Positions 1 through 64,000 of a stretch of DNA of 64,000 bases are shown piece after piece (the first letter of the stretch is position 1; each line of letters starts with the position of its first letter). The notes beneath the pieces were generated by a model, which did no database searches, was not told where the DNA came from, and saw only the letters and a list, made by a program, of their open reading frames with translations. Source of the DNA: Myxococcaceae bacterium (GTDB lineage: Bacteria; Myxococcota; Myxococcia; Myxococcales; Myxococcaceae); the NCBI GenBank assembly GCA_016793095.1, contig JAEUJQ010000073.1:1-64000 (forward strand), in the 5' to 3' direction. A program made the translations under genes and the position numbers.

Positions 1-135
1 GCCGCCAGCCGTGGAGCCGCCAGCCGTCGAGCCGCCAGCCGTGGAGCCGCCCGCCGTCGAGCCGCCCGCCGTCGAGCCGCCAGCCGTGGAGCCGCCAGCC
101 GTGGAGCCGCCAGCCGTCGAGCCGCCAGCCGTGCC
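1..135. repeat. 15-bp tandem repeat encoding Gly-Gly-Ser-Thr-Ala
   Basis: About nine head-to-tail copies of a 15-bp unit (GCCGCCAGCCGTGGA on the plus strand, with A/C and G/C variants) run without interruption from the window start. Looser copies continue to about 330. They encode the linker of the lipoprotein on the minus strand. The unit is a whole number of codons, so copy-number change would alter linker length without breaking the frame. Confidence 0.85.
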
Positions 136-438
136 CCCCGCATCGCCGCCAGCCGTCGAACCACCCGCAGTCCCACCTGCTGCGGAGCCACCCGCGTCAC
201 CGCCAGCCGCGCCGCCTGCTGTCGAACCACCAGCAGCCCCACCGGCCGTGGAACCGCCCGCCGCTCCGCCAGCCGTCGAGCCTCCGGCAGCCGCGCCCCC
301 GGCCGTCGTTCCGCCGGCCATCGCGACGCCGCCCGCAGTGCCGCCCCCCACGCCCGCGTCTGGATCTTCGGGAACCACGACGCCGCAGTTGCAGCCCGCG
401 AAGACGACCGCACAGAACAACCCGATGACCTGCTTCAT
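1..438 (-). CDS. Linker-rich lipoprotein, N-terminal part (cut by window start)
   Basis: The gene opens with ATG and a 16-residue lipoprotein signal (hydrophobic stretch, lipobox FAGC with Cys16), followed by Asn-Cys-Gly and an acidic PEDPDAG stretch. From about residue 35 to the window edge it is almost only Gly-Gly-Ser/Asp-Thr/Ala-Ala repeats, encoded by near-identical 15-bp units. Such linkers hold a folded domain away from the outer membrane in myxobacterial lipoproteins; that domain would lie outside the window, so the function cannot be named. No strong Shine-Dalgarno sequence precedes the start. The Pro-Ala-Val reading on the opposite strand is a shadow of this repeat. Confidence 0.8.
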   Translation of the reverse strand, partial: MKQVIGLFCAVVFAGCNCGVVVPEDPDAGVGGGTAGGVAMAGGTTAGGAAAGGSTAGGAAGGSTAGGAAGGSTAGGAAGGDAGGSAAGGTAGGSTAGGDAGGTAGGSTAGGSTAGGSTAGGSTAGGSTAGGSTAGGSTAGGSTAGG

Positions 439-550
439 GTGACGCCCCGAGGTGAAGAAGTAGTCGGCTCGCGCTCTGCGCCGGCACGCTCAGCGCCCCT
501 GCAGGTTGGCCCGCTCAGAGAAGGCAAGTCAACCACCGGCTGACCGCACG

Positions 551-3500
551 TCAGGGGGTGCGCCTGCGCCACCAGGCGAGCACAGCGAGGAGCCAGCACA
601 GCGAGCTCATCGTGCTCCCACAACCGCAGCCGACCGCGAGCTCGCGGGGCCGCGTACCTGCGGCGCCTCCATCGAGCTCCTGTCCTGCGTCGCTCGTGGC
701 TCCGGCGTCGATGACTCCCGCGTCGTCGGAAACGCCCGAGTCAACCCCAGCATCAATCGCGAGCCCTGCATCCGCGCCCGCGTCCAGTGCGCCGGCGTCC
801 GATGGGCCCGCGTCCGGTGCGCCCGCGTCCGATGCGCCCGCGTCCGGTACGCCCGCGTCATCGATTGAGACTCCCGCGTCACTCACGCCGCCGTCCACCC
901 CCGCATCCTGGAGCCCACCATCGAGACCAGCGTCCGCCTCGAGGCCCCCATCCACAGCTCCGCAGAGGCCCTCGACCAGGCAACGGCCCGAGAGACAGTG
1001 GGCAGCGTCGCTGCACGGAGCGCCCGCCGCTCGTTTCCCGGCCAACCTCAGCCGGGCGCGGAAGTTGTGGTCGGGCGCGGGCATGAACCGCTGGGTGCCG
1101 AGCAGCCCCGGTCCCGCTGTCGAGTACGAGAGGAGGGGCATGCGGCCGGGCCCATAGGAGACGCTCACCGACACGGCGCCCTGCAGGTTCACGTCCGTTC
1201 CTTCGAGCTCCCCGCTCAGAATCGCCGCCGAGTTGTCCCAGAAGACGTTGAACTGCTGCCGCGGCTCGTCCCAGCCGACCGCCGGGTTCCCGTTGACGGT
1301 CGCTCTGGTGGCGATCGGCAGCCCCGAGCCATCGACGACGAGGCCCCCCGTGAAGCGCGCGCCGTAGATGCCGTAGATGCTGGGGGTCGAAACGCTCGCC
1401 CGCGTGTCCCGCCAGACGAAGAGCGCAGTGCTTCCGTTCGAGCTGACCGAGACCGAGTCGGACGTCTGGGCGCCCAGCGAGACCCCGATGCCGAGGGCGT
1501 CGAGCACCACACCACTCGTCGAGACCCGGGCGGCGAAGATGTCGGCGTTGCCGTTCCGGGTGTCCGTCCAGGCCACCAGGTAGTCACCGTCGTGCACCGT
1601 CACCTTCGGGCCGCTCTGGGTCCCGGCCGCGGCGGAGATGGGGAAGCCCGTCGTGTCGAGCACGAGGCCCGCGTTGGACAGGCGGGCTCCGTAGATGTCC
1701 GTGTTCATCGGTGAGAGGCCTGCCTGCCAGACGACGAGCGACCCCCCATCGAGGCTCGCGATGGACGGCGCGACGGCCGGCAGCGTGGGGTTGCTCGTGA
1801 CGGCGAGGCCGGTCGGGTCGAGGACAGCGCCGGCGGGAGACACCCGCGCTGCGTAGACCTGCGCGACAGGCGTTCGCAGGTCGGACCAGGCGACGACGTA
1901 GTTCGTGCCATCGAACGCGACGGCCGGCACTGACTCGTTGCCCGGCGCAGCGCTCACGACGAACGGCGCCGCGTCGAGGAAGGCTCCTGTCAGCGCGACC
2001 CTGATGGCGAAGACGTCCGCCCCACCATCCCGGAAGTCCTGCCACGCAGCGAGGAAGCTGGTGCCGTCGCTGGCCAGCGCGGGGGTGCTCTGCTGGTTCG
2101 CCGCGATGGACACCAGCACCCCCGCCGGGTCCTCCACGAGGACCGTCGGACCCAGCGTGACGCGCGTAGCGTAGATGTCTGGGGTGCCGTTGCGGGTGTC
2201 GCTGAAGGCCACGAGGTAGCGGGTCGATTCACCATCGAGCTTCGGCTCGGCCTCGGCTCCGCCGCCCGTGGACACCGGGACACCCATGGGGGTGACCGGC
2301 GTCGCGCTGCCGGTGAGGGCGGTGCCGAAGACGTCAGTCGTCGTGTTCCGGCCGTCTCTCCACACCACGAACTGGTCCGCGCCCGCGCCGCCGACCGCGA
2401 TGGCGGGCCAGTCCTGATCACCGGCGGCTCCCGACAGCAGAACCCCGGTGGCGTCCAGCACGGCGCCCGCAGTGCTGACGCGGGCCGCGTAGATGTCAGC
2501 GCCGTTCGTCGAGGATCGGCGGTCTGTCCACACCACGATGAAGTCGGCGCCGTTGAAGGCGACGTCTGCCTTGTCCTGCGCCGCCGCCGCGCGGTTGATC
2601 GGCACGACGGCGCTCACGGCGCCAGCCGCGCTCACCCGCGTTCCGTAGATGTCGGACTCGAGGTTGCGCGTGTCCTCCCACACGACGAAGGCGGTGCCCG
2701 AGGCCGGATCGGCGGCGGCGCGCGGCAGATACTGGCCCCAGCTCGCCGCGCTGATGGCGAGGTTCGGCGTGGGGTCGAGCACCACGCCAGCCGTCGTGAC
2801 GCGCGCGCCGTACACGTCGGGCGAGTTCATGCCGCCCTGGCGCAGGTCCTCCCAGACGACCAGGTAGTCGGTGCCGTTGAAGACGACGTCGGAGTTCACC
2901 TGGAGGCCGGTCGCGGTGGTGAGCGAGACGCCGTCGCCGTCCAGCGGCACGCCGGCGGTGCTGAGCCGCATGCCCGAGATGTCCGAGCCTCCGGCGCGCG
3001 TGTCGCTGAAGCTGACGTAGTACTGGCCGGCGCCGAAGGTGATGGCGGGTTGGTATTGCCCTCCCGGTCCGACGGCGATCGCGAGGCCGCCCGGGTCCAG
3101 CAGCGCGCCCAGCTGGTTGACGCGCGCGCCGTACAGATCCGAGCCCAGGCCACCGCGAAAGTCGCGCCACACCACCATCCACGTCGAGCCGTCGTACCCC
3201 ACCGCAGGAGCGTCTTGCTGCCCCGGCAGTGGCGCCAGGACCGGCTGGTCGATGCCCGACTCGCTCGAGAGGACCGGGTCGATGGTCGCAGGGAACCGGG
3301 ACCGCTCGACGAGGGCCGCCGGAACCGTGATGCGGAGACCGGCCGCGGTGCGCTTCGTCCTGAGCGCGTGGCGCTCGCCGTCAGCGGTGACCCACGTCGC
3401 GGGCCCGTAGACGACGAGCAGCTGCCCGGCCGCGAAGTGATGGCCGCGCGCCGTCACTCCCAGCCACCGGGCGTTCGTCTCGAGCTCCACCTCGAGGTCG

Positions 3501-3880
3501 CCCCGTCGGCCCGGCGCGGTCTCGAAGCGGAAGCTCTGCTCCACTCCGTCTCCACGGTTCTGGAGCAGCTCGACGAAGCCCCGTCGCGAGACCTCGAGCT
3601 GATCCACGCCGCGCGGCTGGACGGCGCGCACCGTGACGTCGAGCGCCTGACTGCCGCGGCTGACGCGACGCAGGTCGAGCCGCAGCGCGCCGTCCACCGG
3701 GCCCACGTCGCGATCGCCGATGGGGAAGAAGGAGATCGCGCCGCGCTCGTCACGCTCGAGTCGATGGGTGTCGTGGCCAGCGACGTACTGTCCGCCCTCG
3801 CGACGGAACGCGAAGTGGACCTGATCGACGACCGACGGCGCACCCTGCAGCGACAGCGCGAGGACGAGCGTCAGCGTCAC
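551..3880 (-). CDS. Secreted repeat protein with MYXO-CTERM-like tail
   Basis: A 1109-residue exported protein. It starts with GTG and a short hydrophobic signal. Residues ~1-190 form a beta-rich head. From ~200 to ~930 there are about twelve copies of a ~60-residue repeat whose signature is a VVW-D-R stretch, then D-I/V-Y-G/A-x-R-V and x-G-x-V-L-D, which suggests beta-propeller-like blades. A short Cys cluster (CSDAAHC...CLVEGLC) follows, then an Asp-Ala-Gly linker. The C-terminus is a small Cys-Gly motif (GCGCGS), a hydrophobic helix and WRRR. This is the MYXO-CTERM arrangement thought to sort proteins to the myxobacterial cell surface. It is probably a surface adhesin or scaffold; no catalytic motif is visible. 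Confidence 0.85.
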   Translation of the reverse strand: MTLTLVLALSLQGAPSVVDQVHFAFRREGGQYVAGHDTHRLERDERGAISFFPIGDRDVGPVDGALRLDLRRVSRGSQALDVTVRAVQPRGVDQLEVSRRGFVELLQNRGDGVEQSFRFETAPGRRGDLEVELETNARWLGVTARGHHFAAGQLLVVYGPATWVTADGERHALRTKRTAAGLRITVPAALVERSRFPATIDPVLSSESGIDQPVLAPLPGQQDAPAVGYDGSTWMVVWRDFRGGLGSDLYGARVNQLGALLDPGGLAIAVGPGGQYQPAITFGAGQYYVSFSDTRAGGSDISGMRLSTAGVPLDGDGVSLTTATGLQVNSDVVFNGTDYLVVWEDLRQGGMNSPDVYGARVTTAGVVLDPTPNLAISAASWGQYLPRAAADPASGTAFVVWEDTRNLESDIYGTRVSAAGAVSAVVPINRAAAAQDKADVAFNGADFIVVWTDRRSSTNGADIYAARVSTAGAVLDATGVLLSGAAGDQDWPAIAVGGAGADQFVVWRDGRNTTTDVFGTALTGSATPVTPMGVPVSTGGGAEAEPKLDGESTRYLVAFSDTRNGTPDIYATRVTLGPTVLVEDPAGVLVSIAANQQSTPALASDGTSFLAAWQDFRDGGADVFAIRVALTGAFLDAAPFVVSAAPGNESVPAVAFDGTNYVVAWSDLRTPVAQVYAARVSPAGAVLDPTGLAVTSNPTLPAVAPSIASLDGGSLVVWQAGLSPMNTDIYGARLSNAGLVLDTTGFPISAAAGTQSGPKVTVHDGDYLVAWTDTRNGNADIFAARVSTSGVVLDALGIGVSLGAQTSDSVSVSSNGSTALFVWRDTRASVSTPSIYGIYGARFTGGLVVDGSGLPIATRATVNGNPAVGWDEPRQQFNVFWDNSAAILSGELEGTDVNLQGAVSVSVSYGPGRMPLLSYSTAGPGLLGTQRFMPAPDHNFRARLRLAGKRAAGAPCSDAAHCLSGRCLVEGLCGAVDGGLEADAGLDGGLQDAGVDGGVSDAGVSIDDAGVPDAGASDAGAPDAGPSDAGALDAGADAGLAIDAGVDSGVSDDAGVIDAGATSDAGQELDGGAAGTRPRELAVGCGCGSTMSSLCWLLAVLAWWRRRTP

Positions 3881-3919
3881 CCCCGCACCATACTCCAGCC
3901 TCGCGCTGCCCGGCCGCGC

Positions 3920-5551
<1,632 letters not shown>

Positions 5552-5669
5552 GCGATCTCCAGAGAGCGTGGCGACCAGGCTGGCGTAGCGAGTTCGCGTG
5601 GGCTGGTCGAGCACCACTTTCGCGGCGTCGGAGGGTGACTCGCGCCCGGCCCGGCGTTACATCGGCGGG

Positions 5670-7085
<1,416 letters not shown>

Positions 7086-7186
7086 ACCACTGAGAATGGG
7101 AGGCCGGGCCCCCACCCCTGTTCGTTCCTGCATGCCCTGAAACCGCCTTGATTTCTCAGCTGTTTTTCAATGGTGAAAGGGTCGCC

Positions 7187-7200
7187 TTGCAACGCTGCAA
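7187..7200. promoter_or_regulatory. Candidate enhancer (upstream activating) inverted repeat
   Basis: TTGCA-ACGC-TGCAA, a perfect 5-bp inverted repeat about 80-90 bp upstream of the predicted start of the small RNA. That is a usual place for an NtrC-family activator dimer to bind, and the neighbouring regulator is the obvious candidate. The arms are short, so this is a weak inference. Confidence 0.35.
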
Positions 7201-7253
7201 CCGGGTTGGCATGGGATGAGGCCCAAGACCTTGAATTCACTGGCTTGTGGCGC

Positions 7254-7269
7254 TGGCATGATGATGGCT
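7254..7269 (+). promoter_or_regulatory. Sigma-54 (-24/-12) promoter
   Basis: TGGCATGATGATGGCT matches the sigma-54 consensus TGGCACG-N4-TTGCW at all but two informative positions, with the invariant GG and GC correctly spaced. It predicts initiation near 7280, just upstream of the stem-loops of the small RNA. Sigma-54 promoters need an AAA+ activator, and one is encoded immediately upstream. Confidence 0.8.
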
Positions 7270-7279
7270 AAGCGATCAC

Positions 7280-7400
7280 TCAGCTCGACGAATTCGAGGT
7301 TGAAGGAGGTTCCCCCCCACCACTTCAGCAGCCTCGTCGGGCTGGCAGTCTGAGAAGACCCGCGGCTCAGTACCTTCCTGGTACTGGGCCGCCTTCTTTT
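7280..7400 (+). ncRNA. pxr: Candidate Pxr small regulatory RNA
   Basis: A ~120-nt transcript is predicted between the sigma-54 promoter and an intrinsic terminator, with no convincing reading frame. It folds into four stem-loops: 7284-7298 (CTCGA/TCGAG), 7301-7327 (TGAAG/CTTCA closing a loop with a run of exactly seven cytosines, 7312-7318), 7329-7344 (CAGCC/GGCTG) and the terminator. In Myxococcus xanthus, Pxr is a sigma-54-dependent RNA that blocks fruiting-body development while nutrients last. It sits next to an NtrC-type regulator gene (pxrR), and a developmental-gain mutation hit a seven-cytosine run. Promoter class, neighbour, size and C7 loop all match; the identity is from memory of that work, not from an alignment. 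Confidence 0.75.
7362..7400 (+). terminator. Intrinsic terminator of the small RNA
   Basis: A 13-bp stem with a single G-U pair (7362-7374 with 7380-7392) and a five-base loop TTCCT is followed by CTTCTTTT. This is the clearest Rho-independent terminator I found in the window. It ends right before the start region of the GspF-like gene, so that gene probably depends on its own promoter or on read-through. Confidence 0.85.
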
Positions 7401-7436
7401 GTGCCGTGTGCGGGCGCTTTGGAAGAAGCTGCCCTG

Positions 7437-8483
7437 GTGGCGCTCTGGTCGAAGAACCTGCTGAGCCGGTGGACGCTCCTTCGCAAGCAGGAGGTCTTCT
7501 ACCGTCAGTTCCACGCGCTCGTCCGCGCCGGCGTTCCCCTGCCGACGGCCTTCGTCCAGCTTCGCGCCTACGCGCCGTCAGAGGCGTTCGCTGCCGGGCT
7601 GTCGGTGGTGGCGCAGGCCGTGGCTCGAGGACAGACGCTGGCGGCCGCCCTCGAGGCGCAGCCGCACCTCTTCGACCCGGATCAGGTCGAGCTGCTGTCC
7701 GCGGCTGAGCAGGCGGGCACGCTCGACAAGGTGACGGCGGCGCTCGCGAAGCACCTCGAGGAGGTTCGCCGGCTGCGGTGGCAGGCCTTCATGTCGTCCA
7801 TCTGGCCGGCCTACCTGCTGGGCACGCTCATCTTCATCGGCCCGCTCGTGGGGGTGGCGTCGCAGTCGCAGGTGCGGTCGCTGGGCCAGGTCGGCGGCGC
7901 GTACGTGGCGGGCCTCGTGCCCCTGCTCCTGGTCGGCGTCTCGGTGCTGCTCACGGTGGTGTTCCTGCCGGTGGCGATCGCCGCGTTCGGGGCCGAGCGT
8001 CAGTGGGACGCGTTCGCGCTCCGGCTCCCGGGCGTCGGGTCAGCGCTGCGCTCGCTCGCGGCCTCGAGGGCGCTGCTCACCCTGGGGCTGAGCTTGTCGG
8101 CGGGCCTCGAGATCGCGCGCGCGGTGCGGGTCGCGGTGATCTCCACGGGCCGGCCGTCGCTCGCCTCGAAGGCCGACGCGGCGGTCGCCAGCATCCGTCA
8201 GGGAGGCACGCTCTTCGACGCGCTGAACGCCCTCTCGCTCTTCGACCGCAACACCATCGGGCAGCTCGGCATCGCGGAGACGACGGGAACGCTCGGCGAG
8301 ACCCTCGAGCGGCTCGCCCCCGAGGTCCACGAGGAGACGCTCCGGGCCGTGCGGCTGCTCACGCTGGTCATCGCCGGGCTCATCGCCGTCCTCGCGCTCG
8401 GCTTCATCGTGAAGGGGCTGCTGGCGACCCTCTTCGGCCCCATCAAGACGTACTACGACCTCGCCGGCCAGCCGACGCAGTGA
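7437..8483 (+). CDS. GspF/PilC-like inner-membrane platform protein (orphan)
   Basis: A polytopic inner-membrane protein of the T2SF family, which forms the platform of type II secretion and type IV pilus machines. Two copies of the cytoplasmic four-helix domain are visible: residues ~15-105 (FYRQFHALVRAGVPL...LSAAEQAGTLDKV) and ~190-300 (ALLTLGLSLSAGLEIARAV...LGIAETTGTLGETLERLA). Membrane helices lie at ~118-138, ~152-180 and ~310-332. At about 348 residues it is slightly shorter than classic GspF. No ATPase, secretin or pseudopilin gene is nearby, so the machine it serves is unknown. The start is uncertain: GTG at 7437 follows GGAAGAAG, while GTG at 7401 would abut the terminator T-tract. 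Confidence 0.82.
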   Translation: MALWSKNLLSRWTLLRKQEVFYRQFHALVRAGVPLPTAFVQLRAYAPSEAFAAGLSVVAQAVARGQTLAAALEAQPHLFDPDQVELLSAAEQAGTLDKVTAALAKHLEEVRRLRWQAFMSSIWPAYLLGTLIFIGPLVGVASQSQVRSLGQVGGAYVAGLVPLLLVGVSVLLTVVFLPVAIAAFGAERQWDAFALRLPGVGSALRSLAASRALLTLGLSLSAGLEIARAVRVAVISTGRPSLASKADAAVASIRQGGTLFDALNALSLFDRNTIGQLGIAETTGTLGETLERLAPEVHEETLRAVRLLTLVIAGLIAVLALGFIVKGLLATLFGPIKTYYDLAGQPTQ

Positions 8484-8498
8484 GCCTTTCAGCCCGGG

Positions 8499-9434
8499 TC
8501 ACGAGAGCAGGCCGAGCATCGACTCGAGCCACTCCTGGACCTGGCGGTGGGTCGGGATCTGGTTCTGGTCGAGGGCCCAGGAGAAGAGGGGCCCGGCCAG
8601 CTCCCCCGCGCTGCGGAAGCGCTGCCGCACGTCGGGGGCGAGCGCCTTCTGGATGACGACGGCCAGCGGCTTGTCCACGTAGTCGGGGATGTTGAGCTTC
8701 GCGGTGCGGATGAGCTGCATGAGCTCGGGCTCGGCGGCGCCGGTCTTCTGAAACGGGTGGTAGCCCACCACGAGCTCGTGCAGCATCACCCCGACGGCCC
8801 AGAGATCGCTCGACAGGCTCGGCGGCTCGCCGCGCGTCTGCTCTGGCGACAGGTACGAGAGCTTGCCCGCGGCCACGCCCTCGCCCGGCCCGAGGTCGAG
8901 GTGCCCCGAGCTCGCCACGCCGAAGTCCCCGAGCTTCACCTCGCCGCTCCCGGAGAAGAAGACGTTCGCGGGGTTGACGTCGGAGTGCACGAGCCCCAGC
9001 GCGCGGCCGGTGCGCGTCTTCGCGGTGTGAAAGTACGCCAGCGCGCGCAGCACCTCGATGCAGAGGTGAACACCCATGCCGAGCGGGAAGCCGCGCATCT
9101 GCTTGCGGTGCGCCTCCATCACCTCGCGAAGGTCTCCGCCGATGAGGAACTCCATGGCGATGAAGGGGCGGCCGAAGGCGCTGCCCACCTCGAGCATGCG
9201 CACCAGGTTCGGGTGGTCGAGCAGGCTCATCAGGTCGGCTTCGTCGGCGAACTTCTCTTCCGACATGCCCTTGCGCATGAGCTTGAGCGCGACGTTCACC
9301 TGGTCGCCCTTCTCGTCCACCGCCTCGGCGAGGAAGACCTCGGCCATGCCACCCTGACCGAGTCGCGAGCGGATGAGGTACCGGCCGAAGAGTCGGCTCG
9401 GCACCTCGACGGTCTGAACGGGGGTGCCGGCCAT
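8499..9434 (-). CDS. Ser/Thr protein kinase, non-RD type
   Basis: A cytoplasmic Hanks-type kinase of 311 residues with almost no sequence outside the catalytic domain. Visible motifs are the glycine loop GQGGMAEV, Lys in VALKLM, DFG, and SPE in place of APE. The catalytic loop reads HSDVNPANV: the catalytic Asp and metal-binding Asn are kept, but the Arg of the usual HRD is Ser. RD-type kinases use that Arg for control by activation-loop phosphorylation, so this one may be constitutively active or controlled by a partner. It has no membrane segment or sensor domain. The start is placed at the ATG before AGTPVQT; an upstream GTG would add 13 residues. It is divergent from a larger kinase and the two share an ~80-bp upstream region. 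Confidence 0.9.
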   Translation of the reverse strand: MAGTPVQTVEVPSRLFGRYLIRSRLGQGGMAEVFLAEAVDEKGDQVNVALKLMRKGMSEEKFADEADLMSLLDHPNLVRMLEVGSAFGRPFIAMEFLIGGDLREVMEAHRKQMRGFPLGMGVHLCIEVLRALAYFHTAKTRTGRALGLVHSDVNPANVFFSGSGEVKLGDFGVASSGHLDLGPGEGVAAGKLSYLSPEQTRGEPPSLSSDLWAVGVMLHELVVGYHPFQKTGAAEPELMQLIRTAKLNIPDYVDKPLAVVIQKALAPDVRQRFRSAGELAGPLFSWALDQNQIPTHRQVQEWLESMLGLLS

Positions 9435-9514
9435 GGCGGGCAGAGTGTAGCCATGGGCGCACATGCCTTTCACGCGAATCCGCCCGGCCCTTGACGGTAG
9501 ACTCGCGCCTTCGA

Positions 9515-11374
<1,860 letters not shown>

Positions 11375-11838
11375 CCGCGGCGTCGCGCGTTGACCTTCAC
11401 CGGCAAGCCGGGGGCGCTCGCAGCGGGGGCGTTGCCGAGTCACCGGTCGCCATTGTCTTCCAGCACAACCGGGACTTCGCGCGCGTGTTCGGCATGCGCC
11501 GACCGAGGCGACGCAGCGCTGCCACTCGTTGCGGGAGCGCCGGGTTCGACCGCCGCCGCTCAGCGGCACCTTGAGTGGGTCCTTCACCTGGCAGCGATGC
11601 CACCTGGCGCCTCGAAGCGCGGGTGCTCTCCAACGAGGGAACGGACATCTCGGCGAAGGGCGTCGAGCTGTGGCCCAGGCCGGACGGCGGCTCGCGGTGT
11701 CCGTCGGCTCCCGTGAGCGCAGCGGCCGGGCCAATCGCCCCGGTGCCGCTCCTGTTCGCCCCGACGCCTGTGCTGATGGCTCGCGTCGGTGGTGGCGACG
11801 CCGAGGAACGGTCGCGCCTGTGACGCCCGCGACGACGC
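11375..11838. other. Intergenic stretch without a recognisable gene
   Basis: About 460 bp between the PEGA kinase gene and the glycosyltransferase gene. Several short frames are open on both strands, but none has a convincing start, codon pattern or motif, and they overlap one another. It may hold the remains of a decayed gene; I see no repeat, promoter or terminator worth naming. Confidence 0.5.
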
Positions 11839-13038
11839 TCAGCCGACCAGCGCGCGCAAGGCCCGCTGCACCCCGTCGGTGATGACGCCTGAAGCGACCT
11901 CCTTCGCGCGCTCGACGAGCGCTGGCGCCGCGAGCCGTTGGAGCACCGCAGCGAAGCGTGGCCCGGTCAGCCCGAAGCGCGGCGCGCCGAAGCCCACGCC
12001 AGCGAGCTCGAGCCGGTGCGCCGTGTAGAACTGGTCGAGCAGGTGCGGCAGCACGGCCTGCGCAAGGCCGGCGCGCGCCACCGCGTGGGTGGTGCCGATG
12101 CCGCCGTGGTGCACCGCCGCCGCGCAGCGCGGGAAGAGCAGGTGGTGGGGCTCCTCATCGACGACGCAGACCCACTCGTCGTCCGCCAACTGAAAGCCCG
12201 CCCAGCCGCGCGACACCAGCACCCGGCGCCTGGCCAGCCGCGCGCCGTCCGCGATGGCGGCCGCCGTGCGCGCGGGCTTCGGGTCCGCCATGCTGCCGAA
12301 GCCGACGAAGACGGGGGGCTCTCCTGCCGCGAGGAACGCTGCCGCCTTCTCCGACAGCGCGCCGGCGTCGTCGTGGAACACCGCGCCCGTCTGGTGCACC
12401 TCGCGCGCCGGCGGCAGCTGGCTCGCGAGCGGGAAGAGTGACGGCTCGGCCGCCAGCAGGCACACGTCGGCGAGGAAGGTGGGCCACACCGCAGGCACCG
12501 GCGCGAGGCCCACCTCGGCGCGCCGGCGGTTGAGCGGGCCCTTGAGGAAGGCGCCCCAGAGCAGCTCGTTGAAGCGCCAGCTGAGCCGGTTGAGCCACGC
12601 GGGCAACGTCTGCGCCCGCACGAAGGGCGCCGGGTGCTCGGCCGAGGGAAGGAGGAACGGCGACAGCGCGAGGAAGCGGTACGGCACGTCGTGGAGCTCC
12701 GCGAGGAGCCGTCCGGCCGCGAACACCGAGCACCCCAGCACGAGGTCACAGCGCCCGGCTGCCTCTCGCATCGCGTCGACCTGCGCGTCCACCTCGCGCC
12801 GCAGGAGCGGCAGCGTGCGCAGCAGGTCGATGAAGCGCCCCTCCGCGGCCGCGCGGGAGACCGCCGCGTAGTCGAGTCCCACCCCCGTCGCCTCGAGGCC
12901 CCGGGCGCGCACCCACCCGAGGCTGCTCGGCGGCACGAAGACCTCACACGCGTGGCCGGCCGCGACGAGCGCCTTCGCCGTCAGCACCGCTGGCTGCACG
13001 TCGCCTCGCGTCCCGAACGCCGCCACCAGCACCCGCAT
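11839..13038 (-). CDS. GT1/GT28-type nucleotide-sugar glycosyltransferase
   Basis: A 399-residue glycosyltransferase with the two-domain GT-B build of the UDP-glucuronosyl/MGT/sterol glucosyltransferase group. The N-terminus begins MRVLVAAFGTRGDVQP, the typical acceptor-side glycine loop (G-T-R-G-D). The C-terminal donor-binding half has FVGFGSMADP and then AAVHHGGIGTTHAVARAG, the diphosphate-binding HHGG-x-GT signature, and LLDQFYTAHRL. It should move a sugar from a UDP- or dTDP-sugar onto a lipid or small-molecule acceptor. No biosynthetic cluster surrounds it, so the acceptor is unknown. The start is the ATG at the beginning of the conserved fold; the open frame extends 78 codons further but that part lacks homology-like sequence. 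Confidence 0.88.
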   Translation of the reverse strand: MRVLVAAFGTRGDVQPAVLTAKALVAAGHACEVFVPPSSLGWVRARGLEATGVGLDYAAVSRAAAEGRFIDLLRTLPLLRREVDAQVDAMREAAGRCDLVLGCSVFAAGRLLAELHDVPYRFLALSPFLLPSAEHPAPFVRAQTLPAWLNRLSWRFNELLWGAFLKGPLNRRRAEVGLAPVPAVWPTFLADVCLLAAEPSLFPLASQLPPAREVHQTGAVFHDDAGALSEKAAAFLAAGEPPVFVGFGSMADPKPARTAAAIADGARLARRRVLVSRGWAGFQLADDEWVCVVDEEPHHLLFPRCAAAVHHGGIGTTHAVARAGLAQAVLPHLLDQFYTAHRLELAGVGFGAPRFGLTGPRFAAVLQRLAAPALVERAKEVASGVITDGVQRALRALVG

Positions 13039-13339
13039 GGCGCCAGCACATGCACCCGGTCGCGAAATGTCGAGCCCGAAGACGACACCCGTCGAGTCGT
13101 CCGAGCGGAAACAGGCTCCACGCCCAGACCTCGGGCCCCGACAGCAGAGCACCAGCAGCGCGGAGCCGGCGCTCCGGCTGCCCGGCAGAGCGCAGCGCTG
13201 ACCGGCCGACCGGACACTGCCCCGCGCGCAGACACGCCACCGGGCCCTCGCGACGCGACAGGTCGCCAACAATCCCGGGCACCTGCGGGCGGCATGGGCG
13301 GTGCGATGGACTCCGCCAGACCGTCAACCAGGGAGTCAC
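13039..13339. other. Divergent intergenic region
   Basis: A ~300-bp region between the glycosyltransferase and the beta-helix lipoprotein, which face away from each other, so it should carry both promoters. I cannot pick a confident -35/-10 pair. A small GC-rich hairpin (CGGAGC-CGGC-GCTCCG) is present without a T-run, so it is not an intrinsic terminator. Confidence 0.4.
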
Positions 13340-14440
13340 ATGCGAACGAACATCGTGTTGTTGGTGGTGGTGGCGCTGTCGGGGTGCGGGGTGTCGTTCG
13401 ACGGGGGCGACGTCGCGCGGTCGGCGCCCCGAACGTCGAGGCAGCCCGTGCTCTCCTGCCCGGCGTCACCAGCGAAGAAGGTCTTCACGTCGGCGATGTG
13501 CCTCTGCGGTGACTACGCGGCAGTCGGACAGGGCGCGTGGGTGCAGGGCGGCGCGGCTGGCCTCAACGGCAGCCTCGACGTGGTCGGCCGGCACGACTTC
13601 TCAGGCGACGTCGTCGCGTACGGCGGCGTGAGCGGCGTGGGCGACCTCACCGTCGGAGGCTCGCTCTCGACCGCCGGCAGCGTGGACACCGTCGGCGACA
13701 TCGAGGTGGCCGGCGACCTCAACGCCGCGAGCGGGGTGTCGGGCGTGGGCCGGCTCACCGTGAAGGGGACTCTCCGGACCCCAGAGGCCGAGGCGTGGAC
13801 GGGTCGCGCCTCCATCGGCGCGAAGGGCGCGGTCGAGCCGCTCTCAGGCCCGCCCTGTGGCTGCGGCAAGGACCAGGTGCTCGACATCGCCGCCGTGATG
13901 GCCACGGCCATCGAGCGCAACGACAACCAGGCTGCTGGCCTCTCGCTCCACGAGAGCATCGGAGAGCGCAGCCTCGTGCTGGGCAGCGGCAGCTACGTCT
14001 TCGACGGCGTGCAGGCGGTCGGCGCGCACACCCTCACCGTCGACGGCGCGGTGGCGCTCTTCGTGAAGGGCGACTTCGAGACGGTGGGCTCGACGCACCT
14101 GAAGCTGACGCCGGGCAGCACGCTCGACCTCTACATCGACGGCGAGGTGAACATGGTCGGCGACTCGTCGTTCGGCGAAGGCGCCAGCCCGGGTGCGGTG
14201 AAGCTGTACGTGGCAGGCACGCGGAAGCTGGGCCTGGTCGGCAGCCAGTCGGTGGTGGGCTCCATCTACGCCCCCGCGTCGGATCTCGAGCTCGTCGGCG
14301 AGTCCACCTTCGACGGAGCCCTCTTCGTGCGCAACGTCCACGGCGTGGGTCGATTGAGCGTCACCTTCGCGGGCCAGAAGGTCGCGGAGCCCGGCGATGA
14401 GCTGTGCCGGGCGCAGCCGGTGGTGAAGGGCATCGAGTGA
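13340..14440 (+). CDS. Lipoprotein with bactofilin-like beta-helix repeats
   Basis: A 366-residue lipoprotein. ATG follows GGGAG by six bases, and the signal ends in the lipobox LSGC. Residues ~55-150 are short alternating Gly/Val/Leu/Thr repeats (G-D-V-V-A-Y-G-G-V-S, then L-T-V-G-G-S-L and so on). These resemble the rungs of a beta-helix as in bactofilins and polymer-forming surface proteins. A second beta-rich half (~190-350) has VDGAVALFVKGDF and similar strands, like the C-terminal domains of pilus- or adhesin-associated secreted proteins. A CGCGKD motif separates the halves. No catalytic motif is seen; it probably builds surface structure. Its last ~50 bp are tandemly repeated downstream of the stop codon. 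Confidence 0.85.
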   Translation: MRTNIVLLVVVALSGCGVSFDGGDVARSAPRTSRQPVLSCPASPAKKVFTSAMCLCGDYAAVGQGAWVQGGAAGLNGSLDVVGRHDFSGDVVAYGGVSGVGDLTVGGSLSTAGSVDTVGDIEVAGDLNAASGVSGVGRLTVKGTLRTPEAEAWTGRASIGAKGAVEPLSGPPCGCGKDQVLDIAAVMATAIERNDNQAAGLSLHESIGERSLVLGSGSYVFDGVQAVGAHTLTVDGAVALFVKGDFETVGSTHLKLTPGSTLDLYIDGEVNMVGDSSFGEGASPGAVKLYVAGTRKLGLVGSQSVVGSIYAPASDLELVGESTFDGALFVRNVHGVGRLSVTFAGQKVAEPGDELCRAQPVVKGIE

Positions 14441-14668
14441 GCGGCGGTGCTCCGACCCCCGGCGATGCGCTGTGCCGGGCGCAGCCGCTGGTGAAGGGCA
14501 TCGCTGGTGAAGGGCATCGAGTGAGCGGCGTTGCTCCGAGCCCCGGCGAGGCGCTGTGCCGGGCGCAGCCGGTGGTGAAGAGCATCGAGTGAGCGCCGTT
14601 GCTCCGACCCCGTCGCGGAGCCCGGCGGGCGCAGCCGGTGGTGAAGGGCGTCGAGTGAGCGCCGCTGA
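14390..14668. repeat. Four tandem copies of the lipoprotein gene's 3' end
   Basis: A unit of about 68 bp begins in the last codons of the preceding gene (CCCGGCGATGAGCTG...) and includes its stop and the following bases. It recurs at about 14458, 14542 and 14621. Copy two contains an internal ~16-bp duplication (GGTGAAGGGCATCGCT-like), and copy four has lost the middle. Each copy re-encodes the tail PGDELCRAQPVVKGIE or a variant, mostly ending in TGA. This is tandem duplication of a gene end, not CRISPR: there are no spacers and divergence is low. Confidence 0.85.
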
Positions 14669-14713
14669 TTTCCGTGACTGGACGCCGAAAGTGTGGCGCA
14701 TTCCCGCGCGGCC

Positions 14714-15706
14714 ATGTCTTTCGGCGTCCTCCTGCTCGTGTCTGCCCTCGCCGGAACTCCCGCACCTGCTGCCGGCAAGGGCACACGCTTCGAGCAGGGA
14801 CAGAAGCTCTTCAACCAGGGGGACTTCGAGGGCGCGCTCAAGCAGCTCGACGTCGCCGCAGCCGAGGAGCGTGAGCCGGCGGTGCTCGAGAAGGTGCACC
14901 TGCTGCGCGGCCAGTGCTTCTCGGCGCGCCAGGACTTCGTGCGCGCCGAAGACGCGTTCGCGCTCGCGCTCGACTCGAACCCTGACGCCTCGCTCGACCC
15001 GGCGCGCGTCGACCCGACGGTGGTGAAGCTGCTGGACGCGGTGCGTACGCGGCTGACGGCGACGCTCATCGTCAACTCCACGCCGCCGGGCGCCAGCCTC
15101 TTCCTCGACACGAAGAACGCTGGCGTGACCCCCCAGACGCTGCAGGCCCCCATCGGCAAGCACAAGCTCGAGGCCCGTTGGGGCGACGGCCCGATGACGC
15201 CCCTCGAGCTCGTCATCAAGCCGAAGAAGGAGGTCCGCATCGAGTTCGTCCAGGGCCAGGCGCCACCGCCCGTGCTGGTGCCGGTGCAGCCCGAGCCCAA
15301 GGCCCTCAAGCCGTTCGGCGACGTTCGCGGCATCTTCGACGCGTCGGCGGCCGCGGGCGCCGTGCCGACCGGCGCGATGGAGATCGGCGGTGGCTTCGAG
15401 TGGAGCTACCTGCGGCTCGGGCTGTACGCGCGCTTCCCCGCCTACTTCGGCGTGGTGCTTCGCGGCGCCTTCGTGGTGCCCATCCTCGCGCGCTTCAACG
15501 CGTACATCGAAGCGCATGTGCCCCTGCTCTTCCGCAACGGAGGCGCGGGCTTCGGCTTCGGCGGCGCTGGCGGCGGCGAGTTCCTCTTCCTCCCGTGGTT
15601 CGGCGCGTTCGCGCAGGTCGGCGGTCAGCACCTCGTCATCAACACCAACCGCGCCGACAACACGACCTTCACCGCGTCGGGCGGCGTCCGGCTGCGCCTG
15701 CCGTGA
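14714..15706 (+). CDS. Secreted TPR/PEGA envelope protein
   Basis: A 330-residue exported protein. A signal peptide (MSFGVLLLVSALAG...APAAG) is followed by a short TPR-like helical part (~20-110, KLFNQGDFEGALKQLD). A PEGA domain lies at ~115-180 (STPPGASLFLDTKNAGVTPQ). The Gly/aromatic-rich C-terminal half ends in strands (ASGGVRLRLP), typical of an outer-membrane beta structure. PEGA plus TPR plus barrel proteins are frequent in Myxococcota and their role is not established. The ATG was chosen because the signal peptide begins there; a GTG seven codons upstream is possible. It follows the tandem-repeat stretch with no visible terminator. Confidence 0.82.
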   Translation: MSFGVLLLVSALAGTPAPAAGKGTRFEQGQKLFNQGDFEGALKQLDVAAAEEREPAVLEKVHLLRGQCFSARQDFVRAEDAFALALDSNPDASLDPARVDPTVVKLLDAVRTRLTATLIVNSTPPGASLFLDTKNAGVTPQTLQAPIGKHKLEARWGDGPMTPLELVIKPKKEVRIEFVQGQAPPPVLVPVQPEPKALKPFGDVRGIFDASAAAGAVPTGAMEIGGGFEWSYLRLGLYARFPAYFGVVLRGAFVVPILARFNAYIEAHVPLLFRNGGAGFGFGGAGGGEFLFLPWFGAFAQVGGQHLVINTNRADNTTFTASGGVRLRLP

Positions 15707-15715
15707 CCCGCAGCC

Positions 15716-16672
15716 TCAGTCCTTGAACTGCCCGGCGAGGGTCGCCAGCATCGGCTTCGCGTCGTCGCGCACCTGGTCGTAGTGCTTGCGCGTCAAGAGC
15801 AGCGCGGACAACGCGCGGTCGGTCTCGTCAGGTGACACCTTCTCGGCGCCGTGGACGAAGGCGATGTCGTCCTCGCCCTCCGTCATCGGGCGAATGTCCC
15901 AGCCCTGGTCCGTGACGATGTTCTCGGCCACCAGCAGCACCGCCACCGACGGGTGCGGGAAGCCGCCCACCATCAAGTGGTGGTGATTGCCCACGGCGAG
16001 CGCGATGGCGGGGCCGACCTGCCACTGCTCCAGCACCTTGCGACCGATGCTCTGGTGCAGCTGATCAACAACGAGCCACCAGGCCGCGCTCAACTGCACT
16101 GGCAGCTTGTTCGCCTTCAGGTACTCGCTGAGGCCGATGAGGCCGATGGACATGCCGAGGTCGTGCAGCAGCCCGATGAGGAAGGCGTTCTCGGCCTCGA
16201 GGCAGGTGTTCCGGGCCACCGCGCGAGACACCCACGCGACCGCGGCGCTGTGCCGACGCACCTGCTCGAGCGTCTTGTTCATTCCTTCGGCGCGGATGAC
16301 GGTCATCTTCATCGCCGCCTCCATCACGATGTCGCGGGCCGCGGCGAGGCCCACGCGGGTGAGCGCCTGCTTCAGCGTCGCCGACGGCATCTCGCCCCGG
16401 TAGAGCGGCGAGTTCGCCAGCCTCAGCACCCGCGCCGCGAGCATGGGCTCTCTCGCGAGCAGCTTCGCGATCTGCTCGATGGAGGTGTCGGCGCGGCGCG
16501 AGAGCTCGTGGATCTCGAGCGCCACCGTGGGCGGTCGGGGAAGCACCTGCGAGCCCTTCTCGATGAACGCCTCGAGCCACCCGCTGAACGCCTCTGTGTC
16601 GGGCTCGGTCGCATCCTCGGTGATGCTGTGCGTTCCACGGCCGTAGTTGGGGTTGCGCTGTGCGAGGAGCAT
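15716..16672 (-). CDS. HDOD domain protein
   Basis: A cytoplasmic regulatory protein of 318 residues built around an HDOD domain, a relative of HD phosphohydrolases without certain catalytic activity. HDOD proteins often act in two-component or cyclic-di-nucleotide signalling and gliding control. After ~50 variable residues comes the domain start (LPRPPTVALEIHELSRRADTSIEQIAKLLAREP), then LANSPLYRG, and LLHDLGM where the HD pair is retained. VGNHHHLM supplies further histidines. The ATG MLLAQRNP is preceded by AGGAGA at a good distance. The gene is convergent with the PEGA protein gene, nine bases away. No partner sensor is adjacent. Confidence 0.88.
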   Translation of the reverse strand: MLLAQRNPNYGRGTHSITEDATEPDTEAFSGWLEAFIEKGSQVLPRPPTVALEIHELSRRADTSIEQIAKLLAREPMLAARVLRLANSPLYRGEMPSATLKQALTRVGLAAARDIVMEAAMKMTVIRAEGMNKTLEQVRRHSAAVAWVSRAVARNTCLEAENAFLIGLLHDLGMSIGLIGLSEYLKANKLPVQLSAAWWLVVDQLHQSIGRKVLEQWQVGPAIALAVGNHHHLMVGGFPHPSVAVLLVAENIVTDQGWDIRPMTEGEDDIAFVHGAEKVSPDETDRALSALLLTRKHYDQVRDDAKPMLATLAGQFKD

Positions 16673-16935
16673 GACGCACGTCTCCTGTGCAAAGGGCGTG
16701 CGTTCTGCGGTCACGCGGGACCCGAGCGGCCACCCCGGGTCACCACAGCCCAGTGGGGTCGCGATGACCCTCGCCCGTGTGGAGCACCACTGCATGCCGC
16801 AGATCACGCGCTGGGCCCGCTTCGCCCGGTCCCGGCGTGTACTCGGGCGAGCCGAACATGACACCCGGCTTCTCGCGCACCTGGTTGACGAGTGCTTCGC
16901 CTTCCTTCGACGACGCGGTGGAGTAGGAGGCGCCG

Positions 16936-18225
16936 GTGCTCTTCGCCGTGCTCACTCTCGTCCTGGCGTCTGCTGATGGCGCGGTCACGAGTGACGGCGG
17001 GCCGGGCCCCGACGCTGGCGTGGTGTTCGAGGTGGTGCCGCCCGAGGCCCTGCCGCTGCGGGTCGAGCGCGTCGAGCTCACCGGCTTCTCCTGGACGAAG
17101 CCGGCCGTCGTTCACCGGGAGCTGCAGCTCGACCTGCCCGGCCTGGTGACGGCGGAGCAGTGGTCGCTGGGGATCACGCGCTTGTGGAACTGCGGGCTCT
17201 TCAGCCGGGTGGACGGCCGGCTCGAGCGTCGCCCCGAGGGCGTGGTGGCCGTGCTGGATCTGGAGGAGCGCTTCTCGCTCAACCCGCTCTTCAGCTTCGG
17301 TGTCGGTGGTGGCGCGGCCTGGGTGCGCGTCGGCGCGAACGACACCAACTTCCTCGGCCGCTTCCTCGAGTGGGGGCTCCGGTACGAGCGCTTCCTCGCT
17401 TTCAACGGGGGCCAGGTGTGGTTCCGCGACCCGCGGCTGTTCGGCAAGCGGCTGGTGGGCCTCGCGCAGGTGGAGTGGCTCTTCCGCCCGCGGCCCGAGT
17501 ACACGCGGCGCCGCCTGCAGGGCCTCGTGGACGTGCTGCACGAGGTCGATGACGTGATGCTGCTCGGGCTGCGCACGGAGGTGTTCCGCGACGAGTACTC
17601 GAGGCCCCTCGTCGGAGAAGCCCGGCTCCCGCGCGACTTGCAGGGCGTGATGGTGCACTCGTCGATTCGGGTCGGCCGGGTCGACACCGTGCGGCTGCGC
17701 GAGTCGGGCGTGTCGCTCGAGGTGCGGAACACCGTGGGGTTCACCAACGAGCCGGGCGCGACGTTCTTCATGCAGTCGTGGGCCGAGGCGCTGGGGTTCC
17801 TCATGCTGGGGCAGCGCTTCAACCTCGCGGTGCGGGTGCAGGGCGGCCTGTCGTCCACCGCGCCGACCGAGCAGCGCTTCTACCTGGGCGGGCTCGACCT
17901 CGTGCGCGGCTACGACGACTCCACCCTGCGCACCGAGCAGTTCGTGCTCGGCAACGTCGAGCTGCGGGGCGTGGCGTTCGACTCCACCTGGTTCGCGGTG
18001 GTGCCTGCCGTCTTCGTCGATGGCGCGCTCGCCCGCACCGAGCAGTTCGGCTCGCGTGGGTTGCTGTCGGCGGGCGTGGGCGTGCGGCTGCTGGTGCCGA
18101 AGATGCTGCGCACCGGCCTGCGCGCGGACCTCGCGGTGACGCTGGTCGGAGGGCAGCCGCAGGTCGGCTTCTCGTTCGGCGTGTTCCAGTTCTTCTCGTC
18201 CACCGACCGGCTCGCGATTCGCTGA
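16936..18225 (+). CDS. Omp85/BamA-like outer-membrane protein (short POTRA region)
   Basis: A 429-residue outer-membrane protein. GTG follows AGGAGG with perfect spacing. A signal peptide is followed by an Asp-Gly-rich spacer. One POTRA-like domain lies at ~38-110 (LRVERVELTGFSWTKPAVVHRELQL...LWNCGLFSRVDG). A 16-strand-like barrel follows and contains GLDLVRGYDD, the conserved VRGY/F motif of the Omp85 superfamily that locks strand 16 and the lid loop. BamA has five POTRAs and TamA three, so this short form is nearer to lipoprotein- or substrate-specific family members. Its cargo is unknown. Neighbours give no clue. Confidence 0.85.
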   Translation: MLFAVLTLVLASADGAVTSDGGPGPDAGVVFEVVPPEALPLRVERVELTGFSWTKPAVVHRELQLDLPGLVTAEQWSLGITRLWNCGLFSRVDGRLERRPEGVVAVLDLEERFSLNPLFSFGVGGGAAWVRVGANDTNFLGRFLEWGLRYERFLAFNGGQVWFRDPRLFGKRLVGLAQVEWLFRPRPEYTRRRLQGLVDVLHEVDDVMLLGLRTEVFRDEYSRPLVGEARLPRDLQGVMVHSSIRVGRVDTVRLRESGVSLEVRNTVGFTNEPGATFFMQSWAEALGFLMLGQRFNLAVRVQGGLSSTAPTEQRFYLGGLDLVRGYDDSTLRTEQFVLGNVELRGVAFDSTWFAVVPAVFVDGALARTEQFGSRGLLSAGVGVRLLVPKMLRTGLRADLAVTLVGGQPQVGFSFGVFQFFSSTDRLAIR

Positions 18226-18234
18226 GGCGCCCGG

Positions 18235-19044
18235 CTACTTCTTGCAGAGCTCGACGGTCTTCTTGTCCCAGTCGAGGAGCCCCGTCATGATCGTGTTCGC
18301 GACGCCGTTGTCCTCGGTGGTGAAGCCCAGCCCGAGCCGCAGGTCGCGCCACATGCCGTAGGCGTGGAAGAGCTCGCCGGGCGTTCGCTCCCAGAAGATC
18401 TCGATCTGGTAGTCCTGCTCGAAGCTCGTCGCCGGGTCGGGGTTCCTGAACATCGCCGGCGCGGGCAGCCAGGTGCGGGCGATGAGCAGCGGGCCGAAGC
18501 TGGTCTTCCCCTCGGGCGGCGTCACCCGGCGCAGGCCGCCCTTCAGGTTCGAGGTGTACGGCGCCGTCACCAGCTTCGCCGTGAGCGTCACGTCCCAGGT
18601 GAGCGTCGGAGTGGTGCGCTTGCTGAAGGCGTCGGCGTCGCTCGTGTACGTGCGCGTGTACGCGTCGTAGGCCTCGGGGTACTGCGCCTTCTGGTCGAGC
18701 GCGGAGACGACGGCCTCGAGCTTGTCGAGCGTGCACGGGAAGACGTTGCTGACGAAGAAGCCGCGCGCCTTCGACGGGTCCACCACGTCTTTCAAGCCGA
18801 CCACCGCGAGCTCGTCGGGCGTCAGCCGGGTGATGAAGCCGCGCCCGGGCTTGTCGGCGGTGAGCGTGTCGGCCTTCCCCGCCGTCTGCAGCTTGAGCGC
18901 GGCCTCGACGACCTCGGCGTCCTTCGCGTCCTTCGACGACGACCAGAACCACCGCAGGTTGCCGTCGAGGTCTTCGGGCGCGGGCGCCGCCTGGGGGCCA
19001 CACGCGGCGAGGAGAGCGAAGAGGACCGGACCGGAGCGGCGCAT
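18235..19044 (-). CDS. Lipoprotein of unknown function
   Basis: A 269-residue protein with a lipoprotein signal (lipobox LAAC). The rest is a soluble mixed alpha/beta sequence without a motif I recognise: N-terminal NLRWFWSSSKDAKDAEVVEA, a central YTRTYTSDADAF part, and a C-terminal TGLLDWDKKTVELCKK. It is probably anchored to the inner leaflet of the outer membrane or to the cytoplasmic membrane. It is convergent with the Omp85-like gene (nine-base gap) and divergent from the cyclophilin gene. Confidence 0.8.
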   Translation of the reverse strand: MRRSGPVLFALLAACGPQAAPAPEDLDGNLRWFWSSSKDAKDAEVVEAALKLQTAGKADTLTADKPGRGFITRLTPDELAVVGLKDVVDPSKARGFFVSNVFPCTLDKLEAVVSALDQKAQYPEAYDAYTRTYTSDADAFSKRTTPTLTWDVTLTAKLVTAPYTSNLKGGLRRVTPPEGKTSFGPLLIARTWLPAPAMFRNPDPATSFEQDYQIEIFWERTPGELFHAYGMWRDLRLGLGFTTEDNGVANTIMTGLLDWDKKTVELCKK

Positions 19045-19103
19045 GACGCGGCGCCTACCACGCAGAGGCTGCCGCTGAGGAGGCCCCGTGCTACGCCGCG
19101 CCC

Positions 19104-19616
19104 ATGGCCAACCCCATCGCGACGTTCGAGACCTCGCTCGGCACGTTCACCGCCGAGCTCTACAAGGACCAGATGCCCTACACCGTGGAGAACTTCGTGA
19201 AGCTCGCGACCAGCGGCTTCTACGACGGGCTCCACTTTCACCGGGTGATCAACCAGTTCATGCTGCAGTTCGGCTGCCCGCACTCGAAGGATCCGAACAG
19301 CCCGCGCGCCGGCACCGGCGGCCCGCCGTGGGGCGACATCAAGGACGAGCACACCGCGAAGCTGTCGAACGAGCCCATGACGCTGTCGATGGCGAACACC
19401 GGCCAGCCGAACTCGGGCGGCTCGCAGTTCTTCATCAACACCGTGCACAACCACTACCTCGACTGGTTCACGCCCGGTCCGTCCAGGCACCCGGTGTTCG
19501 GGAAGGTCGTCACCGGGCAGGACGTCATCAAGAAGATCGAGACGACTCCGACCGACGCCAGCGACCGCCCGCGCACGCCGGTGAAGGTGATCAAGGTCAC
19601 CGTCGCCGAGGCCTGA
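19104..19616 (+). CDS. Cyclophilin-type peptidyl-prolyl cis-trans isomerase
   Basis: Accelerates cis-trans isomerisation of proline peptide bonds during folding. The 170-residue single domain has the active-site signature FHRVI and [21 protein letters not shown] and [10 protein letters not shown]. There is no signal peptide, so it should be cytoplasmic. An insertion ([17 protein letters not shown]) is typical of the bacterial PpiB group. The Trp of the cyclosporin-binding loop is replaced within [10 protein letters not shown]. The gene is monocistronic. Confidence 0.93.
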
Positions 19617-19684
19617 GCGAGTCAGCGCCCCGCGAGCCGCGAGGAGGAAGGATGGCCGGTGGGAGCGCCCCACCGCCCCTCCGC

Positions 19685-20956
19685 TCAGCGCGCAGTGGCC
19701 GTCAGGGTCGCCGATGAGTAGGCGCTGTAGGCGTGCACCATCACGTACCAGGTGCCGGCGCGTGGCGTGGCGTTCACCGTCTCATTGCTGTCCGAGCGGT
19801 AGGGGCGCGCGTCGTACGCGGTGAGCGTCGGGGGCGTGCCGTAGCGCACGTAGAGGTCGGCGTCGCCGCTCGTGCCGCGCAGCGCGAATGAGAGGCTGGT
19901 CACGCTGGCGCCCACCTCGAACCGGTACACCTTCGTGCTGCTCGACGCGCCCGAGAGTGAGACCGGCGTTCCGTTCGACAGCGGCGTGCCCGTCCCGCCC
20001 GGCGTCCCCGCGTCGGGAGCGCCAGGGCCCGGCGTGGGCGTCGGCGCAGGAACGCCGGCATCGACCCTCACGCCGCCGTCCGTGACCCCCGAGGGCGGCG
20101 TCGTCGGCGCCACGTCGATGGGGCGCGCCTGGCAGAGGCCCGTCGCGTTGCAGAGCGTCGAGCAGCAGTCGGAGTTCCGGGTGCAGCGCTCCTGGGCCTC
20201 CTTGCAGAGCGGGACGCTCGCGGGGCCGCAGCGCAGCGCCCCCTGCGTCTGGTAGCCGGTGAGCTTCCCGACGCCGAGGAGCCGGTTCGCGAGCGAGCGG
20301 GTCCGGCCGAGGAGCAGCGCGCGCTTCTGCGCCTGGTCGGGACGGCCTTCGTACGAGAGGTACTCGCTCATCACGCCGCACGCGTGCTCGACGTCGCTGC
20401 GCTGGAAGGGCGCGAGCTCGGCGAAGGACTGGATGACAGGCTCGGACTGGGCGTTCGGCGTGTAGAAGCCGGTGAGGTAGTACGTGCTGCCCAGCGTCCA
20501 GAAGAGCTCGTAGCTGCCGCGCGGGTTCGAGCGGCGAATCCACTCCGCCAGCGTGATGGGGCCGGTCGGCGCGAGCGCGGGGTCGAGCACGGTGCGGCCG
20601 GTGGAGCCTTCAATCTCCACCATCGGCGCGACGTGCCAGCCCCAGGTCACGCTCGCGGACGGGTACAAGGTGCCCGTGAGGTACTGTGCGCTGGACGGCA
20701 CGCGTCGGGTCGCGAGCTCCATCGACATGTAGAGGGCGCGCGCGTAGCAGCCGTCCTCGGTGAAGGCGTAGGGCAGGTAGGCGCGCGTCGAGTCCACCAA
20801 CTGCGCCGCGAGCTGGGCCTGCTGAGGCGTGACGCGAGCGCTCTGCTCCGAGATGCCGAGGTCGTCGAGCCCGGAGACGTCGTCCGAAATGACCACCGAG
20901 GCGTCGCCGCACGCCGCGAGCACTGCGCTGATGGTGATGATGAAGCGTCGCTGCAT
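19685..20956 (-). CDS. Protein-glutaminase-like lipoprotein with PPC domain
   Basis: A 423-residue exported lipoprotein; ATG follows AGGAGG and the lipobox is LAAC (Cys16). Residues ~45-130 look like a protein-glutaminase fold: nucleophile region DGCYARA (Cys70), WGWH (His108) and VLDPAL (Asp125), in the Cys-His-Asp order of secreted protein glutamine deamidases. A Cys cluster (CTRNSDCCSTLC) and a Pro/Gly/Thr linker lead to a C-terminal pre-peptidase (PPC) domain (GDADLYVRYG...GTWYVMVHAY). Predicted action is side-chain deamidation of glutamine in external or host/prey proteins. The enzyme assignment is by motif only; a papain-like peptidase is the alternative. Confidence 0.72.
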   Translation of the reverse strand: MQRRFIITISAVLAACGDASVVISDDVSGLDDLGISEQSARVTPQQAQLAAQLVDSTRAYLPYAFTEDGCYARALYMSMELATRRVPSSAQYLTGTLYPSASVTWGWHVAPMVEIEGSTGRTVLDPALAPTGPITLAEWIRRSNPRGSYELFWTLGSTYYLTGFYTPNAQSEPVIQSFAELAPFQRSDVEHACGVMSEYLSYEGRPDQAQKRALLLGRTRSLANRLLGVGKLTGYQTQGALRCGPASVPLCKEAQERCTRNSDCCSTLCNATGLCQARPIDVAPTTPPSGVTDGGVRVDAGVPAPTPTPGPGAPDAGTPGGTGTPLSNGTPVSLSGASSSTKVYRFEVGASVTSLSFALRGTSGDADLYVRYGTPPTLTAYDARPYRSDSNETVNATPRAGTWYVMVHAYSAYSSATLTATAR

Positions 20957-21052
20957 GGGCCCCTCCTGGCGCCCCCCTTTTCTGCGCGGCCGGGTTTGTA
21001 CTGGCGAGCGCCCATGTAGGCGCAAGAGGTGAGCGTCACCGTTTCCAGACGG

Positions 21053-21113
21053 TGCGGCGCGCGCGCTCCATCACTGCAAAGCGGTCTGTCATGGGTGGAG
21101 CGCACGCGCCGCA
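21053..21113. repeat. Long inverted repeat (18-bp arms)
   Basis: Arms 21053-21070 and 21096-21113 pair at 17 of 18 positions (arm TGCGGCGCGCGCGCTCCA), around a 25-nt loop. No T-run follows on either strand, so it is not a normal intrinsic terminator. It lies between divergent genes, in front of the direct repeats. It could be a REP-like palindrome, an RNA structure in the leader of the downstream gene, or a miniature mobile-element end. Confidence 0.7.
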
Positions 21114-21152
21114 CTCCGAGGCTTGCGGGAGACCAGCGCCGATGCGATGGCG

Positions 21153-21335
21153 GGTGAGACGAAGCCGGAAGAGTCACCCTCAGGCCGAGGAGCGCAGGCC
21201 GAACGAAGGCGAAGTCGAACTGGGGAAGCGTGAGACGAAGCCGGAAGAGAGGGCGGAGTCGACGAGGCGAGCGTCACCTCGTCACCTTCAGGCCGAGGAG
21301 CGCAGGCCGAACGAAGGCGAAGTCGAACTGGGGAA
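21153..21335. repeat. Direct repeat pair upstream of the metallo-hydrolase gene
   Basis: A 47-bp sequence (CAGGCCGAGGAGCGCAGGCC...) occurs exactly at 21181-21227 and 21289-21335. A 20-bp sequence GTGAGACGAAGCCGGAAGAG occurs exactly at 21153-21172 and 21230-21249. Together they form an imperfect two-copy tandem array that ends just before the ATG of the next gene. The frame stays open through it (giving a repeated RPNEGEVELG), but I take it as untranslated because the folded protein starts later. Confidence 0.85.
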
Positions 21336-21336
21336 C

Positions 21337-22314
21337 ATGAAACGGCTCAGGCGAGGGTTTGGCGGAGTGCTGTCGGCGGTGACCGCGTTCGTCGCGGTGT
21401 TCCTGTTCTGGAGCCGGCACGTACCGTTCACCGTCGCGGAAGCGGACCGCGCCCCACCGGGCCTGCGCGCGCCGACCGACCTCCTGGACGGCGGCGTGAC
21501 GCTGCGCTTCCTCGGCGTGTCCGGCTACGAGGTGAGCGACGGCGTGACGACGGTGCTGCTCGACCCCACACCGACGCGGCCGCCACCGCTCGCGCTGCTC
21601 CTGCCGCTCGACCCCGACGAGGCGCTCGGCGCGAAGGAGTGCCCGAAGGCCGACCTCATCCTCGTCAACCACACGCACTACGACCACGCCCTCGACGTGC
21701 CGGCCATCGCGAAGCGTACGGGCGCGCTGGTGGCGGGCTCCCAGAACACGGTGAACCTCGCCCGCTCCCGTGGCGTGCCCGAGGCGAAGACGCGCGTGGT
21801 GAAGGCCGGTGAGCGCTTCACGGTGGGGACCTTCACCATCGACGTCGGCCGCTCACGCCACACGCGCATCGCCGGCCTGTCGGAGCCGATGAGCGGCCCG
21901 TTGCCCGTGGAGGCGGGCCGGCTGTGGTTCTGGCAGTACACGCTCGACGAGACGCTGTTCTTCAGGCTCGAGGCGAACGGCACCTCCATCTGGTGGCACC
22001 CCACCAGCACCTGGGCCGACGGAGAGCTTCCTCCGACTGCTCCACCCGCCGGTACGCTCATCGTCGGCGTCACCGGGGAGGCGCAGACCGTGGACAAGGC
22101 GCGCGGCCTGCTCAGCGCTACGCGGCCGAAGTTCGTGCTGCCGACGCACTACGACAACTTCTTCCAGCCCTGGGAGAAGGGGCTCGGCCTGATGCCGGGG
22201 CTCGACCTGCCCGCCGCCCGCGCCGCCTTCGCCGCGGTGGACGCTGGGACGACGTGGGTGGTGCTCGACCAGGGAGAGCGCATCGTCCTGCCGCCGGACG
22301 CGCCCCGCGACTGA
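21337..22314 (+). CDS. Membrane-anchored metallo-beta-lactamase-fold hydrolase
   Basis: A 325-residue protein with an N-terminal membrane anchor (~10-30) and a UlaG/NAPE-PLD-like metallo-beta-lactamase domain. The metal site is NHTHYDH (the HxHxDH motif); further ligands are likely in GRSRHTRI and PTHYDNF. It probably hydrolyses a phosphodiester or ester at the periplasmic face. The start was placed at ATG (MKRLRRGFGG) because the anchor begins there; the frame is open for another 95 codons through a repeat region. The metal site is complete, but the substrate cannot be told. Confidence 0.85.
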   Translation: MKRLRRGFGGVLSAVTAFVAVFLFWSRHVPFTVAEADRAPPGLRAPTDLLDGGVTLRFLGVSGYEVSDGVTTVLLDPTPTRPPPLALLLPLDPDEALGAKECPKADLILVNHTHYDHALDVPAIAKRTGALVAGSQNTVNLARSRGVPEAKTRVVKAGERFTVGTFTIDVGRSRHTRIAGLSEPMSGPLPVEAGRLWFWQYTLDETLFFRLEANGTSIWWHPTSTWADGELPPTAPPAGTLIVGVTGEAQTVDKARGLLSATRPKFVLPTHYDNFFQPWEKGLGLMPGLDLPAARAAFAAVDAGTTWVVLDQGERIVLPPDAPRD

Positions 22315-22366
22315 GGCTGGCGCTCCCTCGTGTCGCGGAGCGCGTCGTCCAGAGCAGGCGGAGAGG

Positions 22367-22960
22367 TCAGTTGCCCAGCGAGCGCAGGAGCGCGAGCGCG
22401 CCCTCGGACAGGAACATCACCGCGCAGACCGGAACGAGCAGGCCGAGCGCGCTCCCCAACAGGTGGTCGCGGTGGCGCAGCTTCGACAAGGCGAGCGCGT
22501 AGTTGAGCGGCGGCGTGAGGATGAGCACCGTGCGCAAGAGCGCGACCGAGAGGACGGGCCGTCGCTCGAGGCCCGCGAGCACCGCCTTCGCGGGCGGCCA
22601 CCGCACCTCCGCGAGCGGCGCACCGCCGATGCCCCGCACCACCGCGAAGACGATGGCCGACGCCAGCACCGCGCCCGCATAGCCGATGAGGAACGCCTCG
22701 AGCGGTCCCCACACCACCCGCGCGAGCAGCAGGAAGACGACGCCCGGCACCTGCACGAGCAGCCCGACCGCGAACAGCGCCACGAAGACGACGAGGGCCC
22801 ACCCTCCCGCTGCCGCGACCGTCTCCCGCAGTCGGTCCGTCGTCAGCTGCGATGACAACCCCGTCACCCGCGCGAGCCACCACCCTCCAGCGAGCAGGAG
22901 CGCCAGCGCCGCCAGCCGCAGCCAGGTGCGAGACCTCGAAGGAGTGACCGCAGGCATCAT
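22367..22960 (-). CDS. TVP38/TMEM64 (DedA superfamily) membrane protein
   Basis: A 197-residue polytopic inner-membrane protein of the VTT/SNARE-associated family. A core hydrophobic block (GLLVQVPGVVFLLLARVVWGP) is followed by the conserved Gly-rich re-entrant stretch (FLIGYAGAVLASAIVF). The basic element LLRTVLILTPPLNYALAL, with a Pro in the second re-entrant loop, comes next. Members of this superfamily act in lipid scrambling or undecaprenyl-phosphate recycling. Start ATG-ATG; either codon could serve. It is convergent with the metallo-hydrolase gene. Confidence 0.85.
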   Translation of the reverse strand: MMPAVTPSRSRTWLRLAALALLLAGGWWLARVTGLSSQLTTDRLRETVAAAGGWALVVFVALFAVGLLVQVPGVVFLLLARVVWGPLEAFLIGYAGAVLASAIVFAVVRGIGGAPLAEVRWPPAKAVLAGLERRPVLSVALLRTVLILTPPLNYALALSKLRHRDHLLGSALGLLVPVCAVMFLSEGALALLRSLGN

Positions 22961-23029
22961 GCGCCCTTCATGCGCGATGGCGACCGCCCTCGTCGAGGGT
23001 GTTCCCGAAAACCCGTGGCGCTCGAAGGG

Positions 23030-25723
23030 TCACGGGCACATGCCGCCGCTGCAGGTGCCGGTCTGGCACCAGTTGCCGGCGCAGCACCGCTGGGCCGGGC
23101 CGCCGCAGGACTGGCACGTGGCTGACGACGACGAGGAAGAAGAGCAGACGTTGGCCTGCCCGCAGTACGTGTTGCGCGTGCAGCAGGCCTGGCCGTTGGC
23201 GCCGCAGGGGCTGCAGGTGCTGCTCTGCTCCGAGGTGTACGGCGCCACGCACGAGCTGAAGCTGCAGCTCTGCTGGCCAGGCCCACCGCACGGCGTCGAG
23301 CTCGAGCCCGAGCACGAGCCTCCGTTGCACCGGCCCGAGAAGATGGAGTCGCACTCGGCGCCCTGGATGACGCAGGTGGCGCCGCGGCCGCAGCAGCCCC
23401 CGCCGAAGCAATAGTTCCCCTGGCAGCACGGCTCGCCCGGCGCGCCGCACGTCTGGCAGGTGGAGCCGTTGCACACGAGCCCCGAGCCGGAGCAGAGGTT
23501 GCCGGCGCAGCACTGCTGGCCCTCGCCGCCGCACGTCCCGCACGAGCCGGGCAGGCCCTGGCACACCTGGCCGTTGGTGGGACACGTCGCCCCGCGCGCG
23601 ACGCACACCTGGCTCGCGCAGCAGCCGCCGTTCGCGCACGTGTTGTTCTGACAGCACGGCTGGCCCGGGCCGCCGCAGGCCGTGAAGGCCCCGCCCACGC
23701 ACACGCTGTTCGGCGCGCTGCCGTTCGCGCCGGGAGGGATGCAGCGGTTCGTCGAAGGGTCGAGGCACGAGCCGCCGGCACAGGGCGTCGCGCCGGGGCA
23801 CGGGGGGGCATAGGCCGAACCGCAGCCCGCACAGGTGTTGTCGGCGATGCACGCGCGGTTGGCGTCGCAGGCCTGGCCCACCGCCACGCAGACGCCGTTG
23901 GGGCCGGCGCAGCCCGAGGTGCACCGCTGGTCCGAGCAGACCGGTTGGCCGGGCGCTCCGCAGGGCGCCGTGCAAGTGCCCGCGTCGCCGCAGGCCACGT
24001 ACGCGCCCGTGCAGCGGTTGAAGGGCGGGCAGCAGCTCTGCCCGGTGTTCCCGCAGGCGCCGCAGCTGCCGCTCATGCACGTGCCGCTGCCGTAGATGGA
24101 GTTGCACGACTGACCGCTCGCCGTGCAGCGGTTGCCGGTGCAGCAGCCGCCGGCCGAGCACTCTCCGCCGGGGCAGCAGGGCTGGTTGGGCCCACCGCAC
24201 GTCTGGCAGAAGCCGTTGCTGCAGATGGTCCCTGCGTCGGCGCTGCTGCTGCACTGGCTCCCCGCGCAGCAGGGCTGGTTGGGTCCTCCGCAGGCGGTGC
24301 ACGTCGAGGTGCTGCTCGAGGTCGTGCAGGCGAACCCCGACTGGCAGGTGTTGCCCTGGCAGCAGCGCTGGCCGCTGCCGCCGCACGTCGCGCAGACCGG
24401 GTTGGTGGTGGCGCCGGTGCAGGCCCCTGCGTCGCAGGCGCCTCCGAGGCAGCAGGGCTCGCCGATGGCGCCGCAGGCCCGGCACATGCCAGCCGAACAC
24501 ACGCCTTCAGCGCAGCGGCTGTTGGCGCAGCACTGCTGGTTCAGCCCGCCGCAGGGCGTGCACTGGTTCGTCCCGGTGCAGGTGCGGCCGACGTCGCAGG
24601 CCGAGCCGCTGGCCCGGCAGACCTTGTTGTTCGGGTCCCGCACGTCGCAGCAGCCGGTGTTGCACTGGTCGTTCGCACAGCAGGGCTGGTTGAGTCCGCC
24701 GCAGCCCGCGCAGGCGCCCGTCGCGAGGCAGAGGTCGCCCCCGAAGCACACCGCGTTGGTCGCGAGGCAGCGGTTGGCGCGGTCGCAGCAGCCGCCGTTG
24801 CACACGCTGCCCGCGCAGCACGGCGTTCCCGGCGTGCCGCAGGCCGTGCAGGTGAGGCCCGAGCAGACCGTCTGCGGCTGGCTGCAGTACTGGTTCTGAC
24901 AGCACTGCTGCCCACCCTGACCGCAAGCGACGCAGGTCGTCGACGAGATGGAGCAGACGGCGCCCGTCGCGGTGCACTGGTTGCCGCAGCACGGCTGGGT
25001 GAGTCCGCCACAGGCGCCGCAGGAGCCGTTCATGCACATCTGGTTGTTCGCGCACATGTTCCCCGCCGCGACGCACACCTGGTTGTAGGCGCAGCCGCCG
25101 TTGTTGCAGACGTTGCCCGGGCACGCCGGCTCGCCGGGGTTGCCGCAGACACGGCAGATGTTGCCCTGGCAGATGGTGTTGGCGCCGCACAGGCTGCCGG
25201 GGCAGCACGCCTGGCCGGGACCGCCGCAGGTCTGGCAGTTGCCGCCCACGCACGCGAGGCCCGCGCCCGAGCAGCGGTTTCCGGGGCAGCACACCGCGCC
25301 CGCCATGAGGCCGCAGTTCGCCGGCACGCACTGGCCCATGCGGCAGTTGTTCCCGGTGCCGCAGGGCGTGTTGTCGGGCACGTTCATCGAGACGCACGCG
25401 GGCTGGCCGAAGGAGTCACAGGTGAGGGCGCCGCTCACGCACGGGCCCATGCCCGCGTCGCAGGGGCCGGTGAAGGAGCAGGCGCCGCCGCCGCCCGTGC
25501 CGCCGCCCGCCGTGGAGCCGCCCGCCGTGGACCCGCCCGCCGCGGAGCCGCCCGCTGCGGAGCCGCCCGCGTCACCGCCTGCGCTCGCACCACCGCCGGT
25601 GCTCGAGGTGCCGCCACCCGTGCCCGAGACGCCGCCACCGCTGCCCGCGTCGGTGTCAGCCGGCGGTTGCGGACAGCCGAGGAGGAACAGACTGCTCAGG
25701 AGCAGCGCGCGTGCCGGAGTCAT
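23030..25723 (-). CDS. Giant Cys-rich repeat lipoprotein
   Basis: An 897-residue exported lipoprotein (lipobox LLGC). Residues ~25-80 are a Gly-Ser-Thr-Ala linker like that of the lipoprotein at the window start. The rest is about 20 tandem repeats of 35-45 residues with the pattern C-x-x-C-G-G-x-x-Q-P-C-C-x-x-x-x-C, then one or two more Cys. Every copy would give several disulfides, so the chain should be a rigid rod. Similar DUF-like cysteine repeats occur in myxobacterial surface lipoproteins; no enzyme motif is present. It may serve adhesion, metal binding or surface shielding. It stands alone, with ~70 bp to the next gene downstream. Confidence 0.85.
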   Translation of the reverse strand: MTPARALLLSSLFLLGCPQPPADTDAGSGGGVSGTGGGTSSTGGGASAGGDAGGSAAGGSAAGGSTAGGSTAGGGTGGGGACSFTGPCDAGMGPCVSGALTCDSFGQPACVSMNVPDNTPCGTGNNCRMGQCVPANCGLMAGAVCCPGNRCSGAGLACVGGNCQTCGGPGQACCPGSLCGANTICQGNICRVCGNPGEPACPGNVCNNGGCAYNQVCVAAGNMCANNQMCMNGSCGACGGLTQPCCGNQCTATGAVCSISSTTCVACGQGGQQCCQNQYCSQPQTVCSGLTCTACGTPGTPCCAGSVCNGGCCDRANRCLATNAVCFGGDLCLATGACAGCGGLNQPCCANDQCNTGCCDVRDPNNKVCRASGSACDVGRTCTGTNQCTPCGGLNQQCCANSRCAEGVCSAGMCRACGAIGEPCCLGGACDAGACTGATTNPVCATCGGSGQRCCQGNTCQSGFACTTSSSTSTCTACGGPNQPCCAGSQCSSSADAGTICSNGFCQTCGGPNQPCCPGGECSAGGCCTGNRCTASGQSCNSIYGSGTCMSGSCGACGNTGQSCCPPFNRCTGAYVACGDAGTCTAPCGAPGQPVCSDQRCTSGCAGPNGVCVAVGQACDANRACIADNTCAGCGSAYAPPCPGATPCAGGSCLDPSTNRCIPPGANGSAPNSVCVGGAFTACGGPGQPCCQNNTCANGGCCASQVCVARGATCPTNGQVCQGLPGSCGTCGGEGQQCCAGNLCSGSGLVCNGSTCQTCGAPGEPCCQGNYCFGGGCCGRGATCVIQGAECDSIFSGRCNGGSCSGSSSTPCGGPGQQSCSFSSCVAPYTSEQSSTCSPCGANGQACCTRNTYCGQANVCSSSSSSSATCQSCGGPAQRCCAGNWCQTGTCSGGMCP

Positions 25724-25808
25724 GGAGAGTCCCCTTTCCGTCGAGACGCTAACAAGTCGCGATCGCCGCGCGAGCCCCGTCGCCCCGGCTTCGACGCAGC
25801 GGGACGAA

Positions 25809-26408
25809 TCAGGGCGCCGGTCGGGACAGGCCGACCAGGGTGACGCCGCCGGGGAGGTTCCGGGTGCCCCGCGCCGTCAGGCCGGCGCGCTCGTAGAAGG
25901 GCACGTTGCGCGGGTTCGTCGTCTCGAGCCACACCCCGCGGCCGCCGGCGGCGGCGCGCGCGAGGCCCTCATGGAGCAACGCCGAGCCGACCCCACCGCC
26001 CTGCCGCGACGGGTCGACCGCGAGCTGCAGCAGGTAGTCGTGGGGCGTGGGCGCGAGGGTTCGGTGGAGCTCCGTCGTCGGCCCTTCGACCACCCGCAGC
26101 CGCTGGATGGCGCGTGCGCCGAGCACGAGAGGGGCTGCCCACAGGCCGGCGCGCAGGTAGCGCCAGAGCGACTCCTCGAACGGACCGTCGATGGGCAGCC
26201 AGAGCGCGACCGCCGACGGCGCCGCGTCACTCGAGTCAACTCGTCCGCCGCTCTGGCGCACGAGGCGCAGCAGGCGCGAGGCGAGCCAGGTGAGCTTCGC
26301 GGCACGGGTCGCCTCGTCGGGCAGCACCCACACGAAGGCGGGATCGCGCGCGAACGCCCGCCCGAGGAGCGAGGCTGCGGCCACGTCCAGGTGGGCCACG
26401 AGCTCCAT
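25809..26408 (-). CDS. GNAT-family N-acetyltransferase
   Basis: A 199-residue acyltransferase. The acetyl-CoA binding loop is QLAVDPSRQGGGVGSALL (the Q/R-x-x-G-x-G/A pattern), followed by WLETTNPRNVPFYERAG, the characteristic strand-helix with the Tyr general acid. The long N-terminal half (LLGRAFARDPAFVWVLPD) matches GNATs acting on small molecules. The start is three bases after the end of the LamG-like gene, so the two are probably cotranscribed. The substrate is unknown. Confidence 0.87.
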   Translation of the reverse strand: MELVAHLDVAAASLLGRAFARDPAFVWVLPDEATRAAKLTWLASRLLRLVRQSGGRVDSSDAAPSAVALWLPIDGPFEESLWRYLRAGLWAAPLVLGARAIQRLRVVEGPTTELHRTLAPTPHDYLLQLAVDPSRQGGGVGSALLHEGLARAAAGGRGVWLETTNPRNVPFYERAGLTARGTRNLPGGVTLVGLSRPAP

Positions 26409-26411
26409 GGC

Positions 26412-27221
26412 TCAGGGCAGCGACACGCCGCGCCCACCCCCGAAGAGCTGCAGCACCTCGTCGCTCGACAACGGCCGGCTCCAGAGCGCGAGCTGATCGA
26501 CGCGCCCGGGGAAGAAGTCGAACGCCGGTGACGCGCCAAAGTCGGCTCCCACGAGGATGGGCAGGTCGGAGTACGCCAGCGGGCCCTCGAAGGCGCGCTC
26601 GGCCACGCGCCGCCCGTCGAGGAAGAAGCGCAGCACCGCGCCGTCGAAGGTGAGCACCGCGTGGCGCCACCGGCCCGGCTCGAGGTGCGGCACCTGGAAG
26701 AGCCCGTCAGTGTAGAGGTAGCGCCCTGCGCTCCCGACGGTGGCCTCCATGCTGGTGGCGCCGTTGACGCGAATCATCCACGAGAGGAAGGGGGAGACCC
26801 AGACGGCGGGGCTCTGCGGCTTCACCACGAGGGTCGCGGGGCCGGTGAGCTCTCGGGACGGGTTGAACCAGATGCTGACGGAGAGCCGCTGGGGGCGCAG
26901 GTCGGGGGCGTCGGGGATGACGGCCCAGCCGGTGCGACCGTCGAGCACAGCCGCGCGTCCGAGCACGCCGACGCCTCCGAAGACGAACTCGCCGACGACC
27001 ACGCCGTCGTGTTTGCCCGAAGAGTCGTGCAGCAACTGACCATGCGCGTCGTCGAAGTCCCACAGGCCCACCAGGCCGTCCCGGAGCGAGCCTCCACTCG
27101 GCGCGGGCGTCGTCGGAGGCGACAGGGGCGCGGGAGCGGACCTGCTCGCTCGCAGGCCCAGGACGACGGCCCCCGCGGCGAGCGCGACGGCCAGCGAGAC
27201 GAACAGCAGCGTGCGGTTCAT
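26412..27221 (-). CDS. Membrane-anchored LamG/concanavalin-A-like protein
   Basis: A 269-residue protein with an N-terminal signal anchor (~4-25) and a Pro-rich spacer. The single LamG-like beta-sandwich (~60-265) shows LVGLWDFDDAHG, SVSIWFNPS, WRHAVLTFDGAVLRFFLDG and DQLALWSRPLSSDEV, which is the standard LamG strand order. Such domains bind glycans or proteins at the cell surface. The ATG (MNRTLLFVS) is preceded by GAGGGG. It is first in a likely two-gene operon with the acetyltransferase. Confidence 0.85.
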   Translation of the reverse strand: MNRTLLFVSLAVALAAGAVVLGLRASRSAPAPLSPPTTPAPSGGSLRDGLVGLWDFDDAHGQLLHDSSGKHDGVVVGEFVFGGVGVLGRAAVLDGRTGWAVIPDAPDLRPQRLSVSIWFNPSRELTGPATLVVKPQSPAVWVSPFLSWMIRVNGATSMEATVGSAGRYLYTDGLFQVPHLEPGRWRHAVLTFDGAVLRFFLDGRRVAERAFEGPLAYSDLPILVGADFGASPAFDFFPGRVDQLALWSRPLSSDEVLQLFGGGRGVSLP

Positions 27222-27294
27222 GCGCCCCTCATACGCTCCGCTACCCAGCGAGTCACCGGGCCGCACGGTCGTCGCGAAGAGCGGTCATCGAAGC

Positions 27295-28023
27295 TCAGCG
27301 GCCGCCCGGCGCGTCGAGGAAGGTGCCGAGCACGACCCACCGGCGTGCGTCGCGTGCCCGCCCTGGCTTCGCACGCAGCGGCGTCGTGTAGTGCCAGAAG
27401 GGGAGGCGGTAGCAGGTGACGCCGCCGACGGTGGCGACGGAGCGCTCCTCGCTGAAGTGCCCCGCCTGCTCGTAGACGAGCGACTGGCCGGCGACCGCGC
27501 TCGTGCAGAAGGTGAGGTGCAGGTCGGTGTAGCCGTCGCGCGCGTCCGGGTCCTCGGGGTGGTGGTCGTTGTGCGGCCCGGCGTAGTCCCCGGGGCCGTA
27601 GCAGAGGACCTGCGTGCCCCAGCCCCGGCGGAGCGGTCTGCCGGCGAGCCGCTGCGCGAAGGTGTAGTAGCTCTCGCTCGCGAGCAGGTCGTGCAGGCCG
27701 ATGTCGCCAGCGCGGCGAAAGCCCTTCGAGCGCCGCGAGGCGAACGTCGCCGTGCGTACGCGCACCGTCTTCGGCAGCAGCTCGCCGTAGTCGTGCCGCA
27801 TGCCCGTGATGGTCCACGGAGGAATCGGGTCCTCCATGGGCGTGAGCACGTCCTTCATGGCGCGATCGAGCAGCGCCGTCACCGCGCGGGCCCTGGCCGT
27901 GTCGAGCAGGTCGTCAGCAGCGAGGAAACGGGACGAGCCGAGCGAGACCCGCGTCCGGCCGTTCAGCACCGCGCGCCCACGCGGCGAGAGGAGCGCTTCG
28001 AACTCGTCGGGGACGCGTCGCAT
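27295..28023 (-). CDS. 2OG-Fe(II) oxygenase-like protein
   Basis: A 242-residue protein whose C-terminal two thirds resemble the double-stranded beta helix of 2-oxoglutarate/Fe(II) dioxygenases. CYGPGDYAGPHNDHHPED gives an H-x-D pair, and FWHYTTPLRAKPG followed by RRWVVLGTF could supply the distal His and the 2OG-binding Arg. The N-terminal half is unknown. Prolyl hydroxylase-like activity is possible, but the substrate is not evident. The distal His is tentative, so the fold is an inference from motifs. It lies downstream of mreB on the same strand. Confidence 0.65.
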   Translation of the reverse strand: MRRVPDEFEALLSPRGRAVLNGRTRVSLGSSRFLAADDLLDTARARAVTALLDRAMKDVLTPMEDPIPPWTITGMRHDYGELLPKTVRVRTATFASRRSKGFRRAGDIGLHDLLASESYYTFAQRLAGRPLRRGWGTQVLCYGPGDYAGPHNDHHPEDPDARDGYTDLHLTFCTSAVAGQSLVYEQAGHFSEERSVATVGGVTCYRLPFWHYTTPLRAKPGRARDARRWVVLGTFLDAPGGR

Positions 28024-28097
28024 GGGGCCTGGTGCACGAGCAGCGAGCTGCTGGGGCGGCTCTGCGCACCCCGCCGGCTCGAGCGTGGCGCTCGGAC

Positions 28098-29174
<1,077 letters not shown>

Positions 29175-29318
29175 TCAACAGAATACCTCAGGTGCGAAGT
29201 TCACGCCAATTGAAGCTGAAACGAATCCGGGCAGTTCGGGACGTGGCCGCGGCAGCTCGGCCTCGGCGCGTGTCGATCACCACTGCTATCGGCCACGGAG
29301 GTGTGCGAGGGAGGGCCC

Positions 29319-30017
29319 ATGACGCCGTGGAAAGTGATCGATCGCGCGCCGCTGCCCAAGGGCCAGGAGCTGCAGCTCGCGCAGCGGGGAGACGAGTGGG
29401 TCGTTCGCCTGGGCGGGCACACGCTCATGTCATCGCGTGCGCACGCGTCGGAGGAGCTGCTCGCTGCGTGGGCGCTCGAGCGCGTCGCTGCGCCCCGCGA
29501 CCTGCTCATCGGCGGGCTGGGCTTCGGCTTCACCCTGCGCGCCGTGCTCGATCGCGTGCCCGCCGACTGCCGGGTCATCGTGGTCGAGCTCTCGAAGCAG
29601 CTCGTCGAGTGGAACAAGACGCACGTCGCCGACCTCGCGAAACGGCCGCTGGACGATCCGCGGGTCCGCATCGTGGAAGACGACGTCGTCAAGCGCATCG
29701 GGGCAGCGTCGAAGGCGTACGACGCCATTCTCCTCGACGTGGACAACGGGCCCTCGGCCTTCACGGCGGCGGGCAACAAGCGGCTGTATGGGCTCGCCGG
29801 CGTGGCGGCCTGTCACCGGGCGCTCAAGCTGGGAGGCGTGCTCGCGGTGTGGTCGGCTGGCCCTGATGAAGAGTACGAGCGCGCCCTCGAGCGGCTGCAC
29901 TTCGAGGTCGACGTCAAGCGCGTGAGCGCGCGGGGAGCCTCAGGTGGCGCGTCGCACGTGCTGTTCTTCGGGAAGAAGACGGCTCCGTCGAGGAAGCCGC
30001 GGCGCACGGAGGACTGA
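29319..30017 (+). CDS. Spermidine-synthase-like methyltransferase-fold protein
   Basis: A 232-residue Rossmann-fold protein of the SpeE-like group. LLIGGLGFGFTLRAVL is the nucleotide-binding glycine loop, VVELSKQLVEWNK the acidic strand end, and AILLDVDNGPSAF the Asp-rich segment near the polyamine/SAM site. It is shorter than true SpeE and lacks its N-terminal beta domain, so the aminopropyl-donor specificity is doubtful. It could be a SAM-dependent methyltransferase. ATG follows GGAGGG. Its stop overlaps the start of the exonuclease gene (TGATG), indicating translational coupling. Confidence 0.8.
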   Translation: MTPWKVIDRAPLPKGQELQLAQRGDEWVVRLGGHTLMSSRAHASEELLAAWALERVAAPRDLLIGGLGFGFTLRAVLDRVPADCRVIVVELSKQLVEWNKTHVADLAKRPLDDPRVRIVEDDVVKRIGAASKAYDAILLDVDNGPSAFTAAGNKRLYGLAGVAACHRALKLGGVLAVWSAGPDEEYERALERLHFEVDVKRVSARGASGGASHVLFFGKKTAPSRKPRRTED

Positions 30018-30895
30018 TGCGCGTTCACCTCGTGGACGGGACGTGGGAGCTCTTCCGCGCGCACTACGCGCCACGACCTCCGCACACGGCGCCCTCGGGC
30101 AAGGACCTGAAGGCCACCGTAGGCGTGGTGGGCTCGCTCCTCGGGCTGCTCGCTGACCAGGAAGAGTCCGTCACCCACCTGGCCGTCGCCTTCGACAACC
30201 CCATCCGCTCGTTCCGGAACGATCTCTTCGCCGGTTACAAGACCGACGCGGGCATCGACCCGGCGCTGTACGCCCAGTTCGACGATGTGGAGCAGGCGGT
30301 GGCCGCGCTCGGGCTCGTCGTCTGGTCGATGAAGGAGTTCGAGTGTGACGACGCGCTGGCCACCGCGGCGGTGCGCTTCGCGAAGGACCCGCGGGTGACG
30401 CAGGTGCGGGTGATGACGCCCGACAAGGACCTGGGCCAGGTGCTCTCGGGTGAGCGCGTGGTGCAGGTCGACCGCATGCGCAAACGCGTGTTCACCGAGG
30501 CGACGCTGAAGGGCGAGCGCGGCTTCGGCCCGGCGAGCGTGCCCGACTTCCTCGCGCTGGTGGGTGACACGGCCGACGGCATTCCCGGCCTCGAGGGGTT
30601 CGGCGAGAAGAGCGCCGCCGCGGTGCTCTCCACGTACCCGCACCTCGAGGACATTCCCGACGACGTGGCGAGGTGGACCCTGAAGGTGCGCGGCGCTGAG
30701 AAGCTCGCGGCGACGCTCGCCTCGCACCGGAAGGAGGCGCTGCTGTACCGCACGCTCGCGACGCTGCGCCTCGACGTGCCGTTGCCTGAGCCGCTCGAGG
30801 GGCTCGAGTGGAAGGGGGCTCCGCGCGAGACATGGGCCGCCTGGTGCGCCGCGGCCGGGGTGCAGAAGTTCATCGACCGCGCCCGTCACCGCTGA
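30017..30895 (+). CDS. 5'-3' exonuclease (FEN/PolI N-terminal family)
   Basis: A stand-alone 292-residue structure-specific nuclease that removes 5' flaps or RNA primers. The metal-binding acidic residues occur in order: LVDGTWELFRAHY, ECDDALAT, TPDKDLGQ, and the helix-three-turn-helix VGDTADGIPGLEGFGEKSAAAVL. It has no polymerase domain. Start ATG overlaps the end of the preceding gene. The same genome should still have polymerase I, so this copy may be auxiliary (like E. coli ExoIX/Xni). Confidence 0.92.
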   Translation: MRVHLVDGTWELFRAHYAPRPPHTAPSGKDLKATVGVVGSLLGLLADQEESVTHLAVAFDNPIRSFRNDLFAGYKTDAGIDPALYAQFDDVEQAVAALGLVVWSMKEFECDDALATAAVRFAKDPRVTQVRVMTPDKDLGQVLSGERVVQVDRMRKRVFTEATLKGERGFGPASVPDFLALVGDTADGIPGLEGFGEKSAAAVLSTYPHLEDIPDDVARWTLKVRGAEKLAATLASHRKEALLYRTLATLRLDVPLPEPLEGLEWKGAPRETWAAWCAAAGVQKFIDRARHR

Positions 30896-30918
30896 GCGGG
30901 CGGGGCGTCGCGCAGGGT

Positions 30919-31290
30919 TCACTCCAGCTCGAGCGGAGTGAACTGGGTTGGCCACGCCTCTTCGGGCAGCTCGTCGAGGAAGACCGGGGCCGTGGAGAGC
31001 GCCGAGAAGCGCTCGTCGTCGCCCCAGAGCGCGAGGTTCTGGGCGAGCTCGTCGGCGGGAATGTCGTAGGGCTGGGTCGGCCGCACCGCGAGGTCCGCGT
31101 CGGAGAGCAGGGCGCTCGCCGAGGTGAAGCCCACCAGCTCGAGCGTGGCCTCGGCGTCGGCGGCGAAGAAGCTGGGGAGGGCCTCGACGGCGCGACGTCT
31201 CGTGACGGGGCCGCGCGTCGGCTCCGGCTCCTGCCCGAGGTCGAGGTTCAGGTCTCCGAACAACGACTCCAGCGTCAGCGACGTGCTCAC
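30919..31290 (-). CDS. Acidic hypothetical protein
   Basis: A 123-residue, strongly acidic protein. I chose the GTG (VSTSLTLESLFGDL) because GGAGG sits five bases before it. It has no signal peptide or membrane segment, and I recognise no family. A modest alpha/beta mix is predicted (FFAADAEATLELVGFTSASALL). It lies 115 bp downstream of the glycine-rich protein gene on the same strand and may be cotranscribed with it. Confidence 0.7.
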   Translation of the reverse strand: MSTSLTLESLFGDLNLDLGQEPEPTRGPVTRRRAVEALPSFFAADAEATLELVGFTSASALLSDADLAVRPTQPYDIPADELAQNLALWGDDERFSALSTAPVFLDELPEEAWPTQFTPLELE

Positions 31291-31405
31291 GGCCACCTCC
31301 CGGCGAAGGCGAGGACGTAGCACATCGTGGCAGACGATTTCACGGGGGCCGGCCGCTGGAGCGCCGAAGACTGAGGCGGCGCTTCACGAGTCTGCGCGAG
31401 GCACC

Positions 31406-32482
31406 TTACTCGTTGCCGTCGGACCAGCCGCCGACCGCGTCCTTCCCGCCCGACGCGAGCGCCGCGCCGTTGAAGGTGACGCCGCCCGAGACGCCCGCTC
31501 CGATGCCCGCCGCCGCACCCACGTCTGCGCCCACCGCGACGCTGCCCTTCTCGGCGTCGTAGCCCGCCTTCACCTCTGCCTTCGCGCCGACGCCAGCCCA
31601 CCCCTCGAGCCTGAGCGCGCCCCCGAGCAGCTCCGAGCCGCCAGCGGAGAGCGCGAACCGCTGCTCCAGGCCCGCACGCACCCCGGCGAAGACCTCAGCG
31701 CCAGCCGAGAGCCCGGTCAGCCCGATGCCCGCGCCCGCCTCGCCGCGCACACCAGCGAAGGCGAAGAAGTCGGTGGTGCTCAACACACCGAGGGGTCCAG
31801 CGAGGTGGTTGTTGATCTGCGTGGAGCCCCGGTAGGTGGCCCCGGCCTCCAGCAGGCCGTGTGCGCGCACCCCGAAGACGTCGGCCGACGCGATGGCTGC
31901 GCCGCGCAGCCCGACCGAGAGCTGCGACTTGTACGTCTGCCAGGTCTGCGCGCCGCGCTCGTCGCCCTCCTGCGAGAAGACCTCAGCGCCGAGGAACCCC
32001 TCGCCCCCCACCGACCCGCCCAGCACTCCAGCTTCAGCGAACACCCGGCCACGCAGCCCCGCGAACGCGTCGGACGTCTGCTCCCGCTCGTCGTTGCGGT
32101 ACTTCGACTTGGCGCCAGCCTCGCCTTCGAGCCCGATGGCCGCCGAGAGCGTCTCCTTCGACGCCTCACCGAAGAGGCGCAGGCGCGCGCCGCTGCGGTC
32201 GGCCGACGAGGTGTCGAACTCAGAGAGCGTCTGCTTGTGCGAGCCGTAGTCGAAGCGTCGCGGCGCGGTCGTGCCGTCATCGACGCCGATGGACTTGCCC
32301 CACGCCGAGGAGCTCGTGACGACCTTCGCGACGGGCCTCGCGACGCGCTCCGCGTTCTTCGCGAGGTGCTCGGCCTTCGGCTTCACCGCGTCGCGAACCC
32401 TCCTGGCCGTGTTCGCGGCGTCTTCGAGGTGCTTCTTGTTGATGGGGGGCAGCTGAACCTGGGGGCGGGCTGGGATCTTCAC
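31406..32482 (-). CDS. Glycine/alanine-rich hypothetical protein
   Basis: A 358-residue protein starting with GTG after AGGAGA. The first ~60 residues are basic and helical (KKHLEDAANTARRVRDAV). The remainder is a regular series of Gly/Ala/Val strands (GLRGRVFAEAGVLGG, GAGIGLTGLSAGAEVFAGVRAG, VGADVGAAAGIGAGVSGG) suggesting a membrane-active or amyloid-like beta structure. There is no classical signal peptide. Its function is unknown; similar composition is seen in pore-forming or secreted proteins, but I cannot assign a family. Confidence 0.75.
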   Translation of the reverse strand: MKIPARPQVQLPPINKKHLEDAANTARRVRDAVKPKAEHLAKNAERVARPVAKVVTSSSAWGKSIGVDDGTTAPRRFDYGSHKQTLSEFDTSSADRSGARLRLFGEASKETLSAAIGLEGEAGAKSKYRNDEREQTSDAFAGLRGRVFAEAGVLGGSVGGEGFLGAEVFSQEGDERGAQTWQTYKSQLSVGLRGAAIASADVFGVRAHGLLEAGATYRGSTQINNHLAGPLGVLSTTDFFAFAGVRGEAGAGIGLTGLSAGAEVFAGVRAGLEQRFALSAGGSELLGGALRLEGWAGVGAKAEVKAGYDAEKGSVAVGADVGAAAGIGAGVSGGVTFNGAALASGGKDAVGGWSDGNE

Positions 32483-32575
32483 GGGTGGTCTCTCCTGGTG
32501 GCGGCGACAGGCGCCGGTCGTGGGGAGAGGACCCGGACGTCAGGCTTCAGTGGACATGGTCATTTCGTCGAAGCG

Positions 32576-33079
32576 TCACAGGTCGCTGACGAACCTGAGG
32601 GGCGTGCCGCGGTTGGCGCCCGGGCGGTCCTGCGACGAGATGGTCCACACGTCGACGTCAGCGTCTTCGTCGAGGTTGCCGACGCAGGCGACGGTGAGCT
32701 GACAGTTGGGGCAGTCGCCGACGACGCCGAGCATCGCGCGCACCTCGGCGGGCAGCTTCGGCAGCAGGTCTTCGACGGTGACGTCACGCTTCTTCGTGTC
32801 GGGGCCGTAGCCGACCGAGTCCTGTGGCGAAGGAGAGGGCTGGTCGTCGCGGCGGGTGACGTCGCCCTGCCTGTCGAAGAGATAGAGGTACCGGTTCCCC
32901 GGGCCGGGGGCGAAGCCCAGCTCGTGCGGGTGGGTCGTGTAGCGGAGCTGCTCGGAGTGGAACGCGAACTCGAGCGCCATGATCTGCCGCAGCGTCGAGC
33001 GGCACTCGTGATCGCGTCGCGGCCCCCGCACCAGGTTGCAGCCGGAGAACGAGAGCAGAACGAGGAGCCACGCGCGCAT
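32576..33079 (-). CDS. Pilin-like lipoprotein
   Basis: A 167-residue lipoprotein (lipobox FSGC). After the signal, the sequence CRSTLRQIMALEFAFHSEQLRYTTHP...LGFAPGPGNRYLYLF resembles the extended helix and following strand region of Myxococcales type IV pilin-like proteins. The usual prepilin leader (Gly-Phe-x5-Glu) and its hydrophobic helix are missing and are replaced by a lipobox. Two C-terminal Cys pairs (CPNC, VACVG) may form disulfides. It may be a pilin-derived envelope protein. The ATG MRAWLL is preceded by GAGGGTG. Confidence 0.75.
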   Translation of the reverse strand: MRAWLLVLLSFSGCNLVRGPRRDHECRSTLRQIMALEFAFHSEQLRYTTHPHELGFAPGPGNRYLYLFDRQGDVTRRDDQPSPSPQDSVGYGPDTKKRDVTVEDLLPKLPAEVRAMLGVVGDCPNCQLTVACVGNLDEDADVDVWTISSQDRPGANRGTPLRFVSDL

Positions 33080-33242
33080 GCCGGCACCCTCGTACCGCGC
33101 CGGCGCGCACAGCTCTATCCGTTTGAGGGGCGGTTTCCGCACCTGGACCGGCGAGCGCGGTCAGCGGCGGTGGAGTTGGTGCGACCGCACGCCGGGTGCA
33201 CAGAAGCTCGCAGGAGGTGGCCCGCGCCGCCCGCCGTGACGT

Positions 33243-33845
33243 TCAGCGCAGGCGGACGTCGTAGGCGATGGAGTCGGCTCCGACCGCGACGCGCTCGAGC
33301 TTCGCCGGCAGGTGGCCCGCGCGCAGGAACGCGACCAGCCCGGCTCCCAGACAGTTCCCCAGGAGCAGGGTCGCGGCGGGGAAGTCCGACAGGCGGGCCT
33401 CGAGCATCACGTCCTTCACGGTGAAGACCATGGTGCCCCGCGAGTAGAACTGGCTGAACGCGCGCTGGGTGGACGCGAGGGCAGTGCGCAGATCTTCCAG
33501 GCGCGAGAGCGAGCGGAAGGTGCTCGACAGGTTGCGCGACGCGAGGAGCGTCCCGATCTCCTGAGCGCCCTCGGCCGTGCCGCCGAACTTCGCGCGGGTC
33601 AGCCACTCGATGGCGCCGCAGTGCAGCTCGCCAGGCACCCAGCCGACCGGCAGCACCGCTGCCTCGTCGAAGTACGTGGGGTGGTCGGGGAACGCCGCTT
33701 TCATCGCCGCGATGGTCTCGACGCCGAACCGCTCCCGCACGCAGGCGAGCAGGTTCAGCCACGCGAAGCCTTTGACCTGCAGCGGCGCCATGTCGGGCGC
33801 ACTCTGCCCGAGCGAACCGCGCCTGACTACCTCGGTTCCTGGCAT
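33243..33845 (-). CDS. DUF2378-like hypothetical protein
   Basis: A 200-residue soluble protein. Its layout (VKGFAWLNLLACVRERFG, then LPVGWVPGEL, the helical EGAQEIGTLLASRNLS, and a C-terminal FLRAGHLPAKLERVAVG strand pair) resembles TIGR02265/DUF2378, a paralogous family expanded in Myxococcus with no known function. The match is by overall pattern only. The start is uncertain: ATG at the open-frame beginning overlaps the upstream gene's end by 19 bases, while a second ATG 18 codons later also fits. Confidence 0.68.
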   Translation of the reverse strand: MPGTEVVRRGSLGQSAPDMAPLQVKGFAWLNLLACVRERFGVETIAAMKAAFPDHPTYFDEAAVLPVGWVPGELHCGAIEWLTRAKFGGTAEGAQEIGTLLASRNLSSTFRSLSRLEDLRTALASTQRAFSQFYSRGTMVFTVKDVMLEARLSDFPAATLLLGNCLGAGLVAFLRAGHLPAKLERVAVGADSIAYDVRLR

Positions 33846-34420
33846 CGCCCGTCCCCGCTCACCCAGAGGTCCACGTCGTCGATCTCGATGACCGTGCCGG
33901 CGGTGTTCGTCTTGTCCTCGATGCCGACGCTGACCTCGTCACCCGCCTTCGCGGCGACGTCGAGCTTCACGTTGGGCGGCACCTTCGCCCAGCTCGTGAC
34001 CGGCCCGGGCATGTCGAACTGCAACCCCGTCGCCGAGCCGGAGTTCGGAGTGATGCTGTAGAGGCGCACCGTCGTCGCGGTGGACGTGCTCTTGATCCAG
34101 ACGTTGAGGCAGTAGGTCGCCGCCGCAGGTGCGATGAGCTTCCACTCCGAGCCGAACCGGTTGCCGAACACGCCGCTCGAGGTGGTGAACCTGAGCGCCT
34201 TGCCGCTGCGGCCGCCCGTCACCTCGACCTTCGCGTTGACGTCGAGCGCCTTGAACTCCAACAACGGGTCTCCGCACTCGAACGAGCCGTTGCCGGCCAG
34301 GTTGGGAGGCGTCTTCCCCGGGCCAATGAGGCAGGTCATCCCCGCGTCGGGCGTCATCATCGGCGGCGAACCACACGCGAGCGCGAGGAGGCACGGCAGC
34401 ATCAGGAGGGACGAGCGCAT
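33827..34420 (-). CDS. Lipoprotein with galactose-binding-like domain
   Basis: A 197-residue lipoprotein; the ATG (MRSSLLMLP) is followed by a lipobox LALAC. The mature part begins with an Asp-rich spacer, then NGSFECGDPLLEFKAL. Strands SGKALRFTTSSGVFGNRF, YCLNVWIKSTST and VIEIDDVDLWVSG have the jelly-roll layout of carbohydrate-binding (CBM4/9-like) or galactose-binding domains. Two Cys could bridge. It probably binds a sugar or peptide at the surface. Its stop lies inside the next gene if that gene uses its first start. Confidence 0.75.
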   Translation of the reverse strand: MRSSLLMLPCLLALACGSPPMMTPDAGMTCLIGPGKTPPNLAGNGSFECGDPLLEFKALDVNAKVEVTGGRSGKALRFTTSSGVFGNRFGSEWKLIAPAAATYCLNVWIKSTSTATTVRLYSITPNSGSATGLQFDMPGPVTSWAKVPPNVKLDVAAKAGDEVSVGIEDKTNTAGTVIEIDDVDLWVSGDGRCQEPR

Positions 34421-34598
34421 GGAGGCGTTGTGCCGTGTCTCGGGCACACAGACAACGCTGGAGTGGCCCGGAGCACCGGCACTGTCGAGGCCGAGACCAG
34501 GCCTTCGACAGCGCCACGAGCGCGGACGTCCTTGCTGAGCGGCAACCCGTTCGCGGCCAGCCCTTGCCGCCCGGCCCCGGGCGGACTCAACTCTCCAC

Positions 34599-35555
34599 AT
34601 GCCACGCGTCGGTGCAGGGCCAGCGACAGCGGTGCTCTGGTTGCTGTCCACGGCCGTCTTCGCGCAGACCCCGAGCCCGCCGCCGTTGCCGGTGCCCGAG
34701 CCCGCTGCGCCACTCGAGCAGCCGGCCCCCGACCCGCACCCGGCTCCTGCGCCGGTGAACGAGCAGCCACCGACGCCCGCGGAGCCCCCGACCTGGGCGC
34801 AGCAGTGCTTCGGCTACCCCTCGGGCCTGTACCTGCTCCCGCTCCCCCGCACGGGAGTCGTCGTGTCGGGCGGCGGCGCCGCCACGGGCCCGAACGGACG
34901 AGGGACGGCCTCTGGGAGCTCGGGCGGAGGCAGCGTCGGCGGAGGTGGCGGCGACGGGAAGGCGCTGCTCGTCATCGCGGTGCTGGTGGCCATCGCGCTG
35001 CCCATCGTCGTCTACGCCCTCGACGACGACGCGCCACCCATCGTTCAGCAGCGGTGGGGGTGTCCCAGCTTCCAGCTCGACCTCGTCGGCGGCCTGGACA
35101 CGGGCGTCGCCTTTCCAGGCGCGCGGCCGTACGGGCAGGGCCGCTTCACCATGACCTGGGGCGTCATCGGCGGCGACGTCTCGTTCGACCTGAACCCAAC
35201 GGCGGTGAACGCGTTCGCGACGCACCTGCTCGTGCGCCTCCTCCCGAAGGCACACGTCGAGGGTGGGCTGGCGGCTGGCTACCGGCGCCTCGTGACGCCC
35301 GGCGGCCAGGTGCGTGAGGGCTTCGACGTCGGCCTGCCGCACCGCTACGCGTTCTGGCGTGACGACCTGCGCACGTTCGGGCTCGAGCTGCGCCCCTCGC
35401 TGCTCTTCGGTCCCTCGGGCATCGACGCGTCGCTCGAGGGCGCCGTCATCGCGCCGCTCTTCGAGCTGCTCCACGTCCGGGTCGGCGCGCGCGTCTACAG
35501 CTTCGGCAACGCCATCGTGTACGGCGCCCAGGCGGGCCTCACCCTGGGGATTTGA
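34599..35555 (+). CDS. Envelope protein with Pro-rich stalk and beta domain
   Basis: A 318-residue protein: a signal peptide (cleavage near VFAQ-T), a Pro/Ala-rich stalk (~25-70), a Gly-rich segment (~90-125) and one membrane helix (~128-145, LLVIAVLVAIALPIVVY). The beta-rich C-terminal domain (~160-318) has alternating strands ending in an outer-membrane-like tail (YGAQAGLTLGI). No motif is recognised. The last 17 bp overlap the end of the convergent zinc-ribbon gene, so both readings share that DNA. Confidence 0.75.
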   Translation: MPRVGAGPATAVLWLLSTAVFAQTPSPPPLPVPEPAAPLEQPAPDPHPAPAPVNEQPPTPAEPPTWAQQCFGYPSGLYLLPLPRTGVVVSGGGAATGPNGRGTASGSSGGGSVGGGGGDGKALLVIAVLVAIALPIVVYALDDDAPPIVQQRWGCPSFQLDLVGGLDTGVAFPGARPYGQGRFTMTWGVIGGDVSFDLNPTAVNAFATHLLVRLLPKAHVEGGLAAGYRRLVTPGGQVREGFDVGLPHRYAFWRDDLRTFGLELRPSLLFGPSGIDASLEGAVIAPLFELLHVRVGARVYSFGNAIVYGAQAGLTLGI

Positions 35556-36801
35556 GCTGCGCCGCCTGCGCGAGCACCGGGAGCGCCGCGTCGTTGCCCT
35601 CGGCGCGCGCGACGGCCTCGAGCTCCTTCCACAGCGCCGGACCAGCCGGGCCGAAGGTGCGCTCCACCAGCCCGCGGATGCGCTTCGCAGGCACCAGCGC
35701 GCCGTACCAGGCGGCCACGCGCGTCACGCCAGTCAGCTGCAGGCCCCGCCGTGTCTGCGCCGTCACCTCGAAGCCGGGCTTGCCGTCCTGCGGCAGCGCC
35801 TCGATGACGAGGCCGTGCTCGGCGGCCACGCGCGCCTTCACCTCGTTCGCGAAGTCCCGCTCGACGTCGCCGGTGCGGTCGATGCGGCGCAGCCAGGTGT
35901 TGCAGTGCTCGCAGGTGCGCTCGCGCTCGCCGGCGCCGAGGGCAACGGGTGCTCCACACCGCGCGCAGGCCAGCTTCACCTCGGGCAGCGACGCGTCACC
36001 ACCCGCCACCGGCTTGCGGAACATGCAGCCCGGGCAGGTGTACTCGGTCACCATGCGCGCCTGCAGGGACGCGAGGCCGCACGCGGGGCAGCTCCAGTCG
36101 AGGTAGAGGCCCAGCGCGTCGACCGACTGCGCGGCGCCCGGGCCGTGGAGCGCGTCCTTCCCATACACGCGCTCGAGCACCCTTCGCTGGTCGTCGCCCG
36201 AGAGCAGCTGCAGGTAACCGGTGAGGAACTGCGCGAGCGACGCCTTCATGCGCGCGGGCCACGGCAGGCCGTCGGGGTCGTCCGGCGGCCCCAGCTCGGC
36301 GAGCAGCGCGAACTGCTGCTCGAGGTTCTTCACGGCCCACTCGAGCGTCGGCAGGGGGTTCGCGTAGTCGAGCTTCGAGAGTCGCGCGGTGAGCGCGTCG
36401 GCCAGCGACTTCACCCGCGGCTCCACCTGCTGCATGAGCAGCGTGAAGGCCATGAACCGCCGCACCGCCGCGCGGTAGGTGCCGTTCGTCGAGACCTCCT
36501 CGGGGGCGACGACCGGGTTCAGCGTCATCATCAGGTCGGCCGCGGCCTCCATCGTCGCGAGCCCGTCGCGGCCCTCGCCCACCGCCTTCGCGAACTGCTG
36601 CTGGTACGTGGCCCACCTCGCCATCGTCTCGGGCTTCGCGGCCTCGCGCAGGTACGCGGCGTAGCGCTTCGAGCCGAGCCAGGCCTGGAAGTCGAAGCCG
36701 ATGAGGGCCGCGCAGTGCTGGCAGCGCACCCAGCCCGCATCGCCTCCACCTTCCCGCGTCGCGCCGCACTGGTGACAGCGGTAGTGGACGACGAGCGACA
36801 C
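35539..36801 (-). CDS. Zinc-ribbon protein of unknown function
   Basis: A 420-residue cytoplasmic protein. Residues ~5-35 are a zinc ribbon (CHQCG...CQHC). The middle is a long helical region (~40-220). A second Cys cluster at ~240-320 (CPACGLAS, CPGCMFRKP, CARCGAPV, CEHCNTWL) would bind two or more zinc ions. The C-terminal ~90 residues are helical. Such multi-ribbon proteins often bind nucleic acid or act as assembly factors; I do not recognise the family. GTG was chosen because the first zinc ribbon follows at once and GGAG lies upstream. The open frame would run 46 codons further. Confidence 0.75.
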   Translation of the reverse strand: MSLVVHYRCHQCGATREGGGDAGWVRCQHCAALIGFDFQAWLGSKRYAAYLREAAKPETMARWATYQQQFAKAVGEGRDGLATMEAAADLMMTLNPVVAPEEVSTNGTYRAAVRRFMAFTLLMQQVEPRVKSLADALTARLSKLDYANPLPTLEWAVKNLEQQFALLAELGPPDDPDGLPWPARMKASLAQFLTGYLQLLSGDDQRRVLERVYGKDALHGPGAAQSVDALGLYLDWSCPACGLASLQARMVTEYTCPGCMFRKPVAGGDASLPEVKLACARCGAPVALGAGERERTCEHCNTWLRRIDRTGDVERDFANEVKARVAAEHGLVIEALPQDGKPGFEVTAQTRRGLQLTGVTRVAAWYGALVPAKRIRGLVERTFGPAGPALWKELEAVARAEGNDAALPVLAQAAQLKSPG

Positions 36802-37005
36802 GGACTCCGAGCATCGCACAGCCTGCGCTTCCTGACGGCGGTCAACGCGCGCGCGCCCGGGAGCGGCCCCGACATCGGCAAGGAGGCGTTCCTCGCCTCG
36901 GCGCCGCTCACGATGACGCAGTGACGTCTGCCTCGGCACGCTGACTATGGCGCGCGGGCCCGCGGCGCGCTTGGCTTCCCATCTTCAGTCCTCCGGAGGC
37001 CTCTC

Positions 37006-37827
37006 ATGCGTGTTGCTCTGCTCCTCCTCGCGCTCGCCGCGGGAAAGACCGACCCCGCCCTCGTGGGCACCTGGGTGCTCGCCGGTCAGCCCTTCATGAC
37101 GCTCAACGCGAACGGCACCGGCACCATGGAAGACGGCAAGCTGAAGTGGAGCGTCGAGGGGAAGACGCTCGTCATCGTCGACGACGAGGACGGCGCCGAC
37201 AAGGTGACGTACTCGCTGTCGGGCGACTCGCTCACGCTCAACATGGGCGGCGTGCCGATGACGCTCACCCGCGCCGGCAAGGGCGTCACCGTGCAGAAGG
37301 CCGGCAAGCTGTCGAAGGCGATGAACAAGCAGAGCGAGGCCGACGCCGACGCCGAGGCGCTCGCGGAGGCCCAGCGCTTTCTCGCGCAGCAGCAGGGGCA
37401 GGGCGGCCAGCCGACCGCGGGTGGGCAGGGGGTTCGCGGCCAGCAGCCTCCACGGGGGCAGCCGGGCGCGCCTGCACGGGGCGGCGCGGGGAACGACCAG
37501 CTCAGCCAGCTCCTCATGTCGAGCGGCTGGTGCTACCTGCGCTACGCGAGCGGCAACACGTACACCGAGAAGGTCTACTTCTCGCGCGACGGCACCTGGT
37601 CGAACAACAAGGAGTCGGAGATCTACGGCCGCAACGACTACGCCGGCACCTCGGCGCACTCCGTCGGCAACAGCGGCGCCGGCGGCCAGTGGACGGTGAA
37701 GGGCGGCCAGCTCTACATGTCGGAAGGCGGGGGCCCCCTCGAGCTGCTGCCGCTGCAGATCACCCGCAACTCGAACGGGTACCCCATCATCAACGCCGAC
37801 GGGAAAGAGTACTCGCAATGCAACTGA
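37006..37827 (+). CDS. Secreted lipocalin-like protein of unknown function
   Basis: A 273-residue exported protein; the ATG is preceded by GGAGG. After a short signal come two beta domains. The first (~20-95) has ALVGTWVLAGQPFMTLNANGTGTMEDGKLKW, a pattern common in lipocalin-like and DUF5640-type proteins. A Gln/Gly-rich linker (~120-160) follows, and then a similar second domain (~165-273) with GWCYLRY...YFSRDGTWSNN. Function unknown; it may bind a small hydrophobic molecule. RNase HI follows 24 bp later. Confidence 0.75.
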   Translation: MRVALLLLALAAGKTDPALVGTWVLAGQPFMTLNANGTGTMEDGKLKWSVEGKTLVIVDDEDGADKVTYSLSGDSLTLNMGGVPMTLTRAGKGVTVQKAGKLSKAMNKQSEADADAEALAEAQRFLAQQQGQGGQPTAGGQGVRGQQPPRGQPGAPARGGAGNDQLSQLLMSSGWCYLRYASGNTYTEKVYFSRDGTWSNNKESEIYGRNDYAGTSAHSVGNSGAGGQWTVKGGQLYMSEGGGPLELLPLQITRNSNGYPIINADGKEYSQCN

Positions 37828-37851
37828 CGCCGCCGGTGTAGAAGCACCGCG

Positions 37852-38292
37852 ATGAAGGACGAGCTGGTCGACATCTTCACCGACGGCGCCTGCAAGGGGA
37901 ACCCGGGCCCCGGAGGCTGGGGCGCCATTCTGCGCGCGGGCCGCCACGAGAAGGAGCTGTACGGCGGCGAGCCCGACACCACCAACAACCGCATGGAGCT
38001 CACCGCCGTCATCCGCGCGCTCGAGGTGCTCAAGCGGCCGGTGAAGGTGCGCGTGCACACCGACTCCACCTACGTGCAGCAGGGCATCTCGGCGTGGATC
38101 CACGGGTGGAAGAAGAACGGCTGGAAGACGAAGGCGAAGGAGCCGGTGAAGAACGCCGACCTCTGGCAGGCGCTCGACGCCGCCGCCGCGCGCCACGACG
38201 TCGAGTGGCTCTGGGTGAAGGGCCACGCCGGGCACCCCGAGAACGAGCGGGCCGACGCGCTCGCGAACCGGGGCATCGACGGGCTGCGCTGA
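37852..38292 (+). CDS. rnhA: Ribonuclease HI
   Basis: Cuts the RNA strand of RNA-DNA hybrids, removing R-loops and primers. The 146-residue protein has all four carboxylates: [29 protein letters not shown] and ERADALAN. His in [14 protein letters not shown] is also present. The basic handle ([24 protein letters not shown]) is intact. It sits between a secreted protein gene and cysK, and is probably transcribed with the former. Confidence 0.96.
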
Positions 38293-38356
38293 AACGCTCG
38301 ACGGACGGAGCGTCATCCGTTAAAACGGAGGCCTCTCCATTCACGAAGGAACGCCC

Positions 38357-39271
38357 ATGCGCGCCAACTCCATCCTCGACACCATCGGCCGGACGCCTCA
38401 CGTGCGGCTCAACCGCCTCTTCGGCAGCGACCACGAGGTGTGGCTGAAGCTCGAGCGCGCGAACCCGGGCGCCAGCATCAAGGACCGCATCGCGCTGGCG
38501 ATGGTGGAGGACGCCGAGCAGCGGGGCGTGCTCAAGAAGGACTCGGTCATCATCGAGCCCACGAGCGGCAACACGGGCATCGGGCTCGCCATGGTCTGCG
38601 CGGTGAAGGGGTACAAGCTCATCCTCGTGATGCCCGAGTCGATGACGCTCGAGCGGCGCCGGGTGATGGCCGCGTATGGCGCCACCTTCGACCTCACGCC
38701 GCGCGAGAAGGGCATGAAGGGCGCCATCGCGCGCGCGCAGGAGCTGCTGGCCGCCACCCCCAACTCGTGGATGCCGCAGCAGTTCGAGAACGAGGCGAAC
38801 CTCGAGGTGCACCGGCGCACCACCGCGCAGGAGGTGCTCGCCGACTTCCCCGAAGGCCTCGACGCCATCATCACGGGCGTGGGCACCGGCGGGCACATCA
38901 CCGCGCTCGCCGAGGTGCTCAAGCCGAAGTGGCCGAAGCTGAAGGTGTTCGCCGTCGAGCCGGTGAAGTCACCCGTCATCTCGGGCGGCGCGCCCAGCCC
39001 GCACCCGATTCAGGGCATCGGCGCCGGCTTCATTCCGAAGAACCTCAAGAAGGAGCTGCTCGACGGCGTCATCCAGGTCGAGCACACCGACGCCTACGAG
39101 CTCGCCCGCCGCGCCGCCAGGGAAGAGGGTCTCTTCATCGGCGTCTCGTCGGGCGCGTCGCTCACCGCGGTCAAGCAGAAGCTGCCCGAGCTGCCGAAGG
39201 GCAGCCGCGTGCTCACCTTCTGCTACGACACCGGCGAGCGCTACCTCTCGGTCGACGGCTTCCTGCCCTGA
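38357..39271 (+). CDS. cysK: Cysteine synthase A (O-acetylserine sulfhydrylase)
   Basis: Makes L-cysteine from O-acetylserine and sulfide, a PLP enzyme of the assimilatory sulfur pathway. The 304-residue length fits CysK. PLP-binding Lys is in ASIKDRIA; the Asn loop is PTSGNTGIG. The phosphate loop GVGTGGHIT and the substrate loop ([19 protein letters not shown]) match CysK. The C-terminal SSGAS signature is present. A palindrome (CCGTT-AA-AACGG, 38317-38328) lies 28 bp upstream of the start and could be an operator or part of the leader; sulfur control cannot be proved from this. Confidence 0.94.
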
Positions 39272-39275
39272 CGCC

Positions 39276-39674
39276 TCACCGGAACGCGCGGAAGAGCCGC
39301 TTCCAGAAGAACGGCTCCCACGGGAACGGCGGCAGCCACACGCACTCGTCCGGCTTCGGCTCGACCTGCGGGGCGGGGCTCGCGCGGAAGTAGAGGTCCT
39401 GGCGGAAGGGCCCCGACCCGAACCGGAGGCGGTAGCGCCGGTTGGGCCACACGCGCCGCAGCCACACCTCGAGCCCGCCGTGGTCGCCGCCCTCCCACCG
39501 CCAGGCGATGCGCACCGGCACCGGAAACGGAACCAGCACCGCGACGCGCAGGGTGTCCTCGAGCAGGCCCTGCGACAGCCCCGACGCCGGAGCGCTCAGC
39601 CGGTTCGATTCGAGCAGCGCGTCCTCCGGGACGAGGCCGGGTGGAGGCGGGAGGACGCGGGGAGGCAGGGCCAC
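39276..39674 (-). CDS. Short hypothetical protein
   Basis: A 132-residue basic protein with the start set at GTG (VALPPRVLPP). The frame is open for more than 400 bp upstream, but that part reads as low-complexity charged shadow of the next gene. The C-terminal half (VRIAWRWEGGDHGGLEVWLRRVWPNRRYRLRFG) is aromatic and Arg-rich, ending WEPFFWKRLFRAFR. No signal peptide or known family. It is convergent with cysK. Confidence 0.65.
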   Translation of the reverse strand: MALPPRVLPPPPGLVPEDALLESNRLSAPASGLSQGLLEDTLRVAVLVPFPVPVRIAWRWEGGDHGGLEVWLRRVWPNRRYRLRFGSGPFRQDLYFRASPAPQVEPKPDECVWLPPFPWEPFFWKRLFRAFR

Positions 39675-39782
39675 GCCCTCACTATGCCCTGACGGGCGCG
39701 GTGATTCCTGAAGCTCGTTCGCCGTGACCTGAATAGGCTGCGCGCCACCCGCGTCTCGTGGCGCGGCCGACCCGAGCTCACC

Positions 39783-40616
39783 ATGCCCCGCCGACTCCTG
39801 CCCCTCGTCGCCGCCGTCGCCGTCTTCTCGTCCGGCTGCGCGTTCTTGAAGCAGTTCCTGGCCACTGCCTTCCAGCGGCCGTCGTTCAACTTCAAGAACC
39901 TCGGCCTCACCGACATCTCGCTCGGAGGCCTCACCCTCGACACCATCTGGGAGCTGCGCAACCCGAACAACATCGGCATCTCGCTCGCGAGCGTCGAGTA
40001 CGCGCTGGCCGTCGAGCAGAAGCAGGTCATCGCCGGCGCACCACCGCAGGGCCTGCAGATCGCCCCCAACTCGGCCTCGGACCTGCACTTCCCGGCGAAC
40101 GTGCGCTTCCAGGACCTCGTGGCCGTCGTCGAGACGTTCCTCAACAAGGACTCCGCGAGCTACCAGGCCTCGGGCGCCATCGGCGTCAACACGCCCATCG
40201 GCGTCATCCGCCTGCCGCTCGCCACGGAGGGCCAGTTCGAGGTGCCCAAGGTGCCGCTGGTGCAGTTCGGCAACCCGCGCGTCACCAACGTGAGCTTCAG
40301 CGGCGCCACCGTGGAGTTCCCCCTCGCCGTCACCAACCGCAACACCTACGCGCTGCCCATCACCGGGGTGAGCGGCGCCCTCTCGTTGGCTGGCGCGAAC
40401 ATCGGCACGCTCTCGACCGGCGACCTCGGCAACATGGAGGGCAGGGGCGTGAAGAACGTCTCCCTGCCGCTCACGGTGAACTTCCTGCAGGCTGCCAGCG
40501 CAGCGACGGTCATCGCGCGTGGCGGCAACGCTCAGGTGGCCTTCAACGCGCAGGTGCAGTCCGGTGGCCTCGGCCTGCCGGTGAACGTGAACCAGCTCGT
40601 CAACCTGCTCAAGTAG
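39783..40616 (+). CDS. LEA type 2 / WHy-domain lipoprotein
   Basis: A 277-residue lipoprotein (lipobox FSSGC) with two WHy-type LEA14 beta-sandwiches at ~35-150 and ~160-277. Signatures: LGGLTLDTIWELRNPNNIGISLASVEYAL in the first, and ATVEFPLAVTNRNTYALPITGVSGAL in the second. The NPN-x-x-x-I/P pattern is diagnostic. LEA14 proteins are linked to desiccation and stress tolerance and bind membranes or small molecules. It stands alone in its transcript. Confidence 0.88.
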   Translation: MPRRLLPLVAAVAVFSSGCAFLKQFLATAFQRPSFNFKNLGLTDISLGGLTLDTIWELRNPNNIGISLASVEYALAVEQKQVIAGAPPQGLQIAPNSASDLHFPANVRFQDLVAVVETFLNKDSASYQASGAIGVNTPIGVIRLPLATEGQFEVPKVPLVQFGNPRVTNVSFSGATVEFPLAVTNRNTYALPITGVSGALSLAGANIGTLSTGDLGNMEGRGVKNVSLPLTVNFLQAASAATVIARGGNAQVAFNAQVQSGGLGLPVNVNQLVNLLK

Positions 40617-40713
40617 CGTCCGCGGTGTGGGCGTGCGGTGGCGCTTCCTGCGCGTGCGGTCTGACGCGCGGCCGCCGACGTGAGCACCGGTCGCCCGTGC
40701 TACGTTCCCAACG

Positions 40714-40923
40714 ATGACCGGCGCGGAGCTCAGCCCCGAGGAGAAGCTCCGGCTCGCGTTCGAGATGCACGATCTCGGGTGCGCGATGATGCGAGAGAAC
40801 CTGCGCCGGCGCTTCCCCGACGAGACTGACGAGCAGCTCGAGCGGCGCTTCGTCGAATGGCTTCAGACCCGACCTGGCGCCGAGCACGGAGACGCCGTCG
40901 GTCGACCCCGGCCGCTGCCATGA
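40714..40923 (+). CDS. Rv0078B-like small antitoxin candidate
   Basis: A 69-residue protein beginning MTGAELSPEEKLRLAFEMHDLG, then RENLRRRFPDETDEQLERRFVEWLQ and a short Pro/Gly tail. This length, the SPEEKLRLA opening and the RRRFPD turn match the small proteins often encoded just before AbiEii-type nucleotidyltransferases and annotated as Rv0078B-related antitoxins. Its stop overlaps the partner's ATG (ATGA). The partner is broken, so this antitoxin may now be orphaned. Confidence 0.7.
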   Translation: MTGAELSPEEKLRLAFEMHDLGCAMMRENLRRRFPDETDEQLERRFVEWLQTRPGAEHGDAVGRPRPLP

Positions 40924-41150
40924 CGCCGCTCCATCAGGCCGTCCGCACGGTGTTGGACGACCTCGCCGGTCAGCCCCTCGCGCCGGTCGGCGGGCTCGCC
41001 GTGTCCGCGCGCGCCGAACCGTCGCGAGTAACGCCGAGGCGGAGCGGGTCGTCAGTCAACTCCTGGGGAGGGCTACCGGGTCTCGGCGGTGGTGGAGCAG
41101 GACGCAATGCCCCGGCGCTCGCGGTCGCTCCGCCGCGGTGACGCTCCACG
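40920..41150 (+). pseudogene. Broken AbiEii-like nucleotidyltransferase toxin remnant
   Basis: From its ATG the sequence reads MTPLHQAVRTVLDDLAG, then APVGGLAVSARAEP, which is the normal opening of this family. The catalytic part that should follow (Arg-x-Asp-x-Asp) is missing. A second frame then gives ASNAEAERVVSQLLGR, and a third gives GYRVSAVVEQDA. So a deletion has removed the active-site DxD and at least two frameshifts follow. The gene cannot make a working nucleotidyltransferase. Confidence 0.7.
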
Positions 41151-41159
41151 TCCGGCGGC

Positions 41160-42689
41160 TCACCCCCGCGCTGCGAGCTGCCGGGCCAGCATGCGCGAGA
41201 CGGTGATGATGGGCGCCATGGTGTGGCTCGACGCACTCGACGGGAAGCCGCTCGAGTCGAAGACGAAGACGCCGCGCGTGCCGTACACCTCACCCTCGGG
41301 CGAGGCCGCGCCGTCCCTCTCGTTGGGAGCCATGCGCACCGTGCCCTGCTGGTGCGCCGACAGCAGCGGCGCCGTGGTGGGCGCCAGGGTGAGGCCATCG
41401 ACGTTCCCCAGCTCGGCCTCCGAGCGGACCCGGACCGGCGGCACCGAGGGCACGTAGACCTCCTTCGCGCCCACGGCGAGCGACAGCCTCGCCATCGCCT
41501 TCACCGCCTCCCGGAAGCGCCCACGCAGCTCCTCGTCGAGCGCGTAGTCGATGCGCAGCCGGCCCGAGGACTCCACCCGCACGCGGCCCTGCATCGCGTC
41601 GGGCAGCAGGAGCAGCGCCGCGCCCAGCTTCGAGTACCCGCGCATCAGCTCGAGCCCCGGCGCGCCCACCTCGGGCAGGAGCGAGCCGACGATGCCGGGC
41701 GTGCCGGCGATGGCCTCGAGGCGGAACCCCCACCACCCGTGCTCCGGGTGCTCGCGCTGCTCGAACTGCGTCACCGCGTACGCCTGGGGAATGCCCCGGA
41801 AGAAGCGCACCTCGTCGTCGTACCTCACCGTCACCGGCAACTGCGGCTGAAGCGAGAGGTGGTGACCGACGTGTTCGTTGCCGAGGCCCGACTTCAACAG
41901 CAGCTCTGCCGACGAGACGGCGTTGGCCGCCAGCACGACGTGTCTCGCCCGCACCGTGAACGCGGCGCCCTCGTGGTAGCCCTTCGCGTCGAGGCAGCGG
42001 ACGGCGACGCGCTTGAGCTCCTTGCCCGCGTCATCGAGCCGCACGGCCCTCGCCCTGGTGAAGACCCGCGCCCCGGCCTCGAGCGCCCGGGGAATGGCGA
42101 CGAAGCGCGGGTTGCGCTTCGCGTCGAAGGCGCAGCCGATGAGACACGTCCCCGAGCCGACGCAGCCGACCCGGTTGTGCAGCATCACCTCGCCCTTCCA
42201 GCCGAGCTTCCCGGCGCCGTCGCGCAAGAGCTGGTTGTTGCGGTTGAGCAGCTCGTCAGCGGGCCGGTTGGCCGAGAGGTCCTCCAGCGCCGCCTTGCGG
42301 AACGGCTCGAGGGACTCCGGGCCGAAGCCCGAGAGCCCGAACTTCTTCTGCCAGTGCCGCGCGACGTCGTCGTCGATGGGCACCACGTCGGAGGCGTTGA
42401 TGACGCCGCCGCCTCCGAGGACCCGCCCCTGGAGCACCGCGATGGACAGGTCGCTCGTCGCGCGCCCGCCGCGGTCCATGTAGAGCTGGTCGTACATGGC
42501 GCCGTCTCGCTGCGTCAGCGCGCGGCCCGTGTAGTCGCCGCCCTCTTCGAGCACGAGCACGTCGCGGCCGGCCTTCGCGAGCTCCCACGCCGCCGTCGCG
42601 CCGCCAGAGCCCGAGCCGATGACGCACACCTCGACCGTCACGTCGCCGGGGCTCGCCTGCGAGCAGTCGGTGATGGCGCCGGCGCTCAT
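41160..42689 (-). CDS. GMC-family oxidoreductase (large FAD subunit)
   Basis: A 509-residue FAD-dependent dehydrogenase of the glucose-methanol-choline group. The Rossmann fold begins VEVCVIGSGSGGATAAWELAKAG with a downstream acidic strand end (VLVLEEGGDY). GMC signatures LGGGGVINASD and SSHTMAPIITVS are present, and the catalytic His is probably in AHQQGTVRM. A Cys pair (NRVGCVGSGTCLIGC) is typical of three-subunit gluconate/sorbitol/fructose-type enzymes. It starts inside the stop of the small-subunit gene (ATGA), and is probably carried across the membrane with it. No cytochrome c subunit is nearby, so the electron acceptor is unknown. Confidence 0.88.
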   Translation of the reverse strand: MSAGAITDCSQASPGDVTVEVCVIGSGSGGATAAWELAKAGRDVLVLEEGGDYTGRALTQRDGAMYDQLYMDRGGRATSDLSIAVLQGRVLGGGGVINASDVVPIDDDVARHWQKKFGLSGFGPESLEPFRKAALEDLSANRPADELLNRNNQLLRDGAGKLGWKGEVMLHNRVGCVGSGTCLIGCAFDAKRNPRFVAIPRALEAGARVFTRARAVRLDDAGKELKRVAVRCLDAKGYHEGAAFTVRARHVVLAANAVSSAELLLKSGLGNEHVGHHLSLQPQLPVTVRYDDEVRFFRGIPQAYAVTQFEQREHPEHGWWGFRLEAIAGTPGIVGSLLPEVGAPGLELMRGYSKLGAALLLLPDAMQGRVRVESSGRLRIDYALDEELRGRFREAVKAMARLSLAVGAKEVYVPSVPPVRVRSEAELGNVDGLTLAPTTAPLLSAHQQGTVRMAPNERDGAASPEGEVYGTRGVFVFDSSGFPSSASSHTMAPIITVSRMLARQLAARG

Positions 42690-43210
42690 GGCCGCATCGG
42701 CCCTTCGTAACCGAGGCCGGGCCACGCGGACGGCTGGTCGTAGAACACGAGACAGAGGAACTTGCGGAAGCCCGTCGCCACCTGCCGCCGCAGGCCGCTG
42801 TCGGAGCGGCCCCACCGCTCGAAGTGCGCGACCCGCTCGCTGAGGGCCAGGTTGCTGAAGGTGGCCAGGCGGCGGTCGAACAGCACCGGGCCGAGCTCGA
42901 GCAGGGTGAGCGCCTGCTTCGCCTCGTCTCGCGCCCAGGTGGGCTCGTCGGCCAGGTAGCCGTCGAAGGCCCGCGCCAGGTCGACGGCCGGGTCGCCCGC
43001 CGGGAGCGTCTCGCGTGGGAACATCGCCTCGGCCAGTGACGCCATCGTCCGGTACTCGTGCGGCGAGAGCGCGCGCAGCCCCTCGACCCTCGGCGCCGAG
43101 CCCCGCAGCGCGAAGACCGAGCCCACGCCGCCAGCCACCAGCCCCCCCGCGCCGAGCGCCACGCGCAGCAGCCGCCGACGGGAGAGCTCGCTGAAGGGGC
43201 GGAGCGACAT
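42686..43210 (-). CDS. Gluconate 2-dehydrogenase subunit 3-like Tat protein
   Basis: A 174-residue small subunit. The N-terminus has a twin-arginine signal (SRRRLLRVALGAGGLVAGG). The mature part has LSPHEYRTMASLAEAMFPRETLPAGDPAVDLARAFDGYL and a later LCLVFYDQPSAWPGLGYEGP, the typical subunit-3 pattern. Only the small subunit carries the Tat signal, which exports the folded complex with the GMC subunit. It is translationally coupled to that gene by an ATGA overlap. Confidence 0.85.
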   Translation of the reverse strand: MSLRPFSELSRRRLLRVALGAGGLVAGGVGSVFALRGSAPRVEGLRALSPHEYRTMASLAEAMFPRETLPAGDPAVDLARAFDGYLADEPTWARDEAKQALTLLELGPVLFDRRLATFSNLALSERVAHFERWGRSDSGLRRQVATGFRKFLCLVFYDQPSAWPGLGYEGPMRP

Positions 43211-43423
43211 GCGCCCGGAGGTTACCAACGAGCGCGGCCGTCACCAGCCCGCGTGTCGCGGTCGTGACGCGGGAACACGAGCCATTCGTCATCAGCGCGT
43301 CAGCGCGGCGCGCGCGTGGGCGCCGCGGCCCCGGAATCCGCGCGCCTGACGGCCGCTCCCGGCGCTGCGAAACGCGAGCTGTCAACGCGAGTGAAAGCTC
43401 GCATCATGAACATGGAGGTCGTC

Positions 43424-44446
43424 ATGGGATTCGACACCATCACGGGTGCGACGGGACACCTCGGGAACGTGCTCGCGCGCGAGCTGCGGGCGCAGGGCCG
43501 GGCGGTGCGCGCCGTCGCTGCGAGCGGAGACGATGTGTCGCCGCTGCACGGGCTCGGCGTCGAGCTGGTGACGGCTGATGTGCGGGACCCGGCGGCGCTG
43601 CAGCGCGCCTTCGCCGGCTCGGAGCGGGTCTTCCACCTCGCCGGCCTCGTGAGCATCACGACCGGCCAGGAGTCGCTGCTCCAGGCCGTCAACGTGCAGG
43701 GGACGCGCAACGTCGTCGAGGCCTGTCGCGCGGTCGGCGTGCGTCGCCTCGTGTACACGAGCTCGGTGCACGCGCTGACGGAGCCAGCACAGGGCGTGCT
43801 CGACGAGACGGCAGGCTTCGACCCCGCGCGGGCGTCGGGCGCGTACGGCAAGAGCAAGGCTGCGGCGAGCCTCGAGGTCCAGGGCGCGGCGAGAGCGGGT
43901 GCGCTCGACGCGGTGCTCGTGCTGCCGACCGGCGTCGTGGGCCCGTTCGACTTCCGCCTCTCTGAGGTCGGGGAGCTGCTCCTCGGTCTCGAGGCGGGCC
44001 GCGTGCCCTTCCTGGTGGCGGGGGCCCACGACTTCGTGGACGTGCGCGACGTGGCCGCGGGCACCATCGCTGCGGCAGAGCGTGGGCGCACCGGGGAGGC
44101 GTACCTGCTCGCCGGAGAGCGCGTCGAGGTGGTGCGCCTCGCTGCCACCGTCGCCCGACTGAGTGGCGCGCGTGTGCCGCCCCTGCTGCCGCTCGGGCTC
44201 GCGCGGGTGGTCGCGGGCTTCGCCCCCGTCTTCGAACGGGTGACAGGTCGTCGCGCGCTCCTCACGCCGTACGCGCTGCACGCGCTCAGGGCGCCCTTCA
44301 CGGTGAGCCACGAGAAGGCCAGCCGAGACCTGGGGTTCTCGCCGCGCCCCATCGCGACGTCGGTCGCCGATGCGCTCGAGTGGCACCACGCTGGGCGCGC
44401 TCGGCGGCGGGTGGCGCCTGGCCGCGTCTCGGCCTTCAGCTCGTGA
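43424..44446 (+). CDS. NAD-dependent epimerase/dehydratase (SDR-extended)
   Basis: A 340-residue extended SDR. The nucleotide-binding motif is TGATGHLG, catalytic Tyr-Lys in YGKSKAA, and TSSVHAL holds the active-site Ser. Other conserved bits are VNVQGTRNVVEACR and LPTGVVGPFD. It acts on nucleotide sugars, dihydroflavonols or other small alcohols; the lack of any pathway gene nearby prevents a choice. ATG was chosen because GGAGG lies five bases upstream; two earlier in-frame ATGs exist. Confidence 0.87.
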   Translation: MGFDTITGATGHLGNVLARELRAQGRAVRAVAASGDDVSPLHGLGVELVTADVRDPAALQRAFAGSERVFHLAGLVSITTGQESLLQAVNVQGTRNVVEACRAVGVRRLVYTSSVHALTEPAQGVLDETAGFDPARASGAYGKSKAAASLEVQGAARAGALDAVLVLPTGVVGPFDFRLSEVGELLLGLEAGRVPFLVAGAHDFVDVRDVAAGTIAAAERGRTGEAYLLAGERVEVVRLAATVARLSGARVPPLLPLGLARVVAGFAPVFERVTGRRALLTPYALHALRAPFTVSHEKASRDLGFSPRPIATSVADALEWHHAGRARRRVAPGRVSAFSS

Positions 44447-45665
44447 CGGCGGCTTCAGTCGCGGGGGGCGCCGATGCCTGGCTCGCCTCTCCGGGCACGC
44501 AGATCCGCATCGTCGTGCCTCGACCGACCTCAGAGTCGAGGTGCAAGGTGCCCTGGGCGTTCTTCACGACCTGCCGGACGAGCGCGAGGCCAAGGCCGCT
44601 GCCCTTGCCCGGCGGCTTGGTGGTGAAGAACGGGTCGAAGATGCGGGTGCGGAGCTCTGGCGGAATGCCGGTGCCGTTGTCGGTGACGGAGATGGCGACC
44701 TGCCCACCCTCGCGCGCCACCTCGATGGCCACCACCCCCGGTCGACCAGTGGCCTCGATGGCGTGCGCCGCGTTGATGCACAGGTTCGACAGCACCATCA
44801 CGAGATCTCCGTGCGGCATCGCGACGGTGCTCGCGGCCGGGTCCACCCGCCAGCGGCACGACACGGCCTCCGAGACCCGCGCCCGGCACAACAGCTTCAC
44901 CTCTTCGAGCGCCGGCGTCACCGCGCACTGCTCCGACGTGGTGCCCGCCCAGGAGAAGCGCTTGAGGCCCGCCACGATGGTCTGAATGCGGCTCGCGCAG
45001 GTCTGAATCTCGGCGAGCGCGGTCTTCGCCTCGTCCCCCACGGTGCTGGCTTCGGCCAGCTCGGCAGCGAGGTAGTTGGTGTTGGCCTTGATGACCGCCA
45101 GGGGGTTGTTCACCTCGTGCGCCACGCCGGCGACGAACGAGCCCATCGCGGCCAGTCGCTCTGCCTGGGTGCGCTCCGCCTCGAGCCTCGCGATCTCCTT
45201 CGTCTTGGCCTCGACCATCTGCTCCAGCTCACGCTGGTAGCGCAGGTTGGCCGACTCGAGCTGGTGGTTCCGCTCCATGACCCGGCGATGCACCAGCGCG
45301 CGCGCCAGCTCGCTCAGCAGCGCCTCGGCGCCCTGGCCCTTGACGACATAGCCCCACGCGCCGCGCTGCATCGCGTCCACTGCGCAGCGCAGGTCATCGC
45401 TGTCGGTGAAGATGAGCACCGGCGTCATCGGGGCGCGTTGCTTGAGCGCGTCGACGACCTCGAACCCGGACAGCCCGGGCATGTTGAGGTCGCACAGGAC
45501 GACGTCCGGGCTCCACTGCTCGGCGACCGAGATGCCAGAGGCCCCGTCGAGCGCCGTGCGCACTTCGTGGCCGACAGACGCCAGCTCGGCCTCGAGGAGC
45601 GACACCACGATCAGGCTGTCGTCGATGACGAGCACCCGCGACGTGGCTCCGCCTCCTCCGTCCAT
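44436..45665 (-). CDS. Receiver-histidine kinase fusion
   Basis: A 409-residue signalling protein with the receiver first. Residues ~10-125 are a receiver (IDDS, phospho-Asp in LCDLNMPGL, T in FTDSDD, K in VVKGQG). A coiled coil (~135-180) leads to a histidine kinase: H-box GVAHEVNNPL, N-box LCINAAHAI, G1 DNGTGIP, F-box FDPFF and G2 GSGLGLALV. It has no membrane segment, so it is cytoplasmic. The order (receiver then kinase) differs from usual hybrids and suggests the receiver gates the kinase. The last ten bases overlap the end of the epimerase gene on the other strand. Output partner unknown. Confidence 0.9.
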   Translation of the reverse strand: MDGGGGATSRVLVIDDSLIVVSLLEAELASVGHEVRTALDGASGISVAEQWSPDVVLCDLNMPGLSGFEVVDALKQRAPMTPVLIFTDSDDLRCAVDAMQRGAWGYVVKGQGAEALLSELARALVHRRVMERNHQLESANLRYQRELEQMVEAKTKEIARLEAERTQAERLAAMGSFVAGVAHEVNNPLAVIKANTNYLAAELAEASTVGDEAKTALAEIQTCASRIQTIVAGLKRFSWAGTTSEQCAVTPALEEVKLLCRARVSEAVSCRWRVDPAASTVAMPHGDLVMVLSNLCINAAHAIEATGRPGVVAIEVAREGGQVAISVTDNGTGIPPELRTRIFDPFFTTKPPGKGSGLGLALVRQVVKNAQGTLHLDSEVGRGTTMRICVPGEASQASAPPATEAAVTS

Positions 45666-45848
45666 GACTGAGCAGCGGAGCAAAGGCGGATCCAACCGGC
45701 CCCACGGGCCACGGGCGATAACCACCGGCAGCTGCGATGGCGATGAATGCAGGGCTCACACGCAGACCCACGTGTCGCCGGGTCATCGCGCGGCGGTGAG
45801 GCTGATGCGACCCGGGCAACAGGAGCACACGGTGAGCGCGCCTGCGAC

Positions 45849-46292
45849 TCAGTACGACAGCTTCAGCTGCACGCGTGTTCGCCCTGCCCGGACCGGCACC
45901 TTCGCCTCGTCGAAGCGAGGCGGACCAAACAGCCGCTTCGCGTTGCGGGACGCGCCCGTTCCCTCCTTCGGAATGCCCAGCAGCCCGCGGTCCAGCTTGC
46001 CGTTGCCGTTCTCGTCGTGCACCACCGACACGGCGTAGTCGCGGCACTCGAGCTGGTCGAACGACGTGCGCACCAGTCCGCTCGACGGCACCACGTCATT
46101 CCGGGCGAGGGCGTTGGCGCGCTTCGACGGGTAGCTCGCGGCCTGCGCGTCGGAGAACAACATGACCCACACCACGCCGCCGTCGCGTGCGCCGCTCACC
46201 TCGACGTCGATGGCACACGCTGCGACCCCGCCGTCCTGCGCGAGCGCCCTCGTCCCCCACAGCGCGACCGCGAGCCACCAGCTCGTTCTCAT
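45849..46292 (-). CDS. DUF2141 secreted protein
   Basis: A 147-residue exported protein with a signal peptide (cleavage near ALAQ-D). The DUF2141 core is clear: strand-rich VEVSGARDGGVVWVMLFSD, CRDYAVSVVHDENGNGKLDRGLLGIPKEG, then SRNAKRLFGPPRFDEA. The family's function is not known. It is 12 bp downstream of the ABC permease gene and likely the last gene of that operon. Confidence 0.88.
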   Translation of the reverse strand: MRTSWWLAVALWGTRALAQDGGVAACAIDVEVSGARDGGVVWVMLFSDAQAASYPSKRANALARNDVVPSSGLVRTSFDQLECRDYAVSVVHDENGNGKLDRGLLGIPKEGTGASRNAKRLFGPPRFDEAKVPVRAGRTRVQLKLSY

Positions 46293-46304
46293 CGGACCCC
46301 CGGG

Positions 46305-47480
46305 TCAGCCGCGGGCGAAGACGATGGCCTCGCGCGCGAGCAGGCGCGTCTGGGCGAGCAGGGCCAGCGCGGTCAAGGCCAGGCAGACCGCTGCCGGGAC
46401 GAGCAGATCCACCCCGCTCACCGGACTGCCCCGGAAGACCCGGGCCAGCACCATGTTCTGACCGAGCGCCGGAACCAGCAACTGCCACCCCGAGTCCTGG
46501 AGCGAGAGGAACATCGACAGCGAGGGCGCGATGGAGACGAGCGAGACGACGTAGCTGGTGATGGCCTGCGCCTCCTTGTGGCTTCGGGCGAAGAGCGCCG
46601 CCAGCATGAGCCCGGCCGACACCAGCAGGCAGAAGGGCCCCAGCACTGCGAGCGTGAAGCCCGCCTCGGCCAGCCCGAACTGGAACGCCGCTGACAGGCC
46701 TTCGTCGCGCACCAACTGCCCCGCCACCGCGAAGCTCGTCACGGTGCCCATCAGGGTGAGCAGCGAGGCGAGGCAGACCGCCAGCCACTTGCCGAGCACG
46801 AGGGCCGCGGTCGAGACGGGGTTCATCAGCAACGGCTCCAGCGAGCCCCGTTCACGTTCCCCTGCCGTGGCGTCGATGGCGATGGCCAGGGCGCCAATGA
46901 CGGCCGACACCAGCGCGACCAGCGGCACCAGGAACAGCATGCGCGAGGCCCCGCCGCGGTTGGCGCCGACCGAGACGACGGTGGAGCGCACGGGCCGGAG
47001 CAGCGCTGGATCGACCCCGCGGACGAGCAGGCGCTGAAGGCCGAGCTCCTGGCCCCACCCGGTCACGAGCCGGTCGAGCGTCATCGCGGCCGTCAACGAC
47101 TGCGCGCGGTTCGCGTCATGGAGGACCGTCACGTCAGCGAGCTTGCCGTGGAGCAGGTCGTCCTCGAACCCCGGCGGGATGACGAGCACCGCGTCGTCGA
47201 ACCGGCCAGCCTCGATGGCCTCGCGGACGTCGGGCGGCGGCGCCTTCACCATGCGGCCCTGGCGCTCGAGGAAGTTCACCAGGCGTGGCGCCGCGGCGGC
47301 GTTGTCGACGAGCACCTCCCGCGCCTCCGCGCGCGACTTGAGGTCGCTCATGAACTTCGAGACGAGGAGCAGCGTCACCGGTCCACTCACCAGCGCCGTC
47401 ACCAGCACCACCAGCCACACGCGCCGATCGCGCGCAGCGTCGATGACCTCCTTCTTCACCACCGTCGCCAGCTGGCTCAC
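46305..47480 (-). CDS. ABC-2 type permease (NatB-like)
   Basis: A 391-residue membrane protein of the ABC-2 exporter group. One helix lies near the N-terminus (~20-42), a soluble extracytoplasmic domain at ~50-170, and then four or five helices (~180-390), including the conserved GERERGSLEPLLMNPVS loop that meets the ATPase. With the ATPase gene it forms a NatAB-type Na+ or drug exporter; the real substrate is unknown. The start GTG is one base after the ATPase stop. Confidence 0.88.
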   Translation of the reverse strand: MSQLATVVKKEVIDAARDRRVWLVVLVTALVSGPVTLLLVSKFMSDLKSRAEAREVLVDNAAAAPRLVNFLERQGRMVKAPPPDVREAIEAGRFDDAVLVIPPGFEDDLLHGKLADVTVLHDANRAQSLTAAMTLDRLVTGWGQELGLQRLLVRGVDPALLRPVRSTVVSVGANRGGASRMLFLVPLVALVSAVIGALAIAIDATAGERERGSLEPLLMNPVSTAALVLGKWLAVCLASLLTLMGTVTSFAVAGQLVRDEGLSAAFQFGLAEAGFTLAVLGPFCLLVSAGLMLAALFARSHKEAQAITSYVVSLVSIAPSLSMFLSLQDSGWQLLVPALGQNMVLARVFRGSPVSGVDLLVPAAVCLALTALALLAQTRLLAREAIVFARG

Positions 47481-47481
47481 C

Positions 47482-48227
<746 letters not shown>

Positions 48228-48231
<4 letters not shown>

Positions 48232-49637
48232 GGCCTGGGCGCCTCGAAGAAGGTGGGGGCAGGCAGGTCGCCGAGGCACCCGCCGTCGAGGCCCGCGACA
48301 GCGCCCCGCGTCACGAGGTCGCGGACGAGGCGCGGGGCGCACGCGGCCGAGCTGACCCCATGTCCGAGGCGCGGCGCGACCACGTGCAGCGCGCCAGGCA
48401 GGGTGCGGGCGACGGCCTCGGCGTTGCGGGGCGGCGTCGCCGGATCCCGGCCGCCCGAGAGGAGCAGCGTGGGCGCCGAGAACGTGGGCGGGGCGAAGAA
48501 CGCCTGGGGCACGGGGCGCGTGGGCCAGCCGCGACAGGCCCGCTCGTACTCGTCGATGAAGGTGGTGCCGGCGCGCGTCGAGGCGACGGCGCGGCGGTCG
48601 TCGTCGGAGATGCGCGGCACGTCCTCGGCGCACAGCACCGAGAAGTGCATGCCTGCGTACAGCCGGCCGCCCCTCAAGCCCGCCTGGAGGCCAACCAGCG
48701 CGCTCCAGTCGCCGGCCCCGGCGCGAGAGATGGCCTCGGGGAGCGCGGCCGACAGCATGGGCGCGTAGAGCGGGCCGCGCAGCAGGCCGATTCGCTGCTT
48801 GCGCTCGAGCCGCAGCCGCACCTCCCCGCCGAAGAACGGGTCGGTCACCGTCGCGACGCCGGCGTCGGGCGCGAGGATGACGTCGAGCGCCTCGGCCAGG
48901 CCGCCGTCGGTCTGCGCCAGCACCTGGTCGAGCACGGAGTCCGTGTCGAACGCGAGGGCGACCGGCAGCGGTTGCTGGGCTGGCGCGACGCCGTCGAGGA
49001 CGACGGTGCGCACGCTGTTCGGGAACTGCCGGGCGAACTCGAGCGCCGCGCGGGTGCCGTAGGAGCCGCCCCAGAGGTTGACCGGGCCGTAGCCGAGCGC
49101 GAGTCGCGCCGCCTCGAGGTCTCTCATCGCGATCCACGTCGCGTACTGGGCGAGGTCGACGCCAGCGTCGGTGAAGGCGTCGCGGCACGCGGTGAGGCGG
49201 GCGGCGTTGGCCTCGTCGTCGAAGGCTTCGGCGAGCGGCCGGCGGTGCAGGTCGTCGGGGCAGGCGAGCGGCGCGGACCTTCCGGTGCCCCGCTGGTCCA
49301 CGAAGACGAGGTCGCGACGTGGCTCGAGGCTCGCGAAGAGGGGCAGCACGCTGCCGGCGATCTCCGAGGCGGCCTGGCCTGGTCCACCCGCGAGAACGAA
49401 GATGGGGTCTGGCAGGGGACGGATGCCGGTCGCGCCGACCACGGCGAGGTGGAGCCGCAGCGTCCTGCCCGCCGGCGCGTCGGGGTTCTCGGGCACCTCG
49501 AGCCACGAGCAGCGCGCCTCCCGCGGGACGCCCGGCAGCACGCAGGGCGTCGAGGGCAGGCCCTCGGCTTTGCCTCTGGCGCAGGCGCAGAGCAGCACGG
49601 CGAGGCTGGGGGCGGCGAGGAGGCTCCGACGGCGCAT
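48228..49637 (-). CDS. Lipoprotein alpha/beta-hydrolase (proline iminopeptidase/TAP-like)
   Basis: A 469-residue exported hydrolase (lipobox LLCAC). The alpha/beta-hydrolase fold contains the oxyanion segment FVLAGGPGQAASE, VDQRGTGRSAPL, the nucleophile elbow GGSYGTR, Asp in SGGRDPATPP and His in RLGHGVSS. A C-terminal TAP-like extension with several Cys is seen in tripeptidyl aminopeptidases. It should release N-terminal peptides or prolines outside the cytoplasm. It heads the ABC operon, so the transporter might move a peptide or its product. Confidence 0.87.
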
Positions 49638-49751
49638 GGACGACGCACCCTACCAGCGGGCGCCGCGCGACAGACGAGAACGTTCCGTGAGCGCCCGGCT
49701 CGCTTCAGGCGATTGAACCCCTGTTGCCTGGGTTCGAGGCGAACGTCTCGT

Positions 49752-51150
49752 ATGCAGGCCGCATGGCCGCAACGGAGGTCCGACGCTGGCTCGTCGCGGA
49801 CGCTGGCTCGCCGCGGACGCTGGCTCGCCGCGATCGCCGTGTTCCTCGCCTGGGCGGCCACGTCCTTCTATCGGCACATCGACGACACCGACGCGAGCCT
49901 CTACCGGGTCGTCGCGCGCCACCTGGCTGAGGACGGCGCGTGGACCACGATGCGCTACCTGCCCAGCGCTTATCCGGCCTTCTACGAACACCTCCCGTTT
50001 GGACTGTGGCCCATGGCCGTCACCATCCGGCTCTTCGGTGAAGGCGCTGCCGGTGACGCAGTTGCTGATCGCCGTGCTGACGGTGCTGCTGGTCGGGTGG
50101 GGCGCGCGGGCCTCGGCGGGTCCCGGCGGGGCCCTGGCAGCCATGGTCAGCCTGGGGATGACGCAGAACTTCTTCTTCTACGCGCCGATGACGCTCCTCG
50201 ATGGAGTGCTGATGCTGGGCGCGGCGATGGTGGTCGCGGGTGCGCTCCGGCCGAGGCTCGACGCCGCTGCCGGGTGGCTGATGTTCGGCGGAACCCTCGT
50301 CGGAGTCGCCACCAAGGCTCCCTTCGGGCTCGTCACGCCGGTGGCGCTCATCGCTGGCCGGGTCATCGTCGAGCGCTCGGTTCGGTGGGCCGCCAGAGCG
50401 ACGGCCCTGACTGTCCTGGCGACGCTCCCCGTCGTGCTCTTCGTCGCCACGTCCAGCGACTGGCTCGAACACTACGGTCGGGAGCAGCTGATCGCCTCGA
50501 TGAATGGGACCCGCTCTGATGGTGGGGGCGGGCCGCTCTTTCCTGCGCGCATGGTGCTCGAGATGTTCTGGCCGGGCCTGGCGCTCATCGCGTTCGGTGT
50601 TCTGCCGGTGCGGCGGAGGCTGTGCGGGACGATCCCCGAACCACCGCCCCGCTCGTTTCACTCCCTCTCGCTCGGCGGGGTGCTGGCGATCGCGGCGTTG
50701 TCGTTGCCGGCGCGGAAGCTGAACACGCACGTCTTCGTGCTGTTCCCGATGCTGAGCGCGCTGGCGGGCGCGGCGGTCGGGCCGGCGGTTGATCGGCTGC
50801 CGGTGCGAATCACGAACGGGACCCTGCTCTTGCTGCTCGCGACAGGGTTGATCGCGGGGCCGCTGGGAATCGCGCGGCTGTACTGCCGGCCAGCGTGCGC
50901 CCTCTCGACCGTGTTCGCGCCTCAGCTCGACGCGCTCCCACCGGGCACCGAGGTCGACATCGTCTCCCGCTCTTCCCCGTGGTCGATGATCGCGCTGCTC
51001 GCTGCCGAGCGCCGGTTCCTTCCCTTTCATGTCGCGGAGCTCGGCGCTCGAGAGTGGGCGGTCGTCGAGCGCGAGCTCTGGGTGCCGCGCAGCGGTTGGT
51101 CGGCTGTCTCGGAGGCGCCGGGTTGGTACCTCGTTCGACGGGATCCGTGA
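49752..51150 (+). pseudogene. PMT/ArnT-like membrane glycosyltransferase, frame disrupted
   Basis: A polytopic GT-C type glycosyltransferase that would move a sugar from a polyprenyl donor. The first part has a membrane helix, then YRHIDDTDASLYRVVARHL (acidic loop pair) and AFYEHLPFGLWPMAVTIRLFGEG. At about 50040-50050 the reading changes frame and continues as ALPVTQLLIAVLTVLLVGWG and on through six or more helices to the end. A two-base loss in a GCGCG stretch would explain the break. At the 5' end a 17-bp unit is present three times, so the N-terminus is also altered. A sequencing or assembly error is possible. Confidence 0.72.
49782..49832 (+). repeat. Three tandem copies of a 17-bp unit at the glycosyltransferase 5' end
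   Basis: GACGCTGGCTCGYCGCG is repeated three times without gap. Since 17 is not a multiple of three, each gain or loss changes the frame that joins upstream start codons to the membrane helix. With one copy the ATG at 49763 reads straight into MAATEVRRWLAAIAVF; with the present three copies only the ATG at 49752 is in frame. Confidence 0.85.
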
Positions 51151-51314
51151 CGTCGCGACCGCTTCGCTTCGGCAGGCGGGCCGAGACGAGGGGTGCGCGG
51201 ATCCACGAGGAGCTGCCCGGACCCTGCGCGACCTCAGGCTGGACGACGAGAGCCATCGCCGAGGCCGGCTGCCGGTCCCCGGGGCTGCGCTGCAAGGGTG
51301 ACGGCCGCGCTGTC

Positions 51315-51357
51315 TTGTGCTCGCTCGCGGTCGTTGTTAGGTTGGGTAACCAACTTA
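51315..51357 (+). promoter_or_regulatory. tetR promoter and operator
   Basis: TTGTGC (51315-51320), a 17-bp spacer and TAGGTT (51338-51343) look like a sigma-70 promoter. An inverted repeat TAGGTTGG-GTAA-CCAACTTA (51338-51357, seven of eight positions pairing) covers the -10 region and ends two bases before the ATG. This is the place for autoregulation by the TetR protein. Confidence 0.6.
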
Positions 51358-51359
51358 CT

Positions 51360-51941
51360 ATGCCTCGACCACCGAACACCGATGAGCGACGGGCGCAGAT
51401 CACCCGGGGCCTGCTGAAGGTCATGAGCGTCAAGGGCTACGAGGGCGCCACGATTCAGGACATCGCGCGTGCAGCGCGGCTCTCTCCCGGCCTCGTGCAC
51501 TACCACTTCGGGTCGAAGGCCGAGATCCTCGAGGCGCTCATCGAGGCGCTCCTCGCGTCGCACTTCGAGCTCGTGGATCAGGCGGTGGCCGCCTCGGGGC
51601 CGCGCCCCCTCGACCGCCTCGACGCGATGATCGACGTCCACCTGGCCACCGGCTCGACCGCGAAGCCAGAGCTCCTCGCGCTGTGGGTGCTGCTGGGCGG
51701 CGAGGCGCTCAAGTCGAAGCCCGTGCGGGAGCGCTACGCCGCGGGCCTCGCGGAGCTGCGACGCCGGCTGGTGGCTCTGCTCCGCGCCGTGAAGGCGAGC
51801 ATCGACGCGGAGGCCGCGGCCGCCGGGCTCCTCGCGGCGATCGAGGGCTACTTCGTGGTGGCCGCCACGGCGCGAGCGCTCGTGCCACGAGGCTCGGCGG
51901 CGGGGACCGTGAAGCGCATGGCGCGGGGGCTCCTCACATGA
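51360..51941 (+). CDS. TetR-family transcriptional regulator
   Basis: A 193-residue repressor. The N-terminal HTH reads ATIQDIARAARLSPGLVHYHFGSKAEIL, very close to the family pattern. The C-terminal helical domain (~80-190) would bind a ligand. It lies directly before an MFS gene that overlaps its stop (ATGA), so it probably controls that exporter and itself through the palindrome over its start. Confidence 0.93.
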   Translation: MPRPPNTDERRAQITRGLLKVMSVKGYEGATIQDIARAARLSPGLVHYHFGSKAEILEALIEALLASHFELVDQAVAASGPRPLDRLDAMIDVHLATGSTAKPELLALWVLLGGEALKSKPVRERYAAGLAELRRRLVALLRAVKASIDAEAAAAGLLAAIEGYFVVAATARALVPRGSAAGTVKRMARGLLT

Positions 51942-53146
51942 CGCGCGACCGCCGGCTCCTGACGCTGCTCGGCGCGCTCTACCTCGCTCAGGGCCTGCCG
52001 TTCGGCTTCTTCACCCAGGCGCTGCCCGTCATGCTTCGGGAGGCTGGCGTGTCGCTTGAGCGCATCGGGCTCGCCTCGTTGCTGGCCGCGCCCTGGGCGC
52101 TCAAGTTCCTCGTGGCGCCGTGGGTCGATGGGACTCGCTCCCGGCGGCTGTGGGTGCTCGTGCTTCAGCTCTCCGGAGCCGCCCTCCTCATCCTCGCCTC
52201 CGCGCTCGAGCCGGGCTGGCTCCCGGCGCTGCTCGTGGTGGTCTTCCTCGTGAACGCGGTGGCGGCGAGCCAGGACATCGCGACCGACGCCATCGCGGTC
52301 GACGCGCTCCCACCCTCGAGGAGAGGTCTCGCCAACGCCCTCCAGGTGGGGGCCTACCGCGTTGGGATGATCATCGGAGGCGGCGCGCTGCTCGTGGCCT
52401 TCGAGTGGATCGGCTGGTCGGGCGTCTTCCTCGCGATGGCGGCGATGACGCTGCTCACCACGCTGCCGGTCTCCCGGTGGCGAGAGCCGCCGCGGGTTCC
52501 AACGAAGGACGCCCCAAGCCTCGCCGGCTTCTTCCGGCGGGCCGACGCGGCGCCGCTGCTCACGGTGCTCTTCCTCTTCAAGTTCGGCGAGGCGTTCGGT
52601 GTCGCGATGCTCAAGCCGGCGCTGGTGGATTTCGGCGCGTCTCTCTCGGACGTGGGCGTCCTGGTCGGGACCTTCGGCTTCGTCGCAGGCCTCCTCGGCG
52701 CGGTGGTGGGCGGGCTGCTCGTCAATCGGCTCGGCCGGCGCAGCGCGCTGCTCGGGTTCGGCGCGCTGCAGGCCTGCGCGGTGCTGGCGTATGCCTTCAT
52801 CGATCGCGCGACCGCGTGGCGCGACCTCGCCGCCATCGTCTCCTTCGAGCACTTCGCCGGAGGGCTCGCCACGACGACCCTCTTCACCTGCATCATGGAC
52901 TGGTGCCGCCCGGGCCACTCGGCCACCGACGCGACGGTGCAGGCGTCGACCGTCGTCGTCGCGACGCTCCTCGCCAGCGCCGGGAGCGGCTTCAGCGCCC
53001 AGACGTTCGGCCACCACCTGCACTTCGTGCTCGCCGCGTTCCTCGCGATGGGCGCCGTCGTCGCGTCCGCACTGCTGCTCAAACGCGTTCACCCGAAGGA
53101 GGCCCCATGCGCATCGCCGTCTACGCCGGCAGCTTCGACCCCGTGA
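51938..53146 (+). CDS. MFS transporter (AmpG/RhtX-like)
   Basis: A 402-residue membrane protein with twelve predicted helices. The motif LAQGLPFGFFTQALPVMLREAG, then VAPWVDGTRSRR and NAVAASQDIATDAIAVDALP, is that of the AmpG/RhtX group, which imports muropeptides or siderophores. Its gene overlaps tetR by ATGA at the start and runs 40 bp into coaD at the end. The C-terminal tail (~15 residues) therefore shares DNA with CoaD's first codons. Confidence 0.88.
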   Translation: MTRDRRLLTLLGALYLAQGLPFGFFTQALPVMLREAGVSLERIGLASLLAAPWALKFLVAPWVDGTRSRRLWVLVLQLSGAALLILASALEPGWLPALLVVVFLVNAVAASQDIATDAIAVDALPPSRRGLANALQVGAYRVGMIIGGGALLVAFEWIGWSGVFLAMAAMTLLTTLPVSRWREPPRVPTKDAPSLAGFFRRADAAPLLTVLFLFKFGEAFGVAMLKPALVDFGASLSDVGVLVGTFGFVAGLLGAVVGGLLVNRLGRRSALLGFGALQACAVLAYAFIDRATAWRDLAAIVSFEHFAGGLATTTLFTCIMDWCRPGHSATDATVQASTVVVATLLASAGSGFSAQTFGHHLHFVLAAFLAMGAVVASALLLKRVHPKEAPCASPSTPAASTP

Positions 53147-53622
53147 CGAGCGGGCACCTCGACGTCATCGAGAAGGCGCGCGCCCTCGCCGACACGCTCC
53201 ACGTGGTGGTCGCCATGAACCCGGAGAAGACGGGCTCGTTCTCCGTCGAGGAGCGCGTGGCGCTGCTGCAGGCGTGCGTCCCGCCCTCCGTCGTCGTCAC
53301 GAGCACGCCGGGGCTCGTCATCGACTATGCGAGGTCGGTCGGGGCGAGGTGGCTGGTGCGCGGCGTGCGCAGCGTGACCGACGCCGAGGCCGAGCTCCGG
53401 CTGGCGAGCCTCAACGCCACGCTCGCGCCCGAACTCACCACCGTCTTCGTGAACGCCGATCCTGCTCGCGCGGAGGTGAGCTCGTCGCGGCTGAAGGAGC
53501 TTGCTCGCGAGGGGGCAGACCTCTCGGCGTGGTGCCATCCGGTGGTCGCCGCCGCGCTCCACGAGCACCAGCGGCGTCAACGCCCGCGCGACCCCGGCTC
53601 CCTCGCGACGCCGGTGCGGTGA
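53107..53622 (+). CDS. coaD: Phosphopantetheine adenylyltransferase
   Basis: Joins ATP and 4'-phosphopantetheine to make dephospho-CoA, the fourth step of CoA synthesis. A 171-residue nucleotidyltransferase: YAGSFDPVTSGHLDVI carries the GH motif, VRGVRSVTDAEAE the phosphate loop, and AEVSSSRLKELA the second ATP contact. The usual T-L-G-H reads T-S-G-H. The ATG has AGGAGG upstream. It overlaps the transporter's end by 40 bp in another frame. Confidence 0.95.
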   Translation: MRIAVYAGSFDPVTSGHLDVIEKARALADTLHVVVAMNPEKTGSFSVEERVALLQACVPPSVVVTSTPGLVIDYARSVGARWLVRGVRSVTDAEAELRLASLNATLAPELTTVFVNADPARAEVSSSRLKELAREGADLSAWCHPVVAAALHEHQRRQRPRDPGSLATPVR

Positions 53623-53708
53623 GCGCCTCTGGACCCGCCACGCGCCCTGGTTGCGGACCGCAGGGAGCTGAGCAGGAGCGAGCCAGGTCGCCACGGGCAC
53701 CAACGGCG

Positions 53709-54854
53709 TCAGTCGAGCTGGGCGACGAGGCGCACACCGGTCACCACCAGGCGCTCGCGGGAGGGCTGCCTCGCGTCCCCCGCGGGTGCGCTCACCATCA
53801 CGTGCATGACGGCGCGGTGCCCGATGAAGAATGGCTCCGCTTCGGCGCCGGCATCGGGCGTCGGCGCCAGCTCCCAGGGGGGAGGGCCGACGATCTGCGC
53901 GACCGCCGTCGGCCGGCCGAACGCCGCGGCGAGGTCGGCGGCGCGCCAGGCCGGCTCGTCGATGCGCAGCTCGACGGTGCGTTGGGTGCGAGTCATCTGG
54001 CTGCGCCCCTCGCGGAGGCTCCGCTTGGGCAGTCTCGCGGCGTCAAGACGACCCTGGACGGTGAACGGCCCCAGGGCATCGTCAGCGGTCAGCGTGGAGA
54101 ACGCCCGCGCAAAGCGCGCCGAGAGCTCCTTCGAGTCGAGCTTCTCCTCACGTGCCGCCGCAGCGGCCTCATACTGGCGCAGCAGCAACTGCTCGAGGGG
54201 GGCGAGCCCAGACAGGTGCTCAGGCAGCGTGAGTCGGTCGCGCTCGAGCGCCTCGACGGACGGGAGCGAGGGCCAGGAGCACGCCGTCGGGCGCCTGTTC
54301 CACCGCTCGAGCCGCTCGACTTCCTTCTCAGTGTGGGATGGGTCGCGGCTGCTGCGCGCGTGCTGGTCGGGGTTCCTTCGCACGATCAGCTCTCCCACCG
54401 AGCCTGGGGCGACTCCAACCGGAGCGCCGAAGACGCCGATCCGGACCCGGTAGCGCCCGGCCTTGAGGAAGCTCCGCCCGGTGCCGAGGTCGAAGTAGCG
54501 CTTGCGGCCGTAGTCGAGGGACTCCTCGAGGTGAAGCACCTGGCCAAGGGGCAGACGCCAGGGGTCGCTCAGCGCCCACGCCTCACCGAGGACGACGGGG
54601 GGCCCCGCCGACAGGTCCGCGGCGCCCTCGCAGGGCCCGGGGGCCACCACCGCTGGGCCGGAGAGCACGTCCTTCGCGACCCGCAGGTTCATCCAGTAGT
54701 ACGCGTCGGAGGGGATCTCGAAGTCGAAGTCGACCAGCTCGGCGCGATCCAGGCGGACCTTCTCCTTGAGGGCGGTGTGGCCGAACGTCTTGTCTGAAGA
54801 GGGCATGCCGAGCAGCGATGGAAGAGGCTGAGCGAGGAGGAGCAGGGTCAGCAT
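53709..54854 (-). CDS. Secreted hypothetical protein
   Basis: A 381-residue exported protein. The ATG (MLTLLLLAQPL) follows GAGGTG at five bases; a GTG six codons earlier is possible. The mature part has a beta-rich N-terminal domain (~30-170, with KKRYFDLG-like strands and YRVRIGVFG) and a helical middle. A second beta domain ends in MHVMVSAPAGD and VTGVRLVAQLD. No known family or active site. It is convergent with coaD. Confidence 0.75.
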   Translation of the reverse strand: MLTLLLLAQPLPSLLGMPSSDKTFGHTALKEKVRLDRAELVDFDFEIPSDAYYWMNLRVAKDVLSGPAVVAPGPCEGAADLSAGPPVVLGEAWALSDPWRLPLGQVLHLEESLDYGRKRYFDLGTGRSFLKAGRYRVRIGVFGAPVGVAPGSVGELIVRRNPDQHARSSRDPSHTEKEVERLERWNRRPTACSWPSLPSVEALERDRLTLPEHLSGLAPLEQLLLRQYEAAAAAREEKLDSKELSARFARAFSTLTADDALGPFTVQGRLDAARLPKRSLREGRSQMTRTQRTVELRIDEPAWRAADLAAAFGRPTAVAQIVGPPPWELAPTPDAGAEAEPFFIGHRAVMHVMVSAPAGDARQPSRERLVVTGVRLVAQLD

Positions 54855-55105
54855 CAAGGCACCTCGGGACACCGAGAAGCGGTGTTCGGTTCGCGTTCAT
54901 TGAGGCGGCTCGTGCGCCGGCGCATAGGGAATCCGATGGATGGGACGCCATCGTCTACGACGGGCCTCAGCTGCGGGACCAGGGAGATTCTCACGCTGCA
55001 ATGCCCTCGTTCCGATTGCTGGGAGCGACCGTCCCGCGCATGGCCGGGACCCTCCATCTCACCCGGCGGCGGGTCCCCAGCGACTCGCGTGCGCAGGGGG
55101 GTCGC

Positions 55106-55864
55106 TCAGTCGAGCCCGGCGAGCGCAGCGCGGGCCTGCGTCGCCCAGGCGGCTCCGTCGGCGTCACCGCGCGCTGTCCCCAGCTCGATGGCGCGGGCGT
55201 ACGCAGCCCGGGCGGCTGCTGTGTCTCCAGTGGCTGCCAGGCACTCGGCGAGCGTCGCCTGGTTCAACGGATGCTGGGGCGCGCGGCTCACCGCCTTCTG
55301 CGCTTCCGCGAGCGCGTCGTCCGCGTTGCCCGGGCCCGTGGGCCAGCCTGGCGCGCGCACGAGCAGCAGCGCGAGCACCCGGGCAGGTCCTGCGTCGTCC
55401 AGGCCGGGCGCCGTGGCGTCGGCCTTCTTGAGCAGCGCGATGATGTTGGGCAGCTCCACCACGGCGGTGAGCGCGCGCTCACGGGCCGACAGCCCCAGCG
55501 CGACGGCCTGCCAGTAGTCGCAGCCAGCGGAGCCCGGCGCGCGCTGTTGGCACTGCTGCCCCGCTTCGACCGCCTCGGCCGCGCGCAGCTTGCGCTCCGC
55601 CTTCGGCCCGTTCTCGACGAGCCACGCCGCCGTCCGCACCACCCCGATGGGGCCGTCCACCTTCGCGACATCCGCGAGGGCCGCCGTGCGAAACAGCGCC
55701 AGCGCCTCCTTCGCAGCGTCGAGGTCCGGCCGTCGTGCGAACGCGGCCTCGGCGTCGAGCAGGGTGCGCTCGGCTGAGGTCCCCGGCGTCACGACGACGA
55801 CAGGCACGCGGGGCGGCGGGCAGGCCAGCAGCAGCGCTGCACTGAGAAGAGACCACCACCTCAC
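55106..55864 (-). CDS. TPR lipoprotein (TatT-like)
   Basis: A 252-residue lipoprotein (lipobox LLLAC) made of TPR-like helical pairs: AALADVAKVDGPIGVVRTAAWLVE, ALGLSARERALTAVVELPN, and DDALAEAQKAVSRAPQHPLNQATLAECLAATGD. The overall plan resembles the TatT component of some TRAP-associated systems. GTG start overlaps the stop of the binding-protein gene (GTGA), so the two are one operon. Function is likely scaffold or substrate delivery with its partner. Confidence 0.78.
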   Translation of the reverse strand: MRWWSLLSAALLLACPPPRVPVVVVTPGTSAERTLLDAEAAFARRPDLDAAKEALALFRTAALADVAKVDGPIGVVRTAAWLVENGPKAERKLRAAEAVEAGQQCQQRAPGSAGCDYWQAVALGLSARERALTAVVELPNIIALLKKADATAPGLDDAGPARVLALLLVRAPGWPTGPGNADDALAEAQKAVSRAPQHPLNQATLAECLAATGDTAAARAAYARAIELGTARGDADGAAWATQARAALAGLD

Positions 55865-56733
55865 TTCGCTGCGCTCCCGGAGGCCTTCTTCGCAGCCGCG
55901 AACGCTGCCTCATCGAGGGGCGCGAAGCCGGTGAGCCGCACACCCTCGAGCGCAGCCTTGCCACGCTCGGTCGAGGGCACCTTCGTGAACGCCGCCGCCA
56001 CCGTCTTCCAGTCGGCAGCGCTCAACCGCTCGCCCAGCGTCGCGACCACGGCGACCGGCACCTTCGGCCCCACGTGCACCACCTCGAGGTCGGCCGCGAA
56101 CGGCAGGGTGGACAGCGACTTCGCCTGCTCGGCGTCGAGCAGCACCGCGAGCGGCTCCTTCCCGGTGGCCGCCTTGCGCAGCGCCGACAACACCTGGCCG
56201 CCGCTCGTGACCTTGACGGTCGCTGGGAGTTCGTAGCCGGCGAGCGCCACCTTCGTCACGAACTCCGGCGCGTAGCCCGCCGTCGAGAAGAGCGACGCGC
56301 CGTCGAGGTCCGCCGGCTTCTTCACGGCGCCCTTCTTCGCGATGAGCGACCAGCTCTGGGTGCCCTCGAGGCCCTGCTGGACGATGGCGAGCCGCGCGGT
56401 GAGCTTCAGCTCGGCCTCGTGCGAGAGGAAGAAGGGCAGCGGCACCAGCGCGAAGACGACGTCAGGCTCGGAGAAGCGCGCGAGGCCCGCCTTCTCCGTC
56501 GGAAAGTACGTCGCGGCGAGCGAGCCCACAGGCCAGCCGGCGAGCTCGCTGATGACGCCGGCCAGCTCGTCCATGCGCGACTGCGCCTCCTGCGTGGTGC
56601 CGGGGTAGCCGGGCGCGCAGAAGACGAGCCCGCGCGGACCGCTGGGCGCGGGTGGAGCGACAGGCGCCTTCGGCGGCGCGGCGAAGGTGAGCGACGGCAG
56701 CAGGCAGAGGAGCGTGACGAGCAGGGACCGCAT
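55861..56733 (-). CDS. Periplasmic substrate-binding protein (PhnD-like)
   Basis: A 290-residue exported protein with a Sec signal (cleavage near TFA-A). It has the type 2 periplasmic-binding fold of the PhnD/SsuA group: strand GLVFCAPGYPGTTQEAQSRMDELAGVISEL, EPDVVFALVPLPFF, KKPADLDGASLFSTAGYAPEFV and the long C-terminal helix region. Ligands are often phosphonates or other oxyanions, but the pocket cannot be read. No permease or ATPase is adjacent. It is divergent from an RND exporter, 47 bp away, which could share control. Confidence 0.8.
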   Translation of the reverse strand: MRSLLVTLLCLLPSLTFAAPPKAPVAPPAPSGPRGLVFCAPGYPGTTQEAQSRMDELAGVISELAGWPVGSLAATYFPTEKAGLARFSEPDVVFALVPLPFFLSHEAELKLTARLAIVQQGLEGTQSWSLIAKKGAVKKPADLDGASLFSTAGYAPEFVTKVALAGYELPATVKVTSGGQVLSALRKAATGKEPLAVLLDAEQAKSLSTLPFAADLEVVHVGPKVPVAVVATLGERLSAADWKTVAAAFTKVPSTERGKAALEGVRLTGFAPLDEAAFAAAKKASGSAAK

Positions 56734-56780
56734 GCGTCGCAATGTACGCCTCGACGGCGCGGGAGTAAGCACGTCGTGAC

Positions 56781-59099
56781 ATGGGCGAGGCGTCATGGGT
56801 CGAGAGGCTGTTCGCGGCCGTCATCGCGAAGCGGTGGGTGGTGGTGCTGGTGTGGCTCGCGCTGGTGCCGGGCGCGGTGTGGCTCTCGCTGAAGCTGCCG
56901 AGCGACGGCGCCATCGACCGCCTCGTCGTCGAGCGCGACCCCGACGTGGTGCGCACCCGCGCCTTCCAGCAGGTGTTCCCGGAGGGGCGGCAGGTGGTGC
57001 TGCTCTTCGAGCCGGAGGGTGACGTCTTCGCGCCCGACGTCCTCTCCCAGCTCGCGGCCCTGGAGGATGCGCTCGGCAAGGTGAAGGGCGTGGTGCCGTT
57101 CTCGGCGCTCTCGCTGTTCCGCCGCCGTGAGGCGGACCTCTCGGCCGCCGGCTTTTCCGCCCGCTTTCGCGCCTTCGCGGAGGGGAGCTCCTTCTTCCGT
57201 CGGCAGGGGCTCGTCGGCGCGAAGCACCTCTCGGTCGCGGTCACGTTCCAGGCGCCCGGACCGCACGAGCGGGACGCGACGCTGGACGAGCTCGAGCGCG
57301 TCATGGCCTCGGTGCCGCACACAGCCCTCGGCGCCCCCCGCCGCGTGGGCCAGCCATACGTGGAGCAGTGGCTCGAGTCCGAGACGAAGCAGGCGACGGT
57401 GCGCTACTTCCCGCTCTTCGGTGCGTTCGTGGTGCTGCTGGTGCTGGCGCTCTACCGCTCGTGGCGCGCGCTGGCGGCCATCCTGCTGACGCTCGGGGTG
57501 ACGGTGCTCATGGCCATGGGGCTGGGCCAGCTCGTCGGCTTCACGCTCACCATCGTCTCCGAGCTGGTGCCGCTCGTCGTGCTCGTCACCGCCACGGCCA
57601 CCCTCGTGTACCTGCACTCGCGGTACATCCAGCAGCCCGAAGACGTGGCGCTCGAGCGACACCACGTCTTCTCGCTGGCCAACAAGGCGCTGCCGGTGAC
57701 GGCGAGCCTGGTGGCGGCGCTGCTCGGCTTCGCAGCGCTGGCGGTGTCGGAGATCCGCCCGATTCGCGAGATGGGCCTGTGGACGGCCGCGGGCCTCGGC
57801 GTGTCCTGGCTGACGAGCTTCACCCTCTTCCCCGCGCTGCAGCGGCTGCTCGCCTGTCCCACGCGTCAGGGCACCACCCCCGCAGGCCGTCTCTACGTGC
57901 GCCTGGCCGACGCGCTGCCGGGCTTCACCTTCCGCTTCCGCTGGCCGCTGCTGGTGGGCTCTCTCGTGGTGATGCTCGCGGGCGGCGCCGCGCTCTTCGG
58001 CGTGCCCGGCCTCGTCGCCCCGATGCGAATGGAGGTGGACGCCGTCGAGTACCTCGACGAGGCGCTGCCGCTGCGACGAGACATGGCCGTCTACGAGCAG
58101 GCGGTGGCCGGCCTCGCCGCCGTGCGCATCTGGGTGAAGACGCAGGACGGCGCGGTGGTGGAGCCGCCGACGCTGCAGGCGCTCGACCGCTTCAGCACCG
58201 CGGTGGCGAACGAGCCCGGCGTCAGCTCGGTCATCGGCCCGACGACGCTCCTGAGGCTGCGGCGGTACGTGGCGGGGCAGGGCGACGCGCTGCCCGAGGA
58301 AGAGGCCGGCTTCGCCGAGGCGGTGGCGGACCTGGAGCAGTTGCTCCTCACCGAGCAGGAGCTGCGCGGCTTCATCGACTTGAAGACGCTCGGGCAGGCG
58401 CAGCTCATGGTGCTGACGAAGCGCGGTGACGCCTCCTCGTTCGCCGCGCTCGAGGCCCGGCTCGACGGGCTGTGGAAGGCGGAGCAGGCACGCTCACCGG
58501 CGCTCAGCACCGCCACGGCGCAGGTCGTGGGCGAGTCGATTCTGCAGGCGAAGATCGGCCAGCACCTGGTGCCCACCTTGACGGAGAGCTTCGGGCTGAC
58601 CGCGGCGCTCATCTTCCTCACCTTTCTGGTGGTGTTCCGCAGCGGCGCCGCGCGGTTGATGGCGATGGTGCCGTCGGTGTTCGCGATCCTCGCGACGTTC
58701 TTCGTCATGCGGCTGACGGGCATTCCCCTCAACGTCGCCACCATCCTCATCGCCACGACGGTGCTGGGCACCACCGAGAACGATCAGGTGCACTTCTTCC
58801 ACCACTACCAGGAGGTGAAGAAGGACGGCGCGAGCGCCGAGCGGTCGATGTTGCACACCCTGCACGTGTCGGGGCACGCCATCATCTACGCGACGCTCAT
58901 CAACGCGAGCGGCTTCCTCGCGCTGTCGTTCTCGAACCTGCCGCCCATGCGCCAGTTCGGCATCGTGACGTCCGTCGCCTTCGCCTTCGCGATGCTGGCG
59001 GACTTCACGGCGCTGCCCGCCGCGCTGTGGATCTTCATGCGCGAGCGACCGGACCCGAAGGGCGGGGCCAGCGGGCCAGCGTCGAAGACGTCGGGCTGA
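56781..59099 (+). CDS. RND-type exporter (MMPL/HAE3 group)
   Basis: A 772-residue membrane protein with the twelve-helix RND plan: helix 1 (~18-38), a periplasmic loop (~40-200), helices 2-6 (~205-350), helix 7 (~390-410), a second loop (~415-590), and helices 8-12 (~595-760). The TESFGLTAALIFLTFLVVF and TVLGTTENDQVHFFHHYQEVKK regions are family-like. The loops are short, so it belongs with the two-loop MMPL/HAE3 proteins that move lipids or hopanoids. It has no fusion or outer-membrane partner here. Confidence 0.9.
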   Translation: MGEASWVERLFAAVIAKRWVVVLVWLALVPGAVWLSLKLPSDGAIDRLVVERDPDVVRTRAFQQVFPEGRQVVLLFEPEGDVFAPDVLSQLAALEDALGKVKGVVPFSALSLFRRREADLSAAGFSARFRAFAEGSSFFRRQGLVGAKHLSVAVTFQAPGPHERDATLDELERVMASVPHTALGAPRRVGQPYVEQWLESETKQATVRYFPLFGAFVVLLVLALYRSWRALAAILLTLGVTVLMAMGLGQLVGFTLTIVSELVPLVVLVTATATLVYLHSRYIQQPEDVALERHHVFSLANKALPVTASLVAALLGFAALAVSEIRPIREMGLWTAAGLGVSWLTSFTLFPALQRLLACPTRQGTTPAGRLYVRLADALPGFTFRFRWPLLVGSLVVMLAGGAALFGVPGLVAPMRMEVDAVEYLDEALPLRRDMAVYEQAVAGLAAVRIWVKTQDGAVVEPPTLQALDRFSTAVANEPGVSSVIGPTTLLRLRRYVAGQGDALPEEEAGFAEAVADLEQLLLTEQELRGFIDLKTLGQAQLMVLTKRGDASSFAALEARLDGLWKAEQARSPALSTATAQVVGESILQAKIGQHLVPTLTESFGLTAALIFLTFLVVFRSGAARLMAMVPSVFAILATFFVMRLTGIPLNVATILIATTVLGTTENDQVHFFHHYQEVKKDGASAERSMLHTLHVSGHAIIYATLINASGFLALSFSNLPPMRQFGIVTSVAFAFAMLADFTALPAALWIFMRERPDPKGGASGPASKTSG

Positions 59100-59108
59100 C
59101 CCCGGCCG

Positions 59109-60710
59109 TCAGCGGCCGTCCCGCGCGCCCTCGGCGGCGGCGGACGAGGCGCTCCGCAACAGGCTCATCGTCGTGCCGAGCTGAACGAGCTCGAGGACGG
59201 TGCCGTCGGGGTCCTTGAAGCAGATGAAGCGCGTCGTGCCCCCGACGGGGTCGCGCACCTCGCCAGGCTGGGCCGAGAGGAACTCGACGCCGCGCGCGCG
59301 CAGGCGGGCGACGTCAGCGTCGAGGTCGCGGGTCACCAGCGCGATTCGCGCCAGGCCGAGGTGGTTGAGCGCGTCGGGAGGCGGCCGGGCGTCGCGGGGC
59401 TGCTCCCACTCGAGCAGGTCGATGGTCGAGCCGTCGGCGTGCACCAGGAGGGCGCCGCGCACCCGGTAGCGCTCCATGCCGACGGCGCGCGCGACCCCGC
59501 CCTCGCCATCGGGCGCCACGTCCATCAGGGCTCGAAACCCGAGCGCCTCGTAGAACGCCTTCGAGCGGGTGAAGTCGCTGCAGTTGACGTTCACGTGCAG
59601 CATTCCAGTGACGTGCGGGCCCGCGTCGCTCGCCGCGCCCTGCTTCGAGGTCACCACGAGCGCCACTCCCGCGAGGACGAGGGCGCCCAGCACCACGACC
59701 AGCCAGCCCCTCCCCCCGCGCGTGGAGAGGCGGGTTCTCGGTGCAGGGTGAATCATCGCGGTCTTCACCCGCGCCGCCCACGACTCGGGGCCAACCCACA
59801 GCGCGTAGAACAGCGTTCGCGCGAGCGTGCCACTCAGGTAGCGGAGGCGGGGCCGGCGGGCGGTGACGGCGTGCACGATGTCCAGCACCGCGCGCGTCGG
59901 AGCCTGGGCGATGCGCTCGAGGCTCTTCGTGTTCCACGTGACGTACTCGTCCAGCCATTCGCGTGGCCAGTCACGCTGCCACGCACCGTCGGGTTCCAGG
60001 CGAGCCATCTCGCCCCACGCCTTCCGGTGGCCCTCGAAGAAGGTGAGGGCGAGCGGCGTTCGCATCGTCGAGGGGTTGACGACGCTCACCTCGACTCCCC
60101 AGAACGAGACCTCGGCGCGCAGCGCATCCGCGAACGCCTCGAGCGCGAACTTCGACGCGTCGTACGGCGCGTTGCCGGGCAGGCTCACCAGGCCATCGAC
60201 GCTGCTCACCAGCACCACCCGCCCGCGGGCCTGCTTGAGCGCCGGGAGCAGCCGCTGGGTGAGGCGGGTCGGGCCGAAGAAGTTCACCTCCATCGTCGAG
60301 CGGTAGAAGGCCGGCGGCTGGTAGTCGATGAACCCGGGAAGGACGATGCCCGCGTTGTGAACGAGGGCCCAGAGCTCGGCGCCGCAGGCCGCGACCAGGG
60401 TGTCAGCCGCGGCCTCGACGCCCGCCTCGGTCGAGAGGTCGATGCGGGGCGCGAGGGCCGCGCCGGCCGCCAGCGCCGCTCGGCTCCCCTCTTCGGTGTA
60501 GCAGCAGGCGATGACCCGGCAGCGTCGGCGCGCGAGCTCTTCGACGACGCCGCGTCCGAAGCCGGAGTCGCACCCGGTGACGACGACGGTCTTGCCCGCC
60601 ACGTCCAGGCGCGCCCGCTGACCGAGCGCCGTGCGGAGCCGACCGGTGAGCGCGAGCGCCGCGAACGTCCACACCAGCAGCCCGGTGACGAGGAGCGCCG
60701 GTTCCATCAC
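59109..60710 (-). CDS. Membrane SDR oxidoreductase fused to a VOC domain
   Basis: A 533-residue bimodular protein. Residues ~4-25 are a membrane anchor. Residues ~37-320 form a classical short-chain dehydrogenase: TGCDSGFG cofactor loop, NAGIVLPG, VSSVDGLVS and YDASKFALEAF with the Tyr-Lys pair. This part resembles the retinol/hydroxysteroid dehydrogenase group. A second membrane helix lies at ~352-372. The C-terminal ~150 residues are a VOC/glyoxalase fold (MLHVNVNCSDFTRSKAFYEALGFRAL, later FKDPDGTVLELVQLG). This combination is unusual. The start overlaps marR (ATGA). Confidence 0.85.
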   Translation of the reverse strand: MMEPALLVTGLLVWTFAALALTGRLRTALGQRARLDVAGKTVVVTGCDSGFGRGVVEELARRRCRVIACCYTEEGSRAALAAGAALAPRIDLSTEAGVEAAADTLVAACGAELWALVHNAGIVLPGFIDYQPPAFYRSTMEVNFFGPTRLTQRLLPALKQARGRVVLVSSVDGLVSLPGNAPYDASKFALEAFADALRAEVSFWGVEVSVVNPSTMRTPLALTFFEGHRKAWGEMARLEPDGAWQRDWPREWLDEYVTWNTKSLERIAQAPTRAVLDIVHAVTARRPRLRYLSGTLARTLFYALWVGPESWAARVKTAMIHPAPRTRLSTRGGRGWLVVVLGALVLAGVALVVTSKQGAASDAGPHVTGMLHVNVNCSDFTRSKAFYEALGFRALMDVAPDGEGGVARAVGMERYRVRGALLVHADGSTIDLLEWEQPRDARPPPDALNHLGLARIALVTRDLDADVARLRARGVEFLSAQPGEVRDPVGGTTRFICFKDPDGTVLELVQLGTTMSLLRSASSAAAEGARDGR

Positions 60711-61177
60711 GAGCCCTCGCCCAGGCGCGCGAGGAGCACCGTCACGACGCGGGAAAGCTCGGCGCGGGCCGTTCGCCCATCATCCCCGGCCAGCACCTGG
60801 TCGAGCTGCCGAAGCACCTCGACGCCCGGCCCGAGCGGCGCCCCGGACCTGAGCTGAACGCGCGTCGCACGAGCATCACCGGGTTCGCTCCTGGTCGTCA
60901 CGACGCCCGCCGCTTCGAGGCGCGCGACCATGGCCGTGACGGACGGGGGCTTCACGCCGAGCCGGCGCGCCAGCTCCCCGTGCCTGAGACCGCCTGGCGC
61001 GCGCATCAGCTCGCCCACCAGCCGGAACGCCGACGCAGACAGGCCGAGGGGCGCGAGGTCGTGCTCGAGGCGGGCCTTGAAGGCCTCGGCCAACGCCCAG
61101 ACTTGAAGGGAGAGGTGTCGCTCGAGCTCGAGCGTTGGCGGCGGATGGTGAGCGGTGGACGCGCGGGGCATGGTCAT
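60707..61177 (-). CDS. MarR-family transcriptional regulator
   Basis: A 156-residue winged-helix repressor. GLRHGELARRLGVKPPSVTAMVARLEAAGVVTTRS is the recognition helix and wing, and DARATRVQL is the wing end. It is probably a homodimer. The stop overlaps the start of the SDR-VOC gene, so it should control that gene and itself. An inverted repeat lies immediately upstream of its start. Confidence 0.93.
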   Translation of the reverse strand: MTMPRASTAHHPPPTLELERHLSLQVWALAEAFKARLEHDLAPLGLSASAFRLVGELMRAPGGLRHGELARRLGVKPPSVTAMVARLEAAGVVTTRSEPGDARATRVQLRSGAPLGPGVEVLRQLDQVLAGDDGRTARAELSRVVTVLLARLGEGS

Positions 61178-61196
61178 TTGTTAGGCGAACGAACAA
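61178..61196. promoter_or_regulatory. Candidate MarR operator
   Basis: TTGTT-AGGCGAACG-AACAA, an inverted repeat with 5-bp arms, sits immediately upstream of the marR start codon. MarR proteins often bind AT-rich palindromes of this kind (TTGTT...AACAA) to control their own operon. Confidence 0.5.
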
Positions 61197-61302
61197 TCTC
61201 CGGTCAAGCGCGCAGCGAGGCCAGCGACAACTCTTGCGAGGCGGCGACTGGCGGATCACCGTACGGCCGCGCGACGTGACGCCCGGGCTCACCGCCGAAG
61301 CC

Positions 61303-61950
61303 TCAGCACAGCCGCAGCGTCGATGGCTTGCCGTCGAGTTCTGCGAACAGGTCGTGCGCCAGGACCGGTACCCGAACACCCCGCCGGCGCATCGCCCGTT
61401 CGAGCTCGTCGATGAAGAGGCCCCGGCCAGGCCGGGCGTGCTCGCGGACGATTTCGTTCTGTCGCGCTGTCGTGAGCGAGTCCACCTGCGTCGCCGCCAT
61501 CGCGCGCGCTGCACCGCCGAGGTCGATGGTTACCCTTGCGCCGCACGACGGGGAGCCGTCGATGCCGACGATGGCGATGACCTCGATGCCTGACGCCAGG
61601 CAGTCGGCGAGCTGCGCCACCACCTTGCGCGCGAGCCGGCGGTACACCCGCCGCGTGTACGCCTCAGCGACCGGCACCAGCGCCTCGAAGGCCGGCCGCC
61701 CGTACACCGCCAGCATTCGCCGCTTGAGGACGCCGCCCCACGCTCCCTCTTCCGGGCATGGCAGCTGGACGATGCCGATGTTCGCGTCGAGGCACTGCTG
61801 AACCAGCTCGCGGTTCGCGCCCCCACAGGCCGCGCCTCCGAGGTACCGGGTGTTCGCGTTGAGCAGGCAGTGGGACAGAAAGACGACCCGGTGGCTCCGC
61901 TGATCGACGAGGCGCCCTGCGATCTGTCGGACTCGGGCGTTGGCGATCAT
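61303..61950 (-). CDS. DUF523/TudS-like protein
   Basis: A 215-residue protein with the family's cysteine motifs: SHCLLNANTRYLGG, QLPCPEEGAWGG and GIDGSPSCGARV. In the known member TudS, such Cys hold an [4Fe-4S] cluster that removes sulfur from thiouracil. Here the same Cys are present, so a desulfurase or cluster-binding role is plausible. The ATG (MIANARVRQ) was chosen because the fold begins there; the open frame goes 29 codons further. It is on the same strand as marR but separated by ~125 bp. Confidence 0.8.
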   Translation of the reverse strand: MIANARVRQIAGRLVDQRSHRVVFLSHCLLNANTRYLGGAACGGANRELVQQCLDANIGIVQLPCPEEGAWGGVLKRRMLAVYGRPAFEALVPVAEAYTRRVYRRLARKVVAQLADCLASGIEVIAIVGIDGSPSCGARVTIDLGGAARAMAATQVDSLTTARQNEIVREHARPGRGLFIDELERAMRRRGVRVPVLAHDLFAELDGKPSTLRLC

Positions 61951-62194
61951 GGGACGAAACCTCACGCGGCAGACGATGAGCTTCGACTTCACCACGCAGC
62001 GCGCTCGTTCGTCTCGCGTCCCACGAACCTGGCCCACAGGGCTCGACCGGCCTTCGAGGACCGCGAGACGTTCTTCCGTTGCGGCGCGTCGTGCGGTGCC
62101 GCGAGTGCCTCACCTGGCGGGCTGGCGCTGGAGCGGGTCCACCGCGCCACCAGGCTGCAGGCGAACCGGGGAAGCTGCTGGGCGAGCTCCGACC
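61951..62194. other. Intergenic gap before the TPR kinase gene end
   Basis: About 245 bp without a supported gene. A short minus-strand frame is open but has no motif or ribosome-binding site. I see no repeat or terminator. Confidence 0.4.
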
Positions 62195-64000
62195 TCACGG
62201 GCCAGGCAGCGACTTCAGGTCTCCGGCGTAGTCGTCGCCACCCGCTTCGAGGTGCCTCCTCGCCGAGTCGAGCAGCGCGCGCCGCCGCAGCGCCCCTGCG
62301 TCCTGCGTGCGAGCGAGCAGCACCTCGACCTTGCCGAGCTCACCCGGGTTGGCGGCGTCCCCGGCGCGGAGGGTGAGCGCGCGCTCGAGCGGCTTCACGG
62401 CGTCGGCCTCGCGGTGGAGCGCCAGCAGCGCAGCCCCGATGCCCACGAGGTCGCCCGCGAGCTTGAGGTGATCCGGGCCGAGCGCCGCTTCCCGAATCGA
62501 GAGCGCTTGCTCGAACGCCTTCAGGGCATCGGCAGGTCGGTCGAGGCCGAGCCAGGTGTCTCCGAGGTTGTTGTGCACGGCCGCGAGCTCGACGTGCGAC
62601 GGGCCGTAGGCGCGCTCGAAGTTCTTCTGGGCCGCGGCGAAGTGGGGCAGGGCTTCGTCGAAGCGCTTCAGGTCGTTGAACATGACGCCGATGTTCACCT
62701 CGGCGCGGCCGACCTCGTGGTGAGCCTCTCCGAGCTCGGCAGCGATGAGCGTGCGCACGGCCTGAAGCTCGGGGAGCGCTTCGTCCGGCTTGCCCAGGTG
62801 CGAGAGGATGACGGCGGCGTTGTTGATGGTGCGCAGGGCGTTCTTCGCCGAGGGTCCGGTGACGTGTGAGTAGTGGTCGCGCGCCGCCCTGAAGTGCGCG
62901 AGCGCCTTCGGCAGCTCTCCCTCGGTGAAGGCGGCCAGGCCGAGCTGGTTCTCGATGATGGCCTCGAGCTCATGCTCCAGCGGCTCCCGGGCGCGCGCCA
63001 CGGCGAGCAGCTCGCGGTACTCCTTCGACAGCGCGACGTCATGAAGCCGGCTGGAAGCCACCTCGAGCAGCTGACACAGCGAGCGGATGATGAGCTCGTC
63101 GTCGTGGTTGACCGACGCGGTCGTGAGGGCCTTCTGGAGCAGCTCGCGCGCCTTCGCCGGCTGCCCCAGCTTGAGCTGCAGAGAGCCGGCCCAGAACCAG
63201 CCCTCGGCCTGCACCGAGAGCGCCTCGACCGAGCCCAGGGTCGCGAGGAGCGGCTCGGCCAGCGCCCACCCGTCCGCGAGTCTGCCGGAGTCGTGCAGCA
63301 CCTTGAGCTGACTCACCCGGGGTTGCAGCGCCTGGGCCTCGAGGCGGCCCCGCTCCGAGAGGGTCTGCGCGGTGCTCTCGAGGCGGCGGGCGTCCTCACA
63401 GGCGCTCACCGAGCGGAGTCCGCGCACCAGCGTCGAGGCGGTGTCGGCCGACTTCTCGTCGAGTGACGCGAGGGCGCTCGTCACCGCGGCGAACTCGACG
63501 CGCCGTCGCTCGAGGCAGGCCATGCGCAGGTCCAGCAGCCGCTCCGACTGCTCGTGGCGCACGTGCGTCGCCGCGCACGCGTCGTCGTAGCTGCGGGACC
63601 AGGTCGAGGCCCAGCCGTCGAGCGCGCTCGTCAGCGTCGAGGCGAGGTCGGCGCTCCAGGGCTTCGCGGGGCGGCTGATGGCCTGTCGAACCGCCGCGCG
63701 CACCTCGGCGCTCCAGGTCGTCGCCAGCCGGTCGGCGCCGGGCACGCACGGGGCAGGTCGGCTGACGGCGTAGCCCGCGAGCGCGACGGCCAAGGCGACG
63801 ACGGTGATTGCGAGCATGACGCCGGCTCGCGACCGCGCTCGTGGCCGCAGTGCAGCCAGCACCGCGCGCATGTCGGGGAACCGCTCGTCGGGAGTGGCCA
63901 TGAGGCCCCGTCGGAGCGCCGGGCCGACGCCGAGCGGGACCTGCTTCAGGTCGAGGCCCAGCGCGCCACGCTCGATGGCCTCGAGGCGCGCTCGTGGCGT
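62195..64000 (-). CDS. Ser/Thr protein kinase with TPR sensor, C-terminal part (cut by window end)
   Basis: About 600 residues are visible. The first ~50 are the end of a kinase domain (VPLGVGPALRRGLMATPDERFPDMRAVLAAL is the usual C-lobe end). A membrane helix (~62-80, VMLAITVVALAVALAGYAV) follows, then a ~100-residue extracytoplasmic linker with paired Cys. At least six tetratricopeptide repeats come next (GWFWAGSLQLKLGQPAKAREL, NIGVMFNDLKRFDEALPHF, NNLGDTWLGLDRPADALKAFEQAL and others). This is a common myxobacterial kinase design; TPRs probably bind a periplasmic partner. The catalytic lobe lies outside the window. Confidence 0.9.
   Translation of the reverse strand, partial: TPRARLEAIERGALGLDLKQVPLGVGPALRRGLMATPDERFPDMRAVLAALRPRARSRAGVMLAITVVALAVALAGYAVSRPAPCVPGADRLATTWSAEVRAAVRQAISRPAKPWSADLASTLTSALDGWASTWSRSYDDACAATHVRHEQSERLLDLRMACLERRRVEFAAVTSALASLDEKSADTASTLVRGLRSVSACEDARRLESTAQTLSERGRLEAQALQPRVSQLKVLHDSGRLADGWALAEPLLATLGSVEALSVQAEGWFWAGSLQLKLGQPAKARELLQKALTTASVNHDDELIIRSLCQLLEVASSRLHDVALSKEYRELLAVARAREPLEHELEAIIENQLGLAAFTEGELPKALAHFRAARDHYSHVTGPSAKNALRTINNAAVILSHLGKPDEALPELQAVRTLIAAELGEAHHEVGRAEVNIGVMFNDLKRFDEALPHFAAAQKNFERAYGPSHVELAAVHNNLGDTWLGLDRPADALKAFEQALSIREAALGPDHLKLAGDLVGIGAALLALHREADAVKPLERALTLRAGDAANPGELGKVEVLLARTQDAGALRRRALLDSARRHLEAGGDDYAGDLKSLPGP

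Follow-up and report, generated by a model that had tools for sequence, protein, structure and literature searches.

A membrane-anchored SDR9C-like dehydrogenase fused to a VOC domain: joined form of a conserved bacterial gene pair with a possible role in apocarotenoid metabolism

The SDR9C family is best known for its animal enzymes, which are dehydrogenases of retinol, steroids and oxylipins. DHRS9 (SDR9C4) and its relatives oxidise retinoids, steroids and many oxylipins (PMC8761697), a range of substrates so wide that membership of the family alone does not fix what a given enzyme acts on. The RPE65-family enzymes, or carotenoid cleavage oxygenases, form a second known system (PMC5133782); members of this family cleave stilbenoids too (PMC6060882). 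One paper on cyanobacterial retinoids makes no mention of short-chain dehydrogenases (SDRs). The VOC superfamily includes methylmalonyl-CoA epimerase, glyoxalase I, the TnmS/UcmS2 proteins and the protein of structure 1SS4. Our literature searches found no description of an SDR-VOC fusion, nor of an SDR/VOC pair accompanied by cleavage oxygenases.

The gene studied here lies in a stretch of 64,000 nucleotides, called the window below, from a genome of 8.8 Mb. A first-pass annotation had proposed that an SDR is joined through a membrane helix to a VOC domain, and the open reading frame proved to be real. The segment 59109-60710 (minus strand) is a single open frame of 533 codons with zero stops, whose product carries both Pfam adh_short (residues 40-221, 2e-38) and Pfam Glyoxalase (residues 370-508, 9e-13), together with two hydrophobic stretches (residues about 5-23 and 335-355). 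The order along the protein is thus membrane helix, SDR domain, second helix, VOC domain; the predicted second helix and glyoxalase-fold domain are borne out by Pfam, by hydropathy and by a model of the VOC half, and the structure model extends the first helix over residues 3-32. The frame is not a chance one, since for both halves there are proteins elsewhere with 50-67% identity, and third-position GC (GC3) remains high in this frame across the linker. The upstream marR gene (60707-61177, minus strand) ends in TGATG, which overlaps the start of the fusion gene, so that the SDR probably starts at the ATG at 60707, one codon downstream of the GTG at 60710. Neither the fusion nor its VOC domain occurs a second time in the window genome. 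The features are as follows.

61178..61196, no strand: palindrome TTGTTAGgcgaaCGAACAA immediately before the start codon of marR, a likely operator for MarR (predicted)
60707..61177, minus strand: regulator of the MarR family, encoded by the first gene of the operon; 49% identity to its MarR counterpart in L081/L110 (see below)
59109..60707, minus strand: SDR-VOC fusion gene, 532 codons from the ATG at 60707; alternative GTG at 60710
60642..60698, minus strand: first membrane helix by hydropathy, residues about 5-23, with an Arg cluster after the helix
60048..60593, minus strand: SDR (Rossmann) domain, residues 40-221
59739..60047, minus strand: SDR C-terminal substrate/membrane region, residues 222-324, aligned with DHRS9
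59709..59738, minus strand: junction, residues 325-334, with a G6 run at 59712-59717
59646..59708, minus strand: second membrane helix, residues 335-355
59166..59615, minus strand: VOC domain, residues 366-515, with H-D-R-E at the canonical metal ligand positions

The dehydrogenase half meets DHRS9 first by every route and over its whole length, C-terminal region included. DHRS9 is its best PDB match by sequence (phmmer, 7e-37, residues 12-304), its best family profile (1.1e-50, versus 2.4e-27 for the next family) and the first-ranked Foldseek match to its AlphaFold model (pLDDT 88; TM 0.79/0.85), and none of the general models of SDR families passed its cut-off. Among members with solved structures, which is what our comparison covered, the SDR half is therefore closest to the vertebrate retinol/oxylipin dehydrogenase family SDR9C, in agreement with the earlier assignment as a membrane-anchored dehydrogenase of the retinol/steroid type. 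Both hallmarks of a classical SDR, the TGxxxGxG cofactor motif and the catalytic N-S-Y-K residues, are present: the glycine motif reads TGCDSGFG, with T45, G46, G50 and G52 invariant in 15 proteins, and N143, S169/S170, Y183 and K187 are invariant in the same 15. The window protein shares with DHRS9, the retinol dehydrogenases and HSD17B6 the N-terminal membrane helix, the TGCDSGFG-type motif, the N-S-Y-K residues, a C-terminal region that aligns to about residue 304 and the same model fold. It differs in being bacterial and only about 29-30% identical to them, in having HxAG in place of NNAG, and in its linkage or fusion to a VOC protein. The crystal structure of DHRS9 contains NAD, and the window protein resembles DHRS9 in the segment that follows the second strand, a likeness that suggests NAD as cofactor.

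Close relatives of both halves (50-67% identity) occur in marine Halieaceae, in one other genome of the window's phylum and in one further lineage. They came from a scan of one genome per species, in which the close relatives in marine Gammaproteobacteria included HTCC2080 and Luminiphilus. The other genome of the window's phylum belongs to a different family and carries relatives of both halves, each about 60% identical (L081; in a wider stretch, L110), and the gene was not found in other genomes of the window's class or genus. Searching the family of HTCC2080 and the class of the L011 genome brought in further members, while sampling of a gammaproteobacterial order (390 and 244 genomes) added none. 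Carriage on plasmids or viruses was rejected, matches being absent from plasmids and viral contigs alike.

At 13 loci an SDR gene and a VOC gene stand side by side as two separate genes. The VOC ATG lies on the SDR stop as an ATGA overlap in 10 of these; the overlap is GTGA in L114 and TGATG in L115, and in L110 a single TGA and a gap of 3 bases separate the two genes, which lie in one frame. Two of the loci, L013 and L015, are copies within one genome. Elsewhere the association loosens, the two genes lying unlinked on different contigs in genome G727 and the SDR standing alone or with a more distant VOC protein in L112, L113 and L116 (L119 being partial). The second helix of the window protein matches the N-terminal anchor of the separate VOC proteins of L010, L011, L110 and L118, and the Halieaceae VOC proteins have no N-terminal anchor; a membrane anchor thus sets some of the SDR-linked VOC proteins apart from the VOC superfamily at large. 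Distances among the SDR proteins correlate with those among the VOC proteins (r 0.84, 12 loci), as expected of partners, but shared species history contributes to this value too. L113 also contains, at 527-1885, a gene for a protein of some 450 residues in which two VOC domains stand in tandem; they are distant relatives of the window VOC domain (35%), and an apparent RND transporter lies beside the gene. Genome G686 has six such domains.

An RPE65-family gene adjoins the SDR/VOC pair in 10 of the 13 loci (L009, L012, L014, L015, L016, L064, L110, L111, L114 and L115; L013 ends at a contig end). With up to three cleavage oxygenase genes per genome, this linkage is far above random placement, though the Halieaceae loci are mutually related. 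The L110 oxygenase is only 28% identical to that of Halieaceae, so the linkage probably arose at least twice. Both types are nearest in the PDB to Synechocystis apocarotenoid-15,15'-oxygenase and both have four invariant His residues; the neighbours of the relatives belong to the same family as the described enzymes. In the Halieaceae loci a TetR gene and aldehyde dehydrogenases also adjoin. The window genome departs from this pattern: no cleavage oxygenase gene lies beside the fusion gene, and its two oxygenase genes, one of them 42% identical to the L110 operon gene, are on other contigs. No cleavage oxygenase gene was found in the genome of L010, and in L112, L113, L116, L117 and L119 the SDR has no linked oxygenase. 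Squalene/phytoene synthase family genes are present in the window genome, and a microbial rhodopsin gene is absent from it. Its second oxygenase gene lies beside one whose product by eye resembles a GMC/cholesterol-oxidase-type flavoprotein (L088, 1468-2862 and 2979-4352).

The recurrent oxygenase linkage points to apocarotenoid (retinoid-like) metabolism and makes apocarotenoids the likeliest substrates. We give a probability of roughly 0.5 to the reading that the window gene fuses the two members of a conserved bacterial pair, namely a membrane-anchored alcohol dehydrogenase of SDR9C-like type, probably NAD-dependent, and a VOC protein, with a role in apocarotenoid metabolism. We infer the substrate and the function of the VOC domain: the pair probably processes fat-soluble carotenoid fragments. 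The cleavage oxygenase would make an apocarotenal, which the SDR would interconvert with its alcohol at the membrane (aldehyde dehydrogenases being close by in Halieaceae); the VOC domain would bind a hydrophobic ligand without isomerising it, and MarR would sense the same class of compound. A bacterial SDR9C-like enzyme travelling with cleavage oxygenases would, if this is true, be a tractable counterpart of retinoid metabolism, and the fusion hints that SDR and VOC proteins work together in the two-gene marine Halieaceae as well.

It is possible, though somewhat unlikely, that the same pair acts on another lipid, such as oxylipins, steroids or hopanoid-type alcohols, and that the oxygenase linkage is incidental or serves other alkenes. 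The many oxylipins and steroids oxidised by DHRS9 and its relatives (PMC8761697) would fit such a substrate, as would the position of the window gene, which lacks a linked oxygenase and converges on a gene for an MMPL/HAE3 lipid exporter. However, the exporter gene was not found beside the pair in relatives, and the oxygenase linkage recurs with two distant subfamilies and in two phyla. A wider form of the apocarotenoid reading can be offered tentatively: at least two phyla may possess a dedicated membrane apocarotenoid/retinoid module, made up of a cleavage oxygenase, an SDR9C-type dehydrogenase, a metal-free VOC carrier and a MarR or TetR sensor, in which one lineage has fused dehydrogenase and carrier with two membrane helices. 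A role of retinal as the chromophore of a microbial rhodopsin is unlikely, a rhodopsin gene being absent from 14 of the 15 genomes searched.

The VOC half has the fold of its superfamily (model pLDDT 79; Z 16.3 against 1SS4; Pfam Glyoxalase above its cut-off), and its nearest PDB sequence is methylmalonyl-CoA epimerase (4e-9). In the epimerase we take His 7, Gln 60, His 84 and Glu 134 to be the metal ligands and Glu 43 to be the base; the mutants Q60A and E43Q are named in PDB titles. The four ligand positions align with H, D, R and E, invariant in 15 proteins, and Glu 43 aligns with an Arg. The canonical H-E/Q-H-E site of VOC metalloenzymes is thus replaced by H-D-R-E, in which an invariant Arg takes the place of the third ligand, and the epimerase base is not conserved. 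We consider it unlikely that the domain has a catalytic role, converting the SDR product as an isomerase, dioxygenase or lyase. The closeness of the epimerase and the invariance of all four ligand positions, three held by H, D and E and one by Arg, would suit such an enzyme, but the Arg stands where the epimerase has its ligand His 84, the base has itself become Arg, and the folds of drug-binding VOC proteins of the TnmS1 type match about as well as those of metalloenzymes. Judged from these residues, a canonical metal enzyme appears unlikely, and the H-D-R-E site favours ligand binding, by analogy with the drug-binding VOC proteins. Of the two roles the first-pass annotation had offered for this domain, ligand binding or isomerisation, the second was therefore not borne out.

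The fused state was found in the window genome only, with no second fused genome. Every relative found has two genes, often translationally coupled, so that the fusion stands for the window but is rejected as a family trait. Separate genes in all relatives, coupled with a false fusion due to a missing stop, had been named as what would count against the proposal; the separate genes are indeed what we see, which is half of that test. At the junction the stop and the ATG seen in relatives are both absent, the linker reading RTRLSTRGGRG-WLVVV, and because both codons have been lost a single base error is not an easy explanation. Judging from a single assembly, which has a G6 run where the halves meet, the organism probably does carry the fusion. 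Its probable origin is the disappearance of the stop and start codons that once separated two coupled genes; had the ancestor resembled L110, with the two genes already in frame, losing the stop would have fused them.

That an assembly base error joined two genes, or that the VOC protein is also made separately by internal initiation, we regard as distinctly unlikely. All 13 other adjacent pairs are two genes, the G6 run (59712-59717) falls at the junction, and no same-genus genome with the gene was found for comparison; GGGGGGAGGGG, which resembles a ribosome-binding site, lies upstream of in-frame GTG codons at the junction, at which initiation could give a separate VOC protein. Against these points, the junction has neither stop nor ATG, and GC3 stays high throughout the linker. 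The L081/L110 arrangement is already in one frame, and an indel error in such an ancestor would break the fusion, not make it; a single-indel error presupposes an ancestor of the ATGA type, and the VOC gene would then lack an ATG.

The overlap between marR and the start of the fusion or SDR gene is common to the window and to L081/L110, which represents a second family. Directly before the L110 marR start lies a palindrome, TTTGTTAGgctaaCTATCAAA, which is the counterpart of TTGTTAGgcgaaCGAACAA; an exact-seed repeat search missed both. At up to 2 mismatches 0.06 matches to TTGTTAGgcgaaCGAACAA are expected, a figure that is indicative, the pattern having been written after the site was seen. Each operon thus has the features of a MarR-controlled one, a regulator gene coupled to its target and a palindrome at its own start, with binding predicted. 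A shared operator and autoregulation by MarR are likely from this arrangement, and the control by MarR suggested earlier gains support from the overlapping start and from an operon and palindrome common to another family. No MarR operator was found within a 15-kb stretch at an unlinked oxygenase gene of the window genome. A second operator-like site in the window, TTGTTAGGTTGGGTAACCA (51334-51352), differs from the palindrome at two positions.

There are Arg residues after the first helix and before the second. The positive-inside rule would thus place the SDR domain in the cytoplasm and the VOC domain in the periplasm; the charges of the L011 VOC protein suggest the opposite orientation. With the VOC domain outside and the SDR inside, a direct hand-over between them would be less obvious.

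Among the neighbours in the window, the MMPL/HAE3-type lipid exporter gene (56781-59099, plus strand), which has a sterol-sensing-domain match, ends about 10 bases from the fusion gene. Upstream of marR and on the same strand, 61303-62037 (minus strand) has a sub-threshold match to 2-thiouracil desulfurase (PF04463, 3e-6). The segment 62195-64000 (minus strand), cut by the window end, encodes a TPR-like repeat protein that by eye resembles the end of a serine/threonine kinase.
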